Shown piece after piece: positions 1 through 64,000 of a stretch of 64,000 bases of DNA. Location of the stretch: positions 25,044-89,043 of the forward strand of contig NZ_SIRS01000008.1 in the NCBI RefSeq assembly GCF_004310335.1. The letters are read 5' to 3'. The notes under the pieces are model-generated. The model saw only the letters and a list, made by a program, of their open reading frames with translations. It did no database searches and had not been told where the DNA came from. Numbering within the stretch: position 1 is the stretch's first letter; each line of letters opens with the position of its first letter. This DNA comes from Hyunsoonleella pacifica (lineage in GTDB: Bacteria; Bacteroidota; Bacteroidia; Flavobacteriales; Flavobacteriaceae). The position numbers and the translations under genes were made by a program.

Positions 1-386
1 ATAAAATAAAACAAATTATATATTTTACCTTTAAATGTAACAGATGTATTAGTGCCTCTAATATGGAAAGCAGCTACATCTAAAATTGGCCAGATTATTA
101 AAGAATATAACAACTGTACTCCAACAAAAACGATAATAAGTTTCAAAATGTTTTGTTTTAAATTGGCAATATTCAGCTTATAATCAATAAATAACGATAT
201 AATATAGCTACATAAAAAAGCAAATACACCACACAACATACTCTCTGCCCAGAAATACAGTTTGAATTTATATTCCAACTCTTCAGATCTTATAAAAATT
301 TTAGGTATAGCCAATGTGGTTGTAAATAGTAAAACCCAACCTATGGCTGCAAATATGATATAATATTTATTTACTGATAATTTCAT
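1..386 (-). CDS. Partial membrane protein, possibly N-terminus of a sensor histidine kinase
   Basis: An open frame starts with ATG at 386 and runs without a stop off the left edge, giving about 128 residues. The translation begins MKLSVNKYYIIFAAIGWV and has three or four hydrophobic segments separated by short charged loops (roughly residues 8-27, 45-67, 79-103 and the edge). In Bacteroidota this layout is common at the N-terminus of LytS-type sensor kinases, but no kinase motif lies inside the window, so that assignment is only a guess. It could equally be another polytopic membrane protein. The gene is convergent with nothing here; the next gene leftward is outside the window. Confidence 0.55.
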   Translation of the reverse strand, partial: MKLSVNKYYIIFAAIGWVLLFTTTLAIPKIFIRSEELEYKFKLYFWAESMLCGVFAFLCSYIISLFIDYKLNIANLKQNILKLIIVFVGVQLLYSLIIWPILDVAAFHIRGTNTSVTFKGKIYNLFYF

Positions 387-531
387 GTACTGCTTTTATT
401 TTCAAAAAATAATTGTGATATTTTCTAAATAACTCAATATACATATTTACTTCGATTCTTCTTCTATTCAATTATTTTCTTTGTATTTGAGTTTTAATGG
501 TATATCGTATTCTATATAAATTAATGCTATT

Positions 532-1761
532 CTATATTTTTAGAGCATCCCATATACTCCACATTGTTTCCATAGAATTTTCTTTTTTAGAATCTGTATT
601 AGTAATAAAAATTCTTCCTGTTTTATTTTCTGTATTGAAAAACATCATAGTATTTGTTCCTGGATCGCCACCTGTATGACCAATGACATTATAAGCTAAT
701 TCTTTATCTATAAATAACCCAACATTAAAATTATCTTTTCCGCCTAATGCATCTTGTTCCAATTGAGATTTAAAAAACGTTTTGTAGCTACTGGCATTTA
801 AAATGCTACCTTTTCCAGAATAACCATTAATTAACTCTATTAGAAATTTACTCAAATCTGTACTTGATGTAATAAGACCTCCATCAGGATAAGAGAGAAT
901 TTTGTAATACGGCAATTCTTCATCATCATAGTATAATTTTGAATAGCTTTCGCTATCAGCTTCCTCAATAAACCAAGTTGTAGAATTCATATTTAAGGGT
1001 TGAAATATGTGTTCTTTTGTAAATTCGTTAAACGGTGTATTCGAAGCATATTCTACTACTAGAGCACATAGTGCTGCTCCAATATTACTGTATTCTCTTA
1101 ATGCTCCAGGTTTTCTTTTAGGGAAGGTAGAAAGGCTGTAAAATGCTTCATCTTTTTTCAAAACCTTCCTCATATAGTCTGCCAAAGGCATCCAATTTTT
1201 AGATGGGTTTTGGTAGTATAACTCATAACGCTTTAGTTGTTCACTGATAGGAATATCGTCTTTATTCACATAACATGTTTGCATGTAAATATCAGTATCA
1301 ACAATAGAGCTCGTGTGAGTTGCTAATTGCCTAATAGTAATCGATATATCGGGATAATTAGGATTTACAACTTCAAAAGGCAGATATTTATTAATTGGAT
1401 CATCCAAAGTAACAAAACCCATTTCTTCTGCTTTTAAGAGCGCTGCTGCTATAAACACCTTAGAGATAGACGCTATATTAATTACAGTATTCTCAGTATA
1501 CTTTTTCTTTTTATGTACATCTGCATACCCAAAACCTCGATTATATAGTATTCCTGTAGAGTCTACAATAGATACTGCGAATCCATTAAAAACAGCTTTA
1601 TCATACAAACTTTCAATCTCATTAGTAATACTGTCTAGGATTGGATTTGGTTGTGTTGCATTATTATTTTCATTGTGTTTTACATGCTCTTTACAAGAGT
1701 TAACAATTAATAGTAATACCAGAAAAACTATTGTAGTACTTATACTTTTTGTCTTTTTCAT
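532..1761 (-). CDS. Serine hydrolase lipoprotein, class C beta-lactamase/DD-peptidase fold
   Basis: The 409-residue product starts with a lipoprotein signal whose lipobox ends at Cys23, so it is probably tethered to a membrane facing the periplasm. All three active-site elements of the class C beta-lactamase/penicillin-binding family are present: Ser98-Ile-Ser-Lys101 (SxxK nucleophile), Tyr224-Ser-Asn226 (YxN) and His362-Thr-Gly-Gly (the KTG equivalent). Such proteins act as esterases, peptidases or peptidoglycan-modifying enzymes, and true beta-lactam resistance cannot be inferred. It stands alone, with about 290 bases of non-coding sequence before the next gene on the other strand. The family call is secure; the substrate is unknown. 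Confidence 0.88.
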   Translation of the reverse strand: MKKTKSISTTIVFLVLLLIVNSCKEHVKHNENNNATQPNPILDSITNEIESLYDKAVFNGFAVSIVDSTGILYNRGFGYADVHKKKKYTENTVINIASISKVFIAAALLKAEEMGFVTLDDPINKYLPFEVVNPNYPDISITIRQLATHTSSIVDTDIYMQTCYVNKDDIPISEQLKRYELYYQNPSKNWMPLADYMRKVLKKDEAFYSLSTFPKRKPGALREYSNIGAALCALVVEYASNTPFNEFTKEHIFQPLNMNSTTWFIEEADSESYSKLYYDDEELPYYKILSYPDGGLITSSTDLSKFLIELINGYSGKGSILNASSYKTFFKSQLEQDALGGKDNFNVGLFIDKELAYNVIGHTGGDPGTNTMMFFNTENKTGRIFITNTDSKKENSMETMWSIWDALKI

Positions 1762-2052
1762 AGTCTTAATATATTAGGTGTATTATCATATCTAAAACAT
1801 TAACTACTAGACTAATTAAAACTTTAACTAAATTGATCATAACATTATTCGTTTTTTGATTGATGATTGATGATGTAAAGGTATCTTATAAATACACTAA
1901 ATAAAGTGAGATTATGATGAATGGTAAAATGATGCCATAAGCGGTAAAAGTCTCTTGATTGTTAGACAAACAGCAACTTTACGACAAAACACTAAGTAAA
2001 GATTAATTTATAAAACCTTATCTTTCAATTTACTAACTATAAAAATAAGATT

Positions 2053-2424
2053 ATGAATTCAAAAGTTTTTATGGCCTTTAGAATACTCCTTGGGCTATTT
2101 ATTTTAGTGTTTGGGTTAAACAAATTTTTAAATTTTATTCCATTTGGAGAAATGTCTGTAGAGGCAGGAGCTTATTTTACCGCACTTACTTCTGCCAAGG
2201 TCATGGTATTAGTAGGAATTGTTGAAATTATAGCTGGTTTAGCGCTTATCTTTAACAAATTTGGAGCACTACTTGCGTTAATTTTAATGAGTATTTCGGT
2301 TAATGCTGTGTTATTTCATTTAACGCTAGATCCTGCAAATAGTGCTGGTGCTATAGTTTTACTTGTTCTAAATATTATAGCATTAATGGGATATAAAGAT
2401 AAATATAAAGCCTTATTGAGTTAG
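2053..2424 (+). CDS. DoxX-like small membrane protein
   Basis: The product is 123 residues with four hydrophobic segments (about residues 5-25, 45-67, 70-88 and 95-115). It has the pattern of the DoxX/DoxD-like family, including an N-terminal FRILLGLFILVFGLNKF helix. Family members are integral inner-membrane proteins of mostly unknown role, sometimes linked to redox or sulfur metabolism. It is monocistronic: about 290 bases of non-coding sequence lie upstream and a clear hairpin terminator follows. The AT-rich leader contains TATCTTTC at about 2019-2026, close to the Bacteroidota -7 element, but without a well-placed TTG. Confidence 0.8.
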   Translation: MNSKVFMAFRILLGLFILVFGLNKFLNFIPFGEMSVEAGAYFTALTSAKVMVLVGIVEIIAGLALIFNKFGALLALILMSISVNAVLFHLTLDPANSAGAIVLLVLNIIALMGYKDKYKALLS

Positions 2425-2445
2425 GCTAAGGTTTAAATCTACAAG

Positions 2446-2482
2446 AGGTCGTTTAAAGTTCACTTTTTAAACGACCTTTTTT
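2446..2482 (+). terminator. Intrinsic terminator after the DoxX-like gene
   Basis: The arms AGGTCGTTTAAA and TTTAAACGACCT pair perfectly over 12 bases around a short loop and are followed by a run of T. It lies 21 bases after the stop codon. Confidence 0.85.
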
Positions 2483-2530
2483 ATTTCTTATCTTTACACT
2501 TGTATAAATGTATTTTAACTCATAAAACAC

Positions 2531-3046
2531 ATGACTTACAAACGCCCTAAAAATAGTTTTTTAATACATCTACTCATGTTATTTGTGTTTTCATTTATGC
2601 TGATTGGTTGTAATGCTAAGAAAGTTGTAACATCCTCTGAGACTATAAATGAATTAGATAAAACTCCTAAAATTATTTTTCTTAACTACTTGATAAAGAA
2701 AAATAGTGATGGTAAAAAAACTATAGATTTTATTAATGCCAAAAAAGTTGATGGCACACTCAAAAATCAAAAACGAAAAATAAATAGTTACGGAAATTTT
2801 GATGATTTAGTATGCTCTCAATTTGATGCATCATCTACTACCCTTTCTCAGCAATTGATTAAAAATCCATTATCAAAACATTTAGAATACGTAGATGAAA
2901 CCAAAAACTTTAAAATTGCTAAAATGGAATTAGATAGTGCTGCTTTCACAGTGAGACTACAGTTATATCCAGAAACTAAATATATTGCGATAAATTATAG
3001 TAATGATAAACACCCTCTAATCTTAACCAAAGTGAGTGAGTTATGA
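2531..3046 (+). CDS. Small lipoprotein of unknown function, paired with the M64 peptidase
   Basis: This 171-residue protein has a long hydrophobic N-terminus ending in LIGCNAKK, which reads as a lipobox. The mature part is about 140 residues, rich in Lys and beta-forming residues, with no motif I recognise. Its stop codon overlaps the start of the following M64 peptidase gene by four bases (ATGA), so the two are translationally coupled and probably function together. A periplasmic inhibitor, chaperone or anchoring partner of the peptidase is possible, but nothing in the sequence proves it. Confidence 0.75.
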   Translation: MTYKRPKNSFLIHLLMLFVFSFMLIGCNAKKVVTSSETINELDKTPKIIFLNYLIKKNSDGKKTIDFINAKKVDGTLKNQKRKINSYGNFDDLVCSQFDASSTTLSQQLIKNPLSKHLEYVDETKNFKIAKMELDSAAFTVRLQLYPETKYIAINYSNDKHPLILTKVSEL

Positions 3047-4461
3047 AACAGCTTATTACTTTTTTAATATATCTTTTTTGTGTTACGTTCATACCTGCTC
3101 AAACTTTTGATGTGGAAACTATTAAATATGAAGGTAACGATGATAAGCGTATTAATCTGGTAATACTTGGAGATGGGTATCAAACTAGCGAATTAGATCA
3201 ATTTATTACAGATGCTACCAGTTTCACAACTGAAATGTTTAGCCAATCTCCCTTTATAGAATACAACGATTATTTTAATGTTTATGCTATTAAAGTCCCA
3301 TCAAATGAAAGCGGTGCAGATCATCCTGCAACAGCAACCGATGTTACCGAACCTGCAACACCTATAGAAACAGTTGATACCTATTTTAATTCTACTTTTG
3401 ATGGTTTTGGATTTCATAGGTTGTTATTTTATGGTATTGATTGGCCTAGTTCGAATACAGCACGATCAAAAATTATTTCGGTATTAGCAGATAATTTCCC
3501 TGCTTACGATCAAGCTCTAATTTTAGTAAACTCTACAGTGTATGGTGGCAGTGGTGGCGAGTTCCCTATGTCTTCAATGGCATCAAGTGCTAATGAAATA
3601 GCAATTCATGAGCTAGGGCATTCACTTTTTAATTTATTGGATGAATATTACCCAGGAGATGGTAGGTTAAGAGAAGATATTAATGCTACCCAAGAAAACA
3701 ATCCAACTGTAGTAAAGTGGAAAAACTGGTTGAATAGTAATGGTGTAAACATTTACCCTTATGGAACTTCTGGAGAAGCAGCAACTTGGAATAGACCTCA
3801 TCAGGACTGTAAAATGCGCTATTTAGGTCGAGATTTTTGTGCTGTATGTAAAGAAGGTATGATTTTAAAAATCCATGATTTGGTATCTACAGTTGATAAT
3901 TTTACTCCTGATAATTCAAGTAGTATAGAGAATCCAACTTTTCCTTTAGATTTTGAATTAACACTTATAAAACCTAATCCTAATACCTTAGAAAGTATTT
4001 GGAGTTTAAACGGAAATAATATTGCCAATAATGTAGATGTGGTATCTCTGTTAGAAACAGATTTAATGGAGGGTAACAATACCTTAACCACTATTGTAAC
4101 CGATGAAAGTCCTATGCTTAGAGTGGACAACAATATAACAGTTCATGTGAATACAGTAACATGGACTATAAATTATTCATCTTTAAGTATTGATGAAATA
4201 GAAGGAAAAGCAAATAACTACGCTATTTCTTTATATCCTAACCCTGTAAATTCAGCACTCAATTTTAAATTTGAAAGTAAGACAGATACAACTCTAAAAG
4301 TAAATATTACTAGTTTAGATGGTAGACAACTACAATCTTTAACACTTTCAAACTACGATCCAAAAGAAATAGACATTAGTAATTTTAATTCTGGAATTTA
4401 TATTGCAAATTTTTACTCAAATAACACACTCCTTACCAGTAGAAAAATAATTAAAAACTAG
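3043..4461 (+). CDS. Secreted M64-family (IgA-peptidase-like) metallopeptidase with type IX sorting domain
   Basis: The 472-residue product has a cleavable signal peptide ending near Ala19-Gln20. The zinc site His189-Glu-Leu-Gly-His193 is followed by an Asp-Glu pair at 200-201, the arrangement of M64 peptidases. Residues about 395-472 form a type A C-terminal sorting domain (LYPNPVNSALNF at the start, a ...GIYIANFYSN... strand, ending in KIIKN). This is the signal for type IX secretion and anchoring or release, which fits the porU and porV genes in this window. It is coupled by a 4-base overlap to the upstream lipoprotein gene. Substrate specificity cannot be read from the sequence. Confidence 0.88.
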   Translation: MKQLITFLIYLFCVTFIPAQTFDVETIKYEGNDDKRINLVILGDGYQTSELDQFITDATSFTTEMFSQSPFIEYNDYFNVYAIKVPSNESGADHPATATDVTEPATPIETVDTYFNSTFDGFGFHRLLFYGIDWPSSNTARSKIISVLADNFPAYDQALILVNSTVYGGSGGEFPMSSMASSANEIAIHELGHSLFNLLDEYYPGDGRLREDINATQENNPTVVKWKNWLNSNGVNIYPYGTSGEAATWNRPHQDCKMRYLGRDFCAVCKEGMILKIHDLVSTVDNFTPDNSSSIENPTFPLDFELTLIKPNPNTLESIWSLNGNNIANNVDVVSLLETDLMEGNNTLTTIVTDESPMLRVDNNITVHVNTVTWTINYSSLSIDEIEGKANNYAISLYPNPVNSALNFKFESKTDTTLKVNITSLDGRQLQSLTLSNYDPKEIDISNFNSGIYIANFYSNNTLLTSRKIIKN

Positions 4462-4482
4462 ATTTATCTAACTATTATAAAT

Positions 4483-5007
4483 TTAATTAGATAATGTAGG
4501 ATACTTCTTGAATACTTTCTCTACTATGGCTATAAATTGTTCTTCTCGCTTAATAGGAGTAGCTCTAGGGTTATAACTAGATTCGCTTTTGGCTTGCCAA
4601 AATAACTGTTTATTAGAAGCATCTACAAAATCAAAAATTAGTTGTCTAGTCATTTTAGATTGACCTATAGGTAAGCCTATAGAAATGCCACCGCCTACAT
4701 TACCTCCACCGCCACCAACACCAACGCCTACAGTTTCTTGTTGTACATTACGAAACTCTTCACTTTTTATATCGATTAGAAAATCTGGAGTTTCAGAAAT
4801 TGTAAATCCGTTAGCCTTTAGTTTGCCATCTATGGCATCCAATAAACGTTTTGTATCTAGTTCGCTTAAACCTGTTTCCATATCTCCAAAATACTGATAG
4901 GTTTTGTATTTTGAAAAGTCTACAGCCTTATCATAATCATAATTCACATAAATCGGTGCACATGATATTATGGTAAATACTATCATTACAGCTAAGAGTC
5001 GTCTCAT
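4483..5007 (-). CDS. DUF4136 lipoprotein
   Basis: The 174-residue product has a short signal and a lipobox ending at Cys16 (TIISC). The mature protein starts with YVNYDYDKAVDFSKYKTYQ and continues through a Gly-rich loop (VGVGVGGGGGNVGGG) to a conserved beta-rich C-terminus, the pattern of DUF4136 outer-membrane lipoproteins. These are widespread in Bacteroidota and have no established function. The gene is convergent with the M64 peptidase gene; the 21-base gap and the start of this 3' end contain an inverted repeat (TTATCTAA at 4464-4471, TTAGATAA at 4487-4494) that could end transcription from either side. Confidence 0.85.
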   Translation of the reverse strand: MRRLLAVMIVFTIISCAPIYVNYDYDKAVDFSKYKTYQYFGDMETGLSELDTKRLLDAIDGKLKANGFTISETPDFLIDIKSEEFRNVQQETVGVGVGGGGGNVGGGISIGLPIGQSKMTRQLIFDFVDASNKQLFWQAKSESSYNPRATPIKREEQFIAIVEKVFKKYPTLSN

Positions 5008-5056
5008 AATGCTTATTTTTGATTAAAATTAGTCAAAAATTATTCCATTTTTATAC

Positions 5057-6181
5057 ATGACCCCCATTAATCTTTCCATAAAATTATGGTTTTCTTTAAT
5101 TTTTTCATTTTTTATAAGCTCAGCGTTTATATTTAGTCAGAATAAAAGACCTCAAGAACCTCAATTACCATTAGATTATATTTCTGAAAACATAAGGTTT
5201 ACAAACACAAAAGCTGACAGTATCACTCTAGCAGGAACCTTAACCATACCAAAACACATAAAAAATCCTCCTGTTGCTATTTTAATAAGTGGTTCTGGCC
5301 CACAAAACAGGGATGCTTACCTAAAGCCATTTAACCACAAACCTTTTTTAGTATTATCAGATTACTTAACCAAAAATGGCATAGCTGTTTTAAGGTACGA
5401 CGACAGAGGTGTTGCTGAATCTGAAGGAAAGTTTAAAAACGCTACTTCTTATGATTTTGCTCTGGATGTTGAAGCTGCTTTTCACTATTTAAGAAGAAGA
5501 AAAGATATAGACACAAACAAAATTGGATTGATTGGACATAGTGAAGGCGGGTTAATTGCCCCCATAGTGGCTACAAACAATACAAACATTGCATTTACTG
5601 TATTATTGGCTGGTCCTGGTGTAGATGGCGGCAAAATTCTACAAACACAATCTCGAAAAATGTTAGAACTTAATGGTTCCCAAAAAATAATACTGGATGA
5701 AAATGAAAAATTAACCTCTATTATTTACAATGCCATTAAACAGCATAAAAATATAGATACCATTAAAACCAAGATTACCGAGGGTTTAAATGCTTTTAAA
5801 GCTCAAAATCCTATGTCTATAATATCCCCATCTATTACTCCTATTTTAATGGAACAACAATTTAAAATATTAAATTCTAAATGGTTAGTAGAATTTATAC
5901 GCATTAATCCCCAAGAATATCTTAAAGGAATAGTATGCCCTGTTTTAGTTTTAAATGGTAGTAAAGATGTGCAAGTTTTACCCGAAGTAAACTTACCAGA
6001 AATAGAAAAAGCCTTGACTGATTCTGGTAATACCGATATTACAATTAAGAAATTAGAAGGGCTAAACCATTTATTCCAAACTGCTGAAACTGGACATGTA
6101 AACGAATATAAATCTATTGAAGAAACCTTTTCTCCAAAGGCCTTAAAAATAATTACAGATTGGATTAATGAGCGTTTTTAG
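5057..6181 (+). CDS. Secreted alpha/beta hydrolase (prolyl-oligopeptidase/esterase-like)
   Basis: The 374-residue product has an N-terminal signal segment (about residues 8-28) and an alpha/beta hydrolase fold. The nucleophile elbow is Gly-His-Ser162-Glu-Gly-Gly; the acid is probably Asp304 in NGSKD and the base His338 in GLNHLF. The oxyanion-side motif ISGSGPQNRD and the YDDRGVAESEG stretch are typical of the periplasmic esterase/acyl-hydrolase group found in many flavobacteria. Likely substrates are esters or small peptides in the periplasm. It is divergent from the DUF4136 gene and is followed by a GC-rich repeat. Confidence 0.85.
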   Translation: MTPINLSIKLWFSLIFSFFISSAFIFSQNKRPQEPQLPLDYISENIRFTNTKADSITLAGTLTIPKHIKNPPVAILISGSGPQNRDAYLKPFNHKPFLVLSDYLTKNGIAVLRYDDRGVAESEGKFKNATSYDFALDVEAAFHYLRRRKDIDTNKIGLIGHSEGGLIAPIVATNNTNIAFTVLLAGPGVDGGKILQTQSRKMLELNGSQKIILDENEKLTSIIYNAIKQHKNIDTIKTKITEGLNAFKAQNPMSIISPSITPILMEQQFKILNSKWLVEFIRINPQEYLKGIVCPVLVLNGSKDVQVLPEVNLPEIEKALTDSGNTDITIKKLEGLNHLFQTAETGHVNEYKSIEETFSPKALKIITDWINERF

Positions 6182-6183
6182 CA

Positions 6184-6300
6184 AATACAAACGCGTTAGG
6201 GATTGAGGTCGCGCCATGTCGTGATTGAAGCTCCCCCAGAGGGCGACTACTGAAAGCCCGACCTGACCTAAGGAGGGTAACCTGCCGGCAGGCAGACGCC
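6184..6300. repeat. GC-rich dispersed intergenic repeat
   Basis: About 117 bases between the alpha/beta hydrolase stop and the obg stop are strikingly richer in G and C than the rest of the window. The stretch contains GCGTTAGGGATTGA near its left end, AAAGCCCGACCTGACC in the middle and the self-complementary CCTGCCGGCAGG near its right end. From memory, similar modules occur between genes in other Flavobacteriaceae. No open frame of note is present. It sits between convergent 3' ends. Confidence 0.65.
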
Positions 6301-7299
6301 TTAATCATTCAAAATACCCCAAAGCTTATCTTTAAGTTGGGTAATACCTTGTTGCGCTACAGATGAAATAAACAAATATGGAATAGGGAGTTCGCCTTCA
6401 AGTTGAGTATTTAGTTCCGATTTTAACTCTTCATCAAGCATATCGCTTTTAGAAATAGCTATTAAGCGTTCTTTATCCAGCATTTCTGGGTTGTAACGAC
6501 GTAGTTCGTCTAAAAGAATATCGTATTGCTTTTTAATATTATCAGCATCAGCAGGGATTAAAAACAATAGCACTGAATTACGTTCTATGTGTCGTAAAAA
6601 GTAATGTCCTAAACCTTTTCCTTCTGCTGCTCCTTCAATAATTCCTGGAATATCTGCCATTACAAAGGTTTTAAAATCTCTGTATTCTACAATACCCAGA
6701 TTAGGTTTAAGGGTAGTAAACTCGTAATCGGCAATTTTGGGTTTAGCAGAAGTGATTACTGAAAGTAATGTTGATTTTCCAGCATTTGGAAAACCTACAA
6801 GTCCTACATCTGCCAAGACCTTTAGTTCCATGGTAATATACTTCTCTTCCATGGGTAAACCAGGTTGTGCATAACGTGGCGTTTGGTTTGTAGACGATTT
6901 AAAATGCCAATTTCCTAAGCCTCCTTTTCCGCCTTCAACAATAATTTGTTCTTCGCCATGTTCAGTAATTTCAAAGATTACAGTATTGGTTTCGGTATCT
7001 CGCACTACGGTTCCTAGTGGCACATCAACATAAGCATCTTCGCCATCTGCTCCTGTACTTCTACTCTTACTACCATGTTCTCCATGGCCTGCACGAATAT
7101 GCTTTTTAAATTTTAAGTGATGTAGCGTCCAAAGATTAGAATTCCCTCTAATAACTACATGTCCTCCTCGTCCACCATCGCCTCCATCAGGCCCGCCTTT
7201 AGTAATGTATTTCTCGCGGTGTAGGTGTGCAGAACCCTGCCCTCCTTTACCAGAGGCAACGTACATTTTTACGTAATCTACAAAGTTACCTTCTGTCAT
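6301..7299 (-). CDS. obg: GTPase Obg/CgtA
   Basis: This 332-residue protein has the Gly-rich Obg fold at residues about 4-160, including repeated GGxGG segments. The GTPase domain follows, with G1 motif GFPNAGKS (169-176), the TTLKPNLG switch region near 195, and Asp216-Ile-Pro-Gly (G3). The SKSD base-recognition motif is near residue 284. It lacks the extra C-terminal domain seen in some longer Obg proteins, which is normal for this group. Obg binds the large ribosomal subunit and couples guanine nucleotide state to ribosome assembly and growth. It lies downstream of hpt-adk on the same strand, separated by a hairpin repeat. Confidence 0.96.
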
Positions 7300-7308
7300 G
7301 GTTTCTTT

Positions 7309-7383
7309 TATTACCGCAAAAGCGGGAACATATTTAATTAAAAGTAGATGCTTTTATGTGAATTCCCGCTTACACGAGAATAA
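7309..7383. repeat. Imperfect long hairpin repeat between hpt-adk and obg
   Basis: The arms AAGCGGGAA and TTCCCGCTT lie about 34 bases apart, with further pairing inside (ACATA with TATGT, AAAAG with CTTTT). Smaller alternative hairpins can form at each end. There is no T run on either strand that would make it a plain terminator. It resembles the TTCCCGC-type hairpin repeats scattered through flavobacterial intergenic regions. Confidence 0.5.
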
Positions 7384-7391
7384 CAAATAAA

Positions 7392-8501
7392 CTAAAGTTT
7401 ATCTATAACTGTGCTTAAGCGTTCTGTAATCTCCTCGATACTTCCCACACCATCAACGGCTATAAACTTATTTTGAGCGGTGTAATAATCTGCCACGATT
7501 GCAGTTTCATCGTAATACACTTTAAGGCGGTTTCTAATAACACCTTCATCAGCATCATCAGCTCTTCCACTTGTTTTTCCTCTTTCTAGTAAACGCTGTA
7601 CCAAAACCTCATCTTCTACCTCAAGAGCTATCATTGCATTTATTTGAGAGTCTTTAGTATCCATTAATTCATCTAGAGCTTTGGCTTGTGCCGTTGTTCT
7701 AGGAAAACCATCAAAAAGAAATCCGCTGGCATCCGCGTTTTTTTCAACTTCAGCATTCAACATATCAATAGTAACTTGATCTGGCACCAAAGCACCTTTA
7801 TCTATATAAGATTTTGCAAGCGTTCCTAAAGCAGTTTCATTTTTAATATTGTATCTAAAAACATCTCCGGTAGAGATGTGTACTAAGTTATATTTTTCCT
7901 TTAAAAAATTAGCTTGCGTGCCTTTACCTGCTCCCGGAGGGCCAAATAATACTAAGTTGGTCATGTGTTGTGTTTCTTTAATTTGGTAAACTTCTGGTAA
8001 ATCTCTTCCTAAATTATCATAGTCTAAGCCATAGCCCACTATAAATTTATTGGGGATTTCCATTCCTATATAATGTAATTTAAAGTCTTTTTTGTAAGCC
8101 TCTGGTTTATAAAACAGGGTGGCAATTTTTAATGTATTTACTTTTTCGTTTTTAAAAATACGATGTACTTCCTCCAACGTTTTTCCTGTATCTATAATAT
8201 CCTCTAAAATAATTACAGTTCTGCCCGTTAAATCTTGTGTTAATCCAATTAAACGCTGTATATCTTCACTAGATTTCACACCTTCGTAAGACGCCAGTTT
8301 TATAAATGTAACTTCGCAAGGCTTGGGGTATTTCTTCACAAAATCGCTTGCAAACATAAAAGAGCCATTCAAGATACCCACAAAAACAGGAATTTCATCT
8401 CCAAAATCATTTGCAATTTCTGCCACTAATTTATCTACCGCAGTTTCAATATCTTTTGCAGAAATAAAAGGCTTAAAATATTTATCGTGAAGTTTTATCA
8501 C
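7392..8501 (-). CDS. Bifunctional hypoxanthine phosphoribosyltransferase / adenylate kinase fusion
   Basis: One 369-residue frame encodes two purine enzymes. Residues 1 to about 178 are a hypoxanthine phosphoribosyltransferase, with the PRPP-binding motif EDIIDTGKT at 100-108. Residues from Met180 are a short-form adenylate kinase, with P-loop GPPGAGKGT at 187-195, DGFPRT for substrate binding and no zinc-type lid cysteines. The first half salvages hypoxanthine or guanine to IMP or GMP; the second interconverts AMP, ATP and ADP. The frame is continuous through the junction (KETQHMTNLV), so this is a real fusion and not an annotation error, although Met180 could in principle also start a separate Adk. 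No Shine-Dalgarno sequence is visible there. Confidence 0.93.
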   Translation of the reverse strand: MIKLHDKYFKPFISAKDIETAVDKLVAEIANDFGDEIPVFVGILNGSFMFASDFVKKYPKPCEVTFIKLASYEGVKSSEDIQRLIGLTQDLTGRTVIILEDIIDTGKTLEEVHRIFKNEKVNTLKIATLFYKPEAYKKDFKLHYIGMEIPNKFIVGYGLDYDNLGRDLPEVYQIKETQHMTNLVLFGPPGAGKGTQANFLKEKYNLVHISTGDVFRYNIKNETALGTLAKSYIDKGALVPDQVTIDMLNAEVEKNADASGFLFDGFPRTTAQAKALDELMDTKDSQINAMIALEVEDEVLVQRLLERGKTSGRADDADEGVIRNRLKVYYDETAIVADYYTAQNKFIAVDGVGSIEEITERLSTVIDKL

Positions 8502-8595
8502 TTTTTCCTGTTTGAAAAATGCAAAGATAATTAAATGATTTACGTTTTACGGTGTTTTGATTTACGATTTGGTTATAGAATTTGTTATTTAAGTG

Positions 8596-8603
8596 TATTT
8601 TTG
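8596..8603 (+). promoter_or_regulatory. Putative -7 element upstream of purK
   Basis: TATTTTTG matches the Bacteroidota TAnnTTTG consensus and lies 35 bases before the purK start. No TTG is found at the ideal distance upstream (the nearest ones are 11 or 24 bases away), so the call is weak. Confidence 0.35.
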
Positions 8604-8638
8604 TGCATCTTTAATTTTAATTCTATCAAGAGTTACTA

Positions 8639-9793
8639 ATGAACTATTTCTCTTCAAATTTCAAGCTAGGCATATTAGGTGGTGGGCAACTTGGTAAAAT
8701 GTTATTATACAACACTAGAAAGTTTGATATTTACACCTCTGTGTTAGATGCTAGTGATAATGCCCCTTCTAAGATTGCTTGTGATGAATTTCATTTGGGC
8801 GATTTAATGGATTACGATACGGTATATAACTTTGGTAAAAACGTTGATGTTTTAACTATTGAAATTGAAAACGTTAATGTTGATGCTCTGGAAGCTTTAG
8901 AAAAAGAGGGCGTTAAAGTATATCCTGCATCAAAAACCCTGAGAACTATACAAAACAAGGCTACACAAAAATTATTTTATTTGGATAATGATTTGCCTAC
9001 CTCTCCTTTTACAAGGTTTGTCTATGTATCTGAAATTGAAGATGCGATAAGTAATGGCGGATTAAGTTTGCCTTTTGTATGGAAAGCGGCACAATTTGGA
9101 TATGATGGTAATGGTGTAAAAGTAGTAAGACAATTATCCGATTTGGAAAACCTACCAAAAGGAGAATGCATCGCCGAAGAATTAGTCCCTTTTAAAAACG
9201 AATTGGCTGTTATTGTAGCAAGAAATGCATCAGGAGAAATTAAAACATTTCCTGTAGTTGAAATGGAATTCCACCCTGAAGCTAACCAAGTGGAGTATGT
9301 TATTTGCCCTGCTAGAATACCTGATGATGTAGCTAAAAAAGCGAGACAGGTTGCCTTAGACGTTTCAAAAGCATTTAATCATGTAGGGTTGTTAGCTGTA
9401 GAAATGTTTCAAACGGAAAATGATACTATTTTAATTAACGAAGTAGCTCCAAGACCTCATAATTCTGGTCATCAAACCATAGAAGCCAGTTATACCTCTC
9501 AATTTGAACAACATTTACGCTCTATTTTAGATTTACCTTTAGGAAGAACCGATAGTAAAGTTGGTGGTGTTATGGTAAATTTAGTTGGTTCAGAGGGTCA
9601 CTCTGGAAATGTAGTGTATGAAAACATTGAAAATATACTTACCATGGACGGTGTTACGCCTCATATTTATGGTAAAAAACAAACACGCCCATTTAGAAAA
9701 ATGGGACATGTTACCATTGTTAATGAAGATTTAAACGAGGCAAGACGTATTGCAGAAGACGTAAAAAAATCAATAAAAGTAATAAGTGAATAA
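8639..9793 (+). CDS. purK: 5-(carboxyamino)imidazole ribonucleotide synthase
   Basis: The 384-residue product has the ATP-grasp architecture of PurK. It opens with the N-terminal loop LGILGGGQLGKML, has the nucleotide-binding segment FVWKAAQFGYDGNGV, and carries the INEVAPRPHNSGHQT motif that supplies metal and ATP ligands. It carboxylates AIR with bicarbonate and ATP to give N5-CAIR in de novo purine synthesis. The gene is immediately followed by purE, whose ATG begins one base after the purK stop codon, so the two form an operon for consecutive steps. Confidence 0.96.
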   Translation: MNYFSSNFKLGILGGGQLGKMLLYNTRKFDIYTSVLDASDNAPSKIACDEFHLGDLMDYDTVYNFGKNVDVLTIEIENVNVDALEALEKEGVKVYPASKTLRTIQNKATQKLFYLDNDLPTSPFTRFVYVSEIEDAISNGGLSLPFVWKAAQFGYDGNGVKVVRQLSDLENLPKGECIAEELVPFKNELAVIVARNASGEIKTFPVVEMEFHPEANQVEYVICPARIPDDVAKKARQVALDVSKAFNHVGLLAVEMFQTENDTILINEVAPRPHNSGHQTIEASYTSQFEQHLRSILDLPLGRTDSKVGGVMVNLVGSEGHSGNVVYENIENILTMDGVTPHIYGKKQTRPFRKMGHVTIVNEDLNEARRIAEDVKKSIKVISE

Positions 9794-9794
9794 T

Positions 9795-10277
9795 ATGAAA
9801 AAAGTGGGTGTAATAATGGGAAGTAAAAGTGATCTTCCTGTCATGCAAGATGCGATTGATATCTTAAAAGGTTTTGATATTGAAGTAGAAGTTGATATAG
9901 TATCGGCACATCGTACTCCAGAAAAGCTATTCGATTACGGAAAAAATGCGCACACTAGAGGTCTTGCTGTTGTTATTGCAGGAGCTGGCGGCGCGGCGCA
10001 TTTACCTGGCATGGTAGCATCTTTATCGCCACTTCCAGTAATAGGAGTTCCTGTAAAAAGCAGTAATTCTATTGATGGTTGGGACTCTGTACTATCTATT
10101 TTACAAATGCCAGGAGGAGTACCTGTAGCAACCGTAGCTTTAAATGGTGCTAAAAATGCAGGAATACTAGCTGCTCAAATCATTGGAGCTCATGACACTT
10201 GTGTTTTAGATAAAATAATAGCTTACAAAGAAGGCTTAAAGGTTAAGGTTAACCAATCTGCCAAAGACCTAAAATAG
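9795..10277 (+). CDS. purE: N5-carboxyaminoimidazole ribonucleotide mutase
   Basis: The 160-residue product has the class I PurE motifs GSKSDLPVM near the start, SAHRTPE in the middle, and AGGAAHLPGM. It moves the carboxyl group of N5-CAIR to give CAIR, the step after PurK. I start it at the ATG at 9795. A GTG at 9786 is in frame three codons earlier, but it would overlap purK and add only MNN. The pairing with purK is the usual bacterial arrangement. Confidence 0.95.
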   Translation: MKKVGVIMGSKSDLPVMQDAIDILKGFDIEVEVDIVSAHRTPEKLFDYGKNAHTRGLAVVIAGAGGAAHLPGMVASLSPLPVIGVPVKSSNSIDGWDSVLSILQMPGGVPVATVALNGAKNAGILAAQIIGAHDTCVLDKIIAYKEGLKVKVNQSAKDLK

Positions 10278-10278
10278 A

Positions 10279-10305
10279 GAAACCCCGATATAAAATCGAG
10301 GTTTC
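10279..10305 (+). terminator. Possible weak terminator after purE
   Basis: GAAACC and GGTTTC flank an inner CCGAT/ATCG pair around an AT loop, immediately after the purE stop. The T run is missing, so it may be a 3'-end stabilising hairpin. Confidence 0.4.
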
Positions 10306-10386
10306 ATTAGCTATTAACAATAATTCTTACGAGTTAAAAGTTAACTCCTCTGAAAAATCGAGGTAAAAGTATGAATTAATTATAGA

Positions 10387-10414
10387 TAATTTATTATGCA
10401 TGCATAATAAATTA
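10387..10414. promoter_or_regulatory. Perfect 28-bp palindrome upstream of the M3 peptidase gene
   Basis: The half site TAATTTATTATGCA is followed directly by its exact reverse complement, so the element has no loop. It ends 26 bases before the peptidase ATG, where an operator would lie. A loopless palindrome suits a dimeric DNA-binding protein better than an RNA hairpin. No adjacent regulator gene points to its owner. Confidence 0.5.
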
Positions 10415-10440
10415 CTGATTTTAACATTTTTTTATTAAAT

Positions 10441-12477
10441 ATGATTGAATACGCATCGACGAACGGTTTTAATACGCCATATAACACTGCTCCATTTTCT
10501 AAAATTAAAGATGAAGATTATCTTCCTGCTTTTAAAAAAGCCATTGCAGATGCCAAAGCTGAAATAGATAACATTGTAAATAATGAAGCTTTACCAAGTT
10601 TTGAGAATACTATTGAAGCTTTAGATTTTTCTGGAGAAAAACTAGATAGAATTTCAAGTATATTTTTTAATTTGAATTCTGCTGAAACCAATGAAAACAT
10701 TCAAAAAATAGCGCAAGAGGTTTCACCTTTACTCTCAGAGTTTAGTAACGATATTACCTTAAACGAAGATTTATTTAAACGTGTAAAAGCTGTTTACAAT
10801 TCTAAAAGTGATTTGGACTTAACTACAGAGCAACAAACACTTCTAGACAAAAAATATAAAAGCTTTTCAAGAAACGGCGCTAACCTCTCTAAAGATAAAA
10901 AAGAAGAACTACGCGATATTGGTAAGCAACTAAGCAAGCTAAAATTAAAATTTGGAGAAAATATACTAGCCGAAACCAATACTTTTGAAATGCTAATAAC
11001 TGATGAAGCAGATTTGTCTGGGTTGCCCGATGGCGCCAAAGAAGCTGCAAAACAGTTGGCAGAATCTAAAAATAAAGAAGGCTGGCTATTTACTTTAGAC
11101 TACCCGAGTTACATCCCCTTTGTTACTTATGCTGATAACAGGGCTTTACGTAAAAAAATAGCATTAGTTGCCGGATCTAAAGGATTTAAAAATAATGATC
11201 TTGACAACCAGAGTATTGTTTTAGATATCGTAAAACTAAGACACAAGCGGGCTAATCTGTTAGACTATAAAACACACGCGCATTTTGTACTAGAAGAGCG
11301 TATGGCAGAAACACCCGAAAATGTTCAGAAATTTTTAAATGAGTTACTAGAAAAAGCAAAACCCGCTGCTGAGCGCGAATTTGCAAGTCTTGAGAATTTT
11401 GCTAAAGATTTAGATGGTATCGATCAACTCCAAAAATGGGATGGGGCTTACTATGCTGAAAAATTAAAACAAAAGTTATTTAGTCTGGATGATGAAAAAT
11501 TAAAGCCATACTTTAAACTAGAAAACGTTATTAATGGTTCCTTCAAAATAGCTAAAAAGTTATTCGATTTACATTTTGAGGAAATTGACACCATTGATAA
11601 ATATCACGAAGATGTTTTAACCTATAAAGTAACTGATAGCAAAGGTAATTTTATAGCTATATTTTATGCAGATTATTTTCCAAGACCAGGGAAACGTAAT
11701 GGTGCGTGGATGACGGTTTATAAACCACAATACATAAAAAACGGAGAAAATAGCAGACCACACATTTCTATAGTTTGTAACTTCACGAAACCAACCAAAA
11801 CCAAACCTTCATTATTAACATTTAACGAAGTTACTACCTTATTTCATGAGTTTGGACATGCACTACATGGCATGCTGGCAAACACCACCTACCCAAGTTT
11901 ATCAGGTACCAGTGTGTTTTGGGATTTTGTAGAATTACCAAGTCAAGTTATGGAAAACTGGTGTTATGAAAAAGAGGCTCTTGAATTATTTGCAACACAT
12001 TATGAAACTGGAGCATTGATTCCGATGGATTTAGTTGAAAAAATTAAAGCGTCAGCAACATTCCATGAAGGCATGCAAACCCTGCGCCAACTAAGCTTTG
12101 GATTATTGGATATGAGTTGGCACGGACAAGACCCTACAGGTATCACAAATGTTAAAGCACATGAAAGTGATGCCTTTAAAAATACTAAACTCTATCCTGA
12201 TGTTGAAGAAAATTGTATGAGTACCGCTTTTGCCCATATCTTTCAAGGAGGTTATTCTTCTGGATATTACAGTTATAAATGGGCAGAAGTTTTAGATGCC
12301 GATGCATTTGAATATTTTAAAGAGGAAGGTATTTTTAATAAGGTGGTTGCAGATAAATTTAATGATAATGTACTTTCTAAAGGGGGAACAGAAAACCCAA
12401 TGACACTTTATAAACGTTTTAGAGGGCAAGAGCCAAAACCAGAGGCTTTATTAAAACGTGCGGGGTTGTTGAAATAA
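10441..12477 (+). CDS. M3-family metallopeptidase (peptidyl-dipeptidase Dcp/oligopeptidase A type)
   Basis: The 678-residue length and pattern fit the M3A thimet-oligopeptidase family. The zinc motif is His469-Glu-Phe-Gly-His473, and the downstream conserved WDFVELPSQVMENW segment supplies the third ligand region; SGYYSYKWAEVLDAD near the C-terminus is also typical. There is no signal peptide in the chosen start, so the enzyme is probably cytoplasmic or exported by an unrecognised route. It cleaves short peptides, releasing dipeptides or fragments for amino-acid recycling. A perfect 28-bp palindrome lies just upstream and may control it. Confidence 0.93.
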   Translation: MIEYASTNGFNTPYNTAPFSKIKDEDYLPAFKKAIADAKAEIDNIVNNEALPSFENTIEALDFSGEKLDRISSIFFNLNSAETNENIQKIAQEVSPLLSEFSNDITLNEDLFKRVKAVYNSKSDLDLTTEQQTLLDKKYKSFSRNGANLSKDKKEELRDIGKQLSKLKLKFGENILAETNTFEMLITDEADLSGLPDGAKEAAKQLAESKNKEGWLFTLDYPSYIPFVTYADNRALRKKIALVAGSKGFKNNDLDNQSIVLDIVKLRHKRANLLDYKTHAHFVLEERMAETPENVQKFLNELLEKAKPAAEREFASLENFAKDLDGIDQLQKWDGAYYAEKLKQKLFSLDDEKLKPYFKLENVINGSFKIAKKLFDLHFEEIDTIDKYHEDVLTYKVTDSKGNFIAIFYADYFPRPGKRNGAWMTVYKPQYIKNGENSRPHISIVCNFTKPTKTKPSLLTFNEVTTLFHEFGHALHGMLANTTYPSLSGTSVFWDFVELPSQVMENWCYEKEALELFATHYETGALIPMDLVEKIKASATFHEGMQTLRQLSFGLLDMSWHGQDPTGITNVKAHESDAFKNTKLYPDVEENCMSTAFAHIFQGGYSSGYYSYKWAEVLDADAFEYFKEEGIFNKVVADKFNDNVLSKGGTENPMTLYKRFRGQEPKPEALLKRAGLLK

Positions 12478-12505
12478 TAAATAATTTTCTTACTTTGTTC
12501 GTACA

Positions 12506-14557
12506 ATGTATAAAAAAATATTTTTTCTAGCTTTATTATGTTTGCTCTGGCCTAGTTTTTCAATAGCTCAAAACTCAGACTCTCATACAAAAAATAAAAT
12601 ATTTAAAAATAAAAACCTCTACTCAGGTAAAAGAAATATTTATTCATCAAGTAAAAAAGGTAATACACCTGTGTATTCATTTTGTAGTGATAATGGCTTC
12701 GTAAATATTGAAATTAATAAGATTAGAGTTGATATTATAAACTCTTATGTTTTAGAGGATGATACTGAGAGTATAATTATTGGAACATCTTCTGGCAAAC
12801 TTTTAAAAATAAGTAATTTCTCTTTCGGAAAGCCCTCCATTGAAGTTCTATGCGATTTTAATAAAGGGCTAACAGATGTAGCTGTAGATAAACACAAAAA
12901 CTACTATGGTGTGTTTTTCGATAAAATTTTTAGTATTAGAACTAGTTCCTGTACAACTATGGATTTACCCATAAACATCTTAGATAACGGTAATTTAAAC
13001 TCTTTATCATTCGACAAGAAAGGAAACTTATATTTTGGCTATGGAAATAACTCCATTGTACAAGCATATAATCCAAATAAAATTCCTAAAAGTTATGTTT
13101 GGCATGATTTTCAAGTTGGAAGTGCAGGAGGAGACTTTGTACAAATAAATGATAAAATATATATTTCTTGGATAAATTCTGGATTTAAATTATATGAAGT
13201 AACCATAGATGAAAATAATGATTATGTATCTTATACAACACTAGATTTTATACCTGAAGAAACTTATGGTTTAGCTGCAGAACTTGGGATATTATATGGC
13301 ATAACACCAGGTTACATCTACGAAATAGATTTAAATAACTCTACCACAATTCCTATATTAAACAATATTTTCCCTCATGGCAATTGGTGGGGAGGAGCAG
13401 GCTTGCACGAGGCTATTCGTTTCAATGTGAATTTTTATGAAAATATATCTGATGCAGAAAATGAAGATAAAAGTTTACCAGACAACTGGGTAAATACTGA
13501 AAAAGGTGGTCAAAAAATTTATTCAAGGATAAACGATCTTGAAAACAACACCTATAAAATTGTAGAAATAATTTTAACTATAAATTCTATCCCAGAAACA
13601 AACGCTATAGTTTCCCATAAAACTTGCTCTATTTATAATGATTCTTTCAACCTACTCGAATTTGATACTATTCTGGTTGATAACTTAACGAATTTAACAA
13701 TTACATACCACAGTTCCCTAGCTAATGCAGAAGAGAATATTAAGAGCCTAGACAAAAGTAATATAAAATATACAGATACAAATAATGGTAACTTGTATGC
13801 TAGGGTTAAAAATAACATTACAGAATGTTATAAAACGCATGAATTCAAAATTAATCTAGGTAGAAAACCCATAGTAAATATAGACGATCAGGTAATATGT
13901 AACGATAATACTTCTGTTATAATTAATGCCAGTACTGGATATAATTCAGATAGGTATTTATGGTCAACAACACAAACTTCTCCTTCTATAGAAATTAGCG
14001 ATACAGGAGAATACTGGCTTCAAGTTACCTCAAATACTGATTGCACAAGTACTTCTTACTTTAATGTCTCTAAATCTGAATCGGCCGAAATAACTTCAAT
14101 AGACATCAAAAATTTTACAGACCCTAATAGCGTTACTGTAAATTTTACTGGAACAAGTGATTATTTATTTCAATTAGATGACAACTTACCTCAATCTTCT
14201 AATACGTTTAACCCTATTGGAATTGGACAACACACCATTAATATTATAGACACAAATGGTTGTGAAACTATAACACGAGAAATAACTGTAATTGATTTTC
14301 CTAAGTTTTTTTCTCCTAACAATGATGGTTTTTTCGATACATGGCACTTAACTGGTACTGATAAATTTACAGATGTTACCATACAAATCTTTGATAGATA
14401 TGGTAAATTATTAAAAACACTATCAAAACTTTCTCCAGGTTGGGATGGTACTTTCAATGGAGAGCTAATGCAAGTATCAGATTATTGGTTTATAGCTAAC
14501 ATTGTTGATGAAGACAGTTCATTTAAAGCGATGGGGCACTTTACCTTAAAACAATAA
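12506..14557 (+). CDS. Type IX-secreted protein with gliding-associated (type B) C-terminal domain
   Basis: The 683-residue protein starts with a signal peptide (LLCLLWPSFSIAQN). Residues about 60-310 are repeat-like and may form a beta-propeller (short stretches such as IIGTSSGKLLKISN and YGITPGYIYEIDL). The middle has Ig-like beta segments, with a motif SYNPSIEISDTGEYW-like region near residues 490-510. The last about 85 residues are a type B sorting domain: FPKFFSPNNDGFFDTW, then IFDRYGKLLKTL, PGWDGTFNG and a terminal GHFTLKQ. This marks it as cargo of the PorU/PorV system. Its ligand or activity is unknown. The stop codon overlaps the operator of the next gene. Confidence 0.85.
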   Translation: MYKKIFFLALLCLLWPSFSIAQNSDSHTKNKIFKNKNLYSGKRNIYSSSKKGNTPVYSFCSDNGFVNIEINKIRVDIINSYVLEDDTESIIIGTSSGKLLKISNFSFGKPSIEVLCDFNKGLTDVAVDKHKNYYGVFFDKIFSIRTSSCTTMDLPINILDNGNLNSLSFDKKGNLYFGYGNNSIVQAYNPNKIPKSYVWHDFQVGSAGGDFVQINDKIYISWINSGFKLYEVTIDENNDYVSYTTLDFIPEETYGLAAELGILYGITPGYIYEIDLNNSTTIPILNNIFPHGNWWGGAGLHEAIRFNVNFYENISDAENEDKSLPDNWVNTEKGGQKIYSRINDLENNTYKIVEIILTINSIPETNAIVSHKTCSIYNDSFNLLEFDTILVDNLTNLTITYHSSLANAEENIKSLDKSNIKYTDTNNGNLYARVKNNITECYKTHEFKINLGRKPIVNIDDQVICNDNTSVIINASTGYNSDRYLWSTTQTSPSIEISDTGEYWLQVTSNTDCTSTSYFNVSKSESAEITSIDIKNFTDPNSVTVNFTGTSDYLFQLDDNLPQSSNTFNPIGIGQHTINIIDTNGCETITREITVIDFPKFFSPNNDGFFDTWHLTGTDKFTDVTIQIFDRYGKLLKTLSKLSPGWDGTFNGELMQVSDYWFIANIVDEDSSFKAMGHFTLKQ

Positions 14558-14581
14558 ACTTTCAATAATTATTGAAAGTTT
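14556..14581. promoter_or_regulatory. Perfect 26-bp palindromic operator at the gbsR-like promoter
   Basis: AAACTTTCAA, a 6-base AT centre, and TTGAAAGTTT form a perfect palindrome. It overlaps the -33 TTG of the promoter and the stop codon of the previous gene. The same 10-base arms recur at 15142-15167 before the following operon. The position implies autorepression by the adjacent MarR/GbsR-type protein. Confidence 0.75.
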
Positions 14582-14601
14582 AGAAATTATTTGTATCTTT
14601 G
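14572..14601 (+). promoter_or_regulatory. Bacteroidota-type promoter for the gbsR-like gene
   Basis: TTG at 14572-14574, a 19-base spacer, and TATCTTTG at 14594-14601 match the TTG-N19-TAnnTTTG consensus exactly. The -33 element lies inside the right arm of the palindrome. The expected start of transcription is about 20 bases before the GTG. Confidence 0.75.
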
Positions 14602-14625
14602 TAACAGAATTTAAAATTACAGATT

Positions 14626-15129
14626 GTGGAATATCAAGAAGCCAAAGAAAAATTTATTAGTACCTGGGGAAGTTTAGGATCTATGTGGGGTATCAATAAA
14701 GCTATGGCACAAATTCAATCATTGTTATTCATTTCTACAAAACCATTATCCATGGAAGAGATCATGGAGGAACTTAAAATTTCTCGTGGTAACACTAGCA
14801 TGAATCTCCGCCAATTAATGGATTGGGGTATTGTTTCCAAAGAATTAGTTCCAGGAGAACGAAAAGAATTCTTTACTACTGAAAAAGATGTACAAGAACT
14901 AGCGAGGCATATTGCAAAAGAACGTAGCCGTAGAGAAATAAAACCAGTGATAAAAGTTTTAAAAGAAGTTAGCTCCATTAAAGACGATGGTACTGCAAAA
15001 ACAAAAGAATTAATTAAACAAACAAAGGCTTTACATGATTTAGCTGATACCGCTGATTCCCTATTAAACAAAATAGCAAACCAAGAACAAAACTGGATTA
15101 CTAAATCATTAATGAAATTATTTAAATAA
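14626..15129 (+). CDS. GbsR/MarR-family winged-helix transcriptional regulator
   Basis: The 167-residue product opens MEYQEAKEKFISTWGSLG and has a winged helix-turn-helix at about residues 20-90 (MAQIQSLLFISTKPLSMEEI, then ISRGNTSMNLRQLMDWG). A helical dimerisation tail follows. This is the GbsR-like branch of the MarR superfamily, common in Bacteroidota. I take GTG at 14626 as the start because no in-frame ATG precedes the first helix. Palindromes with identical 10-base arms lie at its own promoter and just after its stop, so it probably represses itself and the downstream operon. The inducing ligand is unknown. Confidence 0.88.
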   Translation: MEYQEAKEKFISTWGSLGSMWGINKAMAQIQSLLFISTKPLSMEEIMEELKISRGNTSMNLRQLMDWGIVSKELVPGERKEFFTTEKDVQELARHIAKERSRREIKPVIKVLKEVSSIKDDGTAKTKELIKQTKALHDLADTADSLLNKIANQEQNWITKSLMKLFK

Positions 15130-15141
15130 AAAATTTGAATT

Positions 15142-15167
15142 AAACTTTCAATATTTTTTGAAAGTTT
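15142..15167. promoter_or_regulatory. Second copy of the palindromic operator, before the membrane/DUF2071 operon
   Basis: The arms AAACTTTCAA and TTGAAAGTTT are identical to those at 14556-14581; only the 6-base centre differs (TATTTT). The element ends 14 bases before the ATG of the next gene. No clear TAnnTTTG lies between them at the right spacing, so it may act by blocking read-through or translation-proximal transcription, or cover an atypical promoter. Confidence 0.7.
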
Positions 15168-15181
15168 TAAAAAATGAAAAA

Positions 15182-15517
15182 ATGAAAAATCTCTTTTACC
15201 TCAATTTAATCTGCCTGTTTTTAGTGATAGGATTTTATTTTGTATTACCTATATATGGTGCTTTAGCACAAATCCCTTTGGGAATAATACAAATAGTATT
15301 CGCTATACTTCTTTATCAAGATTCAAAGGAGCTATCTCCAAAAAACAAAAAACTATTAAACTCCTATTTATTCATTTTACCCACTTGGTTCCTATTTTAT
15401 TTATTAAACAGTTATTTACTAAATCTCGCTTGGGTCTCACTAACATTTCTATTTATTGTTCCCATGCTGATTGCAGTATATTTTGTCATTCTTACTTACA
15501 AATTTCAAAATGAATAA
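15182..15517 (+). CDS. Small membrane protein of unknown function, first gene of the operator-linked run
   Basis: The 111-residue product has four predicted transmembrane segments (about residues 5-25, 29-45, 62-80, 83-104) and a basic loop after the second. I start it at the ATG at 15182 because an upstream TTG at 15158 lies inside the palindromic operator. No family is recognised with confidence. Its stop overlaps the next start (ATGAATAA), so it is coupled to the DoxX-like gene. The context suggests a membrane role regulated by the GbsR-like protein. Confidence 0.7.
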   Translation: MKNLFYLNLICLFLVIGFYFVLPIYGALAQIPLGIIQIVFAILLYQDSKELSPKNKKLLNSYLFILPTWFLFYLLNSYLLNLAWVSLTFLFIVPMLIAVYFVILTYKFQNE

Positions 15518-15905
15518 AAACAACATATTACACTATATAATATTTTCAGTGTGGTTAATTAACGGTTTATTCTGTAAAGTTTTAAACCTTACTCCAAGAC
15601 ATCAGGATATAGTTGCAGAAATAACACATTTTGAGTTCTCTAAAGAACTAACTATAACAATTGGTATTCTTGAAATACTAATGTCTCTTTGGATTCTAAG
15701 TAAGATTAAGCCAAAGTTAAATGCCATAATGCAAATCATAATTATCGCAGTAATGAATATTCTTGAATATATTCTTGTTCCCCAATTATTACTTTGGGGT
15801 AGATTCAACATCATTTTTGCATTATTATTAATTATAGCTATTTACGTTGAAACTTTTCACTTAAACAAATTATCTCAAACCAAATCCTATGCTTTCAAAT
15901 CTTAA
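15510..15905 (+). CDS. DoxX-like integral membrane protein
   Basis: The 131-residue product starts at the ATG at 15510, eight bases inside the previous gene. It has four hydrophobic helices with TPRHQDIVAEI after the first and the motif GILEILMSLWILS in the second, which is the pattern of the DoxX-like (SURF4-related) families. Function is unknown. Its 3' end overlaps the start of the DUF2071 gene at 15889, so translation is probably coupled. It belongs to the operator-linked run at 15.2-18.5 kb. Confidence 0.75.
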   Translation: MNKNNILHYIIFSVWLINGLFCKVLNLTPRHQDIVAEITHFEFSKELTITIGILEILMSLWILSKIKPKLNAIMQIIIIAVMNILEYILVPQLLLWGRFNIIFALLLIIAIYVETFHLNKLSQTKSYAFKS

Positions 15906-16614
15906 AAATCATCCATTTGCAGTAGAGGCATATTTTGAAAGTTCTCTAGTTTTAACGTTTGCTTTCCCAAAAGATGAGCTAGAGCATTTAATCCCTGAAT
16001 GCTTAGAACTAGATACATTCAAAAATAAATGGGCTTTTATAGCAGTAGCTATGGTACAGACCAAAGATTTAAGACCTAAAGGTTTTCCCAAATTTATTGG
16101 GAACGATTTCTTTTTAATTGGGTATCGTATTTTTGTTCGTTACAAAACCAGTGAAGGAAAACGCCTTAGAGGATTATATATTTTGAAATCTGAAACAGAT
16201 AAAAAAAGAATGGCTTTTGTGGGTAATATCTTTACACATTACAATTACTCCTCTACTGATATTAATTTTAGTGATGAAGATGTAACTTCAAATAAATCAA
16301 AATTCAAAATACGTTTTAACTTAGAAGAACAAGAAGATCCTTTACCTACAAAATCCCCGTTTTCAAATTGGAAAGAAGCAAGACGTTTTGCGGGACCACT
16401 GCCTTTTACTTTTACTTACAATAATATCTCAAAAGAGGTTTTAATTATTGAAGGCGTTAGACAAAACTGGAAGCCTTCTCCTATCAAAATAGAAGACTAC
16501 AATATTAACTTCCTGAACAACCTAAACTTAAAAGGTATTGTTTTGGCAAATGCATTTATTATTAATAAAATTCCATATCACTGGAAAAAAGGAAAAATTG
16601 ACTTATGGAACTAA
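15889..16614 (+). CDS. DUF2071 (YqjF-like) protein, copy 1
   Basis: This 241-residue soluble protein opens with NLKNHPFAVEAYFESSLVLTF and has the LEHLIPECLELDTF segment followed by FLIGYRIFVRYKT, the pattern of DUF2071. The family shares the acetoacetate-decarboxylase-like fold, but no catalytic Lys or activity has been assigned that I can map here. A second, very different DUF2071 protein is encoded at 17769-18479. The gene overlaps both neighbours (17 bases with the DoxX-like gene and 10 bases with the methyltransferase gene), so it is firmly part of the operon. Confidence 0.78.
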   Translation: MLSNLKNHPFAVEAYFESSLVLTFAFPKDELEHLIPECLELDTFKNKWAFIAVAMVQTKDLRPKGFPKFIGNDFFLIGYRIFVRYKTSEGKRLRGLYILKSETDKKRMAFVGNIFTHYNYSSTDINFSDEDVTSNKSKFKIRFNLEEQEDPLPTKSPFSNWKEARRFAGPLPFTFTYNNISKEVLIIEGVRQNWKPSPIKIEDYNINFLNNLNLKGIVLANAFIINKIPYHWKKGKIDLWN

Positions 16615-17354
16615 AACGAAAACCATTTCAAGGTGTGCTTAATATTTTAAGCTTTAATAGGCATTTCTATGTGATAGGCTTAATCGCTCTGATATTAATT
16701 TTTACAAGTAAACTTATAATTAATTGGAATACGATACTATTCTATATTGTTATTACAGCTGTTATATATGGTTTAGTAATGCCATTGATAATATCCGCAT
16801 TCGTATATGACTTTTCAGGGTACTATGATTTTAAGTGGTTGGAGAAATTAGACATTCCTAGTTCAAAAAACAACCACATTGTAAATATTAATGCTGGATT
16901 TGATGAGACAAGTTATATTTTGAAGCATAAGTTACCTAACTCGACCCTTGAGGTTTTCGACTTTTATAATCCTGAAAGGCATACAGAAGCTGCCATAATC
17001 AGAGCTAGAAAAGTAAGTTTACTTTATCCAAATACTAAACAAATTGACACCAATAAAATTCCTTTGAAGGATAAATCAGTTGATGTTGTTTTTTTACTAT
17101 CTGCCGCTCATGAAATACGTTCTAATACAGAAAAGATTCAATTCTTAAAAGAATGTAAACGTATCTGTAAAACCAAAGGAAAAGTAATATTAGTTGAACA
17201 CCTAAGAGACGTACAAAATTTCTTTGCGTTTTCTGTAGGATTTACGCATTTCTTTTCAAAAAAAACATGGACAAAGGTATTTAAAGAGGCTGGTTTTAAT
17301 TCATTTACAGAAGATAAGTTTACGCCTTTTATGTCTGTTTTCAAATTCTATTAA
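16605..17354 (+). CDS. Membrane-tethered class I SAM-dependent methyltransferase
   Basis: Of the 249 residues, about 22-80 hold two transmembrane segments (YVIGLIALILIFTSKLII and ILFYIVITAVIYGLVM). The rest looks like a class I methyltransferase: a nucleotide-binding strand and loop at VNINAGFDETSYIL, an acidic end of strand 2 at LEVFDFYNP, DKSVDVVFLLSAAHEI for strand 4 and KGKVILVEHLRD for strand 5. The Gly-rich loop is shorter than usual, so cofactor binding should be treated as likely, not certain. The N-terminal anchor suggests a lipid or membrane substrate, for example a quinone or polar lipid. It overlaps the upstream DUF2071 gene. Confidence 0.75.
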   Translation: MELKRKPFQGVLNILSFNRHFYVIGLIALILIFTSKLIINWNTILFYIVITAVIYGLVMPLIISAFVYDFSGYYDFKWLEKLDIPSSKNNHIVNINAGFDETSYILKHKLPNSTLEVFDFYNPERHTEAAIIRARKVSLLYPNTKQIDTNKIPLKDKSVDVVFLLSAAHEIRSNTEKIQFLKECKRICKTKGKVILVEHLRDVQNFFAFSVGFTHFFSKKTWTKVFKEAGFNSFTEDKFTPFMSVFKFY

Positions 17355-17365
17355 AACATTTAGTT

Positions 17366-17764
17366 ATGAACATTCACATACAAATTATCGGAAGTTTATT
17401 AGTTACCTTAAGCTTAATTCATCTTGCATTTCCAAAATATTTTAATTGGAAAACAGAATTCCAATCACTTAGTCTATTTAACAAGCAAATGGTTGGTGTT
17501 CATACATTTTTTATTGCCTTAATAGTGTTTTTAATGGGATTGCTTTGTTTGTTTTCAACCAAAGAACTAATTACTACATCTCTTGGAAAAACTATATGCC
17601 TTGGTTTAGGTGTTTTTTGGGGAATTAGATTATTGTTTCAACTTTTTGTTTACTCGCCTAAACTTTGGAAAGGAAAAAGATTTGAAACTATAATTCATAT
17701 GCTATTCACTGGCCTTTGGGCATATATAACAATAGTCTTTATGAGTGTTTCATTAAAAATTTAA
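17366..17764 (+). CDS. Small four-helix membrane protein of unknown function
   Basis: The 132-residue product has four transmembrane segments (about residues 5-24, 42-63, 74-93, 108-128). Conserved-looking features are FPKYFNWKTEF after helix 1 and the LFQLFVYSPKLWKGKRFE loop after helix 3. I do not recognise a named family. It lies 11 bases after the methyltransferase gene and 4 bases before the second DUF2071 gene, so it is in the same transcription unit. Confidence 0.7.
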   Translation: MNIHIQIIGSLLVTLSLIHLAFPKYFNWKTEFQSLSLFNKQMVGVHTFFIALIVFLMGLLCLFSTKELITTSLGKTICLGLGVFWGIRLLFQLFVYSPKLWKGKRFETIIHMLFTGLWAYITIVFMSVSLKI

Positions 17765-17768
17765 TATT

Positions 17769-18479
17769 ATGACATTTCTAAAAGCTTACTGGAAAAATCT
17801 TATTCTAATTAACTATAGCATAGATCCAGAAATATTACTACCCTATATACCAAACGGAACCACCTTAGATTTATACAATGGTAAATGCTACATAAGCCTT
17901 GTAGGATTCATGTTTAAAAACACAAAAGTGCTTGGTTTAAAACTTAAAAACCATGTTAATTTTGAAGAAGTAAATCTTCGGTTTTATGTAAAACAAAACA
18001 ACAAAAGAGGTGTTGTTTTTATAAAAGAAATTGTACCAAAACCTCTTATTACTATTATAGCAAATTCCATTTATAAAGAGCATTACCAAACAATGAAAAT
18101 GAAACATACTATAAATGAAAATAAAAAATCAAATTTTTATCAATATCAATGGTTAATCGATAATGAATGGCAGTCTATTTCTGTTACAACAGAAAAGATT
18201 CCTAAAATTATAATGGAAGACACATTGGATGAATTTATAACTGAACACTATTTTGGTTACACTAAAAATGGTTCTAAAACTCTAGAATATGAAGTTGAAC
18301 ACCCAAAATGGAAGCATTTACAAGTAATAGGTTATGATATTGATGTTGATTTCAAAAAAACATATGGGCAAAGTTTTAAATTTTTAAGCTCAAAAAAGCC
18401 CAAATCTGTCATTCTTGCAATAGGTTCTAAAATTACTGTTAGAGGCAAAAAAAAGCTTCAAAATCAAATTCTTAGATAA
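17769..18479 (+). CDS. DUF2071 (YqjF-like) protein, copy 2
   Basis: The 236-residue product shows the classical YqjF form of DUF2071: an N-terminal WKNLILINYSIDPEILLPYIPNGTTLD segment (only its key positions match copy 1), GKCYISLVGFMF, NLRFYVK, and a C-terminal hydrophobic SVILAIGSKITV strand. It is clearly diverged from copy 1 at 15889, which lacks the GxxYxxLVGF signature. The family function is unknown. It is the last gene of the operator-linked run, followed after about 48 bases by an ECF sigma factor gene. Confidence 0.8.
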   Translation: MTFLKAYWKNLILINYSIDPEILLPYIPNGTTLDLYNGKCYISLVGFMFKNTKVLGLKLKNHVNFEEVNLRFYVKQNNKRGVVFIKEIVPKPLITIIANSIYKEHYQTMKMKHTINENKKSNFYQYQWLIDNEWQSISVTTEKIPKIIMEDTLDEFITEHYFGYTKNGSKTLEYEVEHPKWKHLQVIGYDIDVDFKKTYGQSFKFLSSKKPKSVILAIGSKITVRGKKKLQNQILR

Positions 18480-18495
18480 AATGGAAATTTTACCT

Positions 18496-18503
18496 TATTT
18501 TTG
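18496..18503 (+). promoter_or_regulatory. Putative -7 element for the ECF sigma gene
   Basis: TATTTTTG matches TAnnTTTG and lies 24 bases before the ATG at 18528. No TTG is seen at 17-20 bases upstream, so transcription could also continue from the preceding operon. Confidence 0.35.
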
Positions 18504-18527
18504 AGATTCAAAAAAAGAGCTACGCTA

Positions 18528-19079
18528 ATGCCTGATCATAAAATTGACCCTAATAAATGGATAGACCTCTATTCTGATTACCTTTTTAATTACACCATTA
18601 CTCGTGTAAGTGATCGTGAGATTGCTCAAGATTTGGTACAAGAAACATTTTTAGCAGGGCTAAAATCCATGAAAAACTTTAAGGGAGAGGCTAGTGAGCG
18701 TACTTGGCTAATTTCAATTTTGAAACGTAAAATAATAGATCATTACCGAAAAATTAATTCTAATAAAGGCAAAGCAGAAGTAAGAATTAATTACAACGAT
18801 GCTGAAAGTGAAGGAGATTGGTTGGAAGAACGTGTAGCAGATCCTTTCGACAAAACAGCCGAGGATACTTTACAAAATAATGAGTTAGGCGATGCCATAC
18901 ATAATTGCTTAGGTAAATTACCTCAAAAACAAGCAGATGTTTTTAAGATGAAAACCATTTTAAATTACGAAACAGAAGTAATCTGTAATGAACTAGATAT
19001 TACTGCGTCTAACTTATGGGTTATCATCCACAGAGCAAGAACTGCCATGGCAGATTGCCTTGAAAAAAATTGGTTTTAA
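18528..19079 (+). CDS. ECF-type RNA polymerase sigma factor
   Basis: The 183-residue product has sigma region 2 at about residues 20-85, with DREIAQDLVQETFLAG and FKGEASERTWLISILKRKIIDHYRK. Region 4 is at about 130-178, with LGKLPQKQADVFKMK, then CNELDITASNLWVIIHRAR as the recognition helix-turn-helix. I use the ATG at 18528; a TTG at 18501 would add nine residues and sits in the -7 element. ECF factors direct RNA polymerase to specialised promoters and are usually held by an anti-sigma factor, for which the next small gene is the obvious candidate. Confidence 0.88.
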   Translation: MPDHKIDPNKWIDLYSDYLFNYTITRVSDREIAQDLVQETFLAGLKSMKNFKGEASERTWLISILKRKIIDHYRKINSNKGKAEVRINYNDAESEGDWLEERVADPFDKTAEDTLQNNELGDAIHNCLGKLPQKQADVFKMKTILNYETEVICNELDITASNLWVIIHRARTAMADCLEKNWF

Positions 19080-19081
19080 TT

Positions 19082-19336
19082 ATGAAAAAAGGATTATTAT
19101 TTATAAGCTGTGACGAGGCAAAACATATTTGTGATAAAGCACAATATGATGAGGCATCCTCATGGGAAAAAGTTAAGCTCAATATAAGATTATCTTGGTG
19201 TAGAATTACTAAGGCTTACTATAAGCGCAATACAAAGCTTACTGAAGTTTTAGAATCTGCAAAGACAGATTCTCTTCATCCTGAAGAGCGTAAATCTATG
19301 GCATCTAAATTTCAAGAAGAATTATCTAAGCACTAA
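19082..19336 (+). CDS. Small partner of the ECF sigma factor, degenerate zinc-finger anti-sigma-like
   Basis: The 84-residue soluble protein follows the sigma gene by two bases. Its layout (SCDEAKHICDKAQYDEASS, then WEKVKLNIRLSWCRITKAYYKRN) parallels the zf-HC2 anti-sigma domain, in which a first Cys-rich helix is followed by an HxxxCxxC helix. Here the His becomes Asn or Ser and only one of the last two Cys remains, so zinc binding is probably lost or changed. It has no transmembrane segment. From memory, homologues in databases are sometimes called glycine dehydrogenase because gcvP is nearby; nothing in the protein supports that name. Confidence 0.7.
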   Translation: MKKGLLFISCDEAKHICDKAQYDEASSWEKVKLNIRLSWCRITKAYYKRNTKLTEVLESAKTDSLHPEERKSMASKFQEELSKH

Positions 19337-20155
19337 TAATATAAATAGCCACAAAACAGGAATACTTTCTACCCAAAACGAACTGTAATATTTGTTTTGG
19401 TTTTTTTGTGCAAATATTAAAAACAAAACAGTTATTAACTGCACTAGAGCTAAAACCAAAACTTTGGTTTTAGATATATCATCCTTAAAAAATTCCAAGA
19501 TGAAAATAAATAGTGCCATAATAGTCCCAATTATCTTGGTGTACCTTACGCCAATCCTTTGCGGAATGGTAGATAACCTTAGACTATCGAACTTTAAATC
19601 GCGAATCTCAAAGGGAAGTATTAACAAAATAACAAAGCAAAAGCGTTGTATACCTGTAACATAAACATCAGTGTTTATTTCATATACGCTATTCAATAAA
19701 GGTAAAAAAACAGTAACACCGCTCCAAACAAGAGCAATCACATACACTTTTAAACCACCAATACTTCTCAGGTTATGGTTTTTATCAATAAAAAAACGCT
19801 TTGGTAAAAATGGTATCGCGTAAAAAAAAGTGATTAAACCAAAAGCACTGAGATAAATCATTATTTCTAATCGCAAATTAAGGGTGTAGTATACCATTAA
19901 AAGAAAACAGAAAAAAGAGAAAATCTGGATAGCTTTTAACCACCCTGCCAAACTTCTATGATGGAATTTAGCGAGTCCAAAATACTTCACAAAATTATAC
20001 CCCGTAATTGTAGCATAAAACACAAAATAAAGCACATCTATATCGTAGTACAAATTAAACTCCAGAAGTGTTACATACGTTAAAGCATAAACCGCTATAG
20101 CCACATGAATACTGCTATTGATGTAGAAATTAAAAAGTTGCTTTAAAACCTTCAT
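19322..20155 (-). CDS. UbiA-like polytopic membrane protein
   Basis: The 277-residue product has about eight transmembrane helices. Two polar stretches sit where UbiA prenyltransferases bind prenyl diphosphate: YNFVKYFGLAKFHH near residue 53 and LPFEIRDLKFD near residue 180, the second having the acidic DxxxD-like spacing. The first lacks the usual NDxxDxxxD, so catalytic function as a prenyltransferase is doubtful. Its 3' end overlaps that of the sigma partner gene by 15 bases in convergent orientation. It is widespread in Flavobacteriaceae by my recollection, but without an assigned role. Confidence 0.65.
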   Translation of the reverse strand: MKVLKQLFNFYINSSIHVAIAVYALTYVTLLEFNLYYDIDVLYFVFYATITGYNFVKYFGLAKFHHRSLAGWLKAIQIFSFFCFLLMVYYTLNLRLEIMIYLSAFGLITFFYAIPFLPKRFFIDKNHNLRSIGGLKVYVIALVWSGVTVFLPLLNSVYEINTDVYVTGIQRFCFVILLILPFEIRDLKFDSLRLSTIPQRIGVRYTKIIGTIMALFIFILEFFKDDISKTKVLVLALVQLITVLFLIFAQKNQNKYYSSFWVESIPVLWLFILLVLR

Positions 20156-20241
20156 ATTGTAAAAATAAACAAAGTGTTAATAAATGTAGTGAATGGTTAA
20201 AAACTTTCGTTTTCTTTCAATACAAGCTTTCGAATATTCAG

Positions 20242-20249
20242 TATTTTTG
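20242..20249 (+). promoter_or_regulatory. Putative -7 element upstream of gcvP
   Basis: TATTTTTG, matching TAnnTTTG, lies 28 bases before the gcvP ATG. A good -33 TTG is not seen. No glycine riboswitch fold is apparent in the 122-base gap. Confidence 0.35.
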
Positions 20250-20277
20250 CAAATTAAGTAATAAATCATAGCTAGAA

Positions 20278-23127
20278 ATGAACACAAATGCTTTCGCGCT
20301 TCGCCATATTGGACCTCGTGAAGAAGATCAAAAATTAATGTTAGAGGCTTTAGGTTTAGATTCTGTAGACCAATTAATTTCTGAAACTATTCCCCAAGAT
20401 ATTCGTCTAAAAACCCCTTTGAATTTAGACGCCCCTATGACAGAGTATGAGTACCTACTTCATATTCATGAACTCTCTAAAAAAAATAAAGCTAGAAAAA
20501 CTTATATAGGTTTAGGTTACCACCCAACTGTTATGCCTGCAGTAATACAAAGAAACATTCTTGAGAACCCAGGTTGGTACACTGCTTACACTCCGTATCA
20601 AGCTGAAATTGCACAAGGAAGACTAGAAGCTCTCTTAAATTTCCAAACTATGGTAACTGACTTAACAGGTATGGAAATAGCGAATGCCTCTCTTCTAGAT
20701 GAAAGTACCGCTGCAGCCGAAGCTATGAGTTTATTATTTGCGGTTAGAAGTAGAGCGCAAAAAAAAGCTGGTATCACTAATTTTTTTGTATCTAAAAACA
20801 TCTTACCCCAGACATTATCTTTATTACAAACCCGTGCCACACCTATAGGTATAAAATTGGTAATAGGTAAAGAGGAAGATTTTGATTTTTCTTCTGACTT
20901 TTTTGGAGCTATTTTACAATACCCTGGGAAAGACGGCCTGATAACCGATATAAAATCGTTTATAGAAAAAGCAAATGCAGCGGAAATTAAAGTTGCCGTT
21001 GCTGCCGACATTTTAAGTCTTATAAAGCTTGAAGCTCCTGGTAAATTTGGAGCCGATGTAGTTGTTGGCACTACACAACGCTTTGGCATCCCCATGGGAT
21101 ATGGTGGCCCACATGCAGCTTACTTTGCCACTAAAGAAGCTTATAAAAGAGATATTCCCGGCCGTATTATTGGAGTTACCAAAGACACAAACGGTAATCG
21201 GGCATTACGCATGGCACTTCAAACTCGCGAACAGCATATTAAACGCGACAAAGCCACATCCAACATTTGTACAGCACAAGTGTTGCTGGCCGTTATGGCT
21301 AGCATGTATGCTGTGTTCCATGGACCAAAAGGCCTTAAATTTATAGCCAACAAAGTACATAATAAAGCGTCTAAACTTGCTGAAGTATTAGAAGCATTGG
21401 GCTATAAGCAAGTGAATTCATCATTTTTTGATACATTACAAATCAAAACCAAATCGAAAAAAATAAAACAAGTAGCTTCTGAGAAAAAAGTAAATCTTTG
21501 GTATCCAGATAAAAACACGGTAACTGTTTCCATAAATGAAACTACTTCAATAAGAGATATTAATTATTTGATTTCAATTTTTGCAGAAGCAGCAGGAAAA
21601 GAAACTATTGAAATTTCAGAAGTATCTCCAGCCAATAACATTGAATCTTCGGTAGTTAGAACGTCAGATTTTTTGACCTTAGATGTATTTAATAAATACC
21701 ATTCTGAAACAGAGTTAATGCGTTATATCAAATCTTTAGAACGTAAAGATTTAGCATTAAACCACTCCATGATTTCATTAGGCTCATGCACTATGAAACT
21801 TAATGCAGCCTCTGAAATGTTACCATTGAGTATTTTTAAATGGGCCAATATACATCCTTTTGTGCCCAAAAAGCAAGCTAAAGGATATTTAGAGGTTTTA
21901 AAAGAGCTGGAAGACCAGCTTACAGAAATTACTGGTTTTGCTGCTACATCTCTACAACCAAACTCTGGAGCTCAAGGAGAATTTGCTGGACTTATGGTAA
22001 TTAAAGCTTACCACGAGTCTCGTAATGATCATCATAGAAATATATGTTTAATTCCATCTTCAGCTCATGGAACAAACCCCGCCAGTGCTGTTATGGCAGG
22101 TATGAAGGTAGTTGTAACCAAATCTACTGAAGAAGGTAATATTGATGTTGACGATTTGCGTGAAAAAGCAGAATTACATAAAGACAACCTAGCTGCATTA
22201 ATGGTAACCTATCCTTCTACGCATGGCGTTTACGAATCCGCTATAAAGGAGGTTACTAAAATTGTACACGACAATGGCGGACAAGTATATATGGATGGTG
22301 CCAACATGAATGCCCAAGTAGGATTAACTAATCCTGGAAATATTGGTGCAGATGTTTGCCACCTAAATCTGCACAAAACCTTTGCTATTCCTCATGGTGG
22401 CGGTGGTCCAGGTGTTGGGCCAATATGCGTTGCTAAACAATTAGTGCCATTTTTACCAGGAAATCCTATAATTAAAACTGGAGGAAAAGATGCTATTACA
22501 GCAATTTCGGCAGCACCTTATGGTTCTGCTTTGGCTTGCTTAATATCATACGGCTACATAAAAATGCTTGGAGCAGAAGGTTTAACTGAATCTACAAAAG
22601 TTGCCATTTTAAACGCAAACTATATTAAACATAGGTTAGATGGGTATTATGACACTTTATATTCAGGAGAAAAAGGAAGAGCAGCTCACGAAATGATTAT
22701 TGACTGTCGTCCATTTAAAGCTCAAGGTATTGAAGTAACTGATATTGCAAAACGATTAATGGATTATGGTTTCCATGCACCAACAGTATCATTCCCTGTT
22801 GCAGGCACCATGATGATAGAACCTACCGAAAGTGAAAGCAAAGAAGAAATGGATCGCTTTTGTGATGCTATGATATCTATTAAAGAAGAAATAGATGTAG
22901 TTTCAAAAGATGAACCAAATAATGTACTTAAAAATGCACCACATACTTTAGAGATGATTACCTCTGATGAATGGTACTTACCTTATTCTAGAGAAAAAGC
23001 TGCATTTCCATTAGATTTTATAAGATCTAATAAGTTTTGGCCTTCTGTAAGACGAGTAGATGATGCCTATGGCGATAGAAATTTAATATGCACTTGTGCT
23101 CCTATTGAAGATTATGTTGAAGCATAA
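20278..23127 (+). CDS. gcvP: Glycine dehydrogenase (aminomethyl-transferring), P protein
   Basis: The 949-residue length equals the full-size fused P protein, with both halves present. The N-terminal half begins FALRHIGPREEDQ. The C-terminal half holds the pyridoxal phosphate lysine in LNLHK700TFAIPHGGGGPG, the usual P-protein site. The enzyme decarboxylates glycine and passes the aminomethyl group to the lipoyl H protein in the glycine cleavage system, feeding one-carbon metabolism. The other gcv genes are not in the window. It stands alone, followed by about 60 bases and a terminator. Confidence 0.97.
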   Translation: MNTNAFALRHIGPREEDQKLMLEALGLDSVDQLISETIPQDIRLKTPLNLDAPMTEYEYLLHIHELSKKNKARKTYIGLGYHPTVMPAVIQRNILENPGWYTAYTPYQAEIAQGRLEALLNFQTMVTDLTGMEIANASLLDESTAAAEAMSLLFAVRSRAQKKAGITNFFVSKNILPQTLSLLQTRATPIGIKLVIGKEEDFDFSSDFFGAILQYPGKDGLITDIKSFIEKANAAEIKVAVAADILSLIKLEAPGKFGADVVVGTTQRFGIPMGYGGPHAAYFATKEAYKRDIPGRIIGVTKDTNGNRALRMALQTREQHIKRDKATSNICTAQVLLAVMASMYAVFHGPKGLKFIANKVHNKASKLAEVLEALGYKQVNSSFFDTLQIKTKSKKIKQVASEKKVNLWYPDKNTVTVSINETTSIRDINYLISIFAEAAGKETIEISEVSPANNIESSVVRTSDFLTLDVFNKYHSETELMRYIKSLERKDLALNHSMISLGSCTMKLNAASEMLPLSIFKWANIHPFVPKKQAKGYLEVLKELEDQLTEITGFAATSLQPNSGAQGEFAGLMVIKAYHESRNDHHRNICLIPSSAHGTNPASAVMAGMKVVVTKSTEEGNIDVDDLREKAELHKDNLAALMVTYPSTHGVYESAIKEVTKIVHDNGGQVYMDGANMNAQVGLTNPGNIGADVCHLNLHKTFAIPHGGGGPGVGPICVAKQLVPFLPGNPIIKTGGKDAITAISAAPYGSALACLISYGYIKMLGAEGLTESTKVAILNANYIKHRLDGYYDTLYSGEKGRAAHEMIIDCRPFKAQGIEVTDIAKRLMDYGFHAPTVSFPVAGTMMIEPTESESKEEMDRFCDAMISIKEEIDVVSKDEPNNVLKNAPHTLEMITSDEWYLPYSREKAAFPLDFIRSNKFWPSVRRVDDAYGDRNLICTCAPIEDYVEA

Positions 23128-23190
23128 AATAGCTTTTGAACATCGTAATTTATTTTAAAAAATTATTACACCTTAGATAAAACAAATTAT

Positions 23191-23224
23191 ATTGCTTTTG
23201 GTTAATTAATCAAAAGCAATTTTT
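23191..23224 (+). terminator. Intrinsic terminator after gcvP
   Basis: ATTGCTTTTG and CAAAAGCAAT pair perfectly around an AT-rich loop, followed by TTTT. It lies about 64 bases after the gcvP stop and just before the next gene. Confidence 0.75.
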
Positions 23225-23230
23225 CTGTTT

Positions 23231-24289
23231 ATGAATATTAAAATTACTGGTACAGGAAGCTATATTCCATCAACTGTAGAGAAGAACGAGAACTTTCATA
23301 ATCATGAATTTTTAAATACTGATGGCTCAGTAATTGCTTCTCCAAATGAGGTTATTGTCGAAAAATTCAAGTCCATAACAGGTATTTCTGAACGTCGTTA
23401 TGCTAAGAATCATCTAAACTCTTCAGATTTAGGTTTTTTTGCTGCCGAAAAAGCCATTGAAGATGCCAATATCGATCCTGAAACTATAGACTACATCATA
23501 GTAGCTCATAATTTTGGAGATGTTAAATATGGTACAATACAAGGCGACTTTTTACCATCTTTAGCCGCTAGAATTAAACACAGCTTACGTATTAAAAATC
23601 CAAAATGTATCGCTTACGATTTATTGTTTGGTTGTCCTGGCTGGGTTGAAGGTGTTATTCAAGCTCAAGCCTTTATAAAATCTGGCATGGCTAAACGTTG
23701 TTTGGTAATAGGTACAGAAACCCTTTCTAGAGTTGTTGATAAGCATGACAGAGATGCTATGATTTTCTCAGATGGTGCAGGAGCTACAATAGTTGAAGCT
23801 ACTGAAGAAGAAGGTGGTATTTTAGCACACGAATCTGCTAGTTTCACTTATGATGAAGCCTATTTCCTATTCTTTGGAAATTCCAACAATCCAGAACTTG
23901 ATAAAGATACACGTTACATTAAAATGGATGGTCGTAAAATTTACGAATTTGCACTGGTAAACGTCCCAAAAGCCATGAAAGATTGTTTGGACAAAAGTGG
24001 TGTAGACATCAAAGATGTAAAGAAAATTTTTATACATCAAGCCAATGAAAAAATGGATGAAGCCATTTTAAAACGATTCTACAGACTCTATAAAACAGAT
24101 ATTCCAGAGCATGTAATGCCCATGAGTATCCAAAAATTAGGAAATAGCTCTGTAGCTACCGTACCTACCTTGTTTGATCTTGTAAAAAACAATCAGCTCC
24201 CTCCTCACGAATTACACAAAGGAGACGCTGTAATTTTTGCTAGTGTTGGTGCTGGTATGCATATTAATGCTGTGGTTTATAAACATTAA
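23231..24289 (+). CDS. 3-oxoacyl-ACP synthase III-like condensing enzyme
   Basis: The 352-residue protein has the KAS III catalytic triad: Cys135 in LLFGCPGW, His269 in IHQANEKMD, and Asn305 in KLGNSSVATVP. The overall length is slightly above typical FabH (about 320), because of an insert near residues 205-230. It probably condenses acyl-CoA with malonyl-ACP, or a related acyl primer. The neighbours are a FkbM methyltransferase and a glycosyltransferase and not the fab genes, so a role in a specialised lipid or surface glycan is as likely as housekeeping fatty-acid initiation. Confidence 0.85.
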   Translation: MNIKITGTGSYIPSTVEKNENFHNHEFLNTDGSVIASPNEVIVEKFKSITGISERRYAKNHLNSSDLGFFAAEKAIEDANIDPETIDYIIVAHNFGDVKYGTIQGDFLPSLAARIKHSLRIKNPKCIAYDLLFGCPGWVEGVIQAQAFIKSGMAKRCLVIGTETLSRVVDKHDRDAMIFSDGAGATIVEATEEEGGILAHESASFTYDEAYFLFFGNSNNPELDKDTRYIKMDGRKIYEFALVNVPKAMKDCLDKSGVDIKDVKKIFIHQANEKMDEAILKRFYRLYKTDIPEHVMPMSIQKLGNSSVATVPTLFDLVKNNQLPPHELHKGDAVIFASVGAGMHINAVVYKH

Positions 24290-24314
24290 AAACAGCTCTC
24301 TACTTAATAATTAT

Positions 24315-25217
24315 ATGCAATTAATCTACAAGATTATTTATAATTCAACAATAAACAAATTATTGAGGCGAATTAATTATACTATACGTAATTATATCCC
24401 CAATAAAATAAAGCTACCACCTTCAGGCATTTTAAAACTAAAAACAGACTCAGGATACATTAAGATAGCAACAAATCAAACAAGCTATCTTACACAGTTA
24501 CTATACTGGAATGGTTATAAAAATTTTGAATATTCAGAGATATTCGAAAAACTCTCCAAGGATATAAATGTTTTTCTTGATATTGGCTCTAATATTGGCT
24601 ATTACTCATTACTAGCAGCAACATCTAATCCCAATATAAAAGCCTATGCGTTTGAGCCTGCCTTAGGACCAAAGCACTATTTAAAGCAGAATATCTCTAA
24701 GAATAAGCTTCAAGCACAAATAAAAAATATAGATGTTGCCATAAGTAACACTTCTGGGAACATAGATTTTTATGAAGTAGAAAATGTAAAATATAAATAT
24801 TTAAAATACAACCTAGCAGGAGAAGGAAATGCTGGTACAAAAACAACCTCGAGAAACTTTATTAAAAATACCGTTAAAGCTATTACATTAAAAGATTTCG
24901 TTAAAAATGAAGGTATTAAAAACATAGACCTTATAAAGATAGATACCGAGGGTACAGAGATAGATATTTTAAACTCTGGGAGTGCTATAATCAAACAACA
25001 TGAACCTATTGTGATCTGCGAAACGTTGTTTAATACAATCGAGAACGAATTAGATACTTTTTTTAAAGAACTGGACTACCTATTTTATAACCACACAAAA
25101 CAAGGATTGGTAAAGGTTGATACATTGAAAAGAATTGAAGATGACGGCATTAGAAATTGCTTTTTTGTACCAAAATCGAAAATTGATTTAGTTTCTGAAT
25201 TTATCTCTAAAAACTAG
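24315..25217 (+). CDS. FkbM-family methyltransferase
   Basis: I start the 300-residue protein at the ATG at 24315, since the frame upstream overlaps the KAS III-like gene. The SAM-binding loop is DIGSNIGYYSLLAA (about residues 95-108). The FkbM signature region follows: YAFEPALGP, DVAISNTSGNIDFYE, and IDLIKIDTEGTEIDIL. FkbM enzymes O-methylate sugars or polyketides, and in bacteria they often sit in surface polysaccharide loci. The adjacent glycosyltransferase fits a glycan role. Confidence 0.87.
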   Translation: MQLIYKIIYNSTINKLLRRINYTIRNYIPNKIKLPPSGILKLKTDSGYIKIATNQTSYLTQLLYWNGYKNFEYSEIFEKLSKDINVFLDIGSNIGYYSLLAATSNPNIKAYAFEPALGPKHYLKQNISKNKLQAQIKNIDVAISNTSGNIDFYEVENVKYKYLKYNLAGEGNAGTKTTSRNFIKNTVKAITLKDFVKNEGIKNIDLIKIDTEGTEIDILNSGSAIIKQHEPIVICETLFNTIENELDTFFKELDYLFYNHTKQGLVKVDTLKRIEDDGIRNCFFVPKSKIDLVSEFISKN

Positions 25218-25264
25218 TTAAAAGTTCTGTAGAATTCATTAATAAGTTTAATTTTAGCCTTATT

Positions 25265-26116
25265 ATGAATTTTTACATCGTCATACCAGCCCATAACGAA
25301 TCAGATTCTATCGGCCTAACTTTGTATTCGCTTTCACAACAAACATTAAAACCAAAGCACATTGTTGTTGTCAACGATAATTCTACAGACAAAACAGAAT
25401 CTGTAGTTGATGGCTATGCACAAAAGCATGATTTTATATCTTTAGTTAACATTACATCTTCAGATAGACATCTACCTGGTGCTAAAATTATTAATGCTTT
25501 TTACAAAGGTTATGAAACCTTAGATGATAATTATGATATTATATGTAAGTTTGATGCAGATCTCATTTTTCCTGAAAATTACCTAGAGCAACTCGCCTAT
25601 CATTTTAAAGCAGAAGAAAAACTAGGTATGGCTTCTGGGTTTTGCTATATAGAAAAAAATGGAAATTGGGTATTAGAAAATCTAACTAGAAAAGATCACA
25701 TTCGCGGTGCGCTAAAGGCATATAGAAAAGACTGCTTTTTACAAATTGGAAAACTAAAACCATCCATGGGTTGGGATACCGTAGATGAACTACTAGCCCA
25801 GTATTATGACTGGACAATTAAAACGGACGACACATTGCATGTAAAACACTTAAAGCCTACAGGTATCAGTTACAACAAAGCTTCAAAGCACCTTCAAGGC
25901 GAAGCTATGTACAAAATGCGTTATGGTCTTTTAATTTCATTGATTTCAGCTATAAAACTTAGCTTTAAAAAAGGAAAAATCAGTTTGTTCAAAAATTATA
26001 TGGGTGGTTATTTTGAAGCTAAAAAAAATAATCTTGAGTTTTTAGTATCAGAAGATGAAGGTAAATTTATTAGAAATTTACGATGGAAAGGTATGATTGG
26101 TAAATTGAAAGCCTAA
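25265..26116 (+). CDS. Family 2 glycosyltransferase
   Basis: The 283-residue protein has the GT-A fold of GT2 enzymes: YIVIPAHNESDSIGLTL at the N-terminus, VVVNDNSTDKTE for the nucleotide-sugar pocket, and CKFDADLIFP supplying the DxD-type metal site. There are no transmembrane helices, so it acts at the cytoplasmic face on a lipid-linked or protein acceptor. It follows the FkbM gene by 47 bases on the same strand. The donor sugar and acceptor are unknown. Confidence 0.88.
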   Translation: MNFYIVIPAHNESDSIGLTLYSLSQQTLKPKHIVVVNDNSTDKTESVVDGYAQKHDFISLVNITSSDRHLPGAKIINAFYKGYETLDDNYDIICKFDADLIFPENYLEQLAYHFKAEEKLGMASGFCYIEKNGNWVLENLTRKDHIRGALKAYRKDCFLQIGKLKPSMGWDTVDELLAQYYDWTIKTDDTLHVKHLKPTGISYNKASKHLQGEAMYKMRYGLLISLISAIKLSFKKGKISLFKNYMGGYFEAKKNNLEFLVSEDEGKFIRNLRWKGMIGKLKA

Positions 26117-26151
26117 AACTTCTAAACAAACTTAAAGCTACAAACTTTTAA

Positions 26152-26958
26152 CTAAAAACTCCATCCCTTGTAACTACTTGATGCTTCTAATTTATTTTCA
26201 ATAGCATCATCTAATTCTGGAAAAAAATCAATTCCGGTTAGAGCTTCAATAGCATCCACAGAAACAACAAACTCATATAATGGCTTATTTGAATCTTTGT
26301 GTGGCATCAAAAATGCGATTACCTTGGTTTTTCCTGTATTATTGTCAATTAAAACCTTATAAAACTGGTTTGGCACAGCCACATCTTCATTACCAATAGT
26401 TTTCATATCACCTTTTAAAACACCTCCCGTTACAACAAAGACACCGTCGTACTTTTTTGCCCAATACCTAACTTTTTGCTCTAACCTATTCCAAATTCCA
26501 GAATTAAATTGATGCTCTTGTGGGCTAATATTACTAGTTAAAAACGTTTCATCATGCGCTTCTTTAGTATATCGTCTATCTCCAGCAGGACATAAATGTC
26601 CACGGTCATATCCAGAATTTTTATAATTACGCCAACTCGCAGCACCTGTTTTTACTGCTTTATCTATTTCAAAATAAGGACGTTTATGATTTGTATTAGA
26701 GAGGTGAGATGTTTTTAATTCGTAAGCTACCCATTCTGCTTGCTCATACTTTTCATTATATGATAAGGAGTACCCATTATGGTGTACAATTTGATTGGTT
26801 GTGCTTGATGGTAAAAAATATTCGTTAGTATTATCTTTAGGCATTTTACCTTCAGAAATAACCTCTACTTTTTCTTCTTCAGCTAAAAGATATTCGTATC
26901 CATAAACACCAAGGAGAATAATAACTGCTATAAGATAAAGCCAACTGCGTTTATTCAT
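26152..26958 (-). CDS. Membrane-anchored DNA/RNA non-specific endonuclease
   Basis: The 268-residue product has an N-terminal transmembrane anchor (about residues 6-22) and then a Serratia-type beta-beta-alpha-metal nuclease domain. The catalytic motif is Asp118-Arg-Gly-His121 (YDRGHLCPAGDRR) and the metal-binding Asn is Asn152 in QEHQFNSGIWNRLE. It therefore degrades DNA or RNA at the outer side of the inner membrane. The start overlaps the stop of the upstream PafA-like gene by eight bases, so the two are co-translated. Confidence 0.9.
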   Translation of the reverse strand: MNKRSWLYLIAVIILLGVYGYEYLLAEEEKVEVISEGKMPKDNTNEYFLPSSTTNQIVHHNGYSLSYNEKYEQAEWVAYELKTSHLSNTNHKRPYFEIDKAVKTGAASWRNYKNSGYDRGHLCPAGDRRYTKEAHDETFLTSNISPQEHQFNSGIWNRLEQKVRYWAKKYDGVFVVTGGVLKGDMKTIGNEDVAVPNQFYKVLIDNNTGKTKVIAFLMPHKDSNKPLYEFVVSVDAIEALTGIDFFPELDDAIENKLEASSSYKGWSF

Positions 26959-28579
26959 TATCTAAAATAAATTCTAAAGGCTGTCCAATAGCAAAATTTG
27001 GAAAACTTATTCCCAATAACGCAGAAATTGTTGGCGCAATATCTGTAATCTCAGTTTTTATATAGGTTTGCCCTTTTTTAATCCCCTTTCCAAAAAATAA
27101 CAGAGGTACATGCGTATCGTAATTTAAACCACTGCCATGTGTCGATCCTGTTTTCCCATATAAAATATATGCAGGATCATCCACTAAAATTATATCGCCT
27201 GAGCGTTTTTGATTATAACCCTTTTGCAACAATGCCTCAATACCTTCAGTAAAGTCAACAGAACTCATAGTGGTAGCAGTATAGGCTTTTGAAATATGAG
27301 AATAAGTCATTTGTTCATTTACTATGGCTTTTTGTACATCTTCTAAATCTAAATCTAATGCTTTAACCATAGCTCTATTCAAGAAAATTTGATTGTTACT
27401 TATATCTTCAACAATATCTGTAGTGCCATATTTATCCTTTAAAAACTCTTGAAATAGAGCTTTACGTGCATTGTTATCTAAATATCCTGCTGGAATTTTA
27501 ACAGATTGCAAATACGCAGGCACATCTATCGCTCCATGATCTGCAGTTAAAAAAACCACATACTGTCCTTTTCCTATCTTTTCATCTAATGCAGTAAAAA
27601 AGCGTTCTAAATCCTTATCTAAACGTATATAAGTGTCTTCTATTTCTTTTGAATTTACACCAAATTTATGTCCTACATAATCGGTACTGGAAAAACTCAC
27701 AGTTAAAATATCAGTAATACTATCTTTTCCAAGATTTTCACCTTCTATTGCAGCCAAAGCAAAATCCGCCGTTAAACTATTACCAAATGGTGTTACTTTT
27801 AGAATATTAAAGCCTCCGTTTTTCTTTTTTAAAGCTTGTAAATCATAAGGAAACGTTGCTGTTTCTTTTCCTTTAAACTTCCCTTCAAAATTATTTAAAT
27901 CAGGGCCACTTTCAGTATACGTTTCAATATCATAAAATGTATTCCAATCCCTAAAATAAGATGCTGCTTTATTAGAACTATTAAACTCATCTACCCATTT
28001 AGGTAATGTATTCATATAAAATGTACTAGATATCCAGTCTCCTTGTTTTCCACCTTGAAACCAATATGCGGCATTTGCTGAATGCCCAGCTGGTAAAATA
28101 GCACCTCTGTCTTTTATAGAAATACCAATAGTTTTCCCTTGCATTTGTGTAAATAGCCTATTCTCATCAGAAAAAGTTGTGGTTAATATACGGTGTGGAG
28201 ACATTTGCCCAGAGGTTGCTTTTGTTCCTACCGAACTATAGGTTGTATCTCCAGCACAGTACACCATCTTTTTTATTTCTTTATCATACCAATTATTACT
28301 AATTATACCATGATACTTAGGCGTGGTTCCTGTATAAATTGAAGCATGTCCTGGTCCAGTATACGTTGGTATGTAATTAAAGTGATTGTTTTTACAATTA
28401 AAACCTTCATTTATCATACGCTTAAACCCTCCTTCTCCATATTTATTATTGAAACGAGTAAGATAATCATAACGCATTTGGTCAACCACAATACCCACAA
28501 CCAGCTTTGGTCGTTCCTCTTGAGCAGAAATTGATATACCAGAAAAAAAGATTAATAAAAACGTAATTAAATACTTCAT
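26951..28579 (-). CDS. pafA: PafA-type alkaline phosphatase
   Basis: The 542-residue product has a signal peptide (to about Ala19) and the alkaline phosphatase superfamily core. Asp33 in VVDQMRYDYL is a metal ligand, Thr74 in PTYTGPGHAS is the likely nucleophile, TADHGA supplies a second ligand pair, and HGSGLNYDTHVPLLFFG completes the site. PafA enzymes are broad periplasmic phosphomonoesterases of Bacteroidota, active without phosphate repression in some species. It is upstream of, and overlaps by eight bases, the membrane nuclease gene, which suggests a shared role in using nucleic-acid phosphate. Confidence 0.9.
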   Translation of the reverse strand: MKYLITFLLIFFSGISISAQEERPKLVVGIVVDQMRYDYLTRFNNKYGEGGFKRMINEGFNCKNNHFNYIPTYTGPGHASIYTGTTPKYHGIISNNWYDKEIKKMVYCAGDTTYSSVGTKATSGQMSPHRILTTTFSDENRLFTQMQGKTIGISIKDRGAILPAGHSANAAYWFQGGKQGDWISSTFYMNTLPKWVDEFNSSNKAASYFRDWNTFYDIETYTESGPDLNNFEGKFKGKETATFPYDLQALKKKNGGFNILKVTPFGNSLTADFALAAIEGENLGKDSITDILTVSFSSTDYVGHKFGVNSKEIEDTYIRLDKDLERFFTALDEKIGKGQYVVFLTADHGAIDVPAYLQSVKIPAGYLDNNARKALFQEFLKDKYGTTDIVEDISNNQIFLNRAMVKALDLDLEDVQKAIVNEQMTYSHISKAYTATTMSSVDFTEGIEALLQKGYNQKRSGDIILVDDPAYILYGKTGSTHGSGLNYDTHVPLLFFGKGIKKGQTYIKTEITDIAPTISALLGISFPNFAIGQPLEFILDNE

Positions 28580-28689
28580 CTCGTTAAAGAATTTATTAAA
28601 TCAAAAATACGCATATTAAAATAGCATTATTTAAAATTAAGGTTAAATACCCCTAAGTTTTTTTTAATTTAGCATCTACAATTTTATAT

Positions 28690-29427
28690 ATGTCATACCT
28701 ACATAACATTGGAGCTTATTTTTTAATGATTAGGGAGATGTTTCGCAAACCAACTAAATGGTCTGTGATGCGTCAATTAATATTAAAAGACATTGACGAT
28801 CTTATTATTGGTTCTTTAGGTATCATAGCTTTTATTTCATTTTTTGTTGGTGGCGTAATTACCATACAAACCGCTTTAAATATTGATAATCCCTTAATTC
28901 CAAAGTATCTGGTAGGTTTTGCCACTAGGCAATCGGTAATTTTAGAGTTTGCTCCTACGTTTACCTCAATAATTATGGCTGGTAAGGTAGGTTCTTTTAT
29001 TACATCTAGTATTGGTACCATGCGCGTTACAGAACAAATAGATGCTTTAGAGGTTATGGGTATTAACTCTCTAAACTATTTAGTATTTCCAAAAACAGTA
29101 GCACTATTATTGTATCCATTTGCTATTGCTGTTGGTATGTTTTTAGGAATTTTAGGTGGTATGGCTGCTTGTGTTTTTGGAGGATATTCTACTCTTGCAG
29201 ATTATATCTTAGGTATTCAAACAGATTTTGACACCTTCCATGTTATTTATGCTTTTATAAAAACCTTTGTATTTGCTTTTATTCTAGCTACTATTCCCTC
29301 TTTTTATGGATATTACATGAAAGGTGGTGCTCTTGAGGTTGGTAAGGCCAGTACAACTGCATTTGTTTGGACGAGTGTTGTGATTATTTTATTGAATTAT
29401 GTTATAACCGGAATGCTTTTAGGCTAA
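28690..29427 (+). CDS. mlaE: MlaE-type ABC transporter permease
   Basis: The 245-residue protein has about five transmembrane helices and the MlaE/YrbE pattern: FVGGVITIQTALNI, ATRQSVILEFAPTFTSIIMAGKVG (two joined conserved stretches), and MRVTEQIDALEVMGI. It is the permease of a phospholipid transporter that maintains outer-membrane asymmetry. The ATPase gene begins one base inside its stop codon. No MlaD substrate-binding protein is encoded next to it here, so that partner must lie elsewhere. Confidence 0.92.
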   Translation: MSYLHNIGAYFLMIREMFRKPTKWSVMRQLILKDIDDLIIGSLGIIAFISFFVGGVITIQTALNIDNPLIPKYLVGFATRQSVILEFAPTFTSIIMAGKVGSFITSSIGTMRVTEQIDALEVMGINSLNYLVFPKTVALLLYPFAIAVGMFLGILGGMAACVFGGYSTLADYILGIQTDFDTFHVIYAFIKTFVFAFILATIPSFYGYYMKGGALEVGKASTTAFVWTSVVIILLNYVITGMLLG

Positions 29428-30194
29428 TGATTGAAGTTAAAGATTTACATAAATCGTTTGGAGATGCCCATATTTTAAAAGGTATTACAACAACTTTTGA
29501 TAAGGGAAAGACTAATCTTATTATAGGGCAAAGTGGTTCTGGTAAAACGGTATTTTTAAAATGTTTATTAGGTTTGTTTAATTACGAATCTGGTACGATT
29601 TCTTATGATGGTAAAGTTTTTACTAATTTATCTGAAAGTGAAAAGCGTGATTTAAGAGCAGAAATAGGCATGGTATTTCAAGGTAGTGCTTTATTTGATT
29701 CTATGACGATTGCTGAGAATGTGATGTTCCCTCTAAGAATGTTTACAAAGATGAGTAAAAGTGAGATGGAAGATCGTGCTGATATTGTTTTAAAACGTGT
29801 GAACCTTCCTGATGCGCACAGTAAAATGCCCAGTGAAGCTTCAGGTGGTATGCAAAAACGTGTAGCTATAGCGCGAGCTATTGTAAACAACCCTAAATAT
29901 TTGTTTTGTGATGAGCCCAACTCTGGCTTAGATCCTAAGACTGCTATAGTTATAGATAATTTAATACAAGAAATTACAGATGAATATCAAATCACTACAG
30001 TAATTAATTCTCATGATATGAATTCTGTTATGGAAATTGGAGAGAAAATTGTATTCTTAAAACATGGCTTAAAGGAATGGGAAGGCTCTAAAGACACTAT
30101 TTTTAAGACAGATAATGAAACTGTAACTGACTTTGTATACTCTTCAAACCTCTTTAAGAAAGTCCGTAAGATGTATATAGAAGAGAATGAATAA
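29427..30194 (+). CDS. mlaF: MlaF-type ABC transporter ATP-binding protein
   Basis: I start the 255-residue ATPase at the ATG at 29427, which overlaps the last base of the mlaE stop codon. Walker A is GQSGSGKT (34-41), the Q-loop is in GMVFQGSALFDSMT, the signature is ASGGMQKR, Walker B is YLFCDEPNSGLD, and the switch His is in NSHDMNSV. It powers the lipid transporter with the preceding permease. A longer frame upstream is just a reading through mlaE. Confidence 0.93.
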   Translation: MIEVKDLHKSFGDAHILKGITTTFDKGKTNLIIGQSGSGKTVFLKCLLGLFNYESGTISYDGKVFTNLSESEKRDLRAEIGMVFQGSALFDSMTIAENVMFPLRMFTKMSKSEMEDRADIVLKRVNLPDAHSKMPSEASGGMQKRVAIARAIVNNPKYLFCDEPNSGLDPKTAIVIDNLIQEITDEYQITTVINSHDMNSVMEIGEKIVFLKHGLKEWEGSKDTIFKTDNETVTDFVYSSNLFKKVRKMYIEENE

Positions 30195-30214
30195 TTAGGT
30201 TTTAGGCAAAAAAA

Positions 30215-31684
30215 TCACCTTAAAATTAAAATACTGTCTTGTTTCAATTCTTTTGTTAACCAGACCCTTAATTCTTTTTCTTTTTTAAGTTTAGTGCTAT
30301 CAGATAAGTTTTTATTCCATTTTAAATTAACAACAGAAACGGTATCTATATTTATAAAGTCTTTTGACTCTAACCTTCTTGAATATCCAAAATATTCCAA
30401 GTCCTTAAACCTTACCTTTGCATCTCTAGACAAATTTGTAAAAGACAGTTTATCTCCATTAGTTTTGGCTTCAATCTGCTGATTTAGTACAGTAATATTT
30501 TCTTGTAGTTCTGTTATTTGTTTTTGTAAACCCGCGATGATATTATCTTTGCTATCTAAATCCCTTATGGCTCTATCATACGCTTCAGATATCTTATCAA
30601 AACTTCTATTTTTATTACCTTTTATATTTAACGTAAAGTCTCTAATCTTCTCATAATTCTTTATTTCATTGGTTAAATCCGCAATAGTTGCTTCTGGTAC
30701 TTCTCCATTAAAATAAAGTGTAATTGACTTCTCTTCCCATGCAGGAGTTCCTTTTTGAAGCCATAGTTCGTTGTTAGATTCTACTTCAGTTTTTAAAAAG
30801 TTATTGTAATCACTCTCTAAACCACTTTGCTGTATAAATTTAACAAACGTCCATATTGCTGGTGCCATAACCAAAATAGCTACCACAGAAGCTAATCTTG
30901 CTATACGCTTGCGCTTTTTAGAATTAGCATACCTGAGCATTGGGAAACGTAAAATTTTCAGCACCAAAAATGTGGCGAGAGCTATAAAAATTGTATTGAT
31001 GGTAAATAGGTACATCGCACCAATAAAATAGTCCCAATTATGTGCCAAACCATAACCGGCTGTACATAGCGGAGGCATCAATGCTGTAGCAATTGCTACA
31101 CCAAAAATTACAGACGCAATAGTACCTTTTTTGGTACGGGCAATGATTAAAGCTGCTCCTCCAAAAAATGCAATAAGCACATCTCTAACATCTGGTTTTG
31201 TACGACCAAATAACTCATTGGTCATAATATCTGCCGTTGGAAAAAATTTAAAGAATAAAAATGCAGCGAGTAAACTTAAAACTATCATGGTAGCTAAGTT
31301 TATCATAGATTTTTTTAAAGTATCTATATCATTTATAGCTATGGAAAGTCCCACCCCTAAGATTGGTCCCATAAGTGGAGAAATTAACATAGCTCCAATA
31401 ACCACAGCTGTAGAATCAGCATTTAAACCAATAGATGCAACAAATATAGAGCACACCAAAATCCAAGCGGTAGCACCTTTAAAGGGGATATCATTTTTTA
31501 TGGCCTCTATGGTAGCTGCCCTATCAGTATCATCCCTAAAATCTAAAAGTTCACTTAAGAATTTTGAAATACTAGTAAATAAACCTTGAGCATCTTTTTT
31601 TACTTCTTGCTTCGATTGTTCAACATTTTGATCCTTTTGGATTTCTTTCTCCTCTTCTGAAAAATTAAATTTACTTTCTTCCAT
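30215..31684 (-). CDS. DUF389 membrane protein
   Basis: The 489-residue product has a charged soluble N-terminus (about 50 residues), then some five to six transmembrane helices in the DUF389 region, with GATAWILVCSIFVASIGL, VIGAMLISPLMGPILGVGL and VIFGVAIATALMPPLCTAGYG. The C-terminal third is soluble and includes a coiled coil (about residues 375-410, DNIIAGLQKQITELQENI). The family has no established biochemical role; transport or osmosensing is possible. It is convergent with mlaF at a gap of 20 bases. Confidence 0.85.
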   Translation of the reverse strand: MEESKFNFSEEEKEIQKDQNVEQSKQEVKKDAQGLFTSISKFLSELLDFRDDTDRAATIEAIKNDIPFKGATAWILVCSIFVASIGLNADSTAVVIGAMLISPLMGPILGVGLSIAINDIDTLKKSMINLATMIVLSLLAAFLFFKFFPTADIMTNELFGRTKPDVRDVLIAFFGGAALIIARTKKGTIASVIFGVAIATALMPPLCTAGYGLAHNWDYFIGAMYLFTINTIFIALATFLVLKILRFPMLRYANSKKRKRIARLASVVAILVMAPAIWTFVKFIQQSGLESDYNNFLKTEVESNNELWLQKGTPAWEEKSITLYFNGEVPEATIADLTNEIKNYEKIRDFTLNIKGNKNRSFDKISEAYDRAIRDLDSKDNIIAGLQKQITELQENITVLNQQIEAKTNGDKLSFTNLSRDAKVRFKDLEYFGYSRRLESKDFINIDTVSVVNLKWNKNLSDSTKLKKEKELRVWLTKELKQDSILILR

Positions 31685-31746
31685 TGTTACTAAATTGCAT
31701 CATACTTACGAATATAGTATAATTTAGGATACAATGTGTTTAAGCT

Positions 31747-32826
31747 TTAACCGTAATTTTCCCCAAACTTATCTTTTACTTTTTGAAGTGTTATCTTGAT
31801 ATCCTGCTCTTTTGCCTTAGGATAAATAAGTAGAACTTCTTCCTTATCTACAATAATAAAATCGTTTAAACTATCTATTACAACTATTTTATTATTTGCT
31901 GTACGTATCATATTTCCAGAGGCATCTTCTATTAATGTTCTTGCATTTACTACAGCATTGCCAGATTCGTTTTTATCTAATTTATCGTATAAACTTCCCC
32001 AAGTTCCTAAATCGTTCCAATCAAATTCTGCAGCAATTACATACACATTATTTGATTTTTCCATAATAGCATAATCCACCGAAATATTTTCAGCTTTGGG
32101 ATAATTCTCTTTTATAAAGTCGCTTTCTGCTGTTGTATTATAAACTTCAATACCACTTTCAAATAATGTATATAAGTCTGGTTGGTTATTCTTAAAAGCA
32201 CTTATGGCACTTTTTACACTCCACATAAAAATGCCTGCATTCCATAGAAAATTACCTTGAGCTATAAATTCCTTGGCCGTTTCATAATCTGGTTTTTCCC
32301 TAAACTGGTTTACTGGCTTTACGATATCTGTAGAAGATTTATCAAATTCTATATAACCATAACCAGTATTTGGAAATGTTGGTTGTATACCTAAGGTCAT
32401 TAACGCATCATTTTCTTCGCAAAATTCAAAGGCAGACTGCACGTTTTTAGAAAATGTGGCTTCATCCTCAATCCAGTGGTCACTGGGTGCTACAATCATC
32501 ACAGCATCTGGATTTTCTTTTTGAATTTTTAATGAAGCATATAAAATACAAGGTGCTGTATTACGCATTGCAGGTTCTAAAACCACCTGCTTTTGAGTTA
32601 CCTCTGGCAGTTGCTCTAAAACTAAATCGTTATAACGCTCGTTAGTTAAAATAAGAATATTCTCTTTTGGAATTAAGTGTGCTAAACGCTGAAAGGTTTT
32701 TTGTATTAACGTATCTCCCGTTCCCAACATATCATGAAATTGTTTTGGAAAATCTTGTGTACTCACTGGCCAAAACCTTGAACCTACACCCCCAGCCATT
32801 AAAATTGCGTAATAATTTTTATTCAT
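31747..32826 (-). CDS. manC: Mannose-1-phosphate guanylyltransferase
   Basis: The 359-residue product has the nucleotidyltransferase opening AGGVGSRFWPVSTQDFPKQF (11-30 in outline, with the G-rich loop at 12-16) and the FREKPDYETAKEFI substrate motif. NFLWNAGIFMW and EFDWNDLGTWGSLYDKL complete the GDP-mannose pyrophosphorylase pattern. It makes GDP-mannose from mannose-1-phosphate and GTP for glycans. It lacks the isomerase domain found in the bifunctional proteobacterial form. Its start overlaps the sprT stop by four bases. Confidence 0.93.
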   Translation of the reverse strand: MNKNYYAILMAGGVGSRFWPVSTQDFPKQFHDMLGTGDTLIQKTFQRLAHLIPKENILILTNERYNDLVLEQLPEVTQKQVVLEPAMRNTAPCILYASLKIQKENPDAVMIVAPSDHWIEDEATFSKNVQSAFEFCEENDALMTLGIQPTFPNTGYGYIEFDKSSTDIVKPVNQFREKPDYETAKEFIAQGNFLWNAGIFMWSVKSAISAFKNNQPDLYTLFESGIEVYNTTAESDFIKENYPKAENISVDYAIMEKSNNVYVIAAEFDWNDLGTWGSLYDKLDKNESGNAVVNARTLIEDASGNMIRTANNKIVVIDSLNDFIIVDKEEVLLIYPKAKEQDIKITLQKVKDKFGENYG

Positions 32827-33431
32827 TTTGTTTGATTTATTAGTTCTACTTCAGCATTTGGATTAAAAAGATATAATCTCCCTGTCTTTACTTCAATGCA
32901 TTCATACCGTTTTACTCGCTTTTTACCCATTTTAAACACCTTATTATTGTATAACTTAAAAGTATGTCCCAAAGGTATTTGAAAAATAAATGTTTTGCTA
33001 TTTGGAGTATCAAATTGTTTTAATGCTAACGATAATTTAACATCTGTATCGCTACTTGCTTTTGGGTTTTTAAAGTGATGTGCTAACAAGGGCAGTATAT
33101 CTCTAGGAAAAATATTTGGGTTTAAAAATGGCAGCATCAAACGCTGAAAGGTGCGCTTCCATTCTATGCCATGCGGTTTTATATATCTCCCATAGTTTTG
33201 AAATGCCTGAAAATGGGCAATCTCATGGATAAGCGTTATTAAAAACCGATACTGATTTAGGTTAGCATTTATAGTAATTTGATGCTTCCCATTTGGTAAA
33301 GGTTTGTAATCGCCATGTTTTGTTTTTCGCTCTTTTTTAATTTTTACTACAAGATTATCGTGCTCTAGCAGCAAGGCAATTCTTGAAATGGCTGCTTCAG
33401 GGATATGGGTTATTAATTGCGAATGCATCAC
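32823..33431 (-). CDS. SprT-like zinc-metalloprotease domain protein
   Basis: The 202-residue product has the zinc motif His69-Glu-Ile-Ala-His73, followed by HGIEWKRTFQRL that supplies the third ligand. The C-terminal part is beta-rich (LGHTFKLYNNKVFKMGKKRVKRYECIEV in outline), corresponding to the SprT zinc-ribbon region, but without four Cys. SprT-like proteins are thought to be DNA- or protein-associated proteases. It overlaps manC by four bases, a pairing I recall from many flavobacteria. Confidence 0.85.
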   Translation of the reverse strand: MMHSQLITHIPEAAISRIALLLEHDNLVVKIKKERKTKHGDYKPLPNGKHQITINANLNQYRFLITLIHEIAHFQAFQNYGRYIKPHGIEWKRTFQRLMLPFLNPNIFPRDILPLLAHHFKNPKASSDTDVKLSLALKQFDTPNSKTFIFQIPLGHTFKLYNNKVFKMGKKRVKRYECIEVKTGRLYLFNPNAEVELINQTK

Positions 33432-33941
33432 TACGAAAATAGTGGATTTTTATTAAAAACAGTACTTGGTTTTGTAAGAAAAAATAACTAGGTTCGTTTA
33501 CTGTTGGATTAATTTCGTTCAAAACGATATTATAGTCCCAAAAGTTGACATTAATTTTTGGAACATACATTCGAAATATAAAAATAAACAGAAAAAATAT
33601 GTACTTAGCTATCGGACCATCCCAATTAATTTTAGTTTTAGTAGTTCCAGTTGTAATATTCCTTTTAGGTTTTTTTATTGGAAAAAAATCAGGCTACATA
33701 AAAAGAGTAAAAGAAACTGAAAACCGAAATAATAAAACAAATTGAACCGAACTTTTAGAAAGTTTAGCAAATTGTAAAAGTATACGAAATAAAAACTCAA
33801 AAACTATCTAACTGACCGAAACCATAAGAAAGAATAACAAAATAGAAACTCCACGTATAAAATTACTGTTTTTATCAGAAGAACACTCCTATACAAATAC
33901 TTAAATTCACGAATACTGAACCGATAAGCTATACCCGAAAA
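33432..33941. other. Intergenic region with little coding content
   Basis: About 510 bases of AT-rich sequence separate sprT and the HAD gene. The only plausible gene is a 48-codon frame at 33599-33745. I see no tRNA, hairpin terminator or matched promoter pair. The right half has no open frame of note and may be decayed sequence. Confidence 0.5.
33599..33745 (+). CDS. Small single-pass membrane protein (48 residues)
   Basis: From the ATG at 33599 the product is MYLAIGPSQLILVLVVPVV..., one transmembrane helix of about 20 residues, then a basic tail (GKKSGYIKRVKETENRNNK). The composition is protein-like and unlike that of random AT-rich sequence, and the Gly-Pro-Ser-Gln start resembles short N-terminal helices of phospholipase D N-terminal-type proteins. 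No family can be assigned. It may be a real small membrane protein or the remnant of a larger gene. Confidence 0.45.
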   Translation: MYLAIGPSQLILVLVVPVVIFLLGFFIGKKSGYIKRVKETENRNNKTN

Positions 33942-34577
33942 TCAAATCATACCCAAAAGCAAACCCATATTATCAAAGGTTTTCGTAGCTAAACCTTGTA
34001 GTTCATTTTTGTAATCATGCTCGGTGTATCCAAATACATCAAAATCTCCTGCTTTTGCTGCATTCACTCCAAAAACGCTATCCTCAATAACTAAACACTC
34101 TTTTGGTTTAAACCCCATAGTTTGGGCTGCCCATAAAAACACATCGGGTTCTGGTTTCCATTTTTGAATGGTATAACAGCTAAAAATATTACCTTCAAAA
34201 TAAGGTAACAAACCTGTAACCTCTAAGTTTAACCTAATTTTATTTTCTGGCCCGCTTGATGCTACACAGAATGGAATTTTTAAATTTTCAACCAAATGTT
34301 TTACGCCTTTTATAGGTTTCATACCTTTACGAAACGCTTCAAAAGTTCTTTTACGATACTCTGATTCAAAATTGCTAGGTAGAGGTTTTCCAAGATGTTT
34401 AGAAATTAAGTCCATACAAGGCTTCAATGATTTTCCCTTAAAACTTATCAAGCATTCCTTTACATCTATATCTGTACCTAAGGCATTAGCCATATTTACC
34501 AGAACACTGATAGCTATAAATTCACTATCAACTAAAACACCATCACAATCAAAAATTATACATTTGTATTTGCTCAT
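33942..34577 (-). CDS. HAD-family phosphatase (beta-phosphoglucomutase-like)
   Basis: The 211-residue protein begins with the HAD nucleophile motif FDCDGVLVDSE (Asp10 and Asp12), has a helical cap (about residues 15-85), the motif II Ser in CVASSGPENK, and motifs III/IV in KPEPDVFLWAAQTMG and VIEDSVFGVNAAKAG. This subgroup dephosphorylates or isomerises small sugar phosphates. It lies three bases after the end of the short-chain dehydrogenase gene and probably shares its transcript. Confidence 0.9.
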   Translation of the reverse strand: MSKYKCIIFDCDGVLVDSEFIAISVLVNMANALGTDIDVKECLISFKGKSLKPCMDLISKHLGKPLPSNFESEYRKRTFEAFRKGMKPIKGVKHLVENLKIPFCVASSGPENKIRLNLEVTGLLPYFEGNIFSCYTIQKWKPEPDVFLWAAQTMGFKPKECLVIEDSVFGVNAAKAGDFDVFGYTEHDYKNELQGLATKTFDNMGLLLGMI

Positions 34578-34580
34578 TAA

Positions 34581-35264
34581 CTAAGGCGTAGAATTAGAAA
34601 CCTGTAACAATTTACCATTGTAATAGGCATGACCATTAAGTGAAAAATCAAAAATATAATTTGCCATTTCTAAAGCTGTTGTTGGGGCCTGATAGCCTGG
34701 AAACGCTTCTTCTAACATTTCGGTTTGTACAGCACCTAAAGCCAATACATTAAATGCAATTCCTTCTTGTTTATATTCTTCAGCTAATAGCTCTGTTAAA
34801 GTAATAACTGCACCTTTACTTGAGCTATATGCTGCTAAACCAGGAAACTTCATACTGCCTTGTACACCTCCCATAGAACTAATAGTTACTACATGACTTC
34901 CTTTACTCATAAACGGAACTGTAACTCGCGTAAGTTCTGAAACGCCAAAAACATTGGTTTTATATACATGTTCAAAATCAGATATTGAAGTTTCTGAAAA
35001 TGGTTTATTTAAAAGTGCTCCTGCATTATTAATTAAAACATCTACCTGTTTCCATTCTTTTGTAATGAAATCTTCAACTTTTTTATAAGCCTCATTATCA
35101 CTCAAATCAAAAGAAAAACATGTAACACTTTTTAGATTTAAGCTTTGTATAGGTTTCTCATTCCTAGAAAGTGCAAGTACGCTGTGTCCTGCTTTTGCAA
35201 ATACTTTAACCAATTCAAAACCAATACCTCTACTAGTTCCTGTAATTATAACATTCTTACTCAT
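34581..35264 (-). CDS. Short-chain dehydrogenase/reductase
   Basis: The 227-residue protein has the SDR nucleotide-binding motif GTSRGIG (9-15), NNAG at 79-82, and the catalytic Ser130 with Tyr146-xxx-Lys150 (AAYSSSKGA). It is an NAD(P)-dependent oxidoreductase of unknown substrate. Its start overlaps the end of the M28 peptidase gene by eight bases, and the HAD gene follows, giving a three-gene run of enzymes. Confidence 0.92.
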   Translation of the reverse strand: MSKNVIITGTSRGIGFELVKVFAKAGHSVLALSRNEKPIQSLNLKSVTCFSFDLSDNEAYKKVEDFITKEWKQVDVLINNAGALLNKPFSETSISDFEHVYKTNVFGVSELTRVTVPFMSKGSHVVTISSMGGVQGSMKFPGLAAYSSSKGAVITLTELLAEEYKQEGIAFNVLALGAVQTEMLEEAFPGYQAPTTALEMANYIFDFSLNGHAYYNGKLLQVSNSTP

Positions 35265-36288
35265 TATTCATTTGTATTTCTTTTGAAGTGGAATTTACCA
35301 TACCGCTTATTACTGGAATCATTTTATTTATAAAACTCGTCATGTGACCAAAATCTAATTTATCTGCTTCGTCATCGACATGATGATAATACTTGAAGTT
35401 GGTAAAATCGAAAGTAGAAATTGCATGCGCTGGTACATTAAACTGCTTATAAAACGGATAATTATCTGACCGTTTAAACAATTGAAACTCCTTAGCTTTC
35501 GGAAAAAAACCTATAATTTCTGAACCTGCATAATCATTTAATTTTTTAGCGATATTAGATTTTTCAAAACCAGTAATGTATGCCATAACTTCAGTTTCAG
35601 CCCTTGGCACTCCTATCATTTCGAAATTGATCATGGTGTATAAATCCATGCCTTTTCCTTTTAATCGTTTAGCCAAATGCTCTGATCCTTTTAACCCCAT
35701 TTCCTCAGCAGCATATAGTGTAAATAATAAACTTCTTCTATTTCGTTTTGTTTTTGCAAAATATCTTGACCATTCCATAACAGCTGCTGTACCTGAAGCA
35801 TCGTCATTTGCACCATTCGCGATATTATCACCTTCTACTTCTTTTGCCGTACCTATGTGGTCGTAGTGTGCTCCAAGAATCACAAATTCATTTTTTAATT
35901 CTGGATCGCTACCTTCTACATAACCTACAATATTGTAACCTACTATATTTTTTAAATTAAAACTATCTCGATACGTTTTAAAATAAGGTTTTACACTATT
36001 CTCCTTGAAAAAATTCTCGATATATATAGCAGCTTTTTCTATGCCTTTGGTCCCCGTATTTCTTCCTTCTAATTCATCTGAAGCTAAATATTCTAGACTA
36101 GATTGAACATCCTTAAGAATTATATTATCCGCTAGATCAGGAACCATAGTCTCGTTAGTATTAGCTTCTATTCTTGATGTATTAGAAGGAGTATTATCTA
36201 TAGAATTAGGATTCGTTTCAATTATCTTTTTTTGTCCGCCGCAACTTAAAATTAGAATTAACAGAAATAAGCTAAATATTTTTTTCAT
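35257..36288 (-). CDS. M28-family aminopeptidase lipoprotein
   Basis: The 343-residue product has a lipobox ending at Cys16 (LILSC) and a low-complexity linker to about residue 50. The di-zinc site residues are in LGAHYDHIG, NGANDDASGTAAVMEW, and AAEEMGLKGS, with the last His in YYHHVDDEADKL. This is the M28 aminopeptidase family, acting on peptides in the periplasm or at the outer membrane. It is first in the run with the dehydrogenase and HAD genes. Confidence 0.92.
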   Translation of the reverse strand: MKKIFSLFLLILILSCGGQKKIIETNPNSIDNTPSNTSRIEANTNETMVPDLADNIILKDVQSSLEYLASDELEGRNTGTKGIEKAAIYIENFFKENSVKPYFKTYRDSFNLKNIVGYNIVGYVEGSDPELKNEFVILGAHYDHIGTAKEVEGDNIANGANDDASGTAAVMEWSRYFAKTKRNRRSLLFTLYAAEEMGLKGSEHLAKRLKGKGMDLYTMINFEMIGVPRAETEVMAYITGFEKSNIAKKLNDYAGSEIIGFFPKAKEFQLFKRSDNYPFYKQFNVPAHAISTFDFTNFKYYHHVDDEADKLDFGHMTSFINKMIPVISGMVNSTSKEIQMNNE

Positions 36289-36313
36289 GGTTACATCTTT
36301 AAAAATTTAAAGA

Positions 36314-36352
36314 TAAAAAAAACCTGTCTCTAAATATTATAGAAACAGGTCT
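36314..36352 (-). terminator. Intrinsic terminator after the pdhA-pdhC operon
   Basis: On the minus strand, ACCTGTTTC-type and GACAGGT arms pair around an AT loop, followed by a long T run (the A run at 36314-36322). It lies about 55 bases beyond the pdhC stop and before the M28 gene. Confidence 0.75.
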
Positions 36353-36406
36353 TACTTAAAAATCATTATTTATGACATCCTGAAATGAATCAGAGTGTTA
36401 CTATTT

Positions 36407-38038
36407 TTAAACTAACATTGTCACAGGATTCTCGATATAACCTTTTAATGTTTGAAGAAACTGCGCTCCAGTTGCTCCATCTACGGTTCTGTGATCGCAA
36501 GCCAAAGTTAGTTTCATTGTATTTCCAACTACAATTTCTCCATCTTTTACAACAGGTTTTTGAACTATGGATCCAACAGATAAAATTGCTGAATTAGGTT
36601 GATTGATAATTGAAGTAAAATAATCAATCCCAAACATTCCTAAGTTTGATACTGTGAATGTACTACCAGACATCTCATCTGGAGTCAGTTTTTTATTTCT
36701 TGCTTTTCCTGCTAATTCTTTAACCTCAGCTCCAATTTGTGGTAAGCTTTGCTCATTAGCAAAACGAACTACTGGTACTACCAATCCGTCTGGTACAGCA
36801 ACAGCTACACCTATATGAACATGATTGTTTAAACGCATTCTATCATCAAACCATTGCGAATTAACTTGTGGGTGCTGCTTAAGCGCCATTGCACAAGCTT
36901 TTACAACTATATCGTTAAACGAAATTTTTGTATCTGGTATCGAGTTAAATTGCTTACGGAAAGCAATAGCATTATCCATATCAAATTCTACTGCCAAATA
37001 ATAATGTGGTGCTGAGAATTTAGACTTAGTTAATGATTTTGCAATCGCTTTACGCATTTGAGAATTTGGTACCTCATCAAAATCTTCTTGACCAGATGGC
37101 ACAAACTTGCCAACAGCGGCTGCTCCTGCGGCTGGTTCGTAATTTTCAATATCGCGTTTTATAATACGTCCATTTTCACCTGAACCTTGAACTTTGGTTA
37201 AATTAATACCTTTCTCCTCTGCTAATTTTTTAGCTAAAGGCGAAACATATACCCTACCATTTTCGGTTAAAGGGGTTGGCGTAGGTACTTTTGATTTTGT
37301 TTCTGTTTTAGCAGGCGCAGGTTTTGACACTTCTGCTTTTGCTTCAACTTTTGGCGCTTCCTCTTTAGCTGAGGCTGGCGATGATGCTGAAAAGTTTGCT
37401 GCAACACTAGAAACATCAGTTCCAGCTGGACCTATTATAGCTAAAAGCTCATCTACTTTAGCAGATTCGCCTTCTTTTAATCCTATTTCTAATAAAGTAC
37501 CTGATTGGAACGATTCAAATTCCATCGTAGCTTTGTCAGTTTCTATTTCAGCTAGAATATCGCCTTCTTCAACTGCATCTCCAACTTGTTTTAACCAAGT
37601 AGCGACAGTACCTTCTTCCATGGTGTCACTTAAACGTGGCATGGTAACAACAATAACGCCTTCTGGTAGCTCTGCTTTAGCTCCCCCAGAATCTTTAGAC
37701 GCCTCTGCTTCAATTGTAGTAGTTGTTTCTGAGGCTTTTTCTTCTGCAACTTCATCAGAAGTATTACCATCTCCATTTAATAATGCCGAAATATCTTCTC
37801 CGTCATCTCCAATTATAGCCAATAGTTCATCTACCTTTGTAGTTTCTCCTTCTTGAACACCAATATGAAGTAACGTTCCTTCATTAAAGGATTCGAATTC
37901 CATAGTAGCCTTATCTGTTTCAATCTCAGCTAAAATATCTCCTTCTTCAATTTTATCACCTACTTTTTTTAACCAAGTAGCGACAGTTCCTTCTTCCATT
38001 GTGTCGCTCAATCGAGGCATGTTTACAACTATTGCCAT
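36407..38038 (-). CDS. pdhC: Pyruvate dehydrogenase complex E2, dihydrolipoyl acetyltransferase
   Basis: The 543-residue product has two N-terminal lipoyl domains, each with an ETDKATMEFE lipoylation site (near residues 44 and 168). An Ala/Pro/Lys-rich linker follows, then a peripheral subunit-binding domain (YVSPLAKKLAEEKGI, about 268-305). The acyltransferase domain ends with the catalytic motif DHRTVDGA. It transfers the acetyl group from E1 to CoA. It lies three bases after pdhA in one operon. E1 beta and E3 are not in the window. Confidence 0.96.
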   Translation of the reverse strand: MAIVVNMPRLSDTMEEGTVATWLKKVGDKIEEGDILAEIETDKATMEFESFNEGTLLHIGVQEGETTKVDELLAIIGDDGEDISALLNGDGNTSDEVAEEKASETTTTIEAEASKDSGGAKAELPEGVIVVTMPRLSDTMEEGTVATWLKQVGDAVEEGDILAEIETDKATMEFESFQSGTLLEIGLKEGESAKVDELLAIIGPAGTDVSSVAANFSASSPASAKEEAPKVEAKAEVSKPAPAKTETKSKVPTPTPLTENGRVYVSPLAKKLAEEKGINLTKVQGSGENGRIIKRDIENYEPAAGAAAVGKFVPSGQEDFDEVPNSQMRKAIAKSLTKSKFSAPHYYLAVEFDMDNAIAFRKQFNSIPDTKISFNDIVVKACAMALKQHPQVNSQWFDDRMRLNNHVHIGVAVAVPDGLVVPVVRFANEQSLPQIGAEVKELAGKARNKKLTPDEMSGSTFTVSNLGMFGIDYFTSIINQPNSAILSVGSIVQKPVVKDGEIVVGNTMKLTLACDHRTVDGATGAQFLQTLKGYIENPVTMLV

Positions 38039-38041
38039 ATC

Positions 38042-39040
38042 TTATAATTTGTGTGGTATAAATGGATAATCTTCTTGCTCGTAAACCATATCGTAAAGTT
38101 GTTGCACTTCTGGGAAAGGAGATTCCTCAGCAAATTTTTCGCATTCCGCTACTTTGTCCTTAACGCTCTTGTCAATCTCTTTAATATCATCCTCAGTAGC
38201 ATATTTCTTTTCCAGAATAACGTCTTTTACCTGCGTTATCGGGTCTATCTTTTTATATTCTGCTACTTCGTCTTTGGTTCTATAATGTTGTGCATCAGAC
38301 ATAGAGTGACCTCTGTAACGATAGGTTTTCAATTCTAAAAATGTTGGCCCTCCACCTTTTCGTGCACGCTGAATTGCTTCATCAAAAGCTTCTGCCACTT
38401 TTACAGGATTCATCCCATCAACAGGTCCACAAGGCATTTCGTAGCCTAAACCTAATTTCCAAATATCATCGTGATTTGCTGTACGCTCTACCGATGTACC
38501 CATGGCATATCCGTTGTTTTCACAAACAAATACCACTGGTAAATTCCAAAGCATTGCTAAATTAAATGTTTCATGTAAAGAACCTTGTCTTGCAGCTCCA
38601 TCTCCAAAACAGCACAAAGTAACTGCATCACTATTATGATATTTATCTCCAAAAGCAATACCTGCTCCTAGAGGAATTTGACCTCCAACAATACCATGAC
38701 CGCCATAAAAACGATGTTCCTTTGAAAAAATGTGCATGGATCCTCCCATACCTTTTGACGTGCCCGTTACTTTGCCATACAACTCTGCCATGACACGTTT
38801 AGGGTCTACACCCATCCCTATAGGTTGCACATGATTACGATACGCTGTAATCATCTTATCTTTTGTAAGATCCATAGCATGTAAGGCTCCTGCTAAAACT
38901 GCTTCTTGACCATTGTATAAGTGAAGAAATCCTCTTACTTTCTGTTGAATATATACTGCAGCAAGTTTATCTTCAAACTTTCTCCAAAATAACATGTCTT
39001 CATACCATTTTAGGTATACTTCTTTCGTTATTTTTTGCAT
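38042..39040 (-). CDS. pdhA: Pyruvate dehydrogenase E1 component, alpha subunit
   Basis: The 332-residue product has the E1 alpha pattern: FLHLYNGQEAV, ITAYRNHVQPIGMG, and the thiamine-diphosphate motif GDGAARQGSLHETFNLA followed by NN at ENNGYAMGT. The phosphorylation-loop-like segment YRYRGHSMSDAQHYR is also present. It decarboxylates pyruvate with E1 beta (encoded elsewhere) and hands the acetyl group to the E2 encoded downstream. A CAAAAGTA at 39074-39081 is a reverse-strand TAnnTTTG -7 candidate. Confidence 0.96.
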   Translation of the reverse strand: MQKITKEVYLKWYEDMLFWRKFEDKLAAVYIQQKVRGFLHLYNGQEAVLAGALHAMDLTKDKMITAYRNHVQPIGMGVDPKRVMAELYGKVTGTSKGMGGSMHIFSKEHRFYGGHGIVGGQIPLGAGIAFGDKYHNSDAVTLCCFGDGAARQGSLHETFNLAMLWNLPVVFVCENNGYAMGTSVERTANHDDIWKLGLGYEMPCGPVDGMNPVKVAEAFDEAIQRARKGGGPTFLELKTYRYRGHSMSDAQHYRTKDEVAEYKKIDPITQVKDVILEKKYATEDDIKEIDKSVKDKVAECEKFAEESPFPEVQQLYDMVYEQEDYPFIPHKL

Positions 39041-39217
39041 CTACTTTAATTAAGGTTTTACTTATGCGAAATACAAAAGTAATACATTGATTGGTTTTGG
39101 GAAAACCCTTTAGGTTTGAAAGCATAAAAAATGCGAAAAATTTATATTTCATAGTGTTTTTTCGTCAATTATGTCATGATACATTATTAGACCTACTGTT
39201 TTTAAAATTTAAGTGGT

Positions 39218-39700
39218 TTATAATTGAGATTTATCAAAAATGAGTGGTAATAAATTCTTTAAAGAATTAGACTTTAAAACTTTTCCTGAAGTACCCATGA
39301 AATATATTTCTATTGGCGAATTTTGATTGACTTCATATTCGGCAATAGATTGCCTACATGCTCCACATGGAGGAATAGGTTGAGAGGTTTCTCCCTTTAA
39401 ACTTCCTGCTACAATTACCATTTTTAATATTTTAGAACCTGAATATTTAGCTCCTGCATAATAAATAGCTGTTCTTTCTGCACAAAGTCCTGAAGGGTAA
39501 GATGCATTTTCTTGGTTACTACCTGTAACTACCTCGCCATTTTCTATTAAAATTGCTGCACCAACTGCAAAGTTAGAGTATGGGGCATAGGCAGTTGTTC
39601 TAGCTTCTCTGGCTTTTTTAACTAAATTAATTACATCTTGAGGTAACTCTGATACGTTTTCAAAAACTTGAAAAACTATTTCCTGCTTTATTTCTTTCAT
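39218..39700 (-). CDS. cdd: Cytidine deaminase
   Basis: The 160-residue protein has the zinc and catalytic residues of the tetrameric cytidine deaminase: Cys73-Ala-Glu75 in SGLCAERTA, and Cys112 and Cys115 in PPCGACRQ. It deaminates cytidine and deoxycytidine for pyrimidine salvage. It lies between pdhA and porV on the same strand but with gaps of about 100-180 bases, so probably as a separate unit. Confidence 0.95.
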   Translation of the reverse strand: MKEIKQEIVFQVFENVSELPQDVINLVKKAREARTTAYAPYSNFAVGAAILIENGEVVTGSNQENASYPSGLCAERTAIYYAGAKYSGSKILKMVIVAGSLKGETSQPIPPCGACRQSIAEYEVNQNSPIEIYFMGTSGKVLKSNSLKNLLPLIFDKSQL

Positions 39701-39742
39701 ATGAAGGTTTATAGTTCTCTAAAGTTACAAACTATTTTAAAC

Positions 39743-39771
39743 AAAAAACTACTGCCTATATAGCAGTAGTC
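39743..39771 (-). terminator. Intrinsic terminator after porV
   Basis: ACTACTGC and GCAGTAGT pair around CTATATA; on the minus strand the hairpin is followed by a T run (A run at 39743-39748). It is 28 bases beyond the porV stop. Confidence 0.8.
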
Positions 39772-39798
39772 TTTAATTATATTTTAAGGTTCTTTCTA

Positions 39799-41022
39799 TT
39801 AATATTCTAAATATTCTCCATCACCAATATTAAATGTTAGAGAAAATCTAAGTGTATTTTCTAATGGACTTTGCACTCTTGAAGCTGAAAATAAATAAGA
39901 CAAGTCTATGTTGATAACATTATATTTAAAACCTGCTCCTATCGCTAAAAATTTACGAGCTCCTTTATCTTCTGCTTCATTAAAATAGCCTGCTCTAAAT
40001 GCAAATGAATCTTGGTACATATATTCTGCTCCTAAAGACCATGTAAACTCTCTCAATTCTTCACTAAAACCTCCTGGGGCATCTCCAAAAGATTGAAATA
40101 TTCCTGATAAAAAACTTACATCCTGAGATTGTCCACCAATAATTACATTCTGCTCTAAATCTGTATCTTCATCAGCCTCATAAGTACCATTACCATTAAC
40201 ATCTGTAAATCTATCTCCTCTAAGAGGTGGCGTAGGCACTAGCAATTTAGCTACTTCAGCAGTAACTGCCACTTTATTATAATCATCAAAAATAAAATCA
40301 AATCCTGCTCCTAATCTTAACGTTGTTGGTTGAAAATTCTCAACACCTCCATCATCATACTTAAATTTAGGTCCTATATTTTGGATAGCAAATCCTGCTC
40401 TCCAACGTCCGTTAAAATCACTGTACGCCTCTTCTTCACTCTGATAAAATCCAGAAATATCAACACCAAAAGTGTTTGCAGATGACGCATCGTTGTTCCC
40501 TACATTTAATCTTAAATCTGAACGTAAATAACGCATAGCTACAGACATTGCAAATTGATCTGAAAGTCTTAGCGCATAAGAAGCATCAATGGTTAACTCG
40601 TTTGGTCTTTGAATAAGTGCTTCAGAAAACTCGTCTTCTACAAATTCAATGTCACCCAAAGAAAAATATTTTAAGCTCGCTGCAAAAGCACTACGTTCGT
40701 CTAATCTGTTAAAATAAGTTACATTACCTAAAAATATATCATTTACTAATCTGCTCAAATAAGGAGTATAACTCACTGCAACTCCTGATTTAGTTTCAGA
40801 AAACGCATACTTAGACGAATTCCATTGTTGCGAATAGGCATCTACTGATGTTGCTACTCCCATGTCTCCCATTGAGGCAGCTCTTGCATCTGCGGCAATC
40901 AAAACAAAAGGTACGCCTGTTGTTATTACTCGTGTATCATCAGCATCTGGAATTACTACTGTTTGTGCGGTTAAGTTAAGCGTAAATACTAATGTAAATA
41001 GCGCTAATAATGTATTCTTCAT
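39799..41022 (-). CDS. porV: Type IX secretion outer-membrane protein PorV (LptO)
   Basis: The 407-residue product has a signal peptide (to about Ala19) and a beta-barrel of the FadL-like PorV family. The N-terminal GVPFVLIAADARAASMGDMG plug segment and repeated amphipathic strands (SLKYFSLGDIEF, WSLGAEYMYQDSFAFRAGY) are typical. It ends in an aromatic strand. PorV is the outer-membrane shuttle that delivers cargo C-terminal domains to PorU. It lies downstream of porU on the same strand, the usual order. CAAATATA at 41041-41048 is a reverse-strand -7 candidate for it. Confidence 0.92.
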   Translation of the reverse strand: MKNTLLALFTLVFTLNLTAQTVVIPDADDTRVITTGVPFVLIAADARAASMGDMGVATSVDAYSQQWNSSKYAFSETKSGVAVSYTPYLSRLVNDIFLGNVTYFNRLDERSAFAASLKYFSLGDIEFVEDEFSEALIQRPNELTIDASYALRLSDQFAMSVAMRYLRSDLRLNVGNNDASSANTFGVDISGFYQSEEEAYSDFNGRWRAGFAIQNIGPKFKYDDGGVENFQPTTLRLGAGFDFIFDDYNKVAVTAEVAKLLVPTPPLRGDRFTDVNGNGTYEADEDTDLEQNVIIGGQSQDVSFLSGIFQSFGDAPGGFSEELREFTWSLGAEYMYQDSFAFRAGYFNEAEDKGARKFLAIGAGFKYNVINIDLSYLFSASRVQSPLENTLRFSLTFNIGDGEYLEY

Positions 41023-41217
41023 AGTTGAGTTTTATAGTTGCAAATATAATTTTTTATTGATAACTCATCTTCACTTTTATTATTTCCTAAAAAATGGCTA
41101 AAATCAATCTTTATTTCGTTAGTTTTCTCATGCGTATCGCTACTATGCATTTCTAAAACCGCCTCATCTATATTAATTTCAACTCATTTTCGGTTAAACA
41201 CGAAAAGTCAATATGTG

Positions 41218-44200
41218 TTATAGTATCACAAGTTTCTCTATTTTCTCCACCTTTTTATTAAGTAGGTTAGATTTTACTGTTAACTTATAAATATAAACGC
41301 CCTTCCCAATTTTTTCTCCAAAATCATCTCTTCCATCCCAAACAATATCTTTAGACAGAGAACTGGTTGCTTTTATACCTCCAGATGTTTGCCCATTTAA
41401 CGTTCTCACTAGCTTACCGGAAACTGTGAATATCTGTATAGAAACGTCTAAAGGTTGTGAACTATTGTGGTTGAACCAAAATTCTGTATAATTCACAAAC
41501 GGATTTGGATAATTCAACACGTTATTAATTACAAGTTCTTGATCTTCGTCAAATACAATAAATTGAATTTCGGAGGTTGACGAGTTATTATATACATCCC
41601 AAGCTTTAAGTGTTAATGTGTGTAACCCTGGCTCTAAATCTCTAAAGGGAAAGCTAACTATTCCTCTTTGGTAATTATCAACTTCGGTTTCGTAATAATC
41701 GTTTAAAACAAAAGGATTGGTTTCATCTCCATCAATTATTGCTACTATATCATGACCAATACCGCTAGCTGTATTTATACCATTTGCATCTTCTAATTTT
41801 GCCAATAATGTTGGAGACTCATTAGTTATTCCTCCTGAAACAAAATTTTCATCATTCATGAAAATATTGATAACAGGCCCTGTATTATCTTCTTCCGCAT
41901 TTTCATTTACACCTCCAATTCTTATATTAGATATATCTGCTCCAGTTTGATTTTCAGATAGCACATTATTCCTAGCATAAAAACTTACTCTACCTAAACC
42001 AACTGGCACACCAATATCCTTTGGTACTACAAACTCAAATTCAAACTGCCCATTAGTTACTGACGCTTGGCCTCTAAAAACAATAGCACCTAATGTTTTA
42101 AAATCCAACTGTATTAAAGTACCTGCATTTGTTGTATTATCATTTGCCAATGTTTGCCTGTCTATAAACTTATCATAAATTGTTGTAGACACTACTCCAT
42201 TATAGTCACTTAAAAGATTACCATTTACATCTGTAACTTCTCCTGCCAATTTCACTCTACTTAATGCCTTTAAGGTATCAGTAGATTGCGCAATTGGTGT
42301 ATCGTTTATTTCAGTTAAGCGAATATTTGGTTTAGGAAATGCTAATTTCATAGCTGGGTCTCCAATATAAAACACTAATCTTCTTTGGGATGCAAAACCT
42401 ATATTAGGGTCATTTTTAGCTAATCTTAAGGCCTCAGCCATAGTTGGATATTCATCATCATCAAAACCATCATTATCACTAAAAGAGAACAAATATTGTC
42501 CTAATGTGTTATTGAATGTTATACCAAAATTCACAAATACTTGCCTTGTTGTTGTAATTAAACTTATGGCTCCTGCTTGCTTATTCCAATATGTAAATTC
42601 TCCTGCCGTTTGTCTAAAGGGGTTATCAAACTTGGTAAACTCACAAGTTACTGTTACAAAACAGTTTAATTTGCAGAAATTCTTTAAGTTATCAATTGAG
42701 GGTACATCAAAAATACGCTCTTGAGACAAGCCTTCTTCTCCTCCATGCCCAAAATAGTTTACCACTAAAGCTCCATTATCTATAGCATTCGAAATTTCTT
42801 CGTTAACTTCTGGGTACCTCTCTCCTCCCGCTGAAGATTCTTGCTGAAAAGCATCAGCATGTATCTTTATAACATTTACAAATGGTTTTTCATCGGTAAC
42901 CTCATCTCCTATATTATCTGTAGTTTGTTGAATTACTCCTTCCCAATTTTCATCTACATCATCAGAAACTACTACATAATTATTACGCCATCTCCCTAAA
43001 GATTCTTTTGCATAATAGGAATCTATTTTGTCCACCAATTCTCTTGCTCTTTGCGGAGTATCGGCTAAAACACGACCTACTGCTATATCCAAACGATCAC
43101 TATTATTCATTGCCCCTTCGTTATCATCCATCATCCCGTAAAAATCATCTGAAACAAAAGAGTTTGTCAAGTTTAAACTACTATAAGAATGCCACGAAGG
43201 CACAATATTTGTGTTATTGGGAATTCTGTCTTTGTAATCATAAGACCCGTCTCCAAATAAGCAGAGATATTTAATTCTTCTTTCAGGAGTACTTGCATTA
43301 TCATAAATATACTTTACTAAATTCCGTATGGCAGCAATATCTGGATTACTTGTACTAAATTCAGTATAAATCTCATCTAAACTTATAACTTTTACATTTA
43401 AACTATATTGATTTCGGTTAATTTGCGCCAAACGTTCAGCCTGATTTAGCATATTATTTGGAGCAACTATAAGATAATCGATATCTTGTACCCCTCCATC
43501 TAATCCATTAAAAATAGTGCCTTTAATATTTTGATTACGTATAGTTTTGTTAGCATCAAGTTTAGGCTCAAAATAATTTGATGCAGATAACGCCATAAAA
43601 ACCCTCTCCTCTCCCATAGCTGATGTGAAACTAAAGCTACTCTCTCCTTCAGTGTTTTCCACATTAGACACATTAAAAATATCCGTTACATCCCATACTT
43701 CAGATAACCTTGAGGCTTCTGATATAGTATACTCTGCGATTCCAGAATTATTAGTTACACTATTATTTTTGAAGCGAAACTGATTATTTTCAAACTTTAG
43801 TAACCTTGTTGCTTCCACTGATATATAATCCAAATACCCTAGAGCACTAGGGTTACCTTGATTGTTATAATTCAATTTTACATTAATTTCCTCTGAAGTC
43901 ACATTAAGGTCTCCTATAAAAGTATTTTGAGAACCAATTATGATCTCACTTGAAGAGCCAAAAGTTAAATTTTGTATTACAGTACCATTTACACTTACTT
44001 CCATTGAAGTATTACTTGAAGAGACCGCTGCTGCATAAACCCTTAAGCTAATAGGATTTGCTGTTACTAAATCTGGAAAATTAAATGTAAACTCTTGTTC
44101 ATTTTCAATATTAAATCGCTCACCAAACCAACGTCTTCCTACAGTCCCTACGTTATGGATATCTCTCTCATGAAACTGGTATTGTTGATATGTATTTATA

Positions 44201-45099
44201 CTTAAATCAACAGAACCAGAAGGCTGATTAAAAGGCACTATCCGTTTTCCATTACCTCCTCCAGCTGTTATGTAATAATAAGTTCTATCTGTATAAACAT
44301 TTATATTGGTATTACTCTCTGCATTAAATTCCTTTGGTCCTTCTCCATAAAAAAGTATATAATCTTCATTATCAAAAACACCATCTTGCTCTCCGACAAT
44401 CTTAATGGCGTTTTCAGTAACGTCAAAAGGTTGAGGTTCAGAATTACTGTAAGGTATCATACGTCCGCCATTCCCATAAATCTTAATAGTTCTAGGATCA
44501 ATAGTATTTACATTTACACCTAAACTCTGCAAGAAGTTTTTTGAAAGTTTAAAAACACCAGTAGTATCAATATAAAATTTATACCAATTACCAGAATTTA
44601 ATACTGAATTAGTTATAACCTTAGAATTCTTAAAGCTCTTACTCCTACTAGATAAATTATTACTTTGTGTTTTATAGCTTACTTGAAACGACATTACTTT
44701 TTTATAAGCACCTGTTTCATCTTTAACTATTGGAGAAATCTCTAGATAAGCAAATTGATTATCTCTGGATTTTGAATTTCTTAAAGTATACTTTAAAACA
44801 GTTGAAATTTTTGATACATCAATATCTAAAAGTTCAGCTTTGGTAATTCGTTGGTAATTTATATTATTTACAACAATAGATGCTTCATTTATATCGTTAG
44901 GCACTTCCCATTGCGCAATAAACTGTAATCCTTCATCAAAATCATAACTATAATTTTTTTCATTAAATACTGGAAGTTGAATGCTGTTTTTACCAAAAGT
45001 TAAAGTAGTGGTTCCATTCCAATCTATTGAAAAACTTTTTTTTTGCCCAAAAGCAAGACTAAACACTAGAAGTAATAAAATTAAAATTTTCTTTTTCAT
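41218..45099 (-). CDS. porU: Type IX secretion C-terminal signal peptidase PorU
   Basis: The 1293-residue product has a signal peptide and a gingipain-like C25 cysteine-peptidase domain. The catalytic His785 lies in NYFGHGGEEGLS and Cys819 in TVTCEFTKFD. The C-terminal about 90 residues form its own sorting-domain-like fold (SGKLVRTLNG, VWDGRDDFGEKIGKGVYIYKL). PorU cleaves the C-terminal domain from secreted proteins and attaches some of them to surface lipid. It works with PorV, encoded next to it, and is divergent from gldJ, a conserved arrangement. Confidence 0.95.
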   Translation of the reverse strand: MKKKILILLLLVFSLAFGQKKSFSIDWNGTTTLTFGKNSIQLPVFNEKNYSYDFDEGLQFIAQWEVPNDINEASIVVNNINYQRITKAELLDIDVSKISTVLKYTLRNSKSRDNQFAYLEISPIVKDETGAYKKVMSFQVSYKTQSNNLSSRSKSFKNSKVITNSVLNSGNWYKFYIDTTGVFKLSKNFLQSLGVNVNTIDPRTIKIYGNGGRMIPYSNSEPQPFDVTENAIKIVGEQDGVFDNEDYILFYGEGPKEFNAESNTNINVYTDRTYYYITAGGGNGKRIVPFNQPSGSVDLSINTYQQYQFHERDIHNVGTVGRRWFGERFNIENEQEFTFNFPDLVTANPISLRVYAAAVSSSNTSMEVSVNGTVIQNLTFGSSSEIIIGSQNTFIGDLNVTSEEINVKLNYNNQGNPSALGYLDYISVEATRLLKFENNQFRFKNNSVTNNSGIAEYTISEASRLSEVWDVTDIFNVSNVENTEGESSFSFTSAMGEERVFMALSASNYFEPKLDANKTIRNQNIKGTIFNGLDGGVQDIDYLIVAPNNMLNQAERLAQINRNQYSLNVKVISLDEIYTEFSTSNPDIAAIRNLVKYIYDNASTPERRIKYLCLFGDGSYDYKDRIPNNTNIVPSWHSYSSLNLTNSFVSDDFYGMMDDNEGAMNNSDRLDIAVGRVLADTPQRARELVDKIDSYYAKESLGRWRNNYVVVSDDVDENWEGVIQQTTDNIGDEVTDEKPFVNVIKIHADAFQQESSAGGERYPEVNEEISNAIDNGALVVNYFGHGGEEGLSQERIFDVPSIDNLKNFCKLNCFVTVTCEFTKFDNPFRQTAGEFTYWNKQAGAISLITTTRQVFVNFGITFNNTLGQYLFSFSDNDGFDDDEYPTMAEALRLAKNDPNIGFASQRRLVFYIGDPAMKLAFPKPNIRLTEINDTPIAQSTDTLKALSRVKLAGEVTDVNGNLLSDYNGVVSTTIYDKFIDRQTLANDNTTNAGTLIQLDFKTLGAIVFRGQASVTNGQFEFEFVVPKDIGVPVGLGRVSFYARNNVLSENQTGADISNIRIGGVNENAEEDNTGPVINIFMNDENFVSGGITNESPTLLAKLEDANGINTASGIGHDIVAIIDGDETNPFVLNDYYETEVDNYQRGIVSFPFRDLEPGLHTLTLKAWDVYNNSSTSEIQFIVFDEDQELVINNVLNYPNPFVNYTEFWFNHNSSQPLDVSIQIFTVSGKLVRTLNGQTSGGIKATSSLSKDIVWDGRDDFGEKIGKGVYIYKLTVKSNLLNKKVEKIEKLVIL

Positions 45100-45301
45100 G
45101 AGCTAGAATAACGTGTACAGCTTACAGTTATTATCAAATAAAGCAACAATTTTTTTCTCAACATCAAAAATACAATAATAATTTATGAAAAGTAACGTTA
45201 TTTCTATGCGATAGTTTAGAGAAAAGTGCCAAAATCATCGATGTAATACATTAAAAATAGGATGAAATACGTATTTTTTTCGTCAAAATGCAAAAAATAG
45301 C

Positions 45302-45331
45302 TTGTTCTGTAAGGTTTAATTCTTATATTGC
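45302..45331 (+). promoter_or_regulatory. Possible promoter for gldJ
   Basis: TTG at 45302-45304 and TATATTG at 45324-45330 are 19 bases apart, near the TTG-N19-TAnnTTTG consensus but one T short. It is 35 bases before the ATG. Confidence 0.4.
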
Positions 45332-45365
45332 AGCACCAAAACAAAAATTTAGCTTACTTAAACGT

Positions 45366-47039
45366 ATGGATATGAAAAATGTAGCGATATTAAAAGTATT
45401 CTTAATCGCAGTCCTATCGGTTACAGCTTTTAGTTGTAAAAAATCATCTAGCTCTAAAAATAGTTCGAGAGCTACAGGATGGCAAATTAATGGACGAGAT
45501 GGCGGTTTTCAATACAATACAAACTTCAAGGAACAAGAAACTGCCCCAGGGTTAGTTTTTATTGAAGGTGGTACGTTTACCAAAGGTCGTGTGCAAGATG
45601 ATGTAATGCACGACTGGAATAACACCCCTACACAACAACACGTTCAATCATTCTACATGGATGAAACTGAAGTTACTAATTTGATGTATGTTGAGTACCT
45701 TGACTACATGAAGAAACTTTATCCTCCGGATGATGAACTTTACAAAAACATTTATAATGGTATTTTGCCAGATACACTTGTTTGGAGAAACAGACTTGGA
45801 TACAATGAAGTAATGACTGAAAATTACTTAAGACACCCTGCTTATGCAGAATATCCTGTAGTTGGTGTAAGTTGGATTCAAGCTGTAGAATATTCGAACT
45901 GGAGAACAGACAGAGTTAACGAATTAAACTTACAGAAAAGCGGATATAGAGATATTAATGTAGCTGAAGTTGACCCTGATAACTATTTTAATACAGATAG
46001 ATATAAAGTTGATCCTAGCGCATACGATAATGGCGATCCTGATGGAAGAAGAAATAGAAATGTAAGAGTTGATGCTGACGGAAACGAGACTGGTGTTTAT
46101 GCTTCTATGGAAACTGGTGTTATTGGACCAAAGTATAGACTTCCAACAGAAACTGAATGGGAATATGCTGCTTTAGGTTTAAGTGAATTAAGAAGTTATA
46201 ACCTATACAGAGGACGTAAAAAATATCCATGGGACGGACAATATACACGTTCTGGAAAGCGTAAATATCGTGGCGATCAATTAGCTAACTTTAAACAAGG
46301 TAAAGGAGATTACGGTGGAATTGCTGGATGGAGTGATGATGGTGCTGATATTACTAACGCAGTGAAATCTTACGAGCCAAATGATTATGGTTTATACGAT
46401 ATGGCTGGTAATGTAGCTGAATGGGTTGCAGATGTTTACAGACCTATAGTAGATGATGAATTCAATGATTTTAACTACTACAGAGGAAATGTGTACACAA
46501 AGAATGCAATTACTGAAGAAGGTACTGTAAAAGTTGTAGAATCTGATGAAGTTATTTACGATACATTATCTAACGGTAGAATTGTTGCAAGAAACCTTCC
46601 TGGAGAAATTGTAAAAGTTCCTGTTGACGAAAACGAAACGTATTTAAGACCTAACTTTGATAGAGCAGATAATATTAACTTTAGAGATGGTGATCGTCGT
46701 TCTTCTCGTTATTTTGAAAGTTTTGGAGAAGAGGAAGAAGGAGAAACTAAAGCCGATTCTGATACCAGAAAAATGTATAATTCTCCAAAGCATACTATCA
46801 CAAGAGATTCTTTAGGGAACTTAATTAGAGAATACGATAAATCTAACAGTAGAACTTCATTAATTAATGATGAAGTAAGAGTATACAAAGGAGGCTCTTG
46901 GAAAGACAGAGAGTATTGGTTAGATCCTGCTCAAAGACGCTACTTCCCACAAGATATGGCCACTGACTATATTGGCTTTAGATGCGCAATGTCTCGTGTA
47001 GGTTCCAAATCTAAAATGAATCAAAAGAAAAAGAGTTAA
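45366..47039 (+). CDS. gldJ: Gliding motility lipoprotein GldJ
   Basis: I start the 557-residue protein at the ATG at 45366, which gives a clean lipoprotein signal with lipobox Cys24 (VTAFSC). An upstream in-frame extension of 26 codons would spoil the signal. The mature part is a formylglycine-generating-enzyme/sulfatase-modifying fold: GLVFIEGGTFTKG, YMDETEVTN, PVVGVSWIQAVEYSNW, PTETEWEYAALG, YDMAGNVAEWVADVY, and a final YIGFRCAM. GldJ is an outer-membrane lipoprotein needed for gliding and type IX secretion. It is divergent from porU and is followed by its own terminator. Confidence 0.95.
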   Translation: MDMKNVAILKVFLIAVLSVTAFSCKKSSSSKNSSRATGWQINGRDGGFQYNTNFKEQETAPGLVFIEGGTFTKGRVQDDVMHDWNNTPTQQHVQSFYMDETEVTNLMYVEYLDYMKKLYPPDDELYKNIYNGILPDTLVWRNRLGYNEVMTENYLRHPAYAEYPVVGVSWIQAVEYSNWRTDRVNELNLQKSGYRDINVAEVDPDNYFNTDRYKVDPSAYDNGDPDGRRNRNVRVDADGNETGVYASMETGVIGPKYRLPTETEWEYAALGLSELRSYNLYRGRKKYPWDGQYTRSGKRKYRGDQLANFKQGKGDYGGIAGWSDDGADITNAVKSYEPNDYGLYDMAGNVAEWVADVYRPIVDDEFNDFNYYRGNVYTKNAITEEGTVKVVESDEVIYDTLSNGRIVARNLPGEIVKVPVDENETYLRPNFDRADNINFRDGDRRSSRYFESFGEEEEGETKADSDTRKMYNSPKHTITRDSLGNLIREYDKSNSRTSLINDEVRVYKGGSWKDREYWLDPAQRRYFPQDMATDYIGFRCAMSRVGSKSKMNQKKKS

Positions 47040-47065
47040 TTTTTAATTCTTACCTAATAAAACTA

Positions 47066-47098
47066 AAAGTCCTGATGCTAAATCAGGACTTTTTTTTA
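47066..47098 (+). terminator. Intrinsic terminator after gldJ
   Basis: AAGTCCTGAT and ATCAGGACTT pair around GCTAA, followed by eight T. It separates gldJ from murF, which begins 11 bases later. Confidence 0.9.
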
Positions 47099-47108
47099 CA
47101 TTTATTTT

Positions 47109-48392
47109 ATGGATTTAGAAACGCTACACAACATATTTTTAACATGTAATTCTGTTTGTACTGACACCAGAAAAATTAAAGAAGGAAATATCTTCTTTGC
47201 TTTAAAAGGCGATAATTTTAATGGAAACACTTATGCGCAAGAAGCTATAAAGAAAGGTGCTAAATATGCCGTAATTGATGAAAAAGAATATGTGACAGAA
47301 AACACAATTCTGGTTGACCATGTTTTAGAAACACTTCAACAACTAGCAACATATCATAGAAAATATCTTAAAACACCCATTATTGCATTAACTGGTAGCA
47401 ATGGGAAAACTACAACCAAAGAGCTTATAAATACCGTTTTATCGCAACAATTTAAGACTAGTGCAACAATAGGTAATTTAAATAACCATATTGGAGTACC
47501 TCTTACACTTCTTTCAATGACTAAAGAAACTGACATAGGCATTGTAGAGATGGGAGCTAATCATCAAAAAGAAATTGAATTTTTATGCAATATTGCTTTT
47601 CCGGATTATGGATTGATAACAAACTACGGTAAAGCACACCTAGAAGGTTTTGGAGGTGTTGAAGGTGTTATAAAAGGGAAAAGCGAAATGTTCTTGCACC
47701 TTAAAACACACAATAAAACGATTTTTTTAAACCTAAATGATTCCATTCAAATTAAAAATGCTAAAGGAGGTAATACATTTACTTTTGGCAAAAGCACTAC
47801 AAATCCTAATGTGTCTATAAATTTTGTAAGCGCCAAACCTTTTGTAAGCTCAAAATACGGAGACCAAATTATTAATAGTAAATTAATTGGCGATTATAAT
47901 TTTAGTAACATAGCTGTAGCCATTGCTATTGGTAAGTACTTCAAAATAAATGACGGTAACATTAAAACTGCTATAGAAGGTTATATACCTACAAATAATC
48001 GATCTCAAATCATCAAAAAAGAATCTAATAAAATTATTTTAGATGCCTACAATGCTAACCCAACAAGCATGCGTGCTGCACTTTTAAATTTTGAAAACCA
48101 AGACGGTTTTAAAATTGCCATTTTAGGCGATATGTTTGAATTAGGGAAAGATGCTAAAGCAGAACATCAAAATATTACTGATTTAGTAGAATCTCTAAAT
48201 ATTGACCAAGTATTTCTCATTGGAGAAAATTTCAACATGTCAAAAACTAAATCTGAAAAAGTAATTCAATTTAAAACCTTTGATGATTTTAAAGCTGTAA
48301 ATAAAAAAGAGAATTTTAAAAGTAGTACAATCTTAATTAAGGGGTCTCGAGGAATGGCTTTGGAAAGAGTTTTAGAGACACCTTATCTATAA
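47109..48392 (+). CDS. murF: UDP-N-acetylmuramoyl-tripeptide--D-alanyl-D-alanine ligase
   Basis: The 427-residue product has the Mur ligase P-loop GSNGKTTT (96-103), the GNLNNHIGVPLTLL segment, and EMGANHQKEIEFL, typical of MurF. The C-terminal domain contains LDAYNANPTSMRAAL, with the DAYNANP MurF signature. It adds D-Ala-D-Ala to the UDP-MurNAc tripeptide, completing the peptidoglycan precursor in the cytoplasm. The other mur genes are not here. Confidence 0.96.
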   Translation: MDLETLHNIFLTCNSVCTDTRKIKEGNIFFALKGDNFNGNTYAQEAIKKGAKYAVIDEKEYVTENTILVDHVLETLQQLATYHRKYLKTPIIALTGSNGKTTTKELINTVLSQQFKTSATIGNLNNHIGVPLTLLSMTKETDIGIVEMGANHQKEIEFLCNIAFPDYGLITNYGKAHLEGFGGVEGVIKGKSEMFLHLKTHNKTIFLNLNDSIQIKNAKGGNTFTFGKSTTNPNVSINFVSAKPFVSSKYGDQIINSKLIGDYNFSNIAVAIAIGKYFKINDGNIKTAIEGYIPTNNRSQIIKKESNKIILDAYNANPTSMRAALLNFENQDGFKIAILGDMFELGKDAKAEHQNITDLVESLNIDQVFLIGENFNMSKTKSEKVIQFKTFDDFKAVNKKENFKSSTILIKGSRGMALERVLETPYL

Positions 48393-48404
48393 ACATATAT
48401 GTTT

Positions 48405-48728
48405 TTAGTTTTCTTTACTCGCGAGTTGTGTTTTTAATTCTTTTAATAAAATTTCGATTTCTGATATAATCTCTTCTTTACTAGTTGAAGTTTTGTAGGT
48501 CTCAGAAGTTTCATTTAACATGCCATTACTCTGATTTTCTCTTAATAGCCAATTAAGATCTACTTCGGGAAATTCTTCTATTATTTTAATTAAAAATTCT
48601 ATCGAAACTTTCTTACCATTAACATATTGGGACAATTGAGAATAATTCATCTCAAATTTATCAGCTAAATCTCCTAATTTGCTGTACTTGGTTTTAATTA
48701 ATTGCCTCAATTTGTCTTCAAACTTCAT
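48405..48728 (-). CDS. XRE-like helix-turn-helix protein, repressor-type
   Basis: The 107-residue protein has one HTH at about residues 15-45 (SKLGDLADKFEMNYSQLSQYVNG), followed by FLIKIIEEFPEVDLNWLLRE, a form common in phage and mobile-element repressors. The C-terminus (about 80-105) is a helix that could dimerise. It is divergent from a second small HTH-like gene at 48840, with a shared 111-base gap holding a promoter. This is the layout of a cI/cro-type switch, but no phage structural gene is nearby. Confidence 0.78.
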   Translation of the reverse strand: MKFEDKLRQLIKTKYSKLGDLADKFEMNYSQLSQYVNGKKVSIEFLIKIIEEFPEVDLNWLLRENQSNGMLNETSETYKTSTSKEEIISEIEILLKELKTQLASKEN

Positions 48729-48768
48729 ATCAAAAAAGCATAAAATTTATACTAATAAGTAAATTATT

Positions 48769-48799
48769 TTGTTTTTGTTTAATTATTTGTATATTTTTG
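48769..48799 (+). promoter_or_regulatory. Putative promoter for the small HTH-like gene
   Basis: TTG at 48769-48771, a 20-base spacer and TATTTTTG at 48792-48799 fit the Bacteroidota consensus. It is 41 bases before the ATG and lies in the gap shared with the divergent repressor-like gene, where an operator would be expected. Confidence 0.55.
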
Positions 48800-48839
48800 T
48801 TGTAAATTCACTCAAAATCCAAACATATTTAAATAAATC

Positions 48840-49115
48840 ATGACAAATTTAAACAAATTATACACACTCTATGACGTTAGTTCAGGAAAAGAAAAGAATG
48901 TGCTCAAGGATTTATTAATAAATCACTTACCTAAAGAATATACCAAAATGGTTATAAACAATCTAAAACTGAAAGGTATTCAAGTAGACTCTCAAACAGT
49001 AAGAAACACAAAAAGTGGTATTAGTAAAAACATACTTGTTTTTAATGCTATTGTAGAAGTAGCCAAAGAATTCAAAACTATATCCAATCAATTCAAGGAT
49101 AAGTTAAAGCCATAA
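48840..49115 (+). CDS. Small putative DNA-binding protein (91 residues)
   Basis: The segment LPKEYTKMVINNLKLKGIQV, then DSQTVRNTKSGISKNILVFNAIVEVAKE, follows the pattern of short Bacteroidota HTH proteins (LPxxY..., a turn, then an Asn/Lys-rich recognition helix and a second helical hairpin). I see no other domain. It is divergent from the repressor-type HTH gene at 48405, which suggests a two-gene switch. This assignment is by pattern only; the protein could also be something unrelated. Confidence 0.6.
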   Translation: MTNLNKLYTLYDVSSGKEKNVLKDLLINHLPKEYTKMVINNLKLKGIQVDSQTVRNTKSGISKNILVFNAIVEVAKEFKTISNQFKDKLKP

Positions 49116-49181
49116 TCTCATTTTGTTTCATACAATAATTTGATTGAAGAATTAGTATATCCTATAATATATCTCCTTTGA

Positions 49182-49415
49182 ATGAAAAAACACCACTATA
49201 ACAAAATAGAAAAAAGTTTTGAAGAAATATTTAAAACAGAAGTTACATCAGAACATCAAAGTGCTTTATTCTCTCATTTTGATAGTATAAAAACCGTAGT
49301 AAGAGAACCTATCGTAAAACAACAAATAATTCAGTTAGCAAAACTTTGTCAAGAGGTTCCGAATAATTTAACTATCCGATCTACATTAGATGGTGTTTAT
49401 ATTGAATTTTGGTAA
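49182..49415 (+). CDS. Hypothetical protein of 77 residues
   Basis: The product is mostly helical (IEKSFEEIFKTE, HQSALFSHFDSIKTVV, VKQQIIQLAKLCQEV) and ends with a short beta segment SLDGVYIEFW-like (actual STLDGVYIEFW). No family is recognised. It follows the small HTH-like gene by 66 bases on the same strand and is followed by a region that folds well as RNA. It may be part of the same small accessory unit. Confidence 0.55.
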   Translation: MKKHHYNKIEKSFEEIFKTEVTSEHQSALFSHFDSIKTVVREPIVKQQIIQLAKLCQEVPNNLTIRSTLDGVYIEFW

Positions 49416-49434
49416 ACACATTAAACTTGTATCT

Positions 49435-49523
49435 CTAGGAGGGATTAATTTGCCTTACTCAAAGGCTTCCTAGTGTTGAAAGCATCGAGCCTAAGCTTTT
49501 CTAATAGGTTTAGGTTAGATGCT
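49435..49523 (+). ncRNA. Candidate structured RNA with two stems
   Basis: Stem 1 pairs CTAGGAGG (49435-49442) with CTTCCTAG (49466-49473) and encloses a small hairpin GCCTT/AAGGC (49452-49456, 49462-49466, sharing one base). Stem 2 pairs 15 of 16 bases of AGCATCGAGCCTAAGC (49481-49496) with the segment 49508-49523 across an 11-base loop. The pairs include G-U wobbles that hold only in plus-strand RNA, so the plus strand is the likely transcript. It lies 20 bases after the 77-residue gene; no clear own promoter or T run is seen. Confidence 0.45.
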
Positions 49524-49686
49524 GTATTTATTAAATACTCTTGAGATTTGTATATATAATATTGGATATAACATCTCTAAACAAATCTTTTGTATGTAAA
49601 ATACTTTGAAACTAGCGACAATAATTTTTTTAAATTGATTAAATGTATAGCAATAAAAGGTCCTGTAATAAAAAAACTTGTAATAT

Positions 49687-50190
49687 TTATTTCCATTTTT
49701 GGTTAAACCTTAAACTATCTAAAATCTTATATAATTCAACAAGTGTTTTTGTCCCTTTCATTCCGTAATCATAAATAAATTTTACATCTCCATCTTTAAA
49801 AGTAACTTTTAAGGTACTCGTCGAAACATGAAGACTATTTTCAAAATATTTCTTCTTAGAAAATTCTTCATTAAGTTTTTCAATTTCTTTAATGATTTCC
49901 TTGTATAACTTTGATTCTATATTTGTAATAAAAATTCCTTTTATTTCGGTTGCAATAATACTGTTTCCTTCTTTATCGACTTTTACAGGTAAAATATCAC
50001 CTGAATGAGGTATTGAATAATTATCACTACGAGCATTATAAACAGCCACTTTATCAGAGTAAATAACTAAATCGTAATCAGCACCATTAGCATATCCATC
50101 AGTAGAGAACTCTATCTTTTGAATTTGAGCTAAACTTTGCAAACAAAAAGTTAAAAGTCCAATAAAAAAAATCAAATTTTTTGTTATCAT
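49687..50190 (-). CDS. Secreted protein of unknown function, paired with the HExxH lipoprotein
   Basis: The 167-residue product has a signal peptide (to about Ala21, LQSLAQ) and a beta-rich mature domain beginning KIEFSTDGYANGADYDLVIYSD. A helical stretch (KLYKEIIKEIEKLNEEFSKK) is in the middle, and YDYGMKGTKTLVELYKILDSL closes the protein. I recognise no family. It starts nine bases after the end of the HExxH lipoprotein gene on the same strand, so they are probably one transcript and may act together, for instance as peptidase and partner. Confidence 0.65.
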   Translation of the reverse strand: MITKNLIFFIGLLTFCLQSLAQIQKIEFSTDGYANGADYDLVIYSDKVAVYNARSDNYSIPHSGDILPVKVDKEGNSIIATEIKGIFITNIESKLYKEIIKEIEKLNEEFSKKKYFENSLHVSTSTLKVTFKDGDVKFIYDYGMKGTKTLVELYKILDSLRFNQKWK

Positions 50191-50199
50191 AATTTTATT

Positions 50200-51900
50200 T
50201 TAATTACAGGGTTCGTCAACACTTGGAGGGAAGCCAATTGGCTCATATGTATATGTTTTACCATTGTCATGCGTAAAACGAAGTGTTTGATTTAGTTCTT
50301 CTGCCGCTACAGTATTAACAATATCTAACCAAGCTATGTTAACATTTCTTGGTTTATCAATAGCGTCGAGCGGATTCGTATATTTAGGATAAAGTTCTTC
50401 GAAAGTACTTGTCTTTGTTAAAGCCCCTGACCAACACATCTTTTCATAATAGCTAAGAGGTAGTGAATAATCATTTTGTTTACCATATTGCATAAGAGAA
50501 ATGCCCATATCTTCAACAAAATCAGCCATTAATTCATGATGCGCCTTACCTAAACCATTAGACCTATGGTTTATATAAGCGTTTACAAGGTCTTCAAAGC
50601 CTTCCATTGGACTACCATCAGCAGATTCCAAGAACCCTTCCTCAGCCATATAAACAAAGACAGCATGTAAACTCTCATGTATTGCAGTCCTGGCAATAGA
50701 TAAATCCGTTGCTCGTTGCAAATATGTTTCACTAAATGTTATTGTTATATTACAAGTATGAGAAACAGGATCATACGAAGAAACCGATGTAGTTGCCGCA
50801 TTAGCGTCCATATTATCTGAAGACTGAATCGTTAGATGAGTACCATCATTCGCTTCAAAAATTTCTAAGACTAACTCAGTTAATGGAGTACAAAGACCTA
50901 TTGCTTCTTCTATAACTATCCTTTGACAAGGAAAATCTGTAATTGATGTTCCGAATGCTATGTTATTTATATGAGTTGCGTTACTTTCACTACCATCTGG
51001 ATTAACAGGAGTAGTTAATGATGGGTTAGGGTATGTCACTGTATCGCCAGCGCCTGATGAACCTGTAGTAGTATTACCTGTATCATTATTGTTATTATTA
51101 CTTCCGTCATTAATGGGTTCACATTCATATGTTTCTATAGTTTCCAAAGTAGGCCACTTAGGTTCTCTTATATTACAACCTTTACAAATACCATTTAAGA
51201 AGTCAATATAACTATCACCACAACCACAAGGTGTTTCTATTGCCACAGTAGTCGTAATTACCCAACCAGCACAATCAGTTGGATAAGTCGAACTTCCTCC
51301 TCCGCCTCCAGAACCACCTCCTGAAGTCCCTCCTTCTTCATTACCAAAATCTTCTTTACCTATGGGTTTTACCAAATCATCTATTCTTTTTGTAGAAATA
51401 CTAGTCGAAGAGGATGTTTTAGATGTTATATTTGTCTTAGCAGTTTTACTTTTACCAAAGTTTTTATACTGTGTTACAAACATTCCAGTTGAATCACCAA
51501 ATTCCTCTAAAGTGATGTTATAAAATGTATCTGGATCATCATCAATGGATTCAATTAACATGGTGTAAGATGTATAGTTTCCTTGCGTAATTTTTTTGAC
51601 AATACTTGTATCAATAACTATAAGTGATTTATCTGGTAAGTTTTTACTTTGCGTGTTACCCTCTGTTGATACTAATCGAATATTATCATCTACATTGTAA
51701 TTATTTCTAAGCCTCTCTAAAGTTTTATCTTTAGCAGAAAATGATGTAGATGTAATAACAAAACCTTTATCTATTGCTTGGGGTAAATTGTTTAAAACTT
51801 CATCAGTAGCGACAGAACTTTTTTCACAATTGTTGAGAATAAATAATAAGCCAAGACATAAAATACCTGTCCTGAATAAAAAACGAATCTTTTTGTTCAT
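50200..51900 (-). CDS. Large lipoprotein with a Gly-rich linker, Cys-rich segment and HExxH zincin-like domain
   Basis: The 566-residue product has a lipobox ending at Cys25 (LFILNNC). Residues about 185-205 are a Gly/Ser-rich linker. A Cys-rich segment follows (TPCGCGDSY, GICKGC), then another Asn/Gly-rich linker. The C-terminal domain has His408-Glu-Ser-Leu-His412 and, 44 residues later, Glu456-Leu-Met-Ala-Asp460 in an HHELMAD context, which is the HExxH...ExxxD pattern of gluzincins. A peptidase at the cell surface is the best guess. I know no family matching the whole architecture. Confidence 0.7.
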   Translation of the reverse strand: MNKKIRFLFRTGILCLGLLFILNNCEKSSVATDEVLNNLPQAIDKGFVITSTSFSAKDKTLERLRNNYNVDDNIRLVSTEGNTQSKNLPDKSLIVIDTSIVKKITQGNYTSYTMLIESIDDDPDTFYNITLEEFGDSTGMFVTQYKNFGKSKTAKTNITSKTSSSTSISTKRIDDLVKPIGKEDFGNEEGGTSGGGSGGGGGSSTYPTDCAGWVITTTVAIETPCGCGDSYIDFLNGICKGCNIREPKWPTLETIETYECEPINDGSNNNNNDTGNTTTGSSGAGDTVTYPNPSLTTPVNPDGSESNATHINNIAFGTSITDFPCQRIVIEEAIGLCTPLTELVLEIFEANDGTHLTIQSSDNMDANAATTSVSSYDPVSHTCNITITFSETYLQRATDLSIARTAIHESLHAVFVYMAEEGFLESADGSPMEGFEDLVNAYINHRSNGLGKAHHELMADFVEDMGISLMQYGKQNDYSLPLSYYEKMCWSGALTKTSTFEELYPKYTNPLDAIDKPRNVNIAWLDIVNTVAAEELNQTLRFTHDNGKTYTYEPIGFPPSVDEPCN

Positions 51901-52062
51901 AGTTTGTTGTATAAAATTAATTTAAAAATAAATTCGTCTTAGGAAAAACAACTTAATAAACATACAGAATAAAATGTAATTTCCTATATAAACTCATCGA
52001 ATTATTCTATAAGAAATTTGGTTAAAGAAATTATATTGAACATACTCCGTATTTATATGAAA

Positions 52063-52100
52063 CAAAAAAATCCGATTTGAAAAACAAATCGGATTTTTTA
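52063..52100 (-). terminator. Intrinsic terminator after tRNA-Val
   Basis: ATCCGATTTG and CAAATCGGAT pair around a short A-rich loop. The minus-strand side ends in a T run (A run at 52063-52069), and the plus side also carries T, so it may work in both directions. Confidence 0.85.
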
Positions 52101-52107
52101 TTGAAGT

Positions 52108-52181
52108 GGGCGCGAAGGGATTCGAACCCCTGACCCCTTGGGTGTAAACCAAGTGCTCTGAACCAACTGAGCTACGCGCCC
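52108..52181 (-). tRNA. tRNA-Val (anticodon TAC)
   Basis: On the minus strand the sequence begins GGGCGCG, has a D arm with AGTTGGTTCA, an anticodon stem CTTGG/CCAAG around TTTACAC (anticodon TAC, Val), a T arm with GGTTCGAATCC and a closing CGCGCCC. The CCA end is not encoded. The ends may be off by one base. A terminator follows. It is single and flanked on its 3' side by the accessory-looking segment at 48.4-51.9 kb. Confidence 0.95.
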
Positions 52182-52196
52182 TAAATATTAGGTGTG

Positions 52197-52225
52197 CAAA
52201 TATAATCTAGTTTTTAATACTGCAA
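52197..52225 (-). promoter_or_regulatory. Promoter of tRNA-Val
   Basis: Read on the minus strand, TTG at 52225-52223, an 18-base spacer and TATATTTG at 52204-52197 match the Bacteroidota promoter consensus, 16 bases before the tRNA 5' end. Confidence 0.6.
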
Positions 52226-52244
52226 AAACTTTTTTGACAAAAAT

Positions 52245-53462
52245 TTAAATTATTTCTGCTACTACAAATGTACTACCTCCAACAAAAATAAAATCATCTT
52301 TTAAAGCTCTTTTTAGTGCTGTTTTATAAGCCTTATTAACAGAGCTATATGTTGCTCCAATACACCCAAATGGTTTTAATTCTTCTTGCAATTGCTTGGC
52401 ATTCTTACCTCTTGGGATATCTGGTTTGCAAAAATAATATGTGGCATCCTTAGGTAGTAGAGCTACAATAGCACTCAAATCTTTATCATTTACCACTCCA
52501 AAAACTATATGTAAGTTATGATACGCTTGATTTGAGATTTGATGCATTACAAAACTAAGCCCCTCCCTGTTATGTCCTGTATCGCATACCACTTTAGGTG
52601 CTTCGCTTATCACTTGCCACCTACCTAACAATCCTGTATTCTTAACAACATTTAAAAAACCTACATCTATAGCTTTTTTGGAAATCTTATAGCCTTTTTG
52701 CTTTAGTACTTCAATGGTTTGAAACGCAGTTTTTATATTCTTTTTTTGGTAGTACCCTACCATATCAGAAGCATAGGTTTTATTAACCAATTGGTCTGCA
52801 TATACAACTTTAGTAGTATTTGCCTTAGCTATCGCATTAAATACCGGTTGTGTTTCTGGTTGTGTTTCTCCAACTACCACTGGTACATTTGGTTTAATAA
52901 TTCCTGCTTTTTCGGCGGCAATCAATTCTAGGGTATTACCAAGAAACTGTACATGGTCTAAGCCTATATTTGTAATAACTGAAACTTCTGGAGTTATGAT
53001 ATTTGTAGAATCCAATCTCCCTCCCATACCTACTTCTACCACAGCAATATCAACGGCTTGTTTTGAAAAATATTCAAATGCCATACTTACTGTCATTTCA
53101 AAAAAAGAAACTTGACTGGCTTCCAAAAAGGCTTTGTGTTTTTTTATAAAGCCCATTACAAATTGCTTGCTTACAGGTTTACCATTAATTCTTATGCGCT
53201 CTCTAAAGTCTTTTAAATGAGGGGAGGTATACAGCCCAACCTTATAACCTGCTTCTTGTAAAATAGAAGCTATCATGTGGCTAGTAGAACCTTTACCATT
53301 GGTACCTGCTACATGAACAGATTTAAAGGTTTTTTCTGGATGATGTAAATATTCTGCTAGTTTTAATGTATTTGATAAATCTTTTTTGAATGCAGTTTTA
53401 CCTTGGCGTTGATACATTGGCAGTTGTGCAAACATCCAATCTAAAGTATCTTGATAAGTCAT
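52245..53462 (-). CDS. folC: Folylpolyglutamate synthase / dihydrofolate synthase
   Basis: The 405-residue product has the Mur-ligase-like P-loop GTNGKGST (53-60), the LYTSPHLKDFRERI folate-site segment, EVGMGGRLDSTN, and NIGLDHVQFLGNT, which are typical of FolC. It adds glutamate to dihydropteroate and to folates. It is last in a same-strand run after tonB, with a four-base gap. Confidence 0.94.
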   Translation of the reverse strand: MTYQDTLDWMFAQLPMYQRQGKTAFKKDLSNTLKLAEYLHHPEKTFKSVHVAGTNGKGSTSHMIASILQEAGYKVGLYTSPHLKDFRERIRINGKPVSKQFVMGFIKKHKAFLEASQVSFFEMTVSMAFEYFSKQAVDIAVVEVGMGGRLDSTNIITPEVSVITNIGLDHVQFLGNTLELIAAEKAGIIKPNVPVVVGETQPETQPVFNAIAKANTTKVVYADQLVNKTYASDMVGYYQKKNIKTAFQTIEVLKQKGYKISKKAIDVGFLNVVKNTGLLGRWQVISEAPKVVCDTGHNREGLSFVMHQISNQAYHNLHIVFGVVNDKDLSAIVALLPKDATYYFCKPDIPRGKNAKQLQEELKPFGCIGATYSSVNKAYKTALKRALKDDFIFVGGSTFVVAEII

Positions 53463-53466
53463 TCTT

Positions 53467-54330
53467 CTATTGACTCAATTTGAAGTTAACACTAACAAAA
53501 CCTATTTGGCGCGATGGTGCTTTAGTATCTGAAGGCCACTTATGGGACAGTGCTATTTTTTTTGCTGGCTCTAATAAACATTGTGCTGTATTGGTAGTAC
53601 CTTTTACTCCTGGTGTAGCTTCAATAACATTTCCACTTCTGTTTACCACTATTTTAACAATAACTAACCCAGATTCATTACAATCTTGCTTTAATCTTTT
53701 AAATGACGCTCTACCACGTCCATTTAAACCATATCCTACTCCTCCACGTCCTGTTCCCTGACCTCCAAAATAACTTGGTGCATAAGGGTTTCCATCCAAT
53801 TGTCCTTTGTCTCCTGCTCTATTATCGTTGCCTTCACTTCCTGTTTCAGATCCATCAGATTTACTTACACCACCAATCAAAGCATCCAATTTTTTACGCT
53901 TTTCTTCTTGTTCTCGTTTTTCTTTTGCTATTCTATCTGCTTCTGCCTTAGCTTTTGCCTCTGCAATGGCTTTTGCTTTTGCTTCGGCCTCTTTCTGTTT
54001 CTTTATTGCGATGTCCTCAGCGTTGTCCTGAGTTAGCACTTCCTCCTTCGCTTCAGCCGATTTTGTTGGTTCTTCTTTTGTAGATTCTGGCTTTGGTATG
54101 TCTTCAGTAACTTTCGGTTCAGACTTTACAGGTTTCTTAGGTTGAATATTTCCTTTTCCAAAATCTGAATTTCCAAAATTCACAGCTACTCCGTATTCTT
54201 CTGGAGGATCCATATATGGAGGACCAACCACAAACAATAGCAATAAAATAATAATAGCTAGAAGTGCTGTTATTTTGGCTGAATTACGCTCATGTTTGGT
54301 TTCTAGATACTTCATATCATTATTCTGCAA
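53467..54330 (-). CDS. tonB: TonB-family energy transducer
   Basis: The 287-residue product has one N-terminal transmembrane helix (ALLAIIILLLLFVVG), a long Pro/Glu/Lys- and Ala/Lys-rich periplasmic spacer with a coiled KEAEAKAKAIAEAKAKAEA stretch, a Gly-rich section (FGGQGTGRGGVGYG), and a C-terminal TonB-type beta-alpha-beta domain (GLVIVKIVVNRSGNVIEA, HKWPSDTKAP). It carries energy from ExbB/ExbD to outer-membrane receptors. It follows exbD in the same transcription unit. Confidence 0.9.
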   Translation of the reverse strand: MQNNDMKYLETKHERNSAKITALLAIIILLLLFVVGPPYMDPPEEYGVAVNFGNSDFGKGNIQPKKPVKSEPKVTEDIPKPESTKEEPTKSAEAKEEVLTQDNAEDIAIKKQKEAEAKAKAIAEAKAKAEADRIAKEKREQEEKRKKLDALIGGVSKSDGSETGSEGNDNRAGDKGQLDGNPYAPSYFGGQGTGRGGVGYGLNGRGRASFKRLKQDCNESGLVIVKIVVNRSGNVIEATPGVKGTTNTAQCLLEPAKKIALSHKWPSDTKAPSRQIGFVSVNFKLSQ

Positions 54331-54356
54331 AAGTTATTCCGAAGAAAATTAAAAAC

Positions 54357-54752
54357 CTATTTATTAGGTTTAACGGCTAGAATCACTTTAAATTTATTTC
54401 TATTAGCAATATCCATTACTTTAACAACATTCTCTACTGGAACAGATTTTTCAGCTCTTAAAACAATCGTTGGCTTATCTTCTTTTGATAACGCTGCTAA
54501 TAATTCATTTTCTAAAACACTTACACCTACTCGTTTTTGATCTATATAATAGGTTAAATCTTTTTTAATACTAACAGCAACCGATTTTTTATTTTCAGTT
54601 TTCCCACTTGCCTTAGGTAATAAAATGTCTATAGCATTTGTTGTTACCAGCGTAGAGGCTATCATAAAAAAGATTAATAACAGAAATACAATATCCGTCA
54701 TAGACGACATATTGAATTCAGGAGTTACCTTGTTTCTTCCTCTAATATTCAT
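54357..54752 (-). CDS. exbD: ExbD/TolR-family proton channel subunit
   Basis: The 131-residue product begins with a basic stretch, FNMSSMTDIVFLLLIFFMIAS is the single transmembrane helix with the essential Asp (in MTDIVF), and the rest is a periplasmic domain ending VILAVKPNK. It forms the proton channel with ExbB. Only one ExbD is encoded here, whereas many Bacteroidota carry two. Confidence 0.93.
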   Translation of the reverse strand: MNIRGRNKVTPEFNMSSMTDIVFLLLIFFMIASTLVTTNAIDILLPKASGKTENKKSVAVSIKKDLTYYIDQKRVGVSVLENELLAALSKEDKPTIVLRAEKSVPVENVVKVMDIANRNKFKVILAVKPNK

Positions 54753-54753
54753 A

Positions 54754-55455
54754 TTATGTAGGCTCGTTTAAGTGATCTAAAAACTCTAAAGAATTGGCTT
54801 CCATTTGATACACTACTTTATTAGTTCTTACTACCAGATGGTTATATGCAATATAACCTACAATACCTACTATTAAACCAGCTACTGTAGTTGTCATAGC
54901 AGTATAAAGTCCACTAGCTAAAGTATCCATTTGAATAGTCCCACCTGCATTTGCAAGTTCAAAAATTGCTAAAATCATTCCAATTACCGTTCCTAAGAAA
55001 CCTATCATTGGAGCCGCTCCTGAAATTGTTGCCAATACGCTCACATTTTTTTCTAGCTTATAGATTTCTAACCGTCCTGCATTTTCAATAGCCGTATTGA
55101 TATCCGCTAAAGGTTTTCCTATTCTTGTAATCCCCTTTGCTATGAGTCTTGACACGGGAGAGTTGACTTGGGCGCATAACATTTGTGCTGAATCAATTTT
55201 TCCATTGCTTACATGATCTTTAATTTGATTCATAAAGTTAGCATCTACGTTAGAGGCCGCTTTTATTGCAAAAAGTCTTTCAAAATAAATATAAGTGGCC
55301 ACAATTAGTAATAAAAATAGAATAGCAATGATAATCTGCCCTGCAGCTCCACCGCTACTTATAAGTTCTATTATAGAAAGTGTTTTTTCAACAGATTCCC
55401 CATCTGTTAATTCTGTCCCTTCTTGGGTATTTTGTAGTAATAATATGTTTAGCAT
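54754..55455 (-). CDS. exbB: ExbB/MotA/TolQ-family proton channel protein
   Basis: I start the 233-residue protein at the ATG at 55455, since an upstream ATG at 55476 adds seven unlikely residues. Three transmembrane helices are seen, at about residues 37-58, 134-158 and 177-205, with the conserved GAAPMIGFLGTVIGMILAI loop and helix and TTTVAGLIVGIVGYIAYN. It forms the inner-membrane proton channel with ExbD and drives TonB. It is first of exbB-exbD-tonB, all on the minus strand with small gaps. Confidence 0.92.
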   Translation of the reverse strand: MLNILLLQNTQEGTELTDGESVEKTLSIIELISSGGAAGQIIIAILFLLLIVATYIYFERLFAIKAASNVDANFMNQIKDHVSNGKIDSAQMLCAQVNSPVSRLIAKGITRIGKPLADINTAIENAGRLEIYKLEKNVSVLATISGAAPMIGFLGTVIGMILAIFELANAGGTIQMDTLASGLYTAMTTTVAGLIVGIVGYIAYNHLVVRTNKVVYQMEANSLEFLDHLNEPT

Positions 55456-55540
55456 ATAGTTTTGGGTTAAATGCAACTGTATAACGTTTGTTTTGTTGCT
55501 AAAGTATAATGTTTAAAGTTTTCAGTTTTATTTATGCTTC

Positions 55541-55576
55541 TAAAAAAAGAAAGATTAGTAAAAATACTAATCTTTC
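55541..55576 (-). terminator. Intrinsic terminator after nhaD
   Basis: GAAAGATTAGTA and TACTAATCTTTC pair around AAAA, and on the minus strand a T run follows (A run at 55542-55548). It separates nhaD from exbB. Confidence 0.85.
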
Positions 55577-55603
55577 AAATTCTATACCAATTAATATTTT
55601 TAG

Positions 55604-56995
55604 TTAAAATAATGTTCTGGTTACCATAAATGCTGCAGCTCCAACTAAAAAACCAACAAGTGCTAACCAAGAAATCTTTTTCAAATACCAGAAAAAATCT
55701 ATTTTTTCCATTCCCATTGCAACTACACCAGCTGCAGATCCTATTATTAACATACTTCCACCAGTTCCTGCTGAATAAGCAATAAAGTGCCATAACTCAT
55801 GATCTAATGGCTCAGAAAACATCCCTAAACTAGCTGCTACTAGAGGCACGTTATCAATAACTGCTGAACCTACCCCAAGGAATAATACAACTAAGTCTGA
55901 AACTCCTCCTGCATGCATTTCTGTTCCTAATTGTGGGGTAGACTCTCTCAACCAATCTGCGGCACCAAAAAGTATTCCTAGAGATTCAAGAGCTGCAACA
56001 GCCATTAAAATTCCTAAGAAAAATAGAATACTTGGTAATTCTATTTTAGATAATGAATGGTGTACTGGACTATGATGTGCATGAGCATCATGTTCTTCCG
56101 AATCATGACCAGACATACTAAATTTAGAGCTACTATAAATCTCTGCAAAAGTTGCAACTACTCCTAATGATAACATCATACCTACATAAGGTGGTAAATG
56201 AGTAATCATCTTAAATATTGGTACAAAAACAATTGCTCCTAATCCTAAATAAAGCATAGTACCACTAAATCTAGATTTTGTTTTCTCTTTATCTTCAACT
56301 ATGTTGAGATCTCCTTTAAATGCTGGTAAAAATGACGCTATTAATGATGGTACTATCATACATAATAAAGAAGGAATAAATAAATATCCTATTAAATGAC
56401 CAGTAGTAACTTTTTTACCAATCCATAGCATTGTTGTAGTAACATCTCCAATTGGAGACCAGGCTCCTCCTGCATTTGCTGCAATTATAATTAAACCTGC
56501 ATACCAAATTCTTACATCTCTATCCTTAACAATCTTTTGTAGTATAGAAATTAATACTATTGTTGCTGTTAAGTTATCTATAATAGCTGATAAAATAAAA
56601 GCTAAAATTGAGAAAATCCATAATATTTTTGTTTTCTTCTTAGTTCTTATAAACCCTTTTATAGTAGCAAATCCATCAAAATAATCTATTATTTCTACAA
56701 TTGTCATTGCACCTAAAAGAAACACAAGTATTTCTGCGGTTTTACCTAGATGATGCAATAATGTTTCTTCCATTAAGTGCATTTTTTCTTCATGCTCAAA
56801 TGCACCAAAATTTTCTAGCAGTGCATGCTTCCCAGAATCAAACCACTGCGGGAAACTTTCTAGTCCAAGAGCTATTAAAGCCCAACATATAGCCATCATT
56901 ACTAGTGCTGGGATTAATTTATCTATTTTAATACTATGCTCCAAGGTTATGGCTAAATAGCCCATAACAAATACTAGAATAATCGCTGCTTCCAT
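55604..56995 (-). CDS. nhaD: Na+/H+ antiporter NhaD family protein
   Basis: The 463-residue membrane protein has about 12 hydrophobic helices. Recognisable family stretches are EILVFLLGAMTIVEIIDYFDGF, IDNLTATIVLISIL, AANAGGAWSPIGDVTTTMLW, VIDNVPLVAASLGM and AGTGGSMLIIGSAAGVVAMG. A cytoplasmic His-rich loop (HDSEEHDAHAHHS) precedes the second half. It exchanges sodium for protons across the inner membrane, fitting a marine lifestyle. It lies ten bases after the amino-acid dehydrogenase gene. Confidence 0.93.
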   Translation of the reverse strand: MEAAIILVFVMGYLAITLEHSIKIDKLIPALVMMAICWALIALGLESFPQWFDSGKHALLENFGAFEHEEKMHLMEETLLHHLGKTAEILVFLLGAMTIVEIIDYFDGFATIKGFIRTKKKTKILWIFSILAFILSAIIDNLTATIVLISILQKIVKDRDVRIWYAGLIIIAANAGGAWSPIGDVTTTMLWIGKKVTTGHLIGYLFIPSLLCMIVPSLIASFLPAFKGDLNIVEDKEKTKSRFSGTMLYLGLGAIVFVPIFKMITHLPPYVGMMLSLGVVATFAEIYSSSKFSMSGHDSEEHDAHAHHSPVHHSLSKIELPSILFFLGILMAVAALESLGILFGAADWLRESTPQLGTEMHAGGVSDLVVLFLGVGSAVIDNVPLVAASLGMFSEPLDHELWHFIAYSAGTGGSMLIIGSAAGVVAMGMEKIDFFWYLKKISWLALVGFLVGAAAFMVTRTLF

Positions 56996-57005
56996 AAGTT
57001 TTAGT

Positions 57006-58232
57006 TTATATCAGTTGGTTAAGCGCAATTTCAAAAGCAGTTGCGCTAATTTTAGTTTTAGATTTATTTTTATTATGTATGTTTTCTAATGCTTTCCTAA
57101 TTGTTGTAGAGGTATCATTAAATATCGCTTCATCTGTCATTTGCACTTTTCGTTCCATAAAATAGGCAAAAACTCTTGCCATTCCGCAATTTGATATAAA
57201 ATCTGGGATTAAGCTTACTTTAGAGTCTGTATGTTCCATAATAGGTCCAAAAAATATTTCTTTATCCGCAAATGGCACATTGGCTCCACAAGAAATTACC
57301 TCTAAACCACTATCAATCATTTCACTAATCTGACGACTAGAAATTAATCTTGATGCAGCACAAGGTGCAAAAATCTCTGTTTGTAATCCCCAAATTCTTT
57401 TATTTACCTCCTTAAAAGGAATTAAATTATCGGCTACTAAAGTATTACCCTTTTTCGCAAGAAACAAATGATTTATATCATGAAATGAAAATCCTTCCTC
57501 TTTTATTAATCCTCCCACTATATCTATAACTCCAACAATTTTAGCACCCATTTGTGCTAGATAAAAAGCTGCTGCAGCACCTACATTTCCAAACCCCTGA
57601 ATAACAGCTCTTTTTCCCTTTACAGAACCGCCATAAATATCATAATAGTGTTTTGTAGCTTCAGCAACTCCAAAGCCTGTTATCATATCAGCAACGGTAT
57701 ATTTTTTTTTAACATCGGGAGAATACAGTGGATTCTCAATAACTTTGATGACACCTTGTCGTAACTGCCCTATCCTATTTATCTTATCGGCTTCAGTGGG
57801 CTTAAAGAAGCCATTAAACACACCTTCTTGTGGATGCCAAACTCCGCTTTCTTCTGTAATTGGTATCACTTCATGAATTTCATCTACATTTAAATCTCCT
57901 CCAGTGCCATAATAACTCTTTAACAATGGAGAAACAGCCTTATACCAGCGTTCTAAAACACCTTTTTTTCTTGAATCTTTAGGATCAAAATTAATCCCTG
58001 ATTTAGCACCTCCAATTGGTGGTCCCGATACTGTAAATTTAATTTCCATTGTTTTGGCCAGAGATAACACCTCATTCATATCCAAGCCTTTTCGCATTCT
58101 GGTTCCGCCGCCAGCAGCTCCTCCTCTTAATGAATTAATTACAACCCAACCTTCTGCTTCAGTTTGAGCATCTTTCCAATAAAAAACAATTTCGGGAACT
58201 TTATTTTCGTACTTATTTAATAATTCTTTCAT
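57006..58232 (-). CDS. Glu/Leu/Phe/Val dehydrogenase family protein
   Basis: The 408-residue product has the ELFV dehydrogenase pattern: GGTRMRKGLDMNEVLSLA, the catalytic Lys region PPIGGAKSGINFDP, the second active-site stretch YGTGGDLNVDE, and the nucleotide-binding loop QGFGNVGAAAAFYL. It oxidatively deaminates an amino acid, most likely glutamate or a branched-chain one, with NAD(P). It precedes nhaD on the same strand. The exact substrate cannot be settled from sequence. A CAAATATA at 58341-58348 is a reverse-strand -7 candidate. Confidence 0.9.
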   Translation of the reverse strand: MKELLNKYENKVPEIVFYWKDAQTEAEGWVVINSLRGGAAGGGTRMRKGLDMNEVLSLAKTMEIKFTVSGPPIGGAKSGINFDPKDSRKKGVLERWYKAVSPLLKSYYGTGGDLNVDEIHEVIPITEESGVWHPQEGVFNGFFKPTEADKINRIGQLRQGVIKVIENPLYSPDVKKKYTVADMITGFGVAEATKHYYDIYGGSVKGKRAVIQGFGNVGAAAAFYLAQMGAKIVGVIDIVGGLIKEEGFSFHDINHLFLAKKGNTLVADNLIPFKEVNKRIWGLQTEIFAPCAASRLISSRQISEMIDSGLEVISCGANVPFADKEIFFGPIMEHTDSKVSLIPDFISNCGMARVFAYFMERKVQMTDEAIFNDTSTTIRKALENIHNKNKSKTKISATAFEIALNQLI

Positions 58233-58382
58233 TTTTACTTTTTACGATTCTTTTTTAAACTAACACATTGTTGATTTAGGACAACTAAATGATGTGAAGC
58301 TAAAGCTGAGTCATAATAGAAAAATTAAAAGTTATTATAACAAATATAAAAAACTATAAGACCTTAGAATATTAAATTGTTA

Positions 58383-59453
58383 TTAAATTTCTGGCTCATA
58401 GACAACACCTGAAGAATGGTTCTTATTAGCTCCAGTAACAGTTTTAAGACAATTAATTTCATTTCGAAGTTTAAGCACTCCCAACAATGCAAAAATTAAA
58501 GCTTCTTTAAATTCTATAGTAGTAGTATCAGGAAGAATAATGTCATTTTTGGTATGATATTTCATCCGATCTATGAGATAATCATTGTAAGCACCTCCTC
58601 CTGTTACCAAAACTGAAGCGTTTTTTTTGCTGTTTATAGATTCTGATATTTGTATAGCTATATGTTCGCAAAATGTGCATAAAACATCATTAACCGTCAA
58701 TTTAAAACTGTCTAGTAAAGGAAAAATAAAAGATTTAACCCATTCTATCCCTAGTGATTTAGGAAATGATAAATGGTAAAAATCTAAGTTATTAAGTGAG
58801 TCTAGTAACTCTTTATTAATTTTACCCGCTGATGCTAAACTTCCCTTATTGTCATAATCTAACCCCAGTTGTCTTGTGTAATAATTAAGTACTATATTAA
58901 CCGGACAAATGTCATAAGCTATATAATCACTATCTATGAATGTTGAAATATTAGCAAACCCTCCTAGATTTAGACAGAAATCATATTTAAAAAACAAAAG
59001 CTTATCTCCAATAGGTACTAAAGGGGCTCCTTGTCCTCCAAGTGCTACATCTTGAACTCTAAAATCGCAAACTACTTTTATACCTAAATTCTCTGCTAAA
59101 ACTGGCAGATTTCCTATTTGATAGGTATAGCCTTCATCTGGACTATGAAGTGCTGTATGTCCATGAGAAGAAATAACATCAATAATATTTATACCATTTT
59201 TAGAAATAAACTTTTTAATAACATCAGAAAGAAAAACAGTATACTTTTTATCAATTTCGTTTAATTCTTCTTTTTCATAATTAATTAAATTACTTAAAAT
59301 ATGTTTCCATTCAGCATTGTAAGGTATCGTTTCAAAAAAAGTTATTTTAAAAGACCAAGATTGTTGATATTTAAAATTTACATAAACTAAATCGATACCA
59401 TCTAATGAAGTCCCAGACATCACACCAATTACATCGTAAGTTTCTTTAATCAT
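58383..59453 (-). CDS. anmK: Anhydro-N-acetylmuramic acid kinase
   Basis: The 356-residue product opens with the AnmK nucleotide motif GVMSGTSLDGIDLVYV and has SSHGHTALHSPDEGYTYQIG and DFRVQDVALGGQGAPLVPIGD, both typical. VTGGGAYNDYLIDR is near the C-terminus. It phosphorylates and hydrates 1,6-anhydro-MurNAc in cell-wall recycling. I start at the ATG at 59453; an earlier start would add 12 residues overlapping the promoter region of the divergent gene. Confidence 0.93.
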   Translation of the reverse strand: MIKETYDVIGVMSGTSLDGIDLVYVNFKYQQSWSFKITFFETIPYNAEWKHILSNLINYEKEELNEIDKKYTVFLSDVIKKFISKNGINIIDVISSHGHTALHSPDEGYTYQIGNLPVLAENLGIKVVCDFRVQDVALGGQGAPLVPIGDKLLFFKYDFCLNLGGFANISTFIDSDYIAYDICPVNIVLNYYTRQLGLDYDNKGSLASAGKINKELLDSLNNLDFYHLSFPKSLGIEWVKSFIFPLLDSFKLTVNDVLCTFCEHIAIQISESINSKKNASVLVTGGGAYNDYLIDRMKYHTKNDIILPDTTTIEFKEALIFALLGVLKLRNEINCLKTVTGANKNHSSGVVYEPEI

Positions 59454-59476
59454 GCAAACAAAAATAGGAATACAAA

Positions 59477-59507
59477 TTGAAAAATTCACACTAAAAAGCT
59501 ATATTTG
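59477..59507 (+). promoter_or_regulatory. Promoter of the acyl-CoA dehydrogenase gene
   Basis: TTG at 59477-59479, a 20-base spacer and TATATTTG at 59500-59507 fit the Bacteroidota consensus. The leader to the ATG at 59547 is about 33 bases. Confidence 0.6.
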
Positions 59508-59546
59508 TAAGCTTTTTTTATTAAAAATACATTTTAATTACGAATT

Positions 59547-60689
59547 ATGAATTTTAACCTTTCTGAAGAACATAAAATGATTCGTGACGCTGCTCGCGAT
59601 TTCGCTCAAACTGAATTACTCCCTGGCGTTATAGAACGTGATGAAAAACAGAGCTTTCCTGATAACCTTGTAAAGAAAATGGGAGAACTTGGTTTTATGG
59701 GGGTTATGGTAGACCCCAAATATGGTGGAAGCGGAATGGATACCATTTCTTATGTTCTTATTATGGAGGAACTTTCTAAAATTGATGCTTCGGCATCAGT
59801 AATAGTTTCGGTTAATAATTCTTTAGTTTGTTATGGTCTTGAAGCTTATGGTACTGAAGAGCAAAAACAAAAATATTTAACAAAACTAGCTACTGGCGAG
59901 TTTGTTGGCGCATTTTGTTTAAGCGAACCTGAAGCGGGAAGTGATGCTACGTCTCAAAGAACAACTGCCATTGACAAAGGAGACCATTACATTTTAAATG
60001 GCACTAAAAATTGGATCACTAATGGAGGTAGAGCTGATGTATATTTGGTAATTGCTCAAACCGATAGAGACAAAGGTTCCCATGGTATCAATGCATTTAT
60101 TGTTGAAAAAGGAATGGAAGGATTTGATATTGGTCCTAAAGAAGATAAATTAGGTATTCGCGGAAGTGACACACATACATTACAATTTAATGATGTGAAA
60201 GTACCAAAAGAAAACAGAATTGGTGTTAATGGCTCAGGGTTTAGATTTGCTATGAAAACTTTATCAGGTGGTCGTATAGGTATTGCTGCTCAAGCTTTAG
60301 GTATTGCCCAAGGCGCCTATGATTTAGCATTAAAATATTCTAAAGTACGTAAAGCATTCGGAACAGAAATATGTAATCATCAAGCTATAGCTTTTAAATT
60401 AGCAGACATGTATACCGAAATAGAAGCTGCAAGACTATTAGTTATGAAAGCTGCAGCTGATAAAGATGAAGGCAAAAACTATGATAAATCTAGTGCAATG
60501 GCTAAACTATATGCATCTAAAGTAGCTATGGAGCAAACCGTTGAAGCTGTTCAAATTCATGGAGGAAATGGTTTTGTAAAAGAATACCATGTAGAACGCT
60601 TAATGAGAGACGCTAAAATTACTCAAATTTATGAGGGTACTTCAGAGATTCAAAAGATTGTTATTTCTAGAAGTGTCTTAAGGGATTAA
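59547..60689 (+). CDS. Acyl-CoA dehydrogenase
   Basis: The 380-residue product has the standard acyl-CoA dehydrogenase layout: N-terminal helices, CLSEPEAGSDATSQ and LNGTKNWITNGGRAD for FAD and substrate contact, and the C-terminal RDAKITQIYEGTSEIQK with the catalytic Glu. It oxidises an acyl-CoA to the 2-enoyl-CoA; the length and sequence suggest a short-chain form such as butyryl-CoA. It is divergent from anmK and convergent with the next gene, without other beta-oxidation genes beside it. Confidence 0.94.
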   Translation: MNFNLSEEHKMIRDAARDFAQTELLPGVIERDEKQSFPDNLVKKMGELGFMGVMVDPKYGGSGMDTISYVLIMEELSKIDASASVIVSVNNSLVCYGLEAYGTEEQKQKYLTKLATGEFVGAFCLSEPEAGSDATSQRTTAIDKGDHYILNGTKNWITNGGRADVYLVIAQTDRDKGSHGINAFIVEKGMEGFDIGPKEDKLGIRGSDTHTLQFNDVKVPKENRIGVNGSGFRFAMKTLSGGRIGIAAQALGIAQGAYDLALKYSKVRKAFGTEICNHQAIAFKLADMYTEIEAARLLVMKAAADKDEGKNYDKSSAMAKLYASKVAMEQTVEAVQIHGGNGFVKEYHVERLMRDAKITQIYEGTSEIQKIVISRSVLRD

Positions 60690-60700
60690 ATTATTCTAAA

Positions 60701-63514
60701 TTATCTTTTAAGGGTAAAGTGCCCTCGATCAATACTACCATCTTTAAAAATGGCTATATACCAATAATCATTTTGTGGAGCTAAGTTACCATTGTATCGT
60801 CCATCCCAGCTATAATTATTTTTTTTATCTAAATAAGAAATCAGTTTACCAAATCGATCATAAACTTTAATTCTGATAGATTCTAATTCATTTTCAGGCA
60901 ATCCTAATACTCTCCAAAAATCATTAAAACCGTCATTATTAGGGGTAAAAAAACTTGGATACCCCAAAATATATACATCTTCCTGTACCGTAGGCTCACA
61001 CTGATTTATATCTCTAACATAAACCGTGTGTTTCCCCGCTGGAATATTCTCGAAACTATAAGAATTCTCTCCTTCAAAATAAGTAGTATTATCCATAGAA
61101 AACTCATAGCTGTTGCTGCCTTCGACTTGTATATCTATGACATGACTATTTTTAAACAACTTATTAATTTCTACTCTCGTAAAAGATGGTTGCTCTGTTC
61201 TATTAATTATGAAATCTTTTGTATTTAGACACTCTATACCATTCTCAAATTTGTAGGCAATATGTTGATATGTACCTGGTTCACTAAAACTTAACTCTCT
61301 TTGGGTTGATATTATATCTCCAGTGTTGCTATTTACCCATTCATATCTATCATTTAGAACATCTCCTGTTAGTACTATAGGTTGATTTTTACAAATAAGA
61401 TATTCATCATTAATATCTATTTTAGGAGAAGGATTAACAATCAAATCAAATGAAGATATACCACTACAAGATAAATTTTCTTCTTGAGCTCTAACCCAAA
61501 TAGTAGTAGATTCTGAAGTAAAAAAACGATCTCTAATTTCATTTAATTCTGTTAGCGCATCGTCCAGTGTGGAATAATACTTTAGACTTGTGGACATGGC
61601 TAAATTAACTTCACTTCTAATATCCTCCTTTTTAAAACCTATAGGAAAAACGCCTAACCCATCATTAGCATTTAAATCTGAGTTATCACAAACGTACATT
61701 TCCGTAATATTTCCCAAATCAACAAACACAGCAGATATAAAAAAGGATGTTATTTCAAAACAACCATTTTCATTTGTAACTCTAACAAAAATTTCATGAT
61801 TAAGGGTTTGGTTAGTGTAACTCTCTGGGTTTGGAATAGGATCTCTATTTAATTCTGCATCTAGTCTATTCTGAAAAAACACTAACTCTTCATTGAATAA
61901 AGGGTCTGTAATCTTATCTCTTATAGCATTTAAATTAAATAAAGAAATACCATCTGTATCAACATCACATTGTATCAGTTCTTGGTTTTCTATCAAACTA
62001 GGAAGTTTATATACTCTTATATCTTTGGTTACCGTTATAGGGCAGTTGTTTACAGTAATTGTTGCTTTAACTTTATAAGTACCTGATGTAGTATAAATAT
62101 GTTGAGGATTGATAAGGTTTGATGTATTACCATCACCAAAATCCCATACTGCTTCAGTAATTTCTCCATAAGTATCCACTTCCATAGGAATTGGTTCTCC
62201 AAGACAAGCACTTTCTGCTAAAATTCGTGTTCTAAAATAAGATTGTATAAAGGTTGGTAGTCCAAGCCTAGATTCTCCACTCCTTAAATTTATTGAATTA
62301 TGCCTATAATTGGCCTGAACTCCTAAAATTTCAGGATTGTTTACTTCTCCTAGAAATGAAGTTCCTATATTCTGACTTACTGGCAAAGCTCTATAAATTT
62401 TTCCATTTTTTGCTAGTTGAAGACTCCCTGCTGTTAAATCGCTGAACTCTTCATGTAATGAAGTGGAATACTGCTGAGGATTGAAGTTTGATATATCATA
62501 TTGATATAATAAATTCTTTCTTTCTTCATCTGGTTGAAATCCACTACCGTCATTACCAAGCATCCCTTGACGAATTAAAGACGCATATAAATACTTAGAG
62601 TCATTCGAGAATTCTACTCCAAACGCCGATACTACTTCAAAAAAAACAAAAGAAGTTAAGAGGTTTTTCTTGTTGCTTACCACTCCACTTTCAGGGTTAA
62701 AATCAAAAACCATCAAATGGTCAGACACAGATTGCGGTCTATAATTGGCGCAAGCAACTTTTCGTCCATTTGGTGAGAACTTCATTTGCCCAATTTGTAA
62801 ACCATTGTATCCAAGTCCATCAGTTATAACTGGACTATCAATATCTCCATTCTCTGCTATCTTGTAAGCATAAAAAGAGGTATAATCATCATTTTCATTT
62901 TTCCGAGTTGTTAACAACCAAATAGACTTTCCATCTGCGTGGTGTACAGCAGTAATTTTCCCAACACCTAGTCTGTTTAATAAATTTTCGTTTTTTAAAA
63001 CAACTTCTCCCAAACCACCATCTCTATTCATATCAACTATAGAATATCTTAACCCATTAGCTGATGTAATTGTAAATACATAATATAATCCTTCTTGATT
63101 AGTTATAGGAATGATTATTGTGTTAAGCAAAACTGGAGGTTCTGTTATTATCGGCCCTCCCATTCCAAGAGTTCCGGCTAAGACCCCATTAATCATTATA
63201 CTATGATTTCTATTCCATACATTAGTACCATTTGTATAAAACAATAAATTACCATCTTTATCTGAAATTGCAGCACAGGCATTAGAGGCTATCATAGCTC
63301 CATCGGTAAGTACTTCGGGATTATTCTGAAGGTTAAAAAATAATCCAGCTCTCTCTCCAAAATACCAATGATTACTATGATTCTGTGCAAATAAATTATT
63401 TCCAGCAATAAATAAAAGTAAAAAAGAAGTAATAAGTGCTTCTTTACATAGAGCATCAAAGAAATTGGGCTGCTTGTAAAATATCAAAAATGTCTTTAAT
63501 CTCAGGTAAATCAT
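60701..63514 (-). CDS. Type IX-secreted protein with PKD domain and type B sorting domain
   Basis: The 937-residue product has a signal peptide, after a somewhat long N-terminus, ending LFAQN. Residues about 50-420 are a beta-propeller-like region (NHWYFGERAGLFF, then repeated strands such as GKSIWLLTTRKN). A PKD domain follows (AVWDFGDGNTSNLINPQHIY, a well-known motif), then Ig-like segments, and a C-terminal type B sorting domain with YPSFFTPNNDGFNDFW, VYDRFGKLISYL, and final GHFTLKR. It is type IX cargo, probably surface-exposed. Its target is unknown. It is closely similar in layout to the protein at 12506. Confidence 0.85.
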   Translation of the reverse strand: MIYLRLKTFLIFYKQPNFFDALCKEALITSFLLLFIAGNNLFAQNHSNHWYFGERAGLFFNLQNNPEVLTDGAMIASNACAAISDKDGNLLFYTNGTNVWNRNHSIMINGVLAGTLGMGGPIITEPPVLLNTIIIPITNQEGLYYVFTITSANGLRYSIVDMNRDGGLGEVVLKNENLLNRLGVGKITAVHHADGKSIWLLTTRKNENDDYTSFYAYKIAENGDIDSPVITDGLGYNGLQIGQMKFSPNGRKVACANYRPQSVSDHLMVFDFNPESGVVSNKKNLLTSFVFFEVVSAFGVEFSNDSKYLYASLIRQGMLGNDGSGFQPDEERKNLLYQYDISNFNPQQYSTSLHEEFSDLTAGSLQLAKNGKIYRALPVSQNIGTSFLGEVNNPEILGVQANYRHNSINLRSGESRLGLPTFIQSYFRTRILAESACLGEPIPMEVDTYGEITEAVWDFGDGNTSNLINPQHIYTTSGTYKVKATITVNNCPITVTKDIRVYKLPSLIENQELIQCDVDTDGISLFNLNAIRDKITDPLFNEELVFFQNRLDAELNRDPIPNPESYTNQTLNHEIFVRVTNENGCFEITSFFISAVFVDLGNITEMYVCDNSDLNANDGLGVFPIGFKKEDIRSEVNLAMSTSLKYYSTLDDALTELNEIRDRFFTSESTTIWVRAQEENLSCSGISSFDLIVNPSPKIDINDEYLICKNQPIVLTGDVLNDRYEWVNSNTGDIISTQRELSFSEPGTYQHIAYKFENGIECLNTKDFIINRTEQPSFTRVEINKLFKNSHVIDIQVEGSNSYEFSMDNTTYFEGENSYSFENIPAGKHTVYVRDINQCEPTVQEDVYILGYPSFFTPNNDGFNDFWRVLGLPENELESIRIKVYDRFGKLISYLDKKNNYSWDGRYNGNLAPQNDYWYIAIFKDGSIDRGHFTLKR

Positions 63515-63729
63515 AGCACTAAAACCAGAGTTTTATACAAATTTAATCATTCTATGTCATTAAAAGATGCTTTTTAACTAAAGGTTAATGCTTCCTTCTT
63601 TGAAATCTTTAAAAAGTTAAAGCATTAACAAAGAAAACTTTAGCCGTTTTTATTCTACAAAAAAAGTAAAAACTATGGCTATCCGATTAGAGTATTAATC
63701 TATTAAACTTGAAACATAATAGTCTAAAT
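63515..63729. other. AT-rich spacer between the cargo gene and the 5S region
   Basis: About 215 bases without a credible gene. It contains an inverted repeat (TAGCC at 63641-63645 and GGCTA at 63677-63681, with GTTTTTA and TAAAAAC inside) and a reverse-strand -7 candidate CAAATTTA at 63538-63545 for the cargo gene. Confidence 0.5.
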
Positions 63730-63765
63730 AAAAAAAATCCCTTCACTATAAATAATGAAGGGATT
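63730..63765 (-). terminator. Terminator downstream of the 5S-like tail
   Basis: AATCCCTTCA and TGAAGGGATT pair around an AT loop; on the minus strand a T run follows (A run at 63730-63737). It stands to the 5S-like tail at 63767 exactly as the next terminator does to the real 5S gene. Confidence 0.8.
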
Positions 63766-63766
63766 C

Positions 63767-63855
63767 AAAAAAGGCAACGACCTATTAATGTCTGCATGTG
63801 CATACAAGCGCAGCATAGTATAAACAGGTGCAGGAATTAATCACGCCATGGGCGT
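63767..63855 (-). pseudogene. 5S-rRNA-like remnant or small RNA with a 5S-type 3' end
   Basis: On the minus strand the region ends TAGGTCGTTGCC followed by TTTTTTG, nearly the same as the 3' end of the real 5S gene (TAGGTCGCCGCC, then TTTTTTG). Upstream of that the similarity fades: a hairpin TCACGCC/GGCGTGA appears, which 5S lacks. It therefore looks like a decayed or diverged second copy. It lies between two hairpin terminators in the same transcription direction. Confidence 0.4.
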
Positions 63856-63879
63856 GACTCCTATAAATTATTTTTAAAC

Positions 63880-63917
63880 AAAAAAAGAGTCTAACTACAA
63901 TTGTAATTAGACTCTTC
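63880..63917 (-). terminator. Intrinsic terminator of the rRNA operon
   Basis: AGAGTCTAA and TTAGACTCT pair, extended by CTACAATTGTAA-type AT pairing, and on the minus strand a T run follows (A run at 63880-63886). It lies directly after the 5S gene. Confidence 0.85.
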
Positions 63918-63921
63918 AAAA

Positions 63922-64000
63922 AAGGCGGCGACCTACTCTTCCACAAGTGTAGTACCATCGGCGCTAATGGGCTTAACTTCTCTGTTCGGAATGGTAAGAG
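63922..64000 (-). rRNA. rrf: 5S ribosomal RNA, partial (3' end)
   Basis: Read on the minus strand, the edge sequence contains CATTCCGAACAGAGAAG, TTAAGCCCATTAGCGCCGAT, and GTAGGTCGCCGCC, the conserved loop and 3' stem of bacterial 5S rRNA. About 79 of roughly 110 bases are inside the window; the 5' end and the preceding 23S and 16S genes lie beyond the right edge. A terminator follows on the left. Confidence 0.93.

Follow-up and report, generated by a model that had tools for sequence, protein, structure and literature searches.

Structure of the locus

The window, that is, the whole stretch of 64,000 nucleotides of Hyunsoonleella pacifica DNA that was analysed, contains a GbsR/MarR-like regulator gene followed, in this order, by the genes M1, DoxX_3, DUF2071, MT, M2 and a second DUF2071, all on the + strand. 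The regulator (14626..15129) is a winged-helix protein of 167 aa with a GTG start. M1 (15182..15517) is a small membrane protein of 111 aa. It is followed by a DoxX_3-family membrane protein (15510..15905, 131 aa, PF13781), the first DUF2071 protein D1 (15889..16614, 241 aa, PF09844), the class I SAM-dependent methyltransferase MT with two predicted N-terminal membrane helices (16605..17354, 249 aa, PF08241), the four-helix membrane protein M2 (17366..17764, 132 aa, model pLDDT 90.0), and the second DUF2071 protein D2 (17769..18479, 236 aa, PF09844). At the coordinates given, each of the six genes begins with ATG. There are overlaps of 8, 17 and 10 bases among the first four, and the gaps between MT and M2 and between M2 and D2 are 11 and 4 bases. 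It is likely that M1 to D2 form one operon. The gene order, coordinates and domain assignments of an earlier note on this DNA all held on re-examination.

The right border of the locus is formed by the gene of an ECF sigma factor (18528..19079, + strand, 183 aa, Sigma70_r2/r4_2), which is followed by that of a probable anti-sigma factor (19082..19336, + strand, 84 aa), the latter having a weak match to NF052368 (E=0.013, below the cut-off). The sigma gene is preceded by a -7 element, TATTTTTG (18496..18503, + strand), likely marking a separate promoter of the pair. Of the 64 regulator loci compared, the window included, 51 have an ECF sigma gene after the cargo, and 39 of these 51 have TAnnTTTG upstream of it (2.6 expected).

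Encoded proteins

DoxX_3 scores 56.7 bits with PF13781 (gathering cut-off 25). Both D1 (58.2 bits) and D2 (180.2 bits) pass the PF09844 cut-off of 27. Hydropathy profiles give four separate hydrophobic stretches in DoxX, four in M2 and none in the DUF2071 proteins. The earlier note had counted three four-helix membrane proteins; this stands for DoxX and M2, whereas only three stretches are seen in M1, and thus four helices are not supported for it.

M2 contains three histidines (H19, H46, H111) that are invariant across 22 sequences. It has no Pfam match above cut-off, and no solved relative was among the fold matches listed, which in itself does not make the fold a new one. A cargo protein of other loci, c14, is likely a distant relative of M2: aligned to it with hhalign, M2 gives a probability of 40.9 (E 2.8e-4), and searches with c14 pick up M2 genes with E values as low as 1e-8.

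MT passes the Methyltransf_11 threshold (33.4 bits, cut-off 21.2) and, together with its fold, this makes it a class I SAM methyltransferase. In the structure model (pLDDT 86.8) residues 19-38 and 43-70 form long helices and hydropathy gives two hydrophobic stretches, in agreement with the membrane anchor proposed earlier for the N-terminus. The glycine-rich motif I usual in such methyltransferases is replaced by NINAGFDE. MT falls short of Methyltransf_2 (PF00891, COMT-type O-methyltransferases; 19.8 against 22.3 bits), although many of the 120 MT relatives listed carry a precomputed assignment to this family. Tailoring O-methyltransferases, from plants and from natural-product pathways, make up most of the listed fold matches. 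However, N- and C-methyltransferases are found at Z close to the best, and thus the fold does not decide for O-methylation.

Regulator and candidate operators

The regulator belongs to the MarR superfamily of winged-helix proteins by Pfam scan (MarR_2, 32.6 bits, cut-off 27; HTH_5, 33 bits, cut-off 22). With the curated GbsR-type equivalog CudC (NF047500) it scores 51.7 bits against a cut-off of 218, and so it is called GbsR-like only. Relatives at E<=1e-40 were found in 57 of 299 Flavobacteriaceae genomes, its own included. Three of these 57 (G288, G228, G029), in which the ORF script called no regulator, are left out of the set of 64 regulator loci analysed below.

The regulator gene is flanked by two candidate operators. 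O1 (14555..14582), upstream of it, is a perfect palindrome of 28 bp. O2 (15142..15167) has perfect arms of 10 bases around a 6-base centre and ends 14 bases before M1. The two matches to the pattern AAACTTTCAATNNTTNTTGAAAGTTT, at 14556-14581 and at 15142-15167, compare with an expectation of 0.01 from shuffled sequences. In the whole genome O1 and O2 are the only exact matches to the core and four more sites differ at two positions; the reversed control pattern gave one match. A near-palindrome at G000:C23:305650 was rejected as a member of the regulon by its neighbours, which we take to be rimP/nusA.

The -33 TTG (14572-14574) of the promoter predicted for the regulator gene lies within O1, and the Bacteroidota-type -7 element of this promoter is TATCTTTG (14594..14601, + strand). 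Of 63 loci with an upstream operator, 59 have the motif TAnnTTTG after it, where 1.4 would be expected. At O2 no -7 element of this promoter type was found.

Among the 64 regulator loci, the upstream operator is present in 63, the downstream one in 61, and both flank the gene in 61, including the window. No palindromes were observed at 14 cassettes lying away from the regulator locus. In a wider comparison 20 of 79 matched genomes were picked by hand, mostly from the better matches, and three of these gave no regulator ORF; of the remaining 17 loci, the four from Flavobacteriaceae have both operators, and among the 13 others both are present in only four, one side only in five and none in four. 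The distances between the operators do not speak for DNA looping: over 26 distinct spacings there is no sign of helical phasing (R about 0.17, p about 0.46).

These observations support an operator-flanked regulator, in line with the operator control named in the earlier note. Judging by the position of the operators and by the precedent of the family, the regulator is likely a repressor of the adjacent operon acting through the two matching palindromes.

The conserved four-gene cassette

In the species collection 411 stretches encode relatives of MT, and the partner genes were checked in the best 80 of them. One of these, L135, is left out, as no MT ORF was called there. In the resulting 79 loci, D1 relatives are found in 78, M2 in 76 and DoxX in 73. 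Thus DoxX-DUF2071-MT-M2 is a conserved cassette, present also in further orders and classes of Bacteroidota. Wherever the genes were called their order is identical, across the classes of the phylum and at 44-75% identity of MT; MT itself is conserved as strongly as its partners. In L102 a protein with 32% identity to MT stands without partner genes and is not counted as a cassette.

The six genes together are not a conserved unit, as M1 and D2 vary between loci: relatives of M1 occur in 28 of the 64 regulator loci and those of D2 in 10. The tight coupling claimed earlier is therefore seen for four of the six genes, which stay together across the phylum. The claim of one function for all six oversimplifies: the unit consists of these middle four, and M1 and D2 belong to the variable cargo of the regulator locus. 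This is how the neighbourhood comparison that the note had called for turned out, with the cassette genes together in relatives and the full set of six not kept.

The distribution of the cassette is patchy. MT was found in 29 of 349 Flavobacteriaceae genomes, including its own, and the cassette sits in many places. In this family about half of the cassettes (14 of 28 with the window) have the regulator linked to them, and thus it is no fixed partner. Linked cassettes are found, among others, in Lacinutrix mariniflava AKS432, Meridianimaribacter flavus and Mariniflexile gromovii (loci L167, L169, L126). In the 79-locus set linkage was counted in 22 loci and no regulator was called in the other 57; the first figure is a lower bound and the second an upper one for unlinked cassettes, since in L122 the regulator was missed by the ORF script although two operators were found. 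On a tree of 87 rows, which omits identical sequences, MT ORFs that are weak or short, and rows that have less than 3 kb of upstream sequence and lack a linked regulator, the joining of cassette and regulator comes to eight changes; its well-supported branches force only one, and so they do not demand repeated joining.

Differing cargo of the regulator locus

The regulator locus mostly occupies a fixed place in the chromosome, and its cargo differs between species. The alternatives are the cassette, a membrane-protein pair, a DUF1731-type reductase, a second methyltransferase, SRPBCC or DCC proteins and, rarely, a fatty-acid desaturase; one cargo methyltransferase has a CMAS match. The desaturase, SRPBCC-like and reductase genes are in line with the membrane theme suggested previously. 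Some cargoes seem to avoid each other, and the following figures are leads only, as the loci are related and the statistics carry no tree correction: in the family the c117/c128 membrane pair is found in none of 12 cassette loci and in 15 of the 42 other loci (Fisher p 0.024), over all loci in 0 of 13 and 24 of 51 (p 0.001), and in the family the reductase is found in 1 of 12 cassette loci against 28 of 42 others (p 0.0005).

One tentative generalization, to which we give clearly less than even credence, is a class of modular membrane-adaptation loci. Species would load alternative membrane-modifying modules into a fixed site, bounded on one side by a repressor gene with two operators and on the other by an ECF sigma/anti-sigma pair, so that one switch serves different membrane chemistries, the methyltransferase module making an undescribed membrane compound. 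The variability of the cargo makes a direct test possible, as one kind of repressor can be compared with different membrane products in related species.

Possible function

The reading we favour, at slightly less than an even chance, is that the operon is built on the DoxX-DUF2071-MT-M2 cassette, is repressed by the GbsR-like regulator through the two palindromes, and methylates a membrane lipid or quinone; that the operon modifies such a compound is our inference. A dimer of the regulator would bind O1 and O2 and shut its own promoter. Since the regulator gene and the cargo would be read as one transcript, this would hold down the cargo too; O2, just upstream of the first cargo gene, would add a second block. 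Release would come from a ligand or from membrane stress. MT, held in the membrane by its two helices, would then move a methyl group to a hydrophobic molecule, most likely to oxygen. DoxX and M2 may form a membrane platform, DUF2071, an acetoacetate-decarboxylase-like barrel, may bind or process the substrate, and the ECF sigma/anti-sigma pair may provide a parallel envelope-stress response.

Other explanations start from the same genes. That the four are mere neighbours travelling together by transfer, with no shared biochemistry, would agree with the patchy occurrence and many sites of the cassette, but is very improbable given the constant order over classes of the phylum at such diverged MT sequences; the tight or overlapping packing of the genes likewise suggests a shared function. 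DoxX, M2 and the small membrane proteins could be a working redox or transport complex, modified or assembled by MT and DUF2071. DoxX proteins have been linked to oxidative-stress complexes in mycobacteria, and M2 has its invariant histidines. However, no heme, metal or thiol site has been shown, and conservation of MT equal to that of its partners suits an active enzyme, which leaves such a complex quite unlikely. Anti-phage defence was considered separately and rejected: at E<=0.01 the six genes match no PADLOC model, and the regulator matches only models that contain HTH domains.

A rather unlikely alternative, though more probable than the complex, is that the cassette makes or tailors a membrane-held pigment or secondary metabolite (carotenoid, flexirubin-like or quinone-derived); MT would then act as a tailoring O-methyltransferase and not as a bulk-lipid enzyme. 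The prevalence of such enzymes among the listed fold matches points this way, as does the control of Corynebacterium carotenoid genes by a MarR-type repressor, described in the consulted part of PMC5401885. However, fold similarity does not show the substrate, Pfam reveals no pigment-backbone gene in the window operon, and no family except the genes of the regulator locus recurs widely beside the cassette in the 79 loci, where most neighbours were clustered, not annotated. Slightly less probable still is a photo-oxidative or oxidative-stress operon similar to the LitR/PplR light regulons, the GbsR-like protein and the ECF sigma pair replacing the B12 light sensor. In those regulons the fatty-acid-modifying enzyme UfaM, a reductase and other proteins protect the membrane. 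According to excerpts of PMC9758184 and PMC5241685, UfaM, photolyase and a short-chain dehydrogenase are under LitR-type control, and blue light induces a CFA synthase. The cargo types overlap (a reductase, the methyltransferase with a CMAS match, the adjoining ECF sigma and probable anti-sigma genes). On the other hand, the regulator is MarR/GbsR-like, the Pfam scan scored it as MarR/ArsR type and found no MerR or B12 domain, and the window operon has no photolyase gene.

Comparison with known systems

The earlier note knew of no described system with this content, and the literature searched, which omits most subscription papers, indeed yielded no published description of the cluster or the locus. 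A four-gene unit kept across the phylum, with no function found in that literature, is a good target in the search for a new membrane compound. It also provides a genetic setting for DUF2071, an ADC-like family with no assigned function. Both proteins of the window pass the cut-off of this family (PF09844), to which the consulted part of PMC4520260 attributes an ADC-like fold lacking the Schiff-base lysine of ADC, and no function.

The GbsR/OpuAR/CydE repressors are similar in that a winged-helix regulator of the MarR superfamily adjoins its predicted targets, and characterized members repress (PMC6207618, in part). They differ in that the regulator of the window matches CudC only weakly and its operon contains neither osmolyte nor cytochrome bd genes. 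In the consulted sections of that family survey, the Bacteroidetes neighbourhoods give 'no consistent picture' and the choline/betaine aromatic cage is reported to be lacking in regulators other than those of the osmostress group. With the regulator locus, one group of GbsR-like proteins from Bacteroidota has a neighbourhood that is consistent, and it is missing from those sections.

The LitR/PplR regulon with UfaM (PMC9758184, same excerpts) also puts a fatty-acid-modifying enzyme and a short-chain reductase under common control, but it has another class of regulator and other core genes, and the photolyase has no counterpart in the window operon. Finally, MT shares the class I fold and a weak sequence similarity with the quinone methyltransferases UbiE/MenG. 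It was rejected as a member of that family (TIGR01934, 29.8 bits, cut-off 158.35), from which it differs by its predicted membrane anchor and altered motif I.

Results

Reading and family scans confirmed the gene arrangement proposed in the earlier note: a regulator gene encoding a GbsR/MarR-like protein (14626-15129) and six packed genes (15182-18479) in the order M1, DoxX_3, DUF2071 (D1), methyltransferase (MT), M2, DUF2071 (D2), where M1 is a small membrane protein and M2 a four-helix protein. The gene pairs M1/DoxX, DoxX/D1 and D1/MT overlap by 8, 17 and 10 bases, respectively, and gaps of 11 and 4 bases precede M2 and D2. An ECF sigma factor gene and then a probable anti-sigma gene lie downstream. 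There are two palindromes: the candidate operator before the regulator gene (O1) is a perfect 28-mer, and in the one before M1 (O2) the two 10-base arms are perfect and flank a 6-base centre. Shuffles would give 0.01 matches instead of two. In the 4.13-Mb genome O1 and O2 are the only exact matches to the operator core, with four further sites at two differing positions; the reversed pattern, taken as a control, has one match.

Close regulators were found in 57 of 299 family genomes (even sample) and, by genus search, in 10 of 12, the window's genome being counted both times. The set comprises 64 loci in which a regulator gene was called: 54 from the family (window included), nine more from the genus and one from another family of the order; three family genomes with no called regulator gene were dropped. 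With at most four mismatches allowed over 18 fixed bases, both operators are present in 61 loci and the upstream one alone in two; in the last, the contig starts at the regulator gene. Over 1.02 Mb of these loci, every exact match (42) and every match with one mismatch (33) falls at an operator position; at two, three and four mismatches the fractions are 33/36, 12/13 and 5/31. Helical phasing of the operators was looked for and not seen.

On the left, the border is usually formed by an M3 peptidase gene with genes that we take to be purK/purE-like in front of it; on the right, the sigma and anti-sigma genes are usually followed by a gene for a polytopic membrane protein and by gcvP. Cargo followed by the sigma gene was observed in 51/64 loci. 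The polytopic protein (277 aa, 19322-20155, minus strand), flanked by the anti-sigma gene and gcvP in most of the regulator loci displayed, has no Pfam match above the cut-off and looks UbiA-like by eye. In the window, a 683-aa gene (12506-14557, plus strand), whose end resembles a gliding-motility-type C-terminal sorting domain, separates the peptidase and regulator genes; it is absent from G002 of the same genus (L026), where the regulator gene comes next. In five loci a DJ-1/AraC-type regulator gene (c25; e.g. L103:7270-8265) lies shortly upstream of the GbsR-like one.

The Bacteroidota -7 element, TAnnTTTG, follows O1 in 59/63 loci (1.4 expected) and precedes the sigma gene in 39/51 (2.6 expected), so the latter likely has its own promoter. 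A search for this element type found it in none of 61 loci before or within O2 (2.4 expected) or after it (0.8 expected). In the window, a TTG within O1 (14572-14574) lies 19 bases from TATCTTTG (14594-14601), and thus O1 covers the predicted promoter of the regulator gene. As the element follows O1 and is not seen at O2, the cargo is probably transcribed from this O1-covered promoter, O2 being probably a second site ahead of the cargo.

The cargo differs among the 64 loci (labels c14, c48, c117, c128 and MT2 are ours). A DUF1731/epimerase-type reductase occurs in 38 loci, M1-like genes in 28, the membrane-protein pair c128 and c117 in 24 and 22, a second methyltransferase MT2 (about 292 aa; e.g. 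L105:8022-8900) in 20, membrane protein c14 in 15, the MT cassette (DoxX-D1-MT-M2) in 13, SRPBCC-like proteins in 11 and a longer SRPBCC-like protein in five, D2 in ten, DCC in seven, c48 in four and a fatty-acid desaturase in two. The desaturases, the DCC1-like domain, the CMAS match of MT2 and DUF1731/Epimerase passed the Pfam cut-off; the SRPBCC matches fell under it. Protein c14 (about 146 aa; L222:6780-7220) seems to be a distant relative of M2. Within the genus, G002, G003 and G007 carry c117-c128-reductase-D2, G004 the cassette, MT2 and the reductase, and the window the cassette. The D2 gene of the close relative G002 (L026:8168-8767) has an in-frame TGA and encodes 199 aa instead of 236; copies in other relatives are longer.

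The link between regulator, operators and cargo weakens outside the family. From the 79 matched genomes, the loci of 20 were read, four of these from the family; among the 13 out-of-family loci with a regulator ORF, four have both operators, five have sites on one side only and four have none. In eight of the 13 the regulator is followed by at least one gene of the reductase, DCC, SRPBCC-like, c128 or M1-like types, and one of these eight also has a desaturase.

Relatives of MT were found in 29/349 family and 10/296 phylum genomes (own genome included in both) and in 411 stretches of the species collection. Among the best 80 of these, 79 have an MT ORF, accompanied by D1 in 78, M2 in 76 and DoxX in 73. 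In the even family sample the corresponding counts are 27, 25 and 26 of 28. All nine loci of the phylum sample have D1 and M2, and eight have DoxX, whose one absence falls at a contig start. Order and strand are identical wherever all four genes are called; named hosts include Flavobacterium, Lacinutrix, Algibacter, Pedobacter, Sphingobacterium, Niastella and Chryseobacterium. In four Pedobacter loci (e.g. L112:7087-8857) the cassette follows genes named by eye as enoyl-CoA-hydratase-like and reductase.

The regulator is linked to the cassette in at least 22 of the 79 loci and in 14/28 of the family sample (window counted). The other 14 have no operator at up to three mismatches, L078 being covered over only 0.8 kb upstream. 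In L084 and L094 the cassette lies elsewhere, yet it is still preceded by a regulator of 50% identity that has two operators. Linkage changes at least eight times on the MT tree (87 rows), strongly supported branches forcing only one change.

Discussion

The cassette is a conserved module at an unusual variable-cargo locus, and the window's cargo set is built on it. A repressor switch likely governs variable sets of membrane-related enzymes. The earlier proposal of an operator-controlled operon with one function, perhaps in membrane lipid or quinone modification or a membrane-stress response, stands in part: the mechanism of control is fairly well argued from sequence, and the chemistry of the cassette is one that we infer.

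As far as literature searches go, the module is undescribed. In a survey of GbsR proteins, the Bacteroidetes members are reported to lack a consistent neighbourhood (PMC6207618). As a working analogy, the LitR/PplR light regulon comes closest; it includes a fatty-acid-modifying enzyme but differs from the window locus in its regulator and core genes (PMC9758184).
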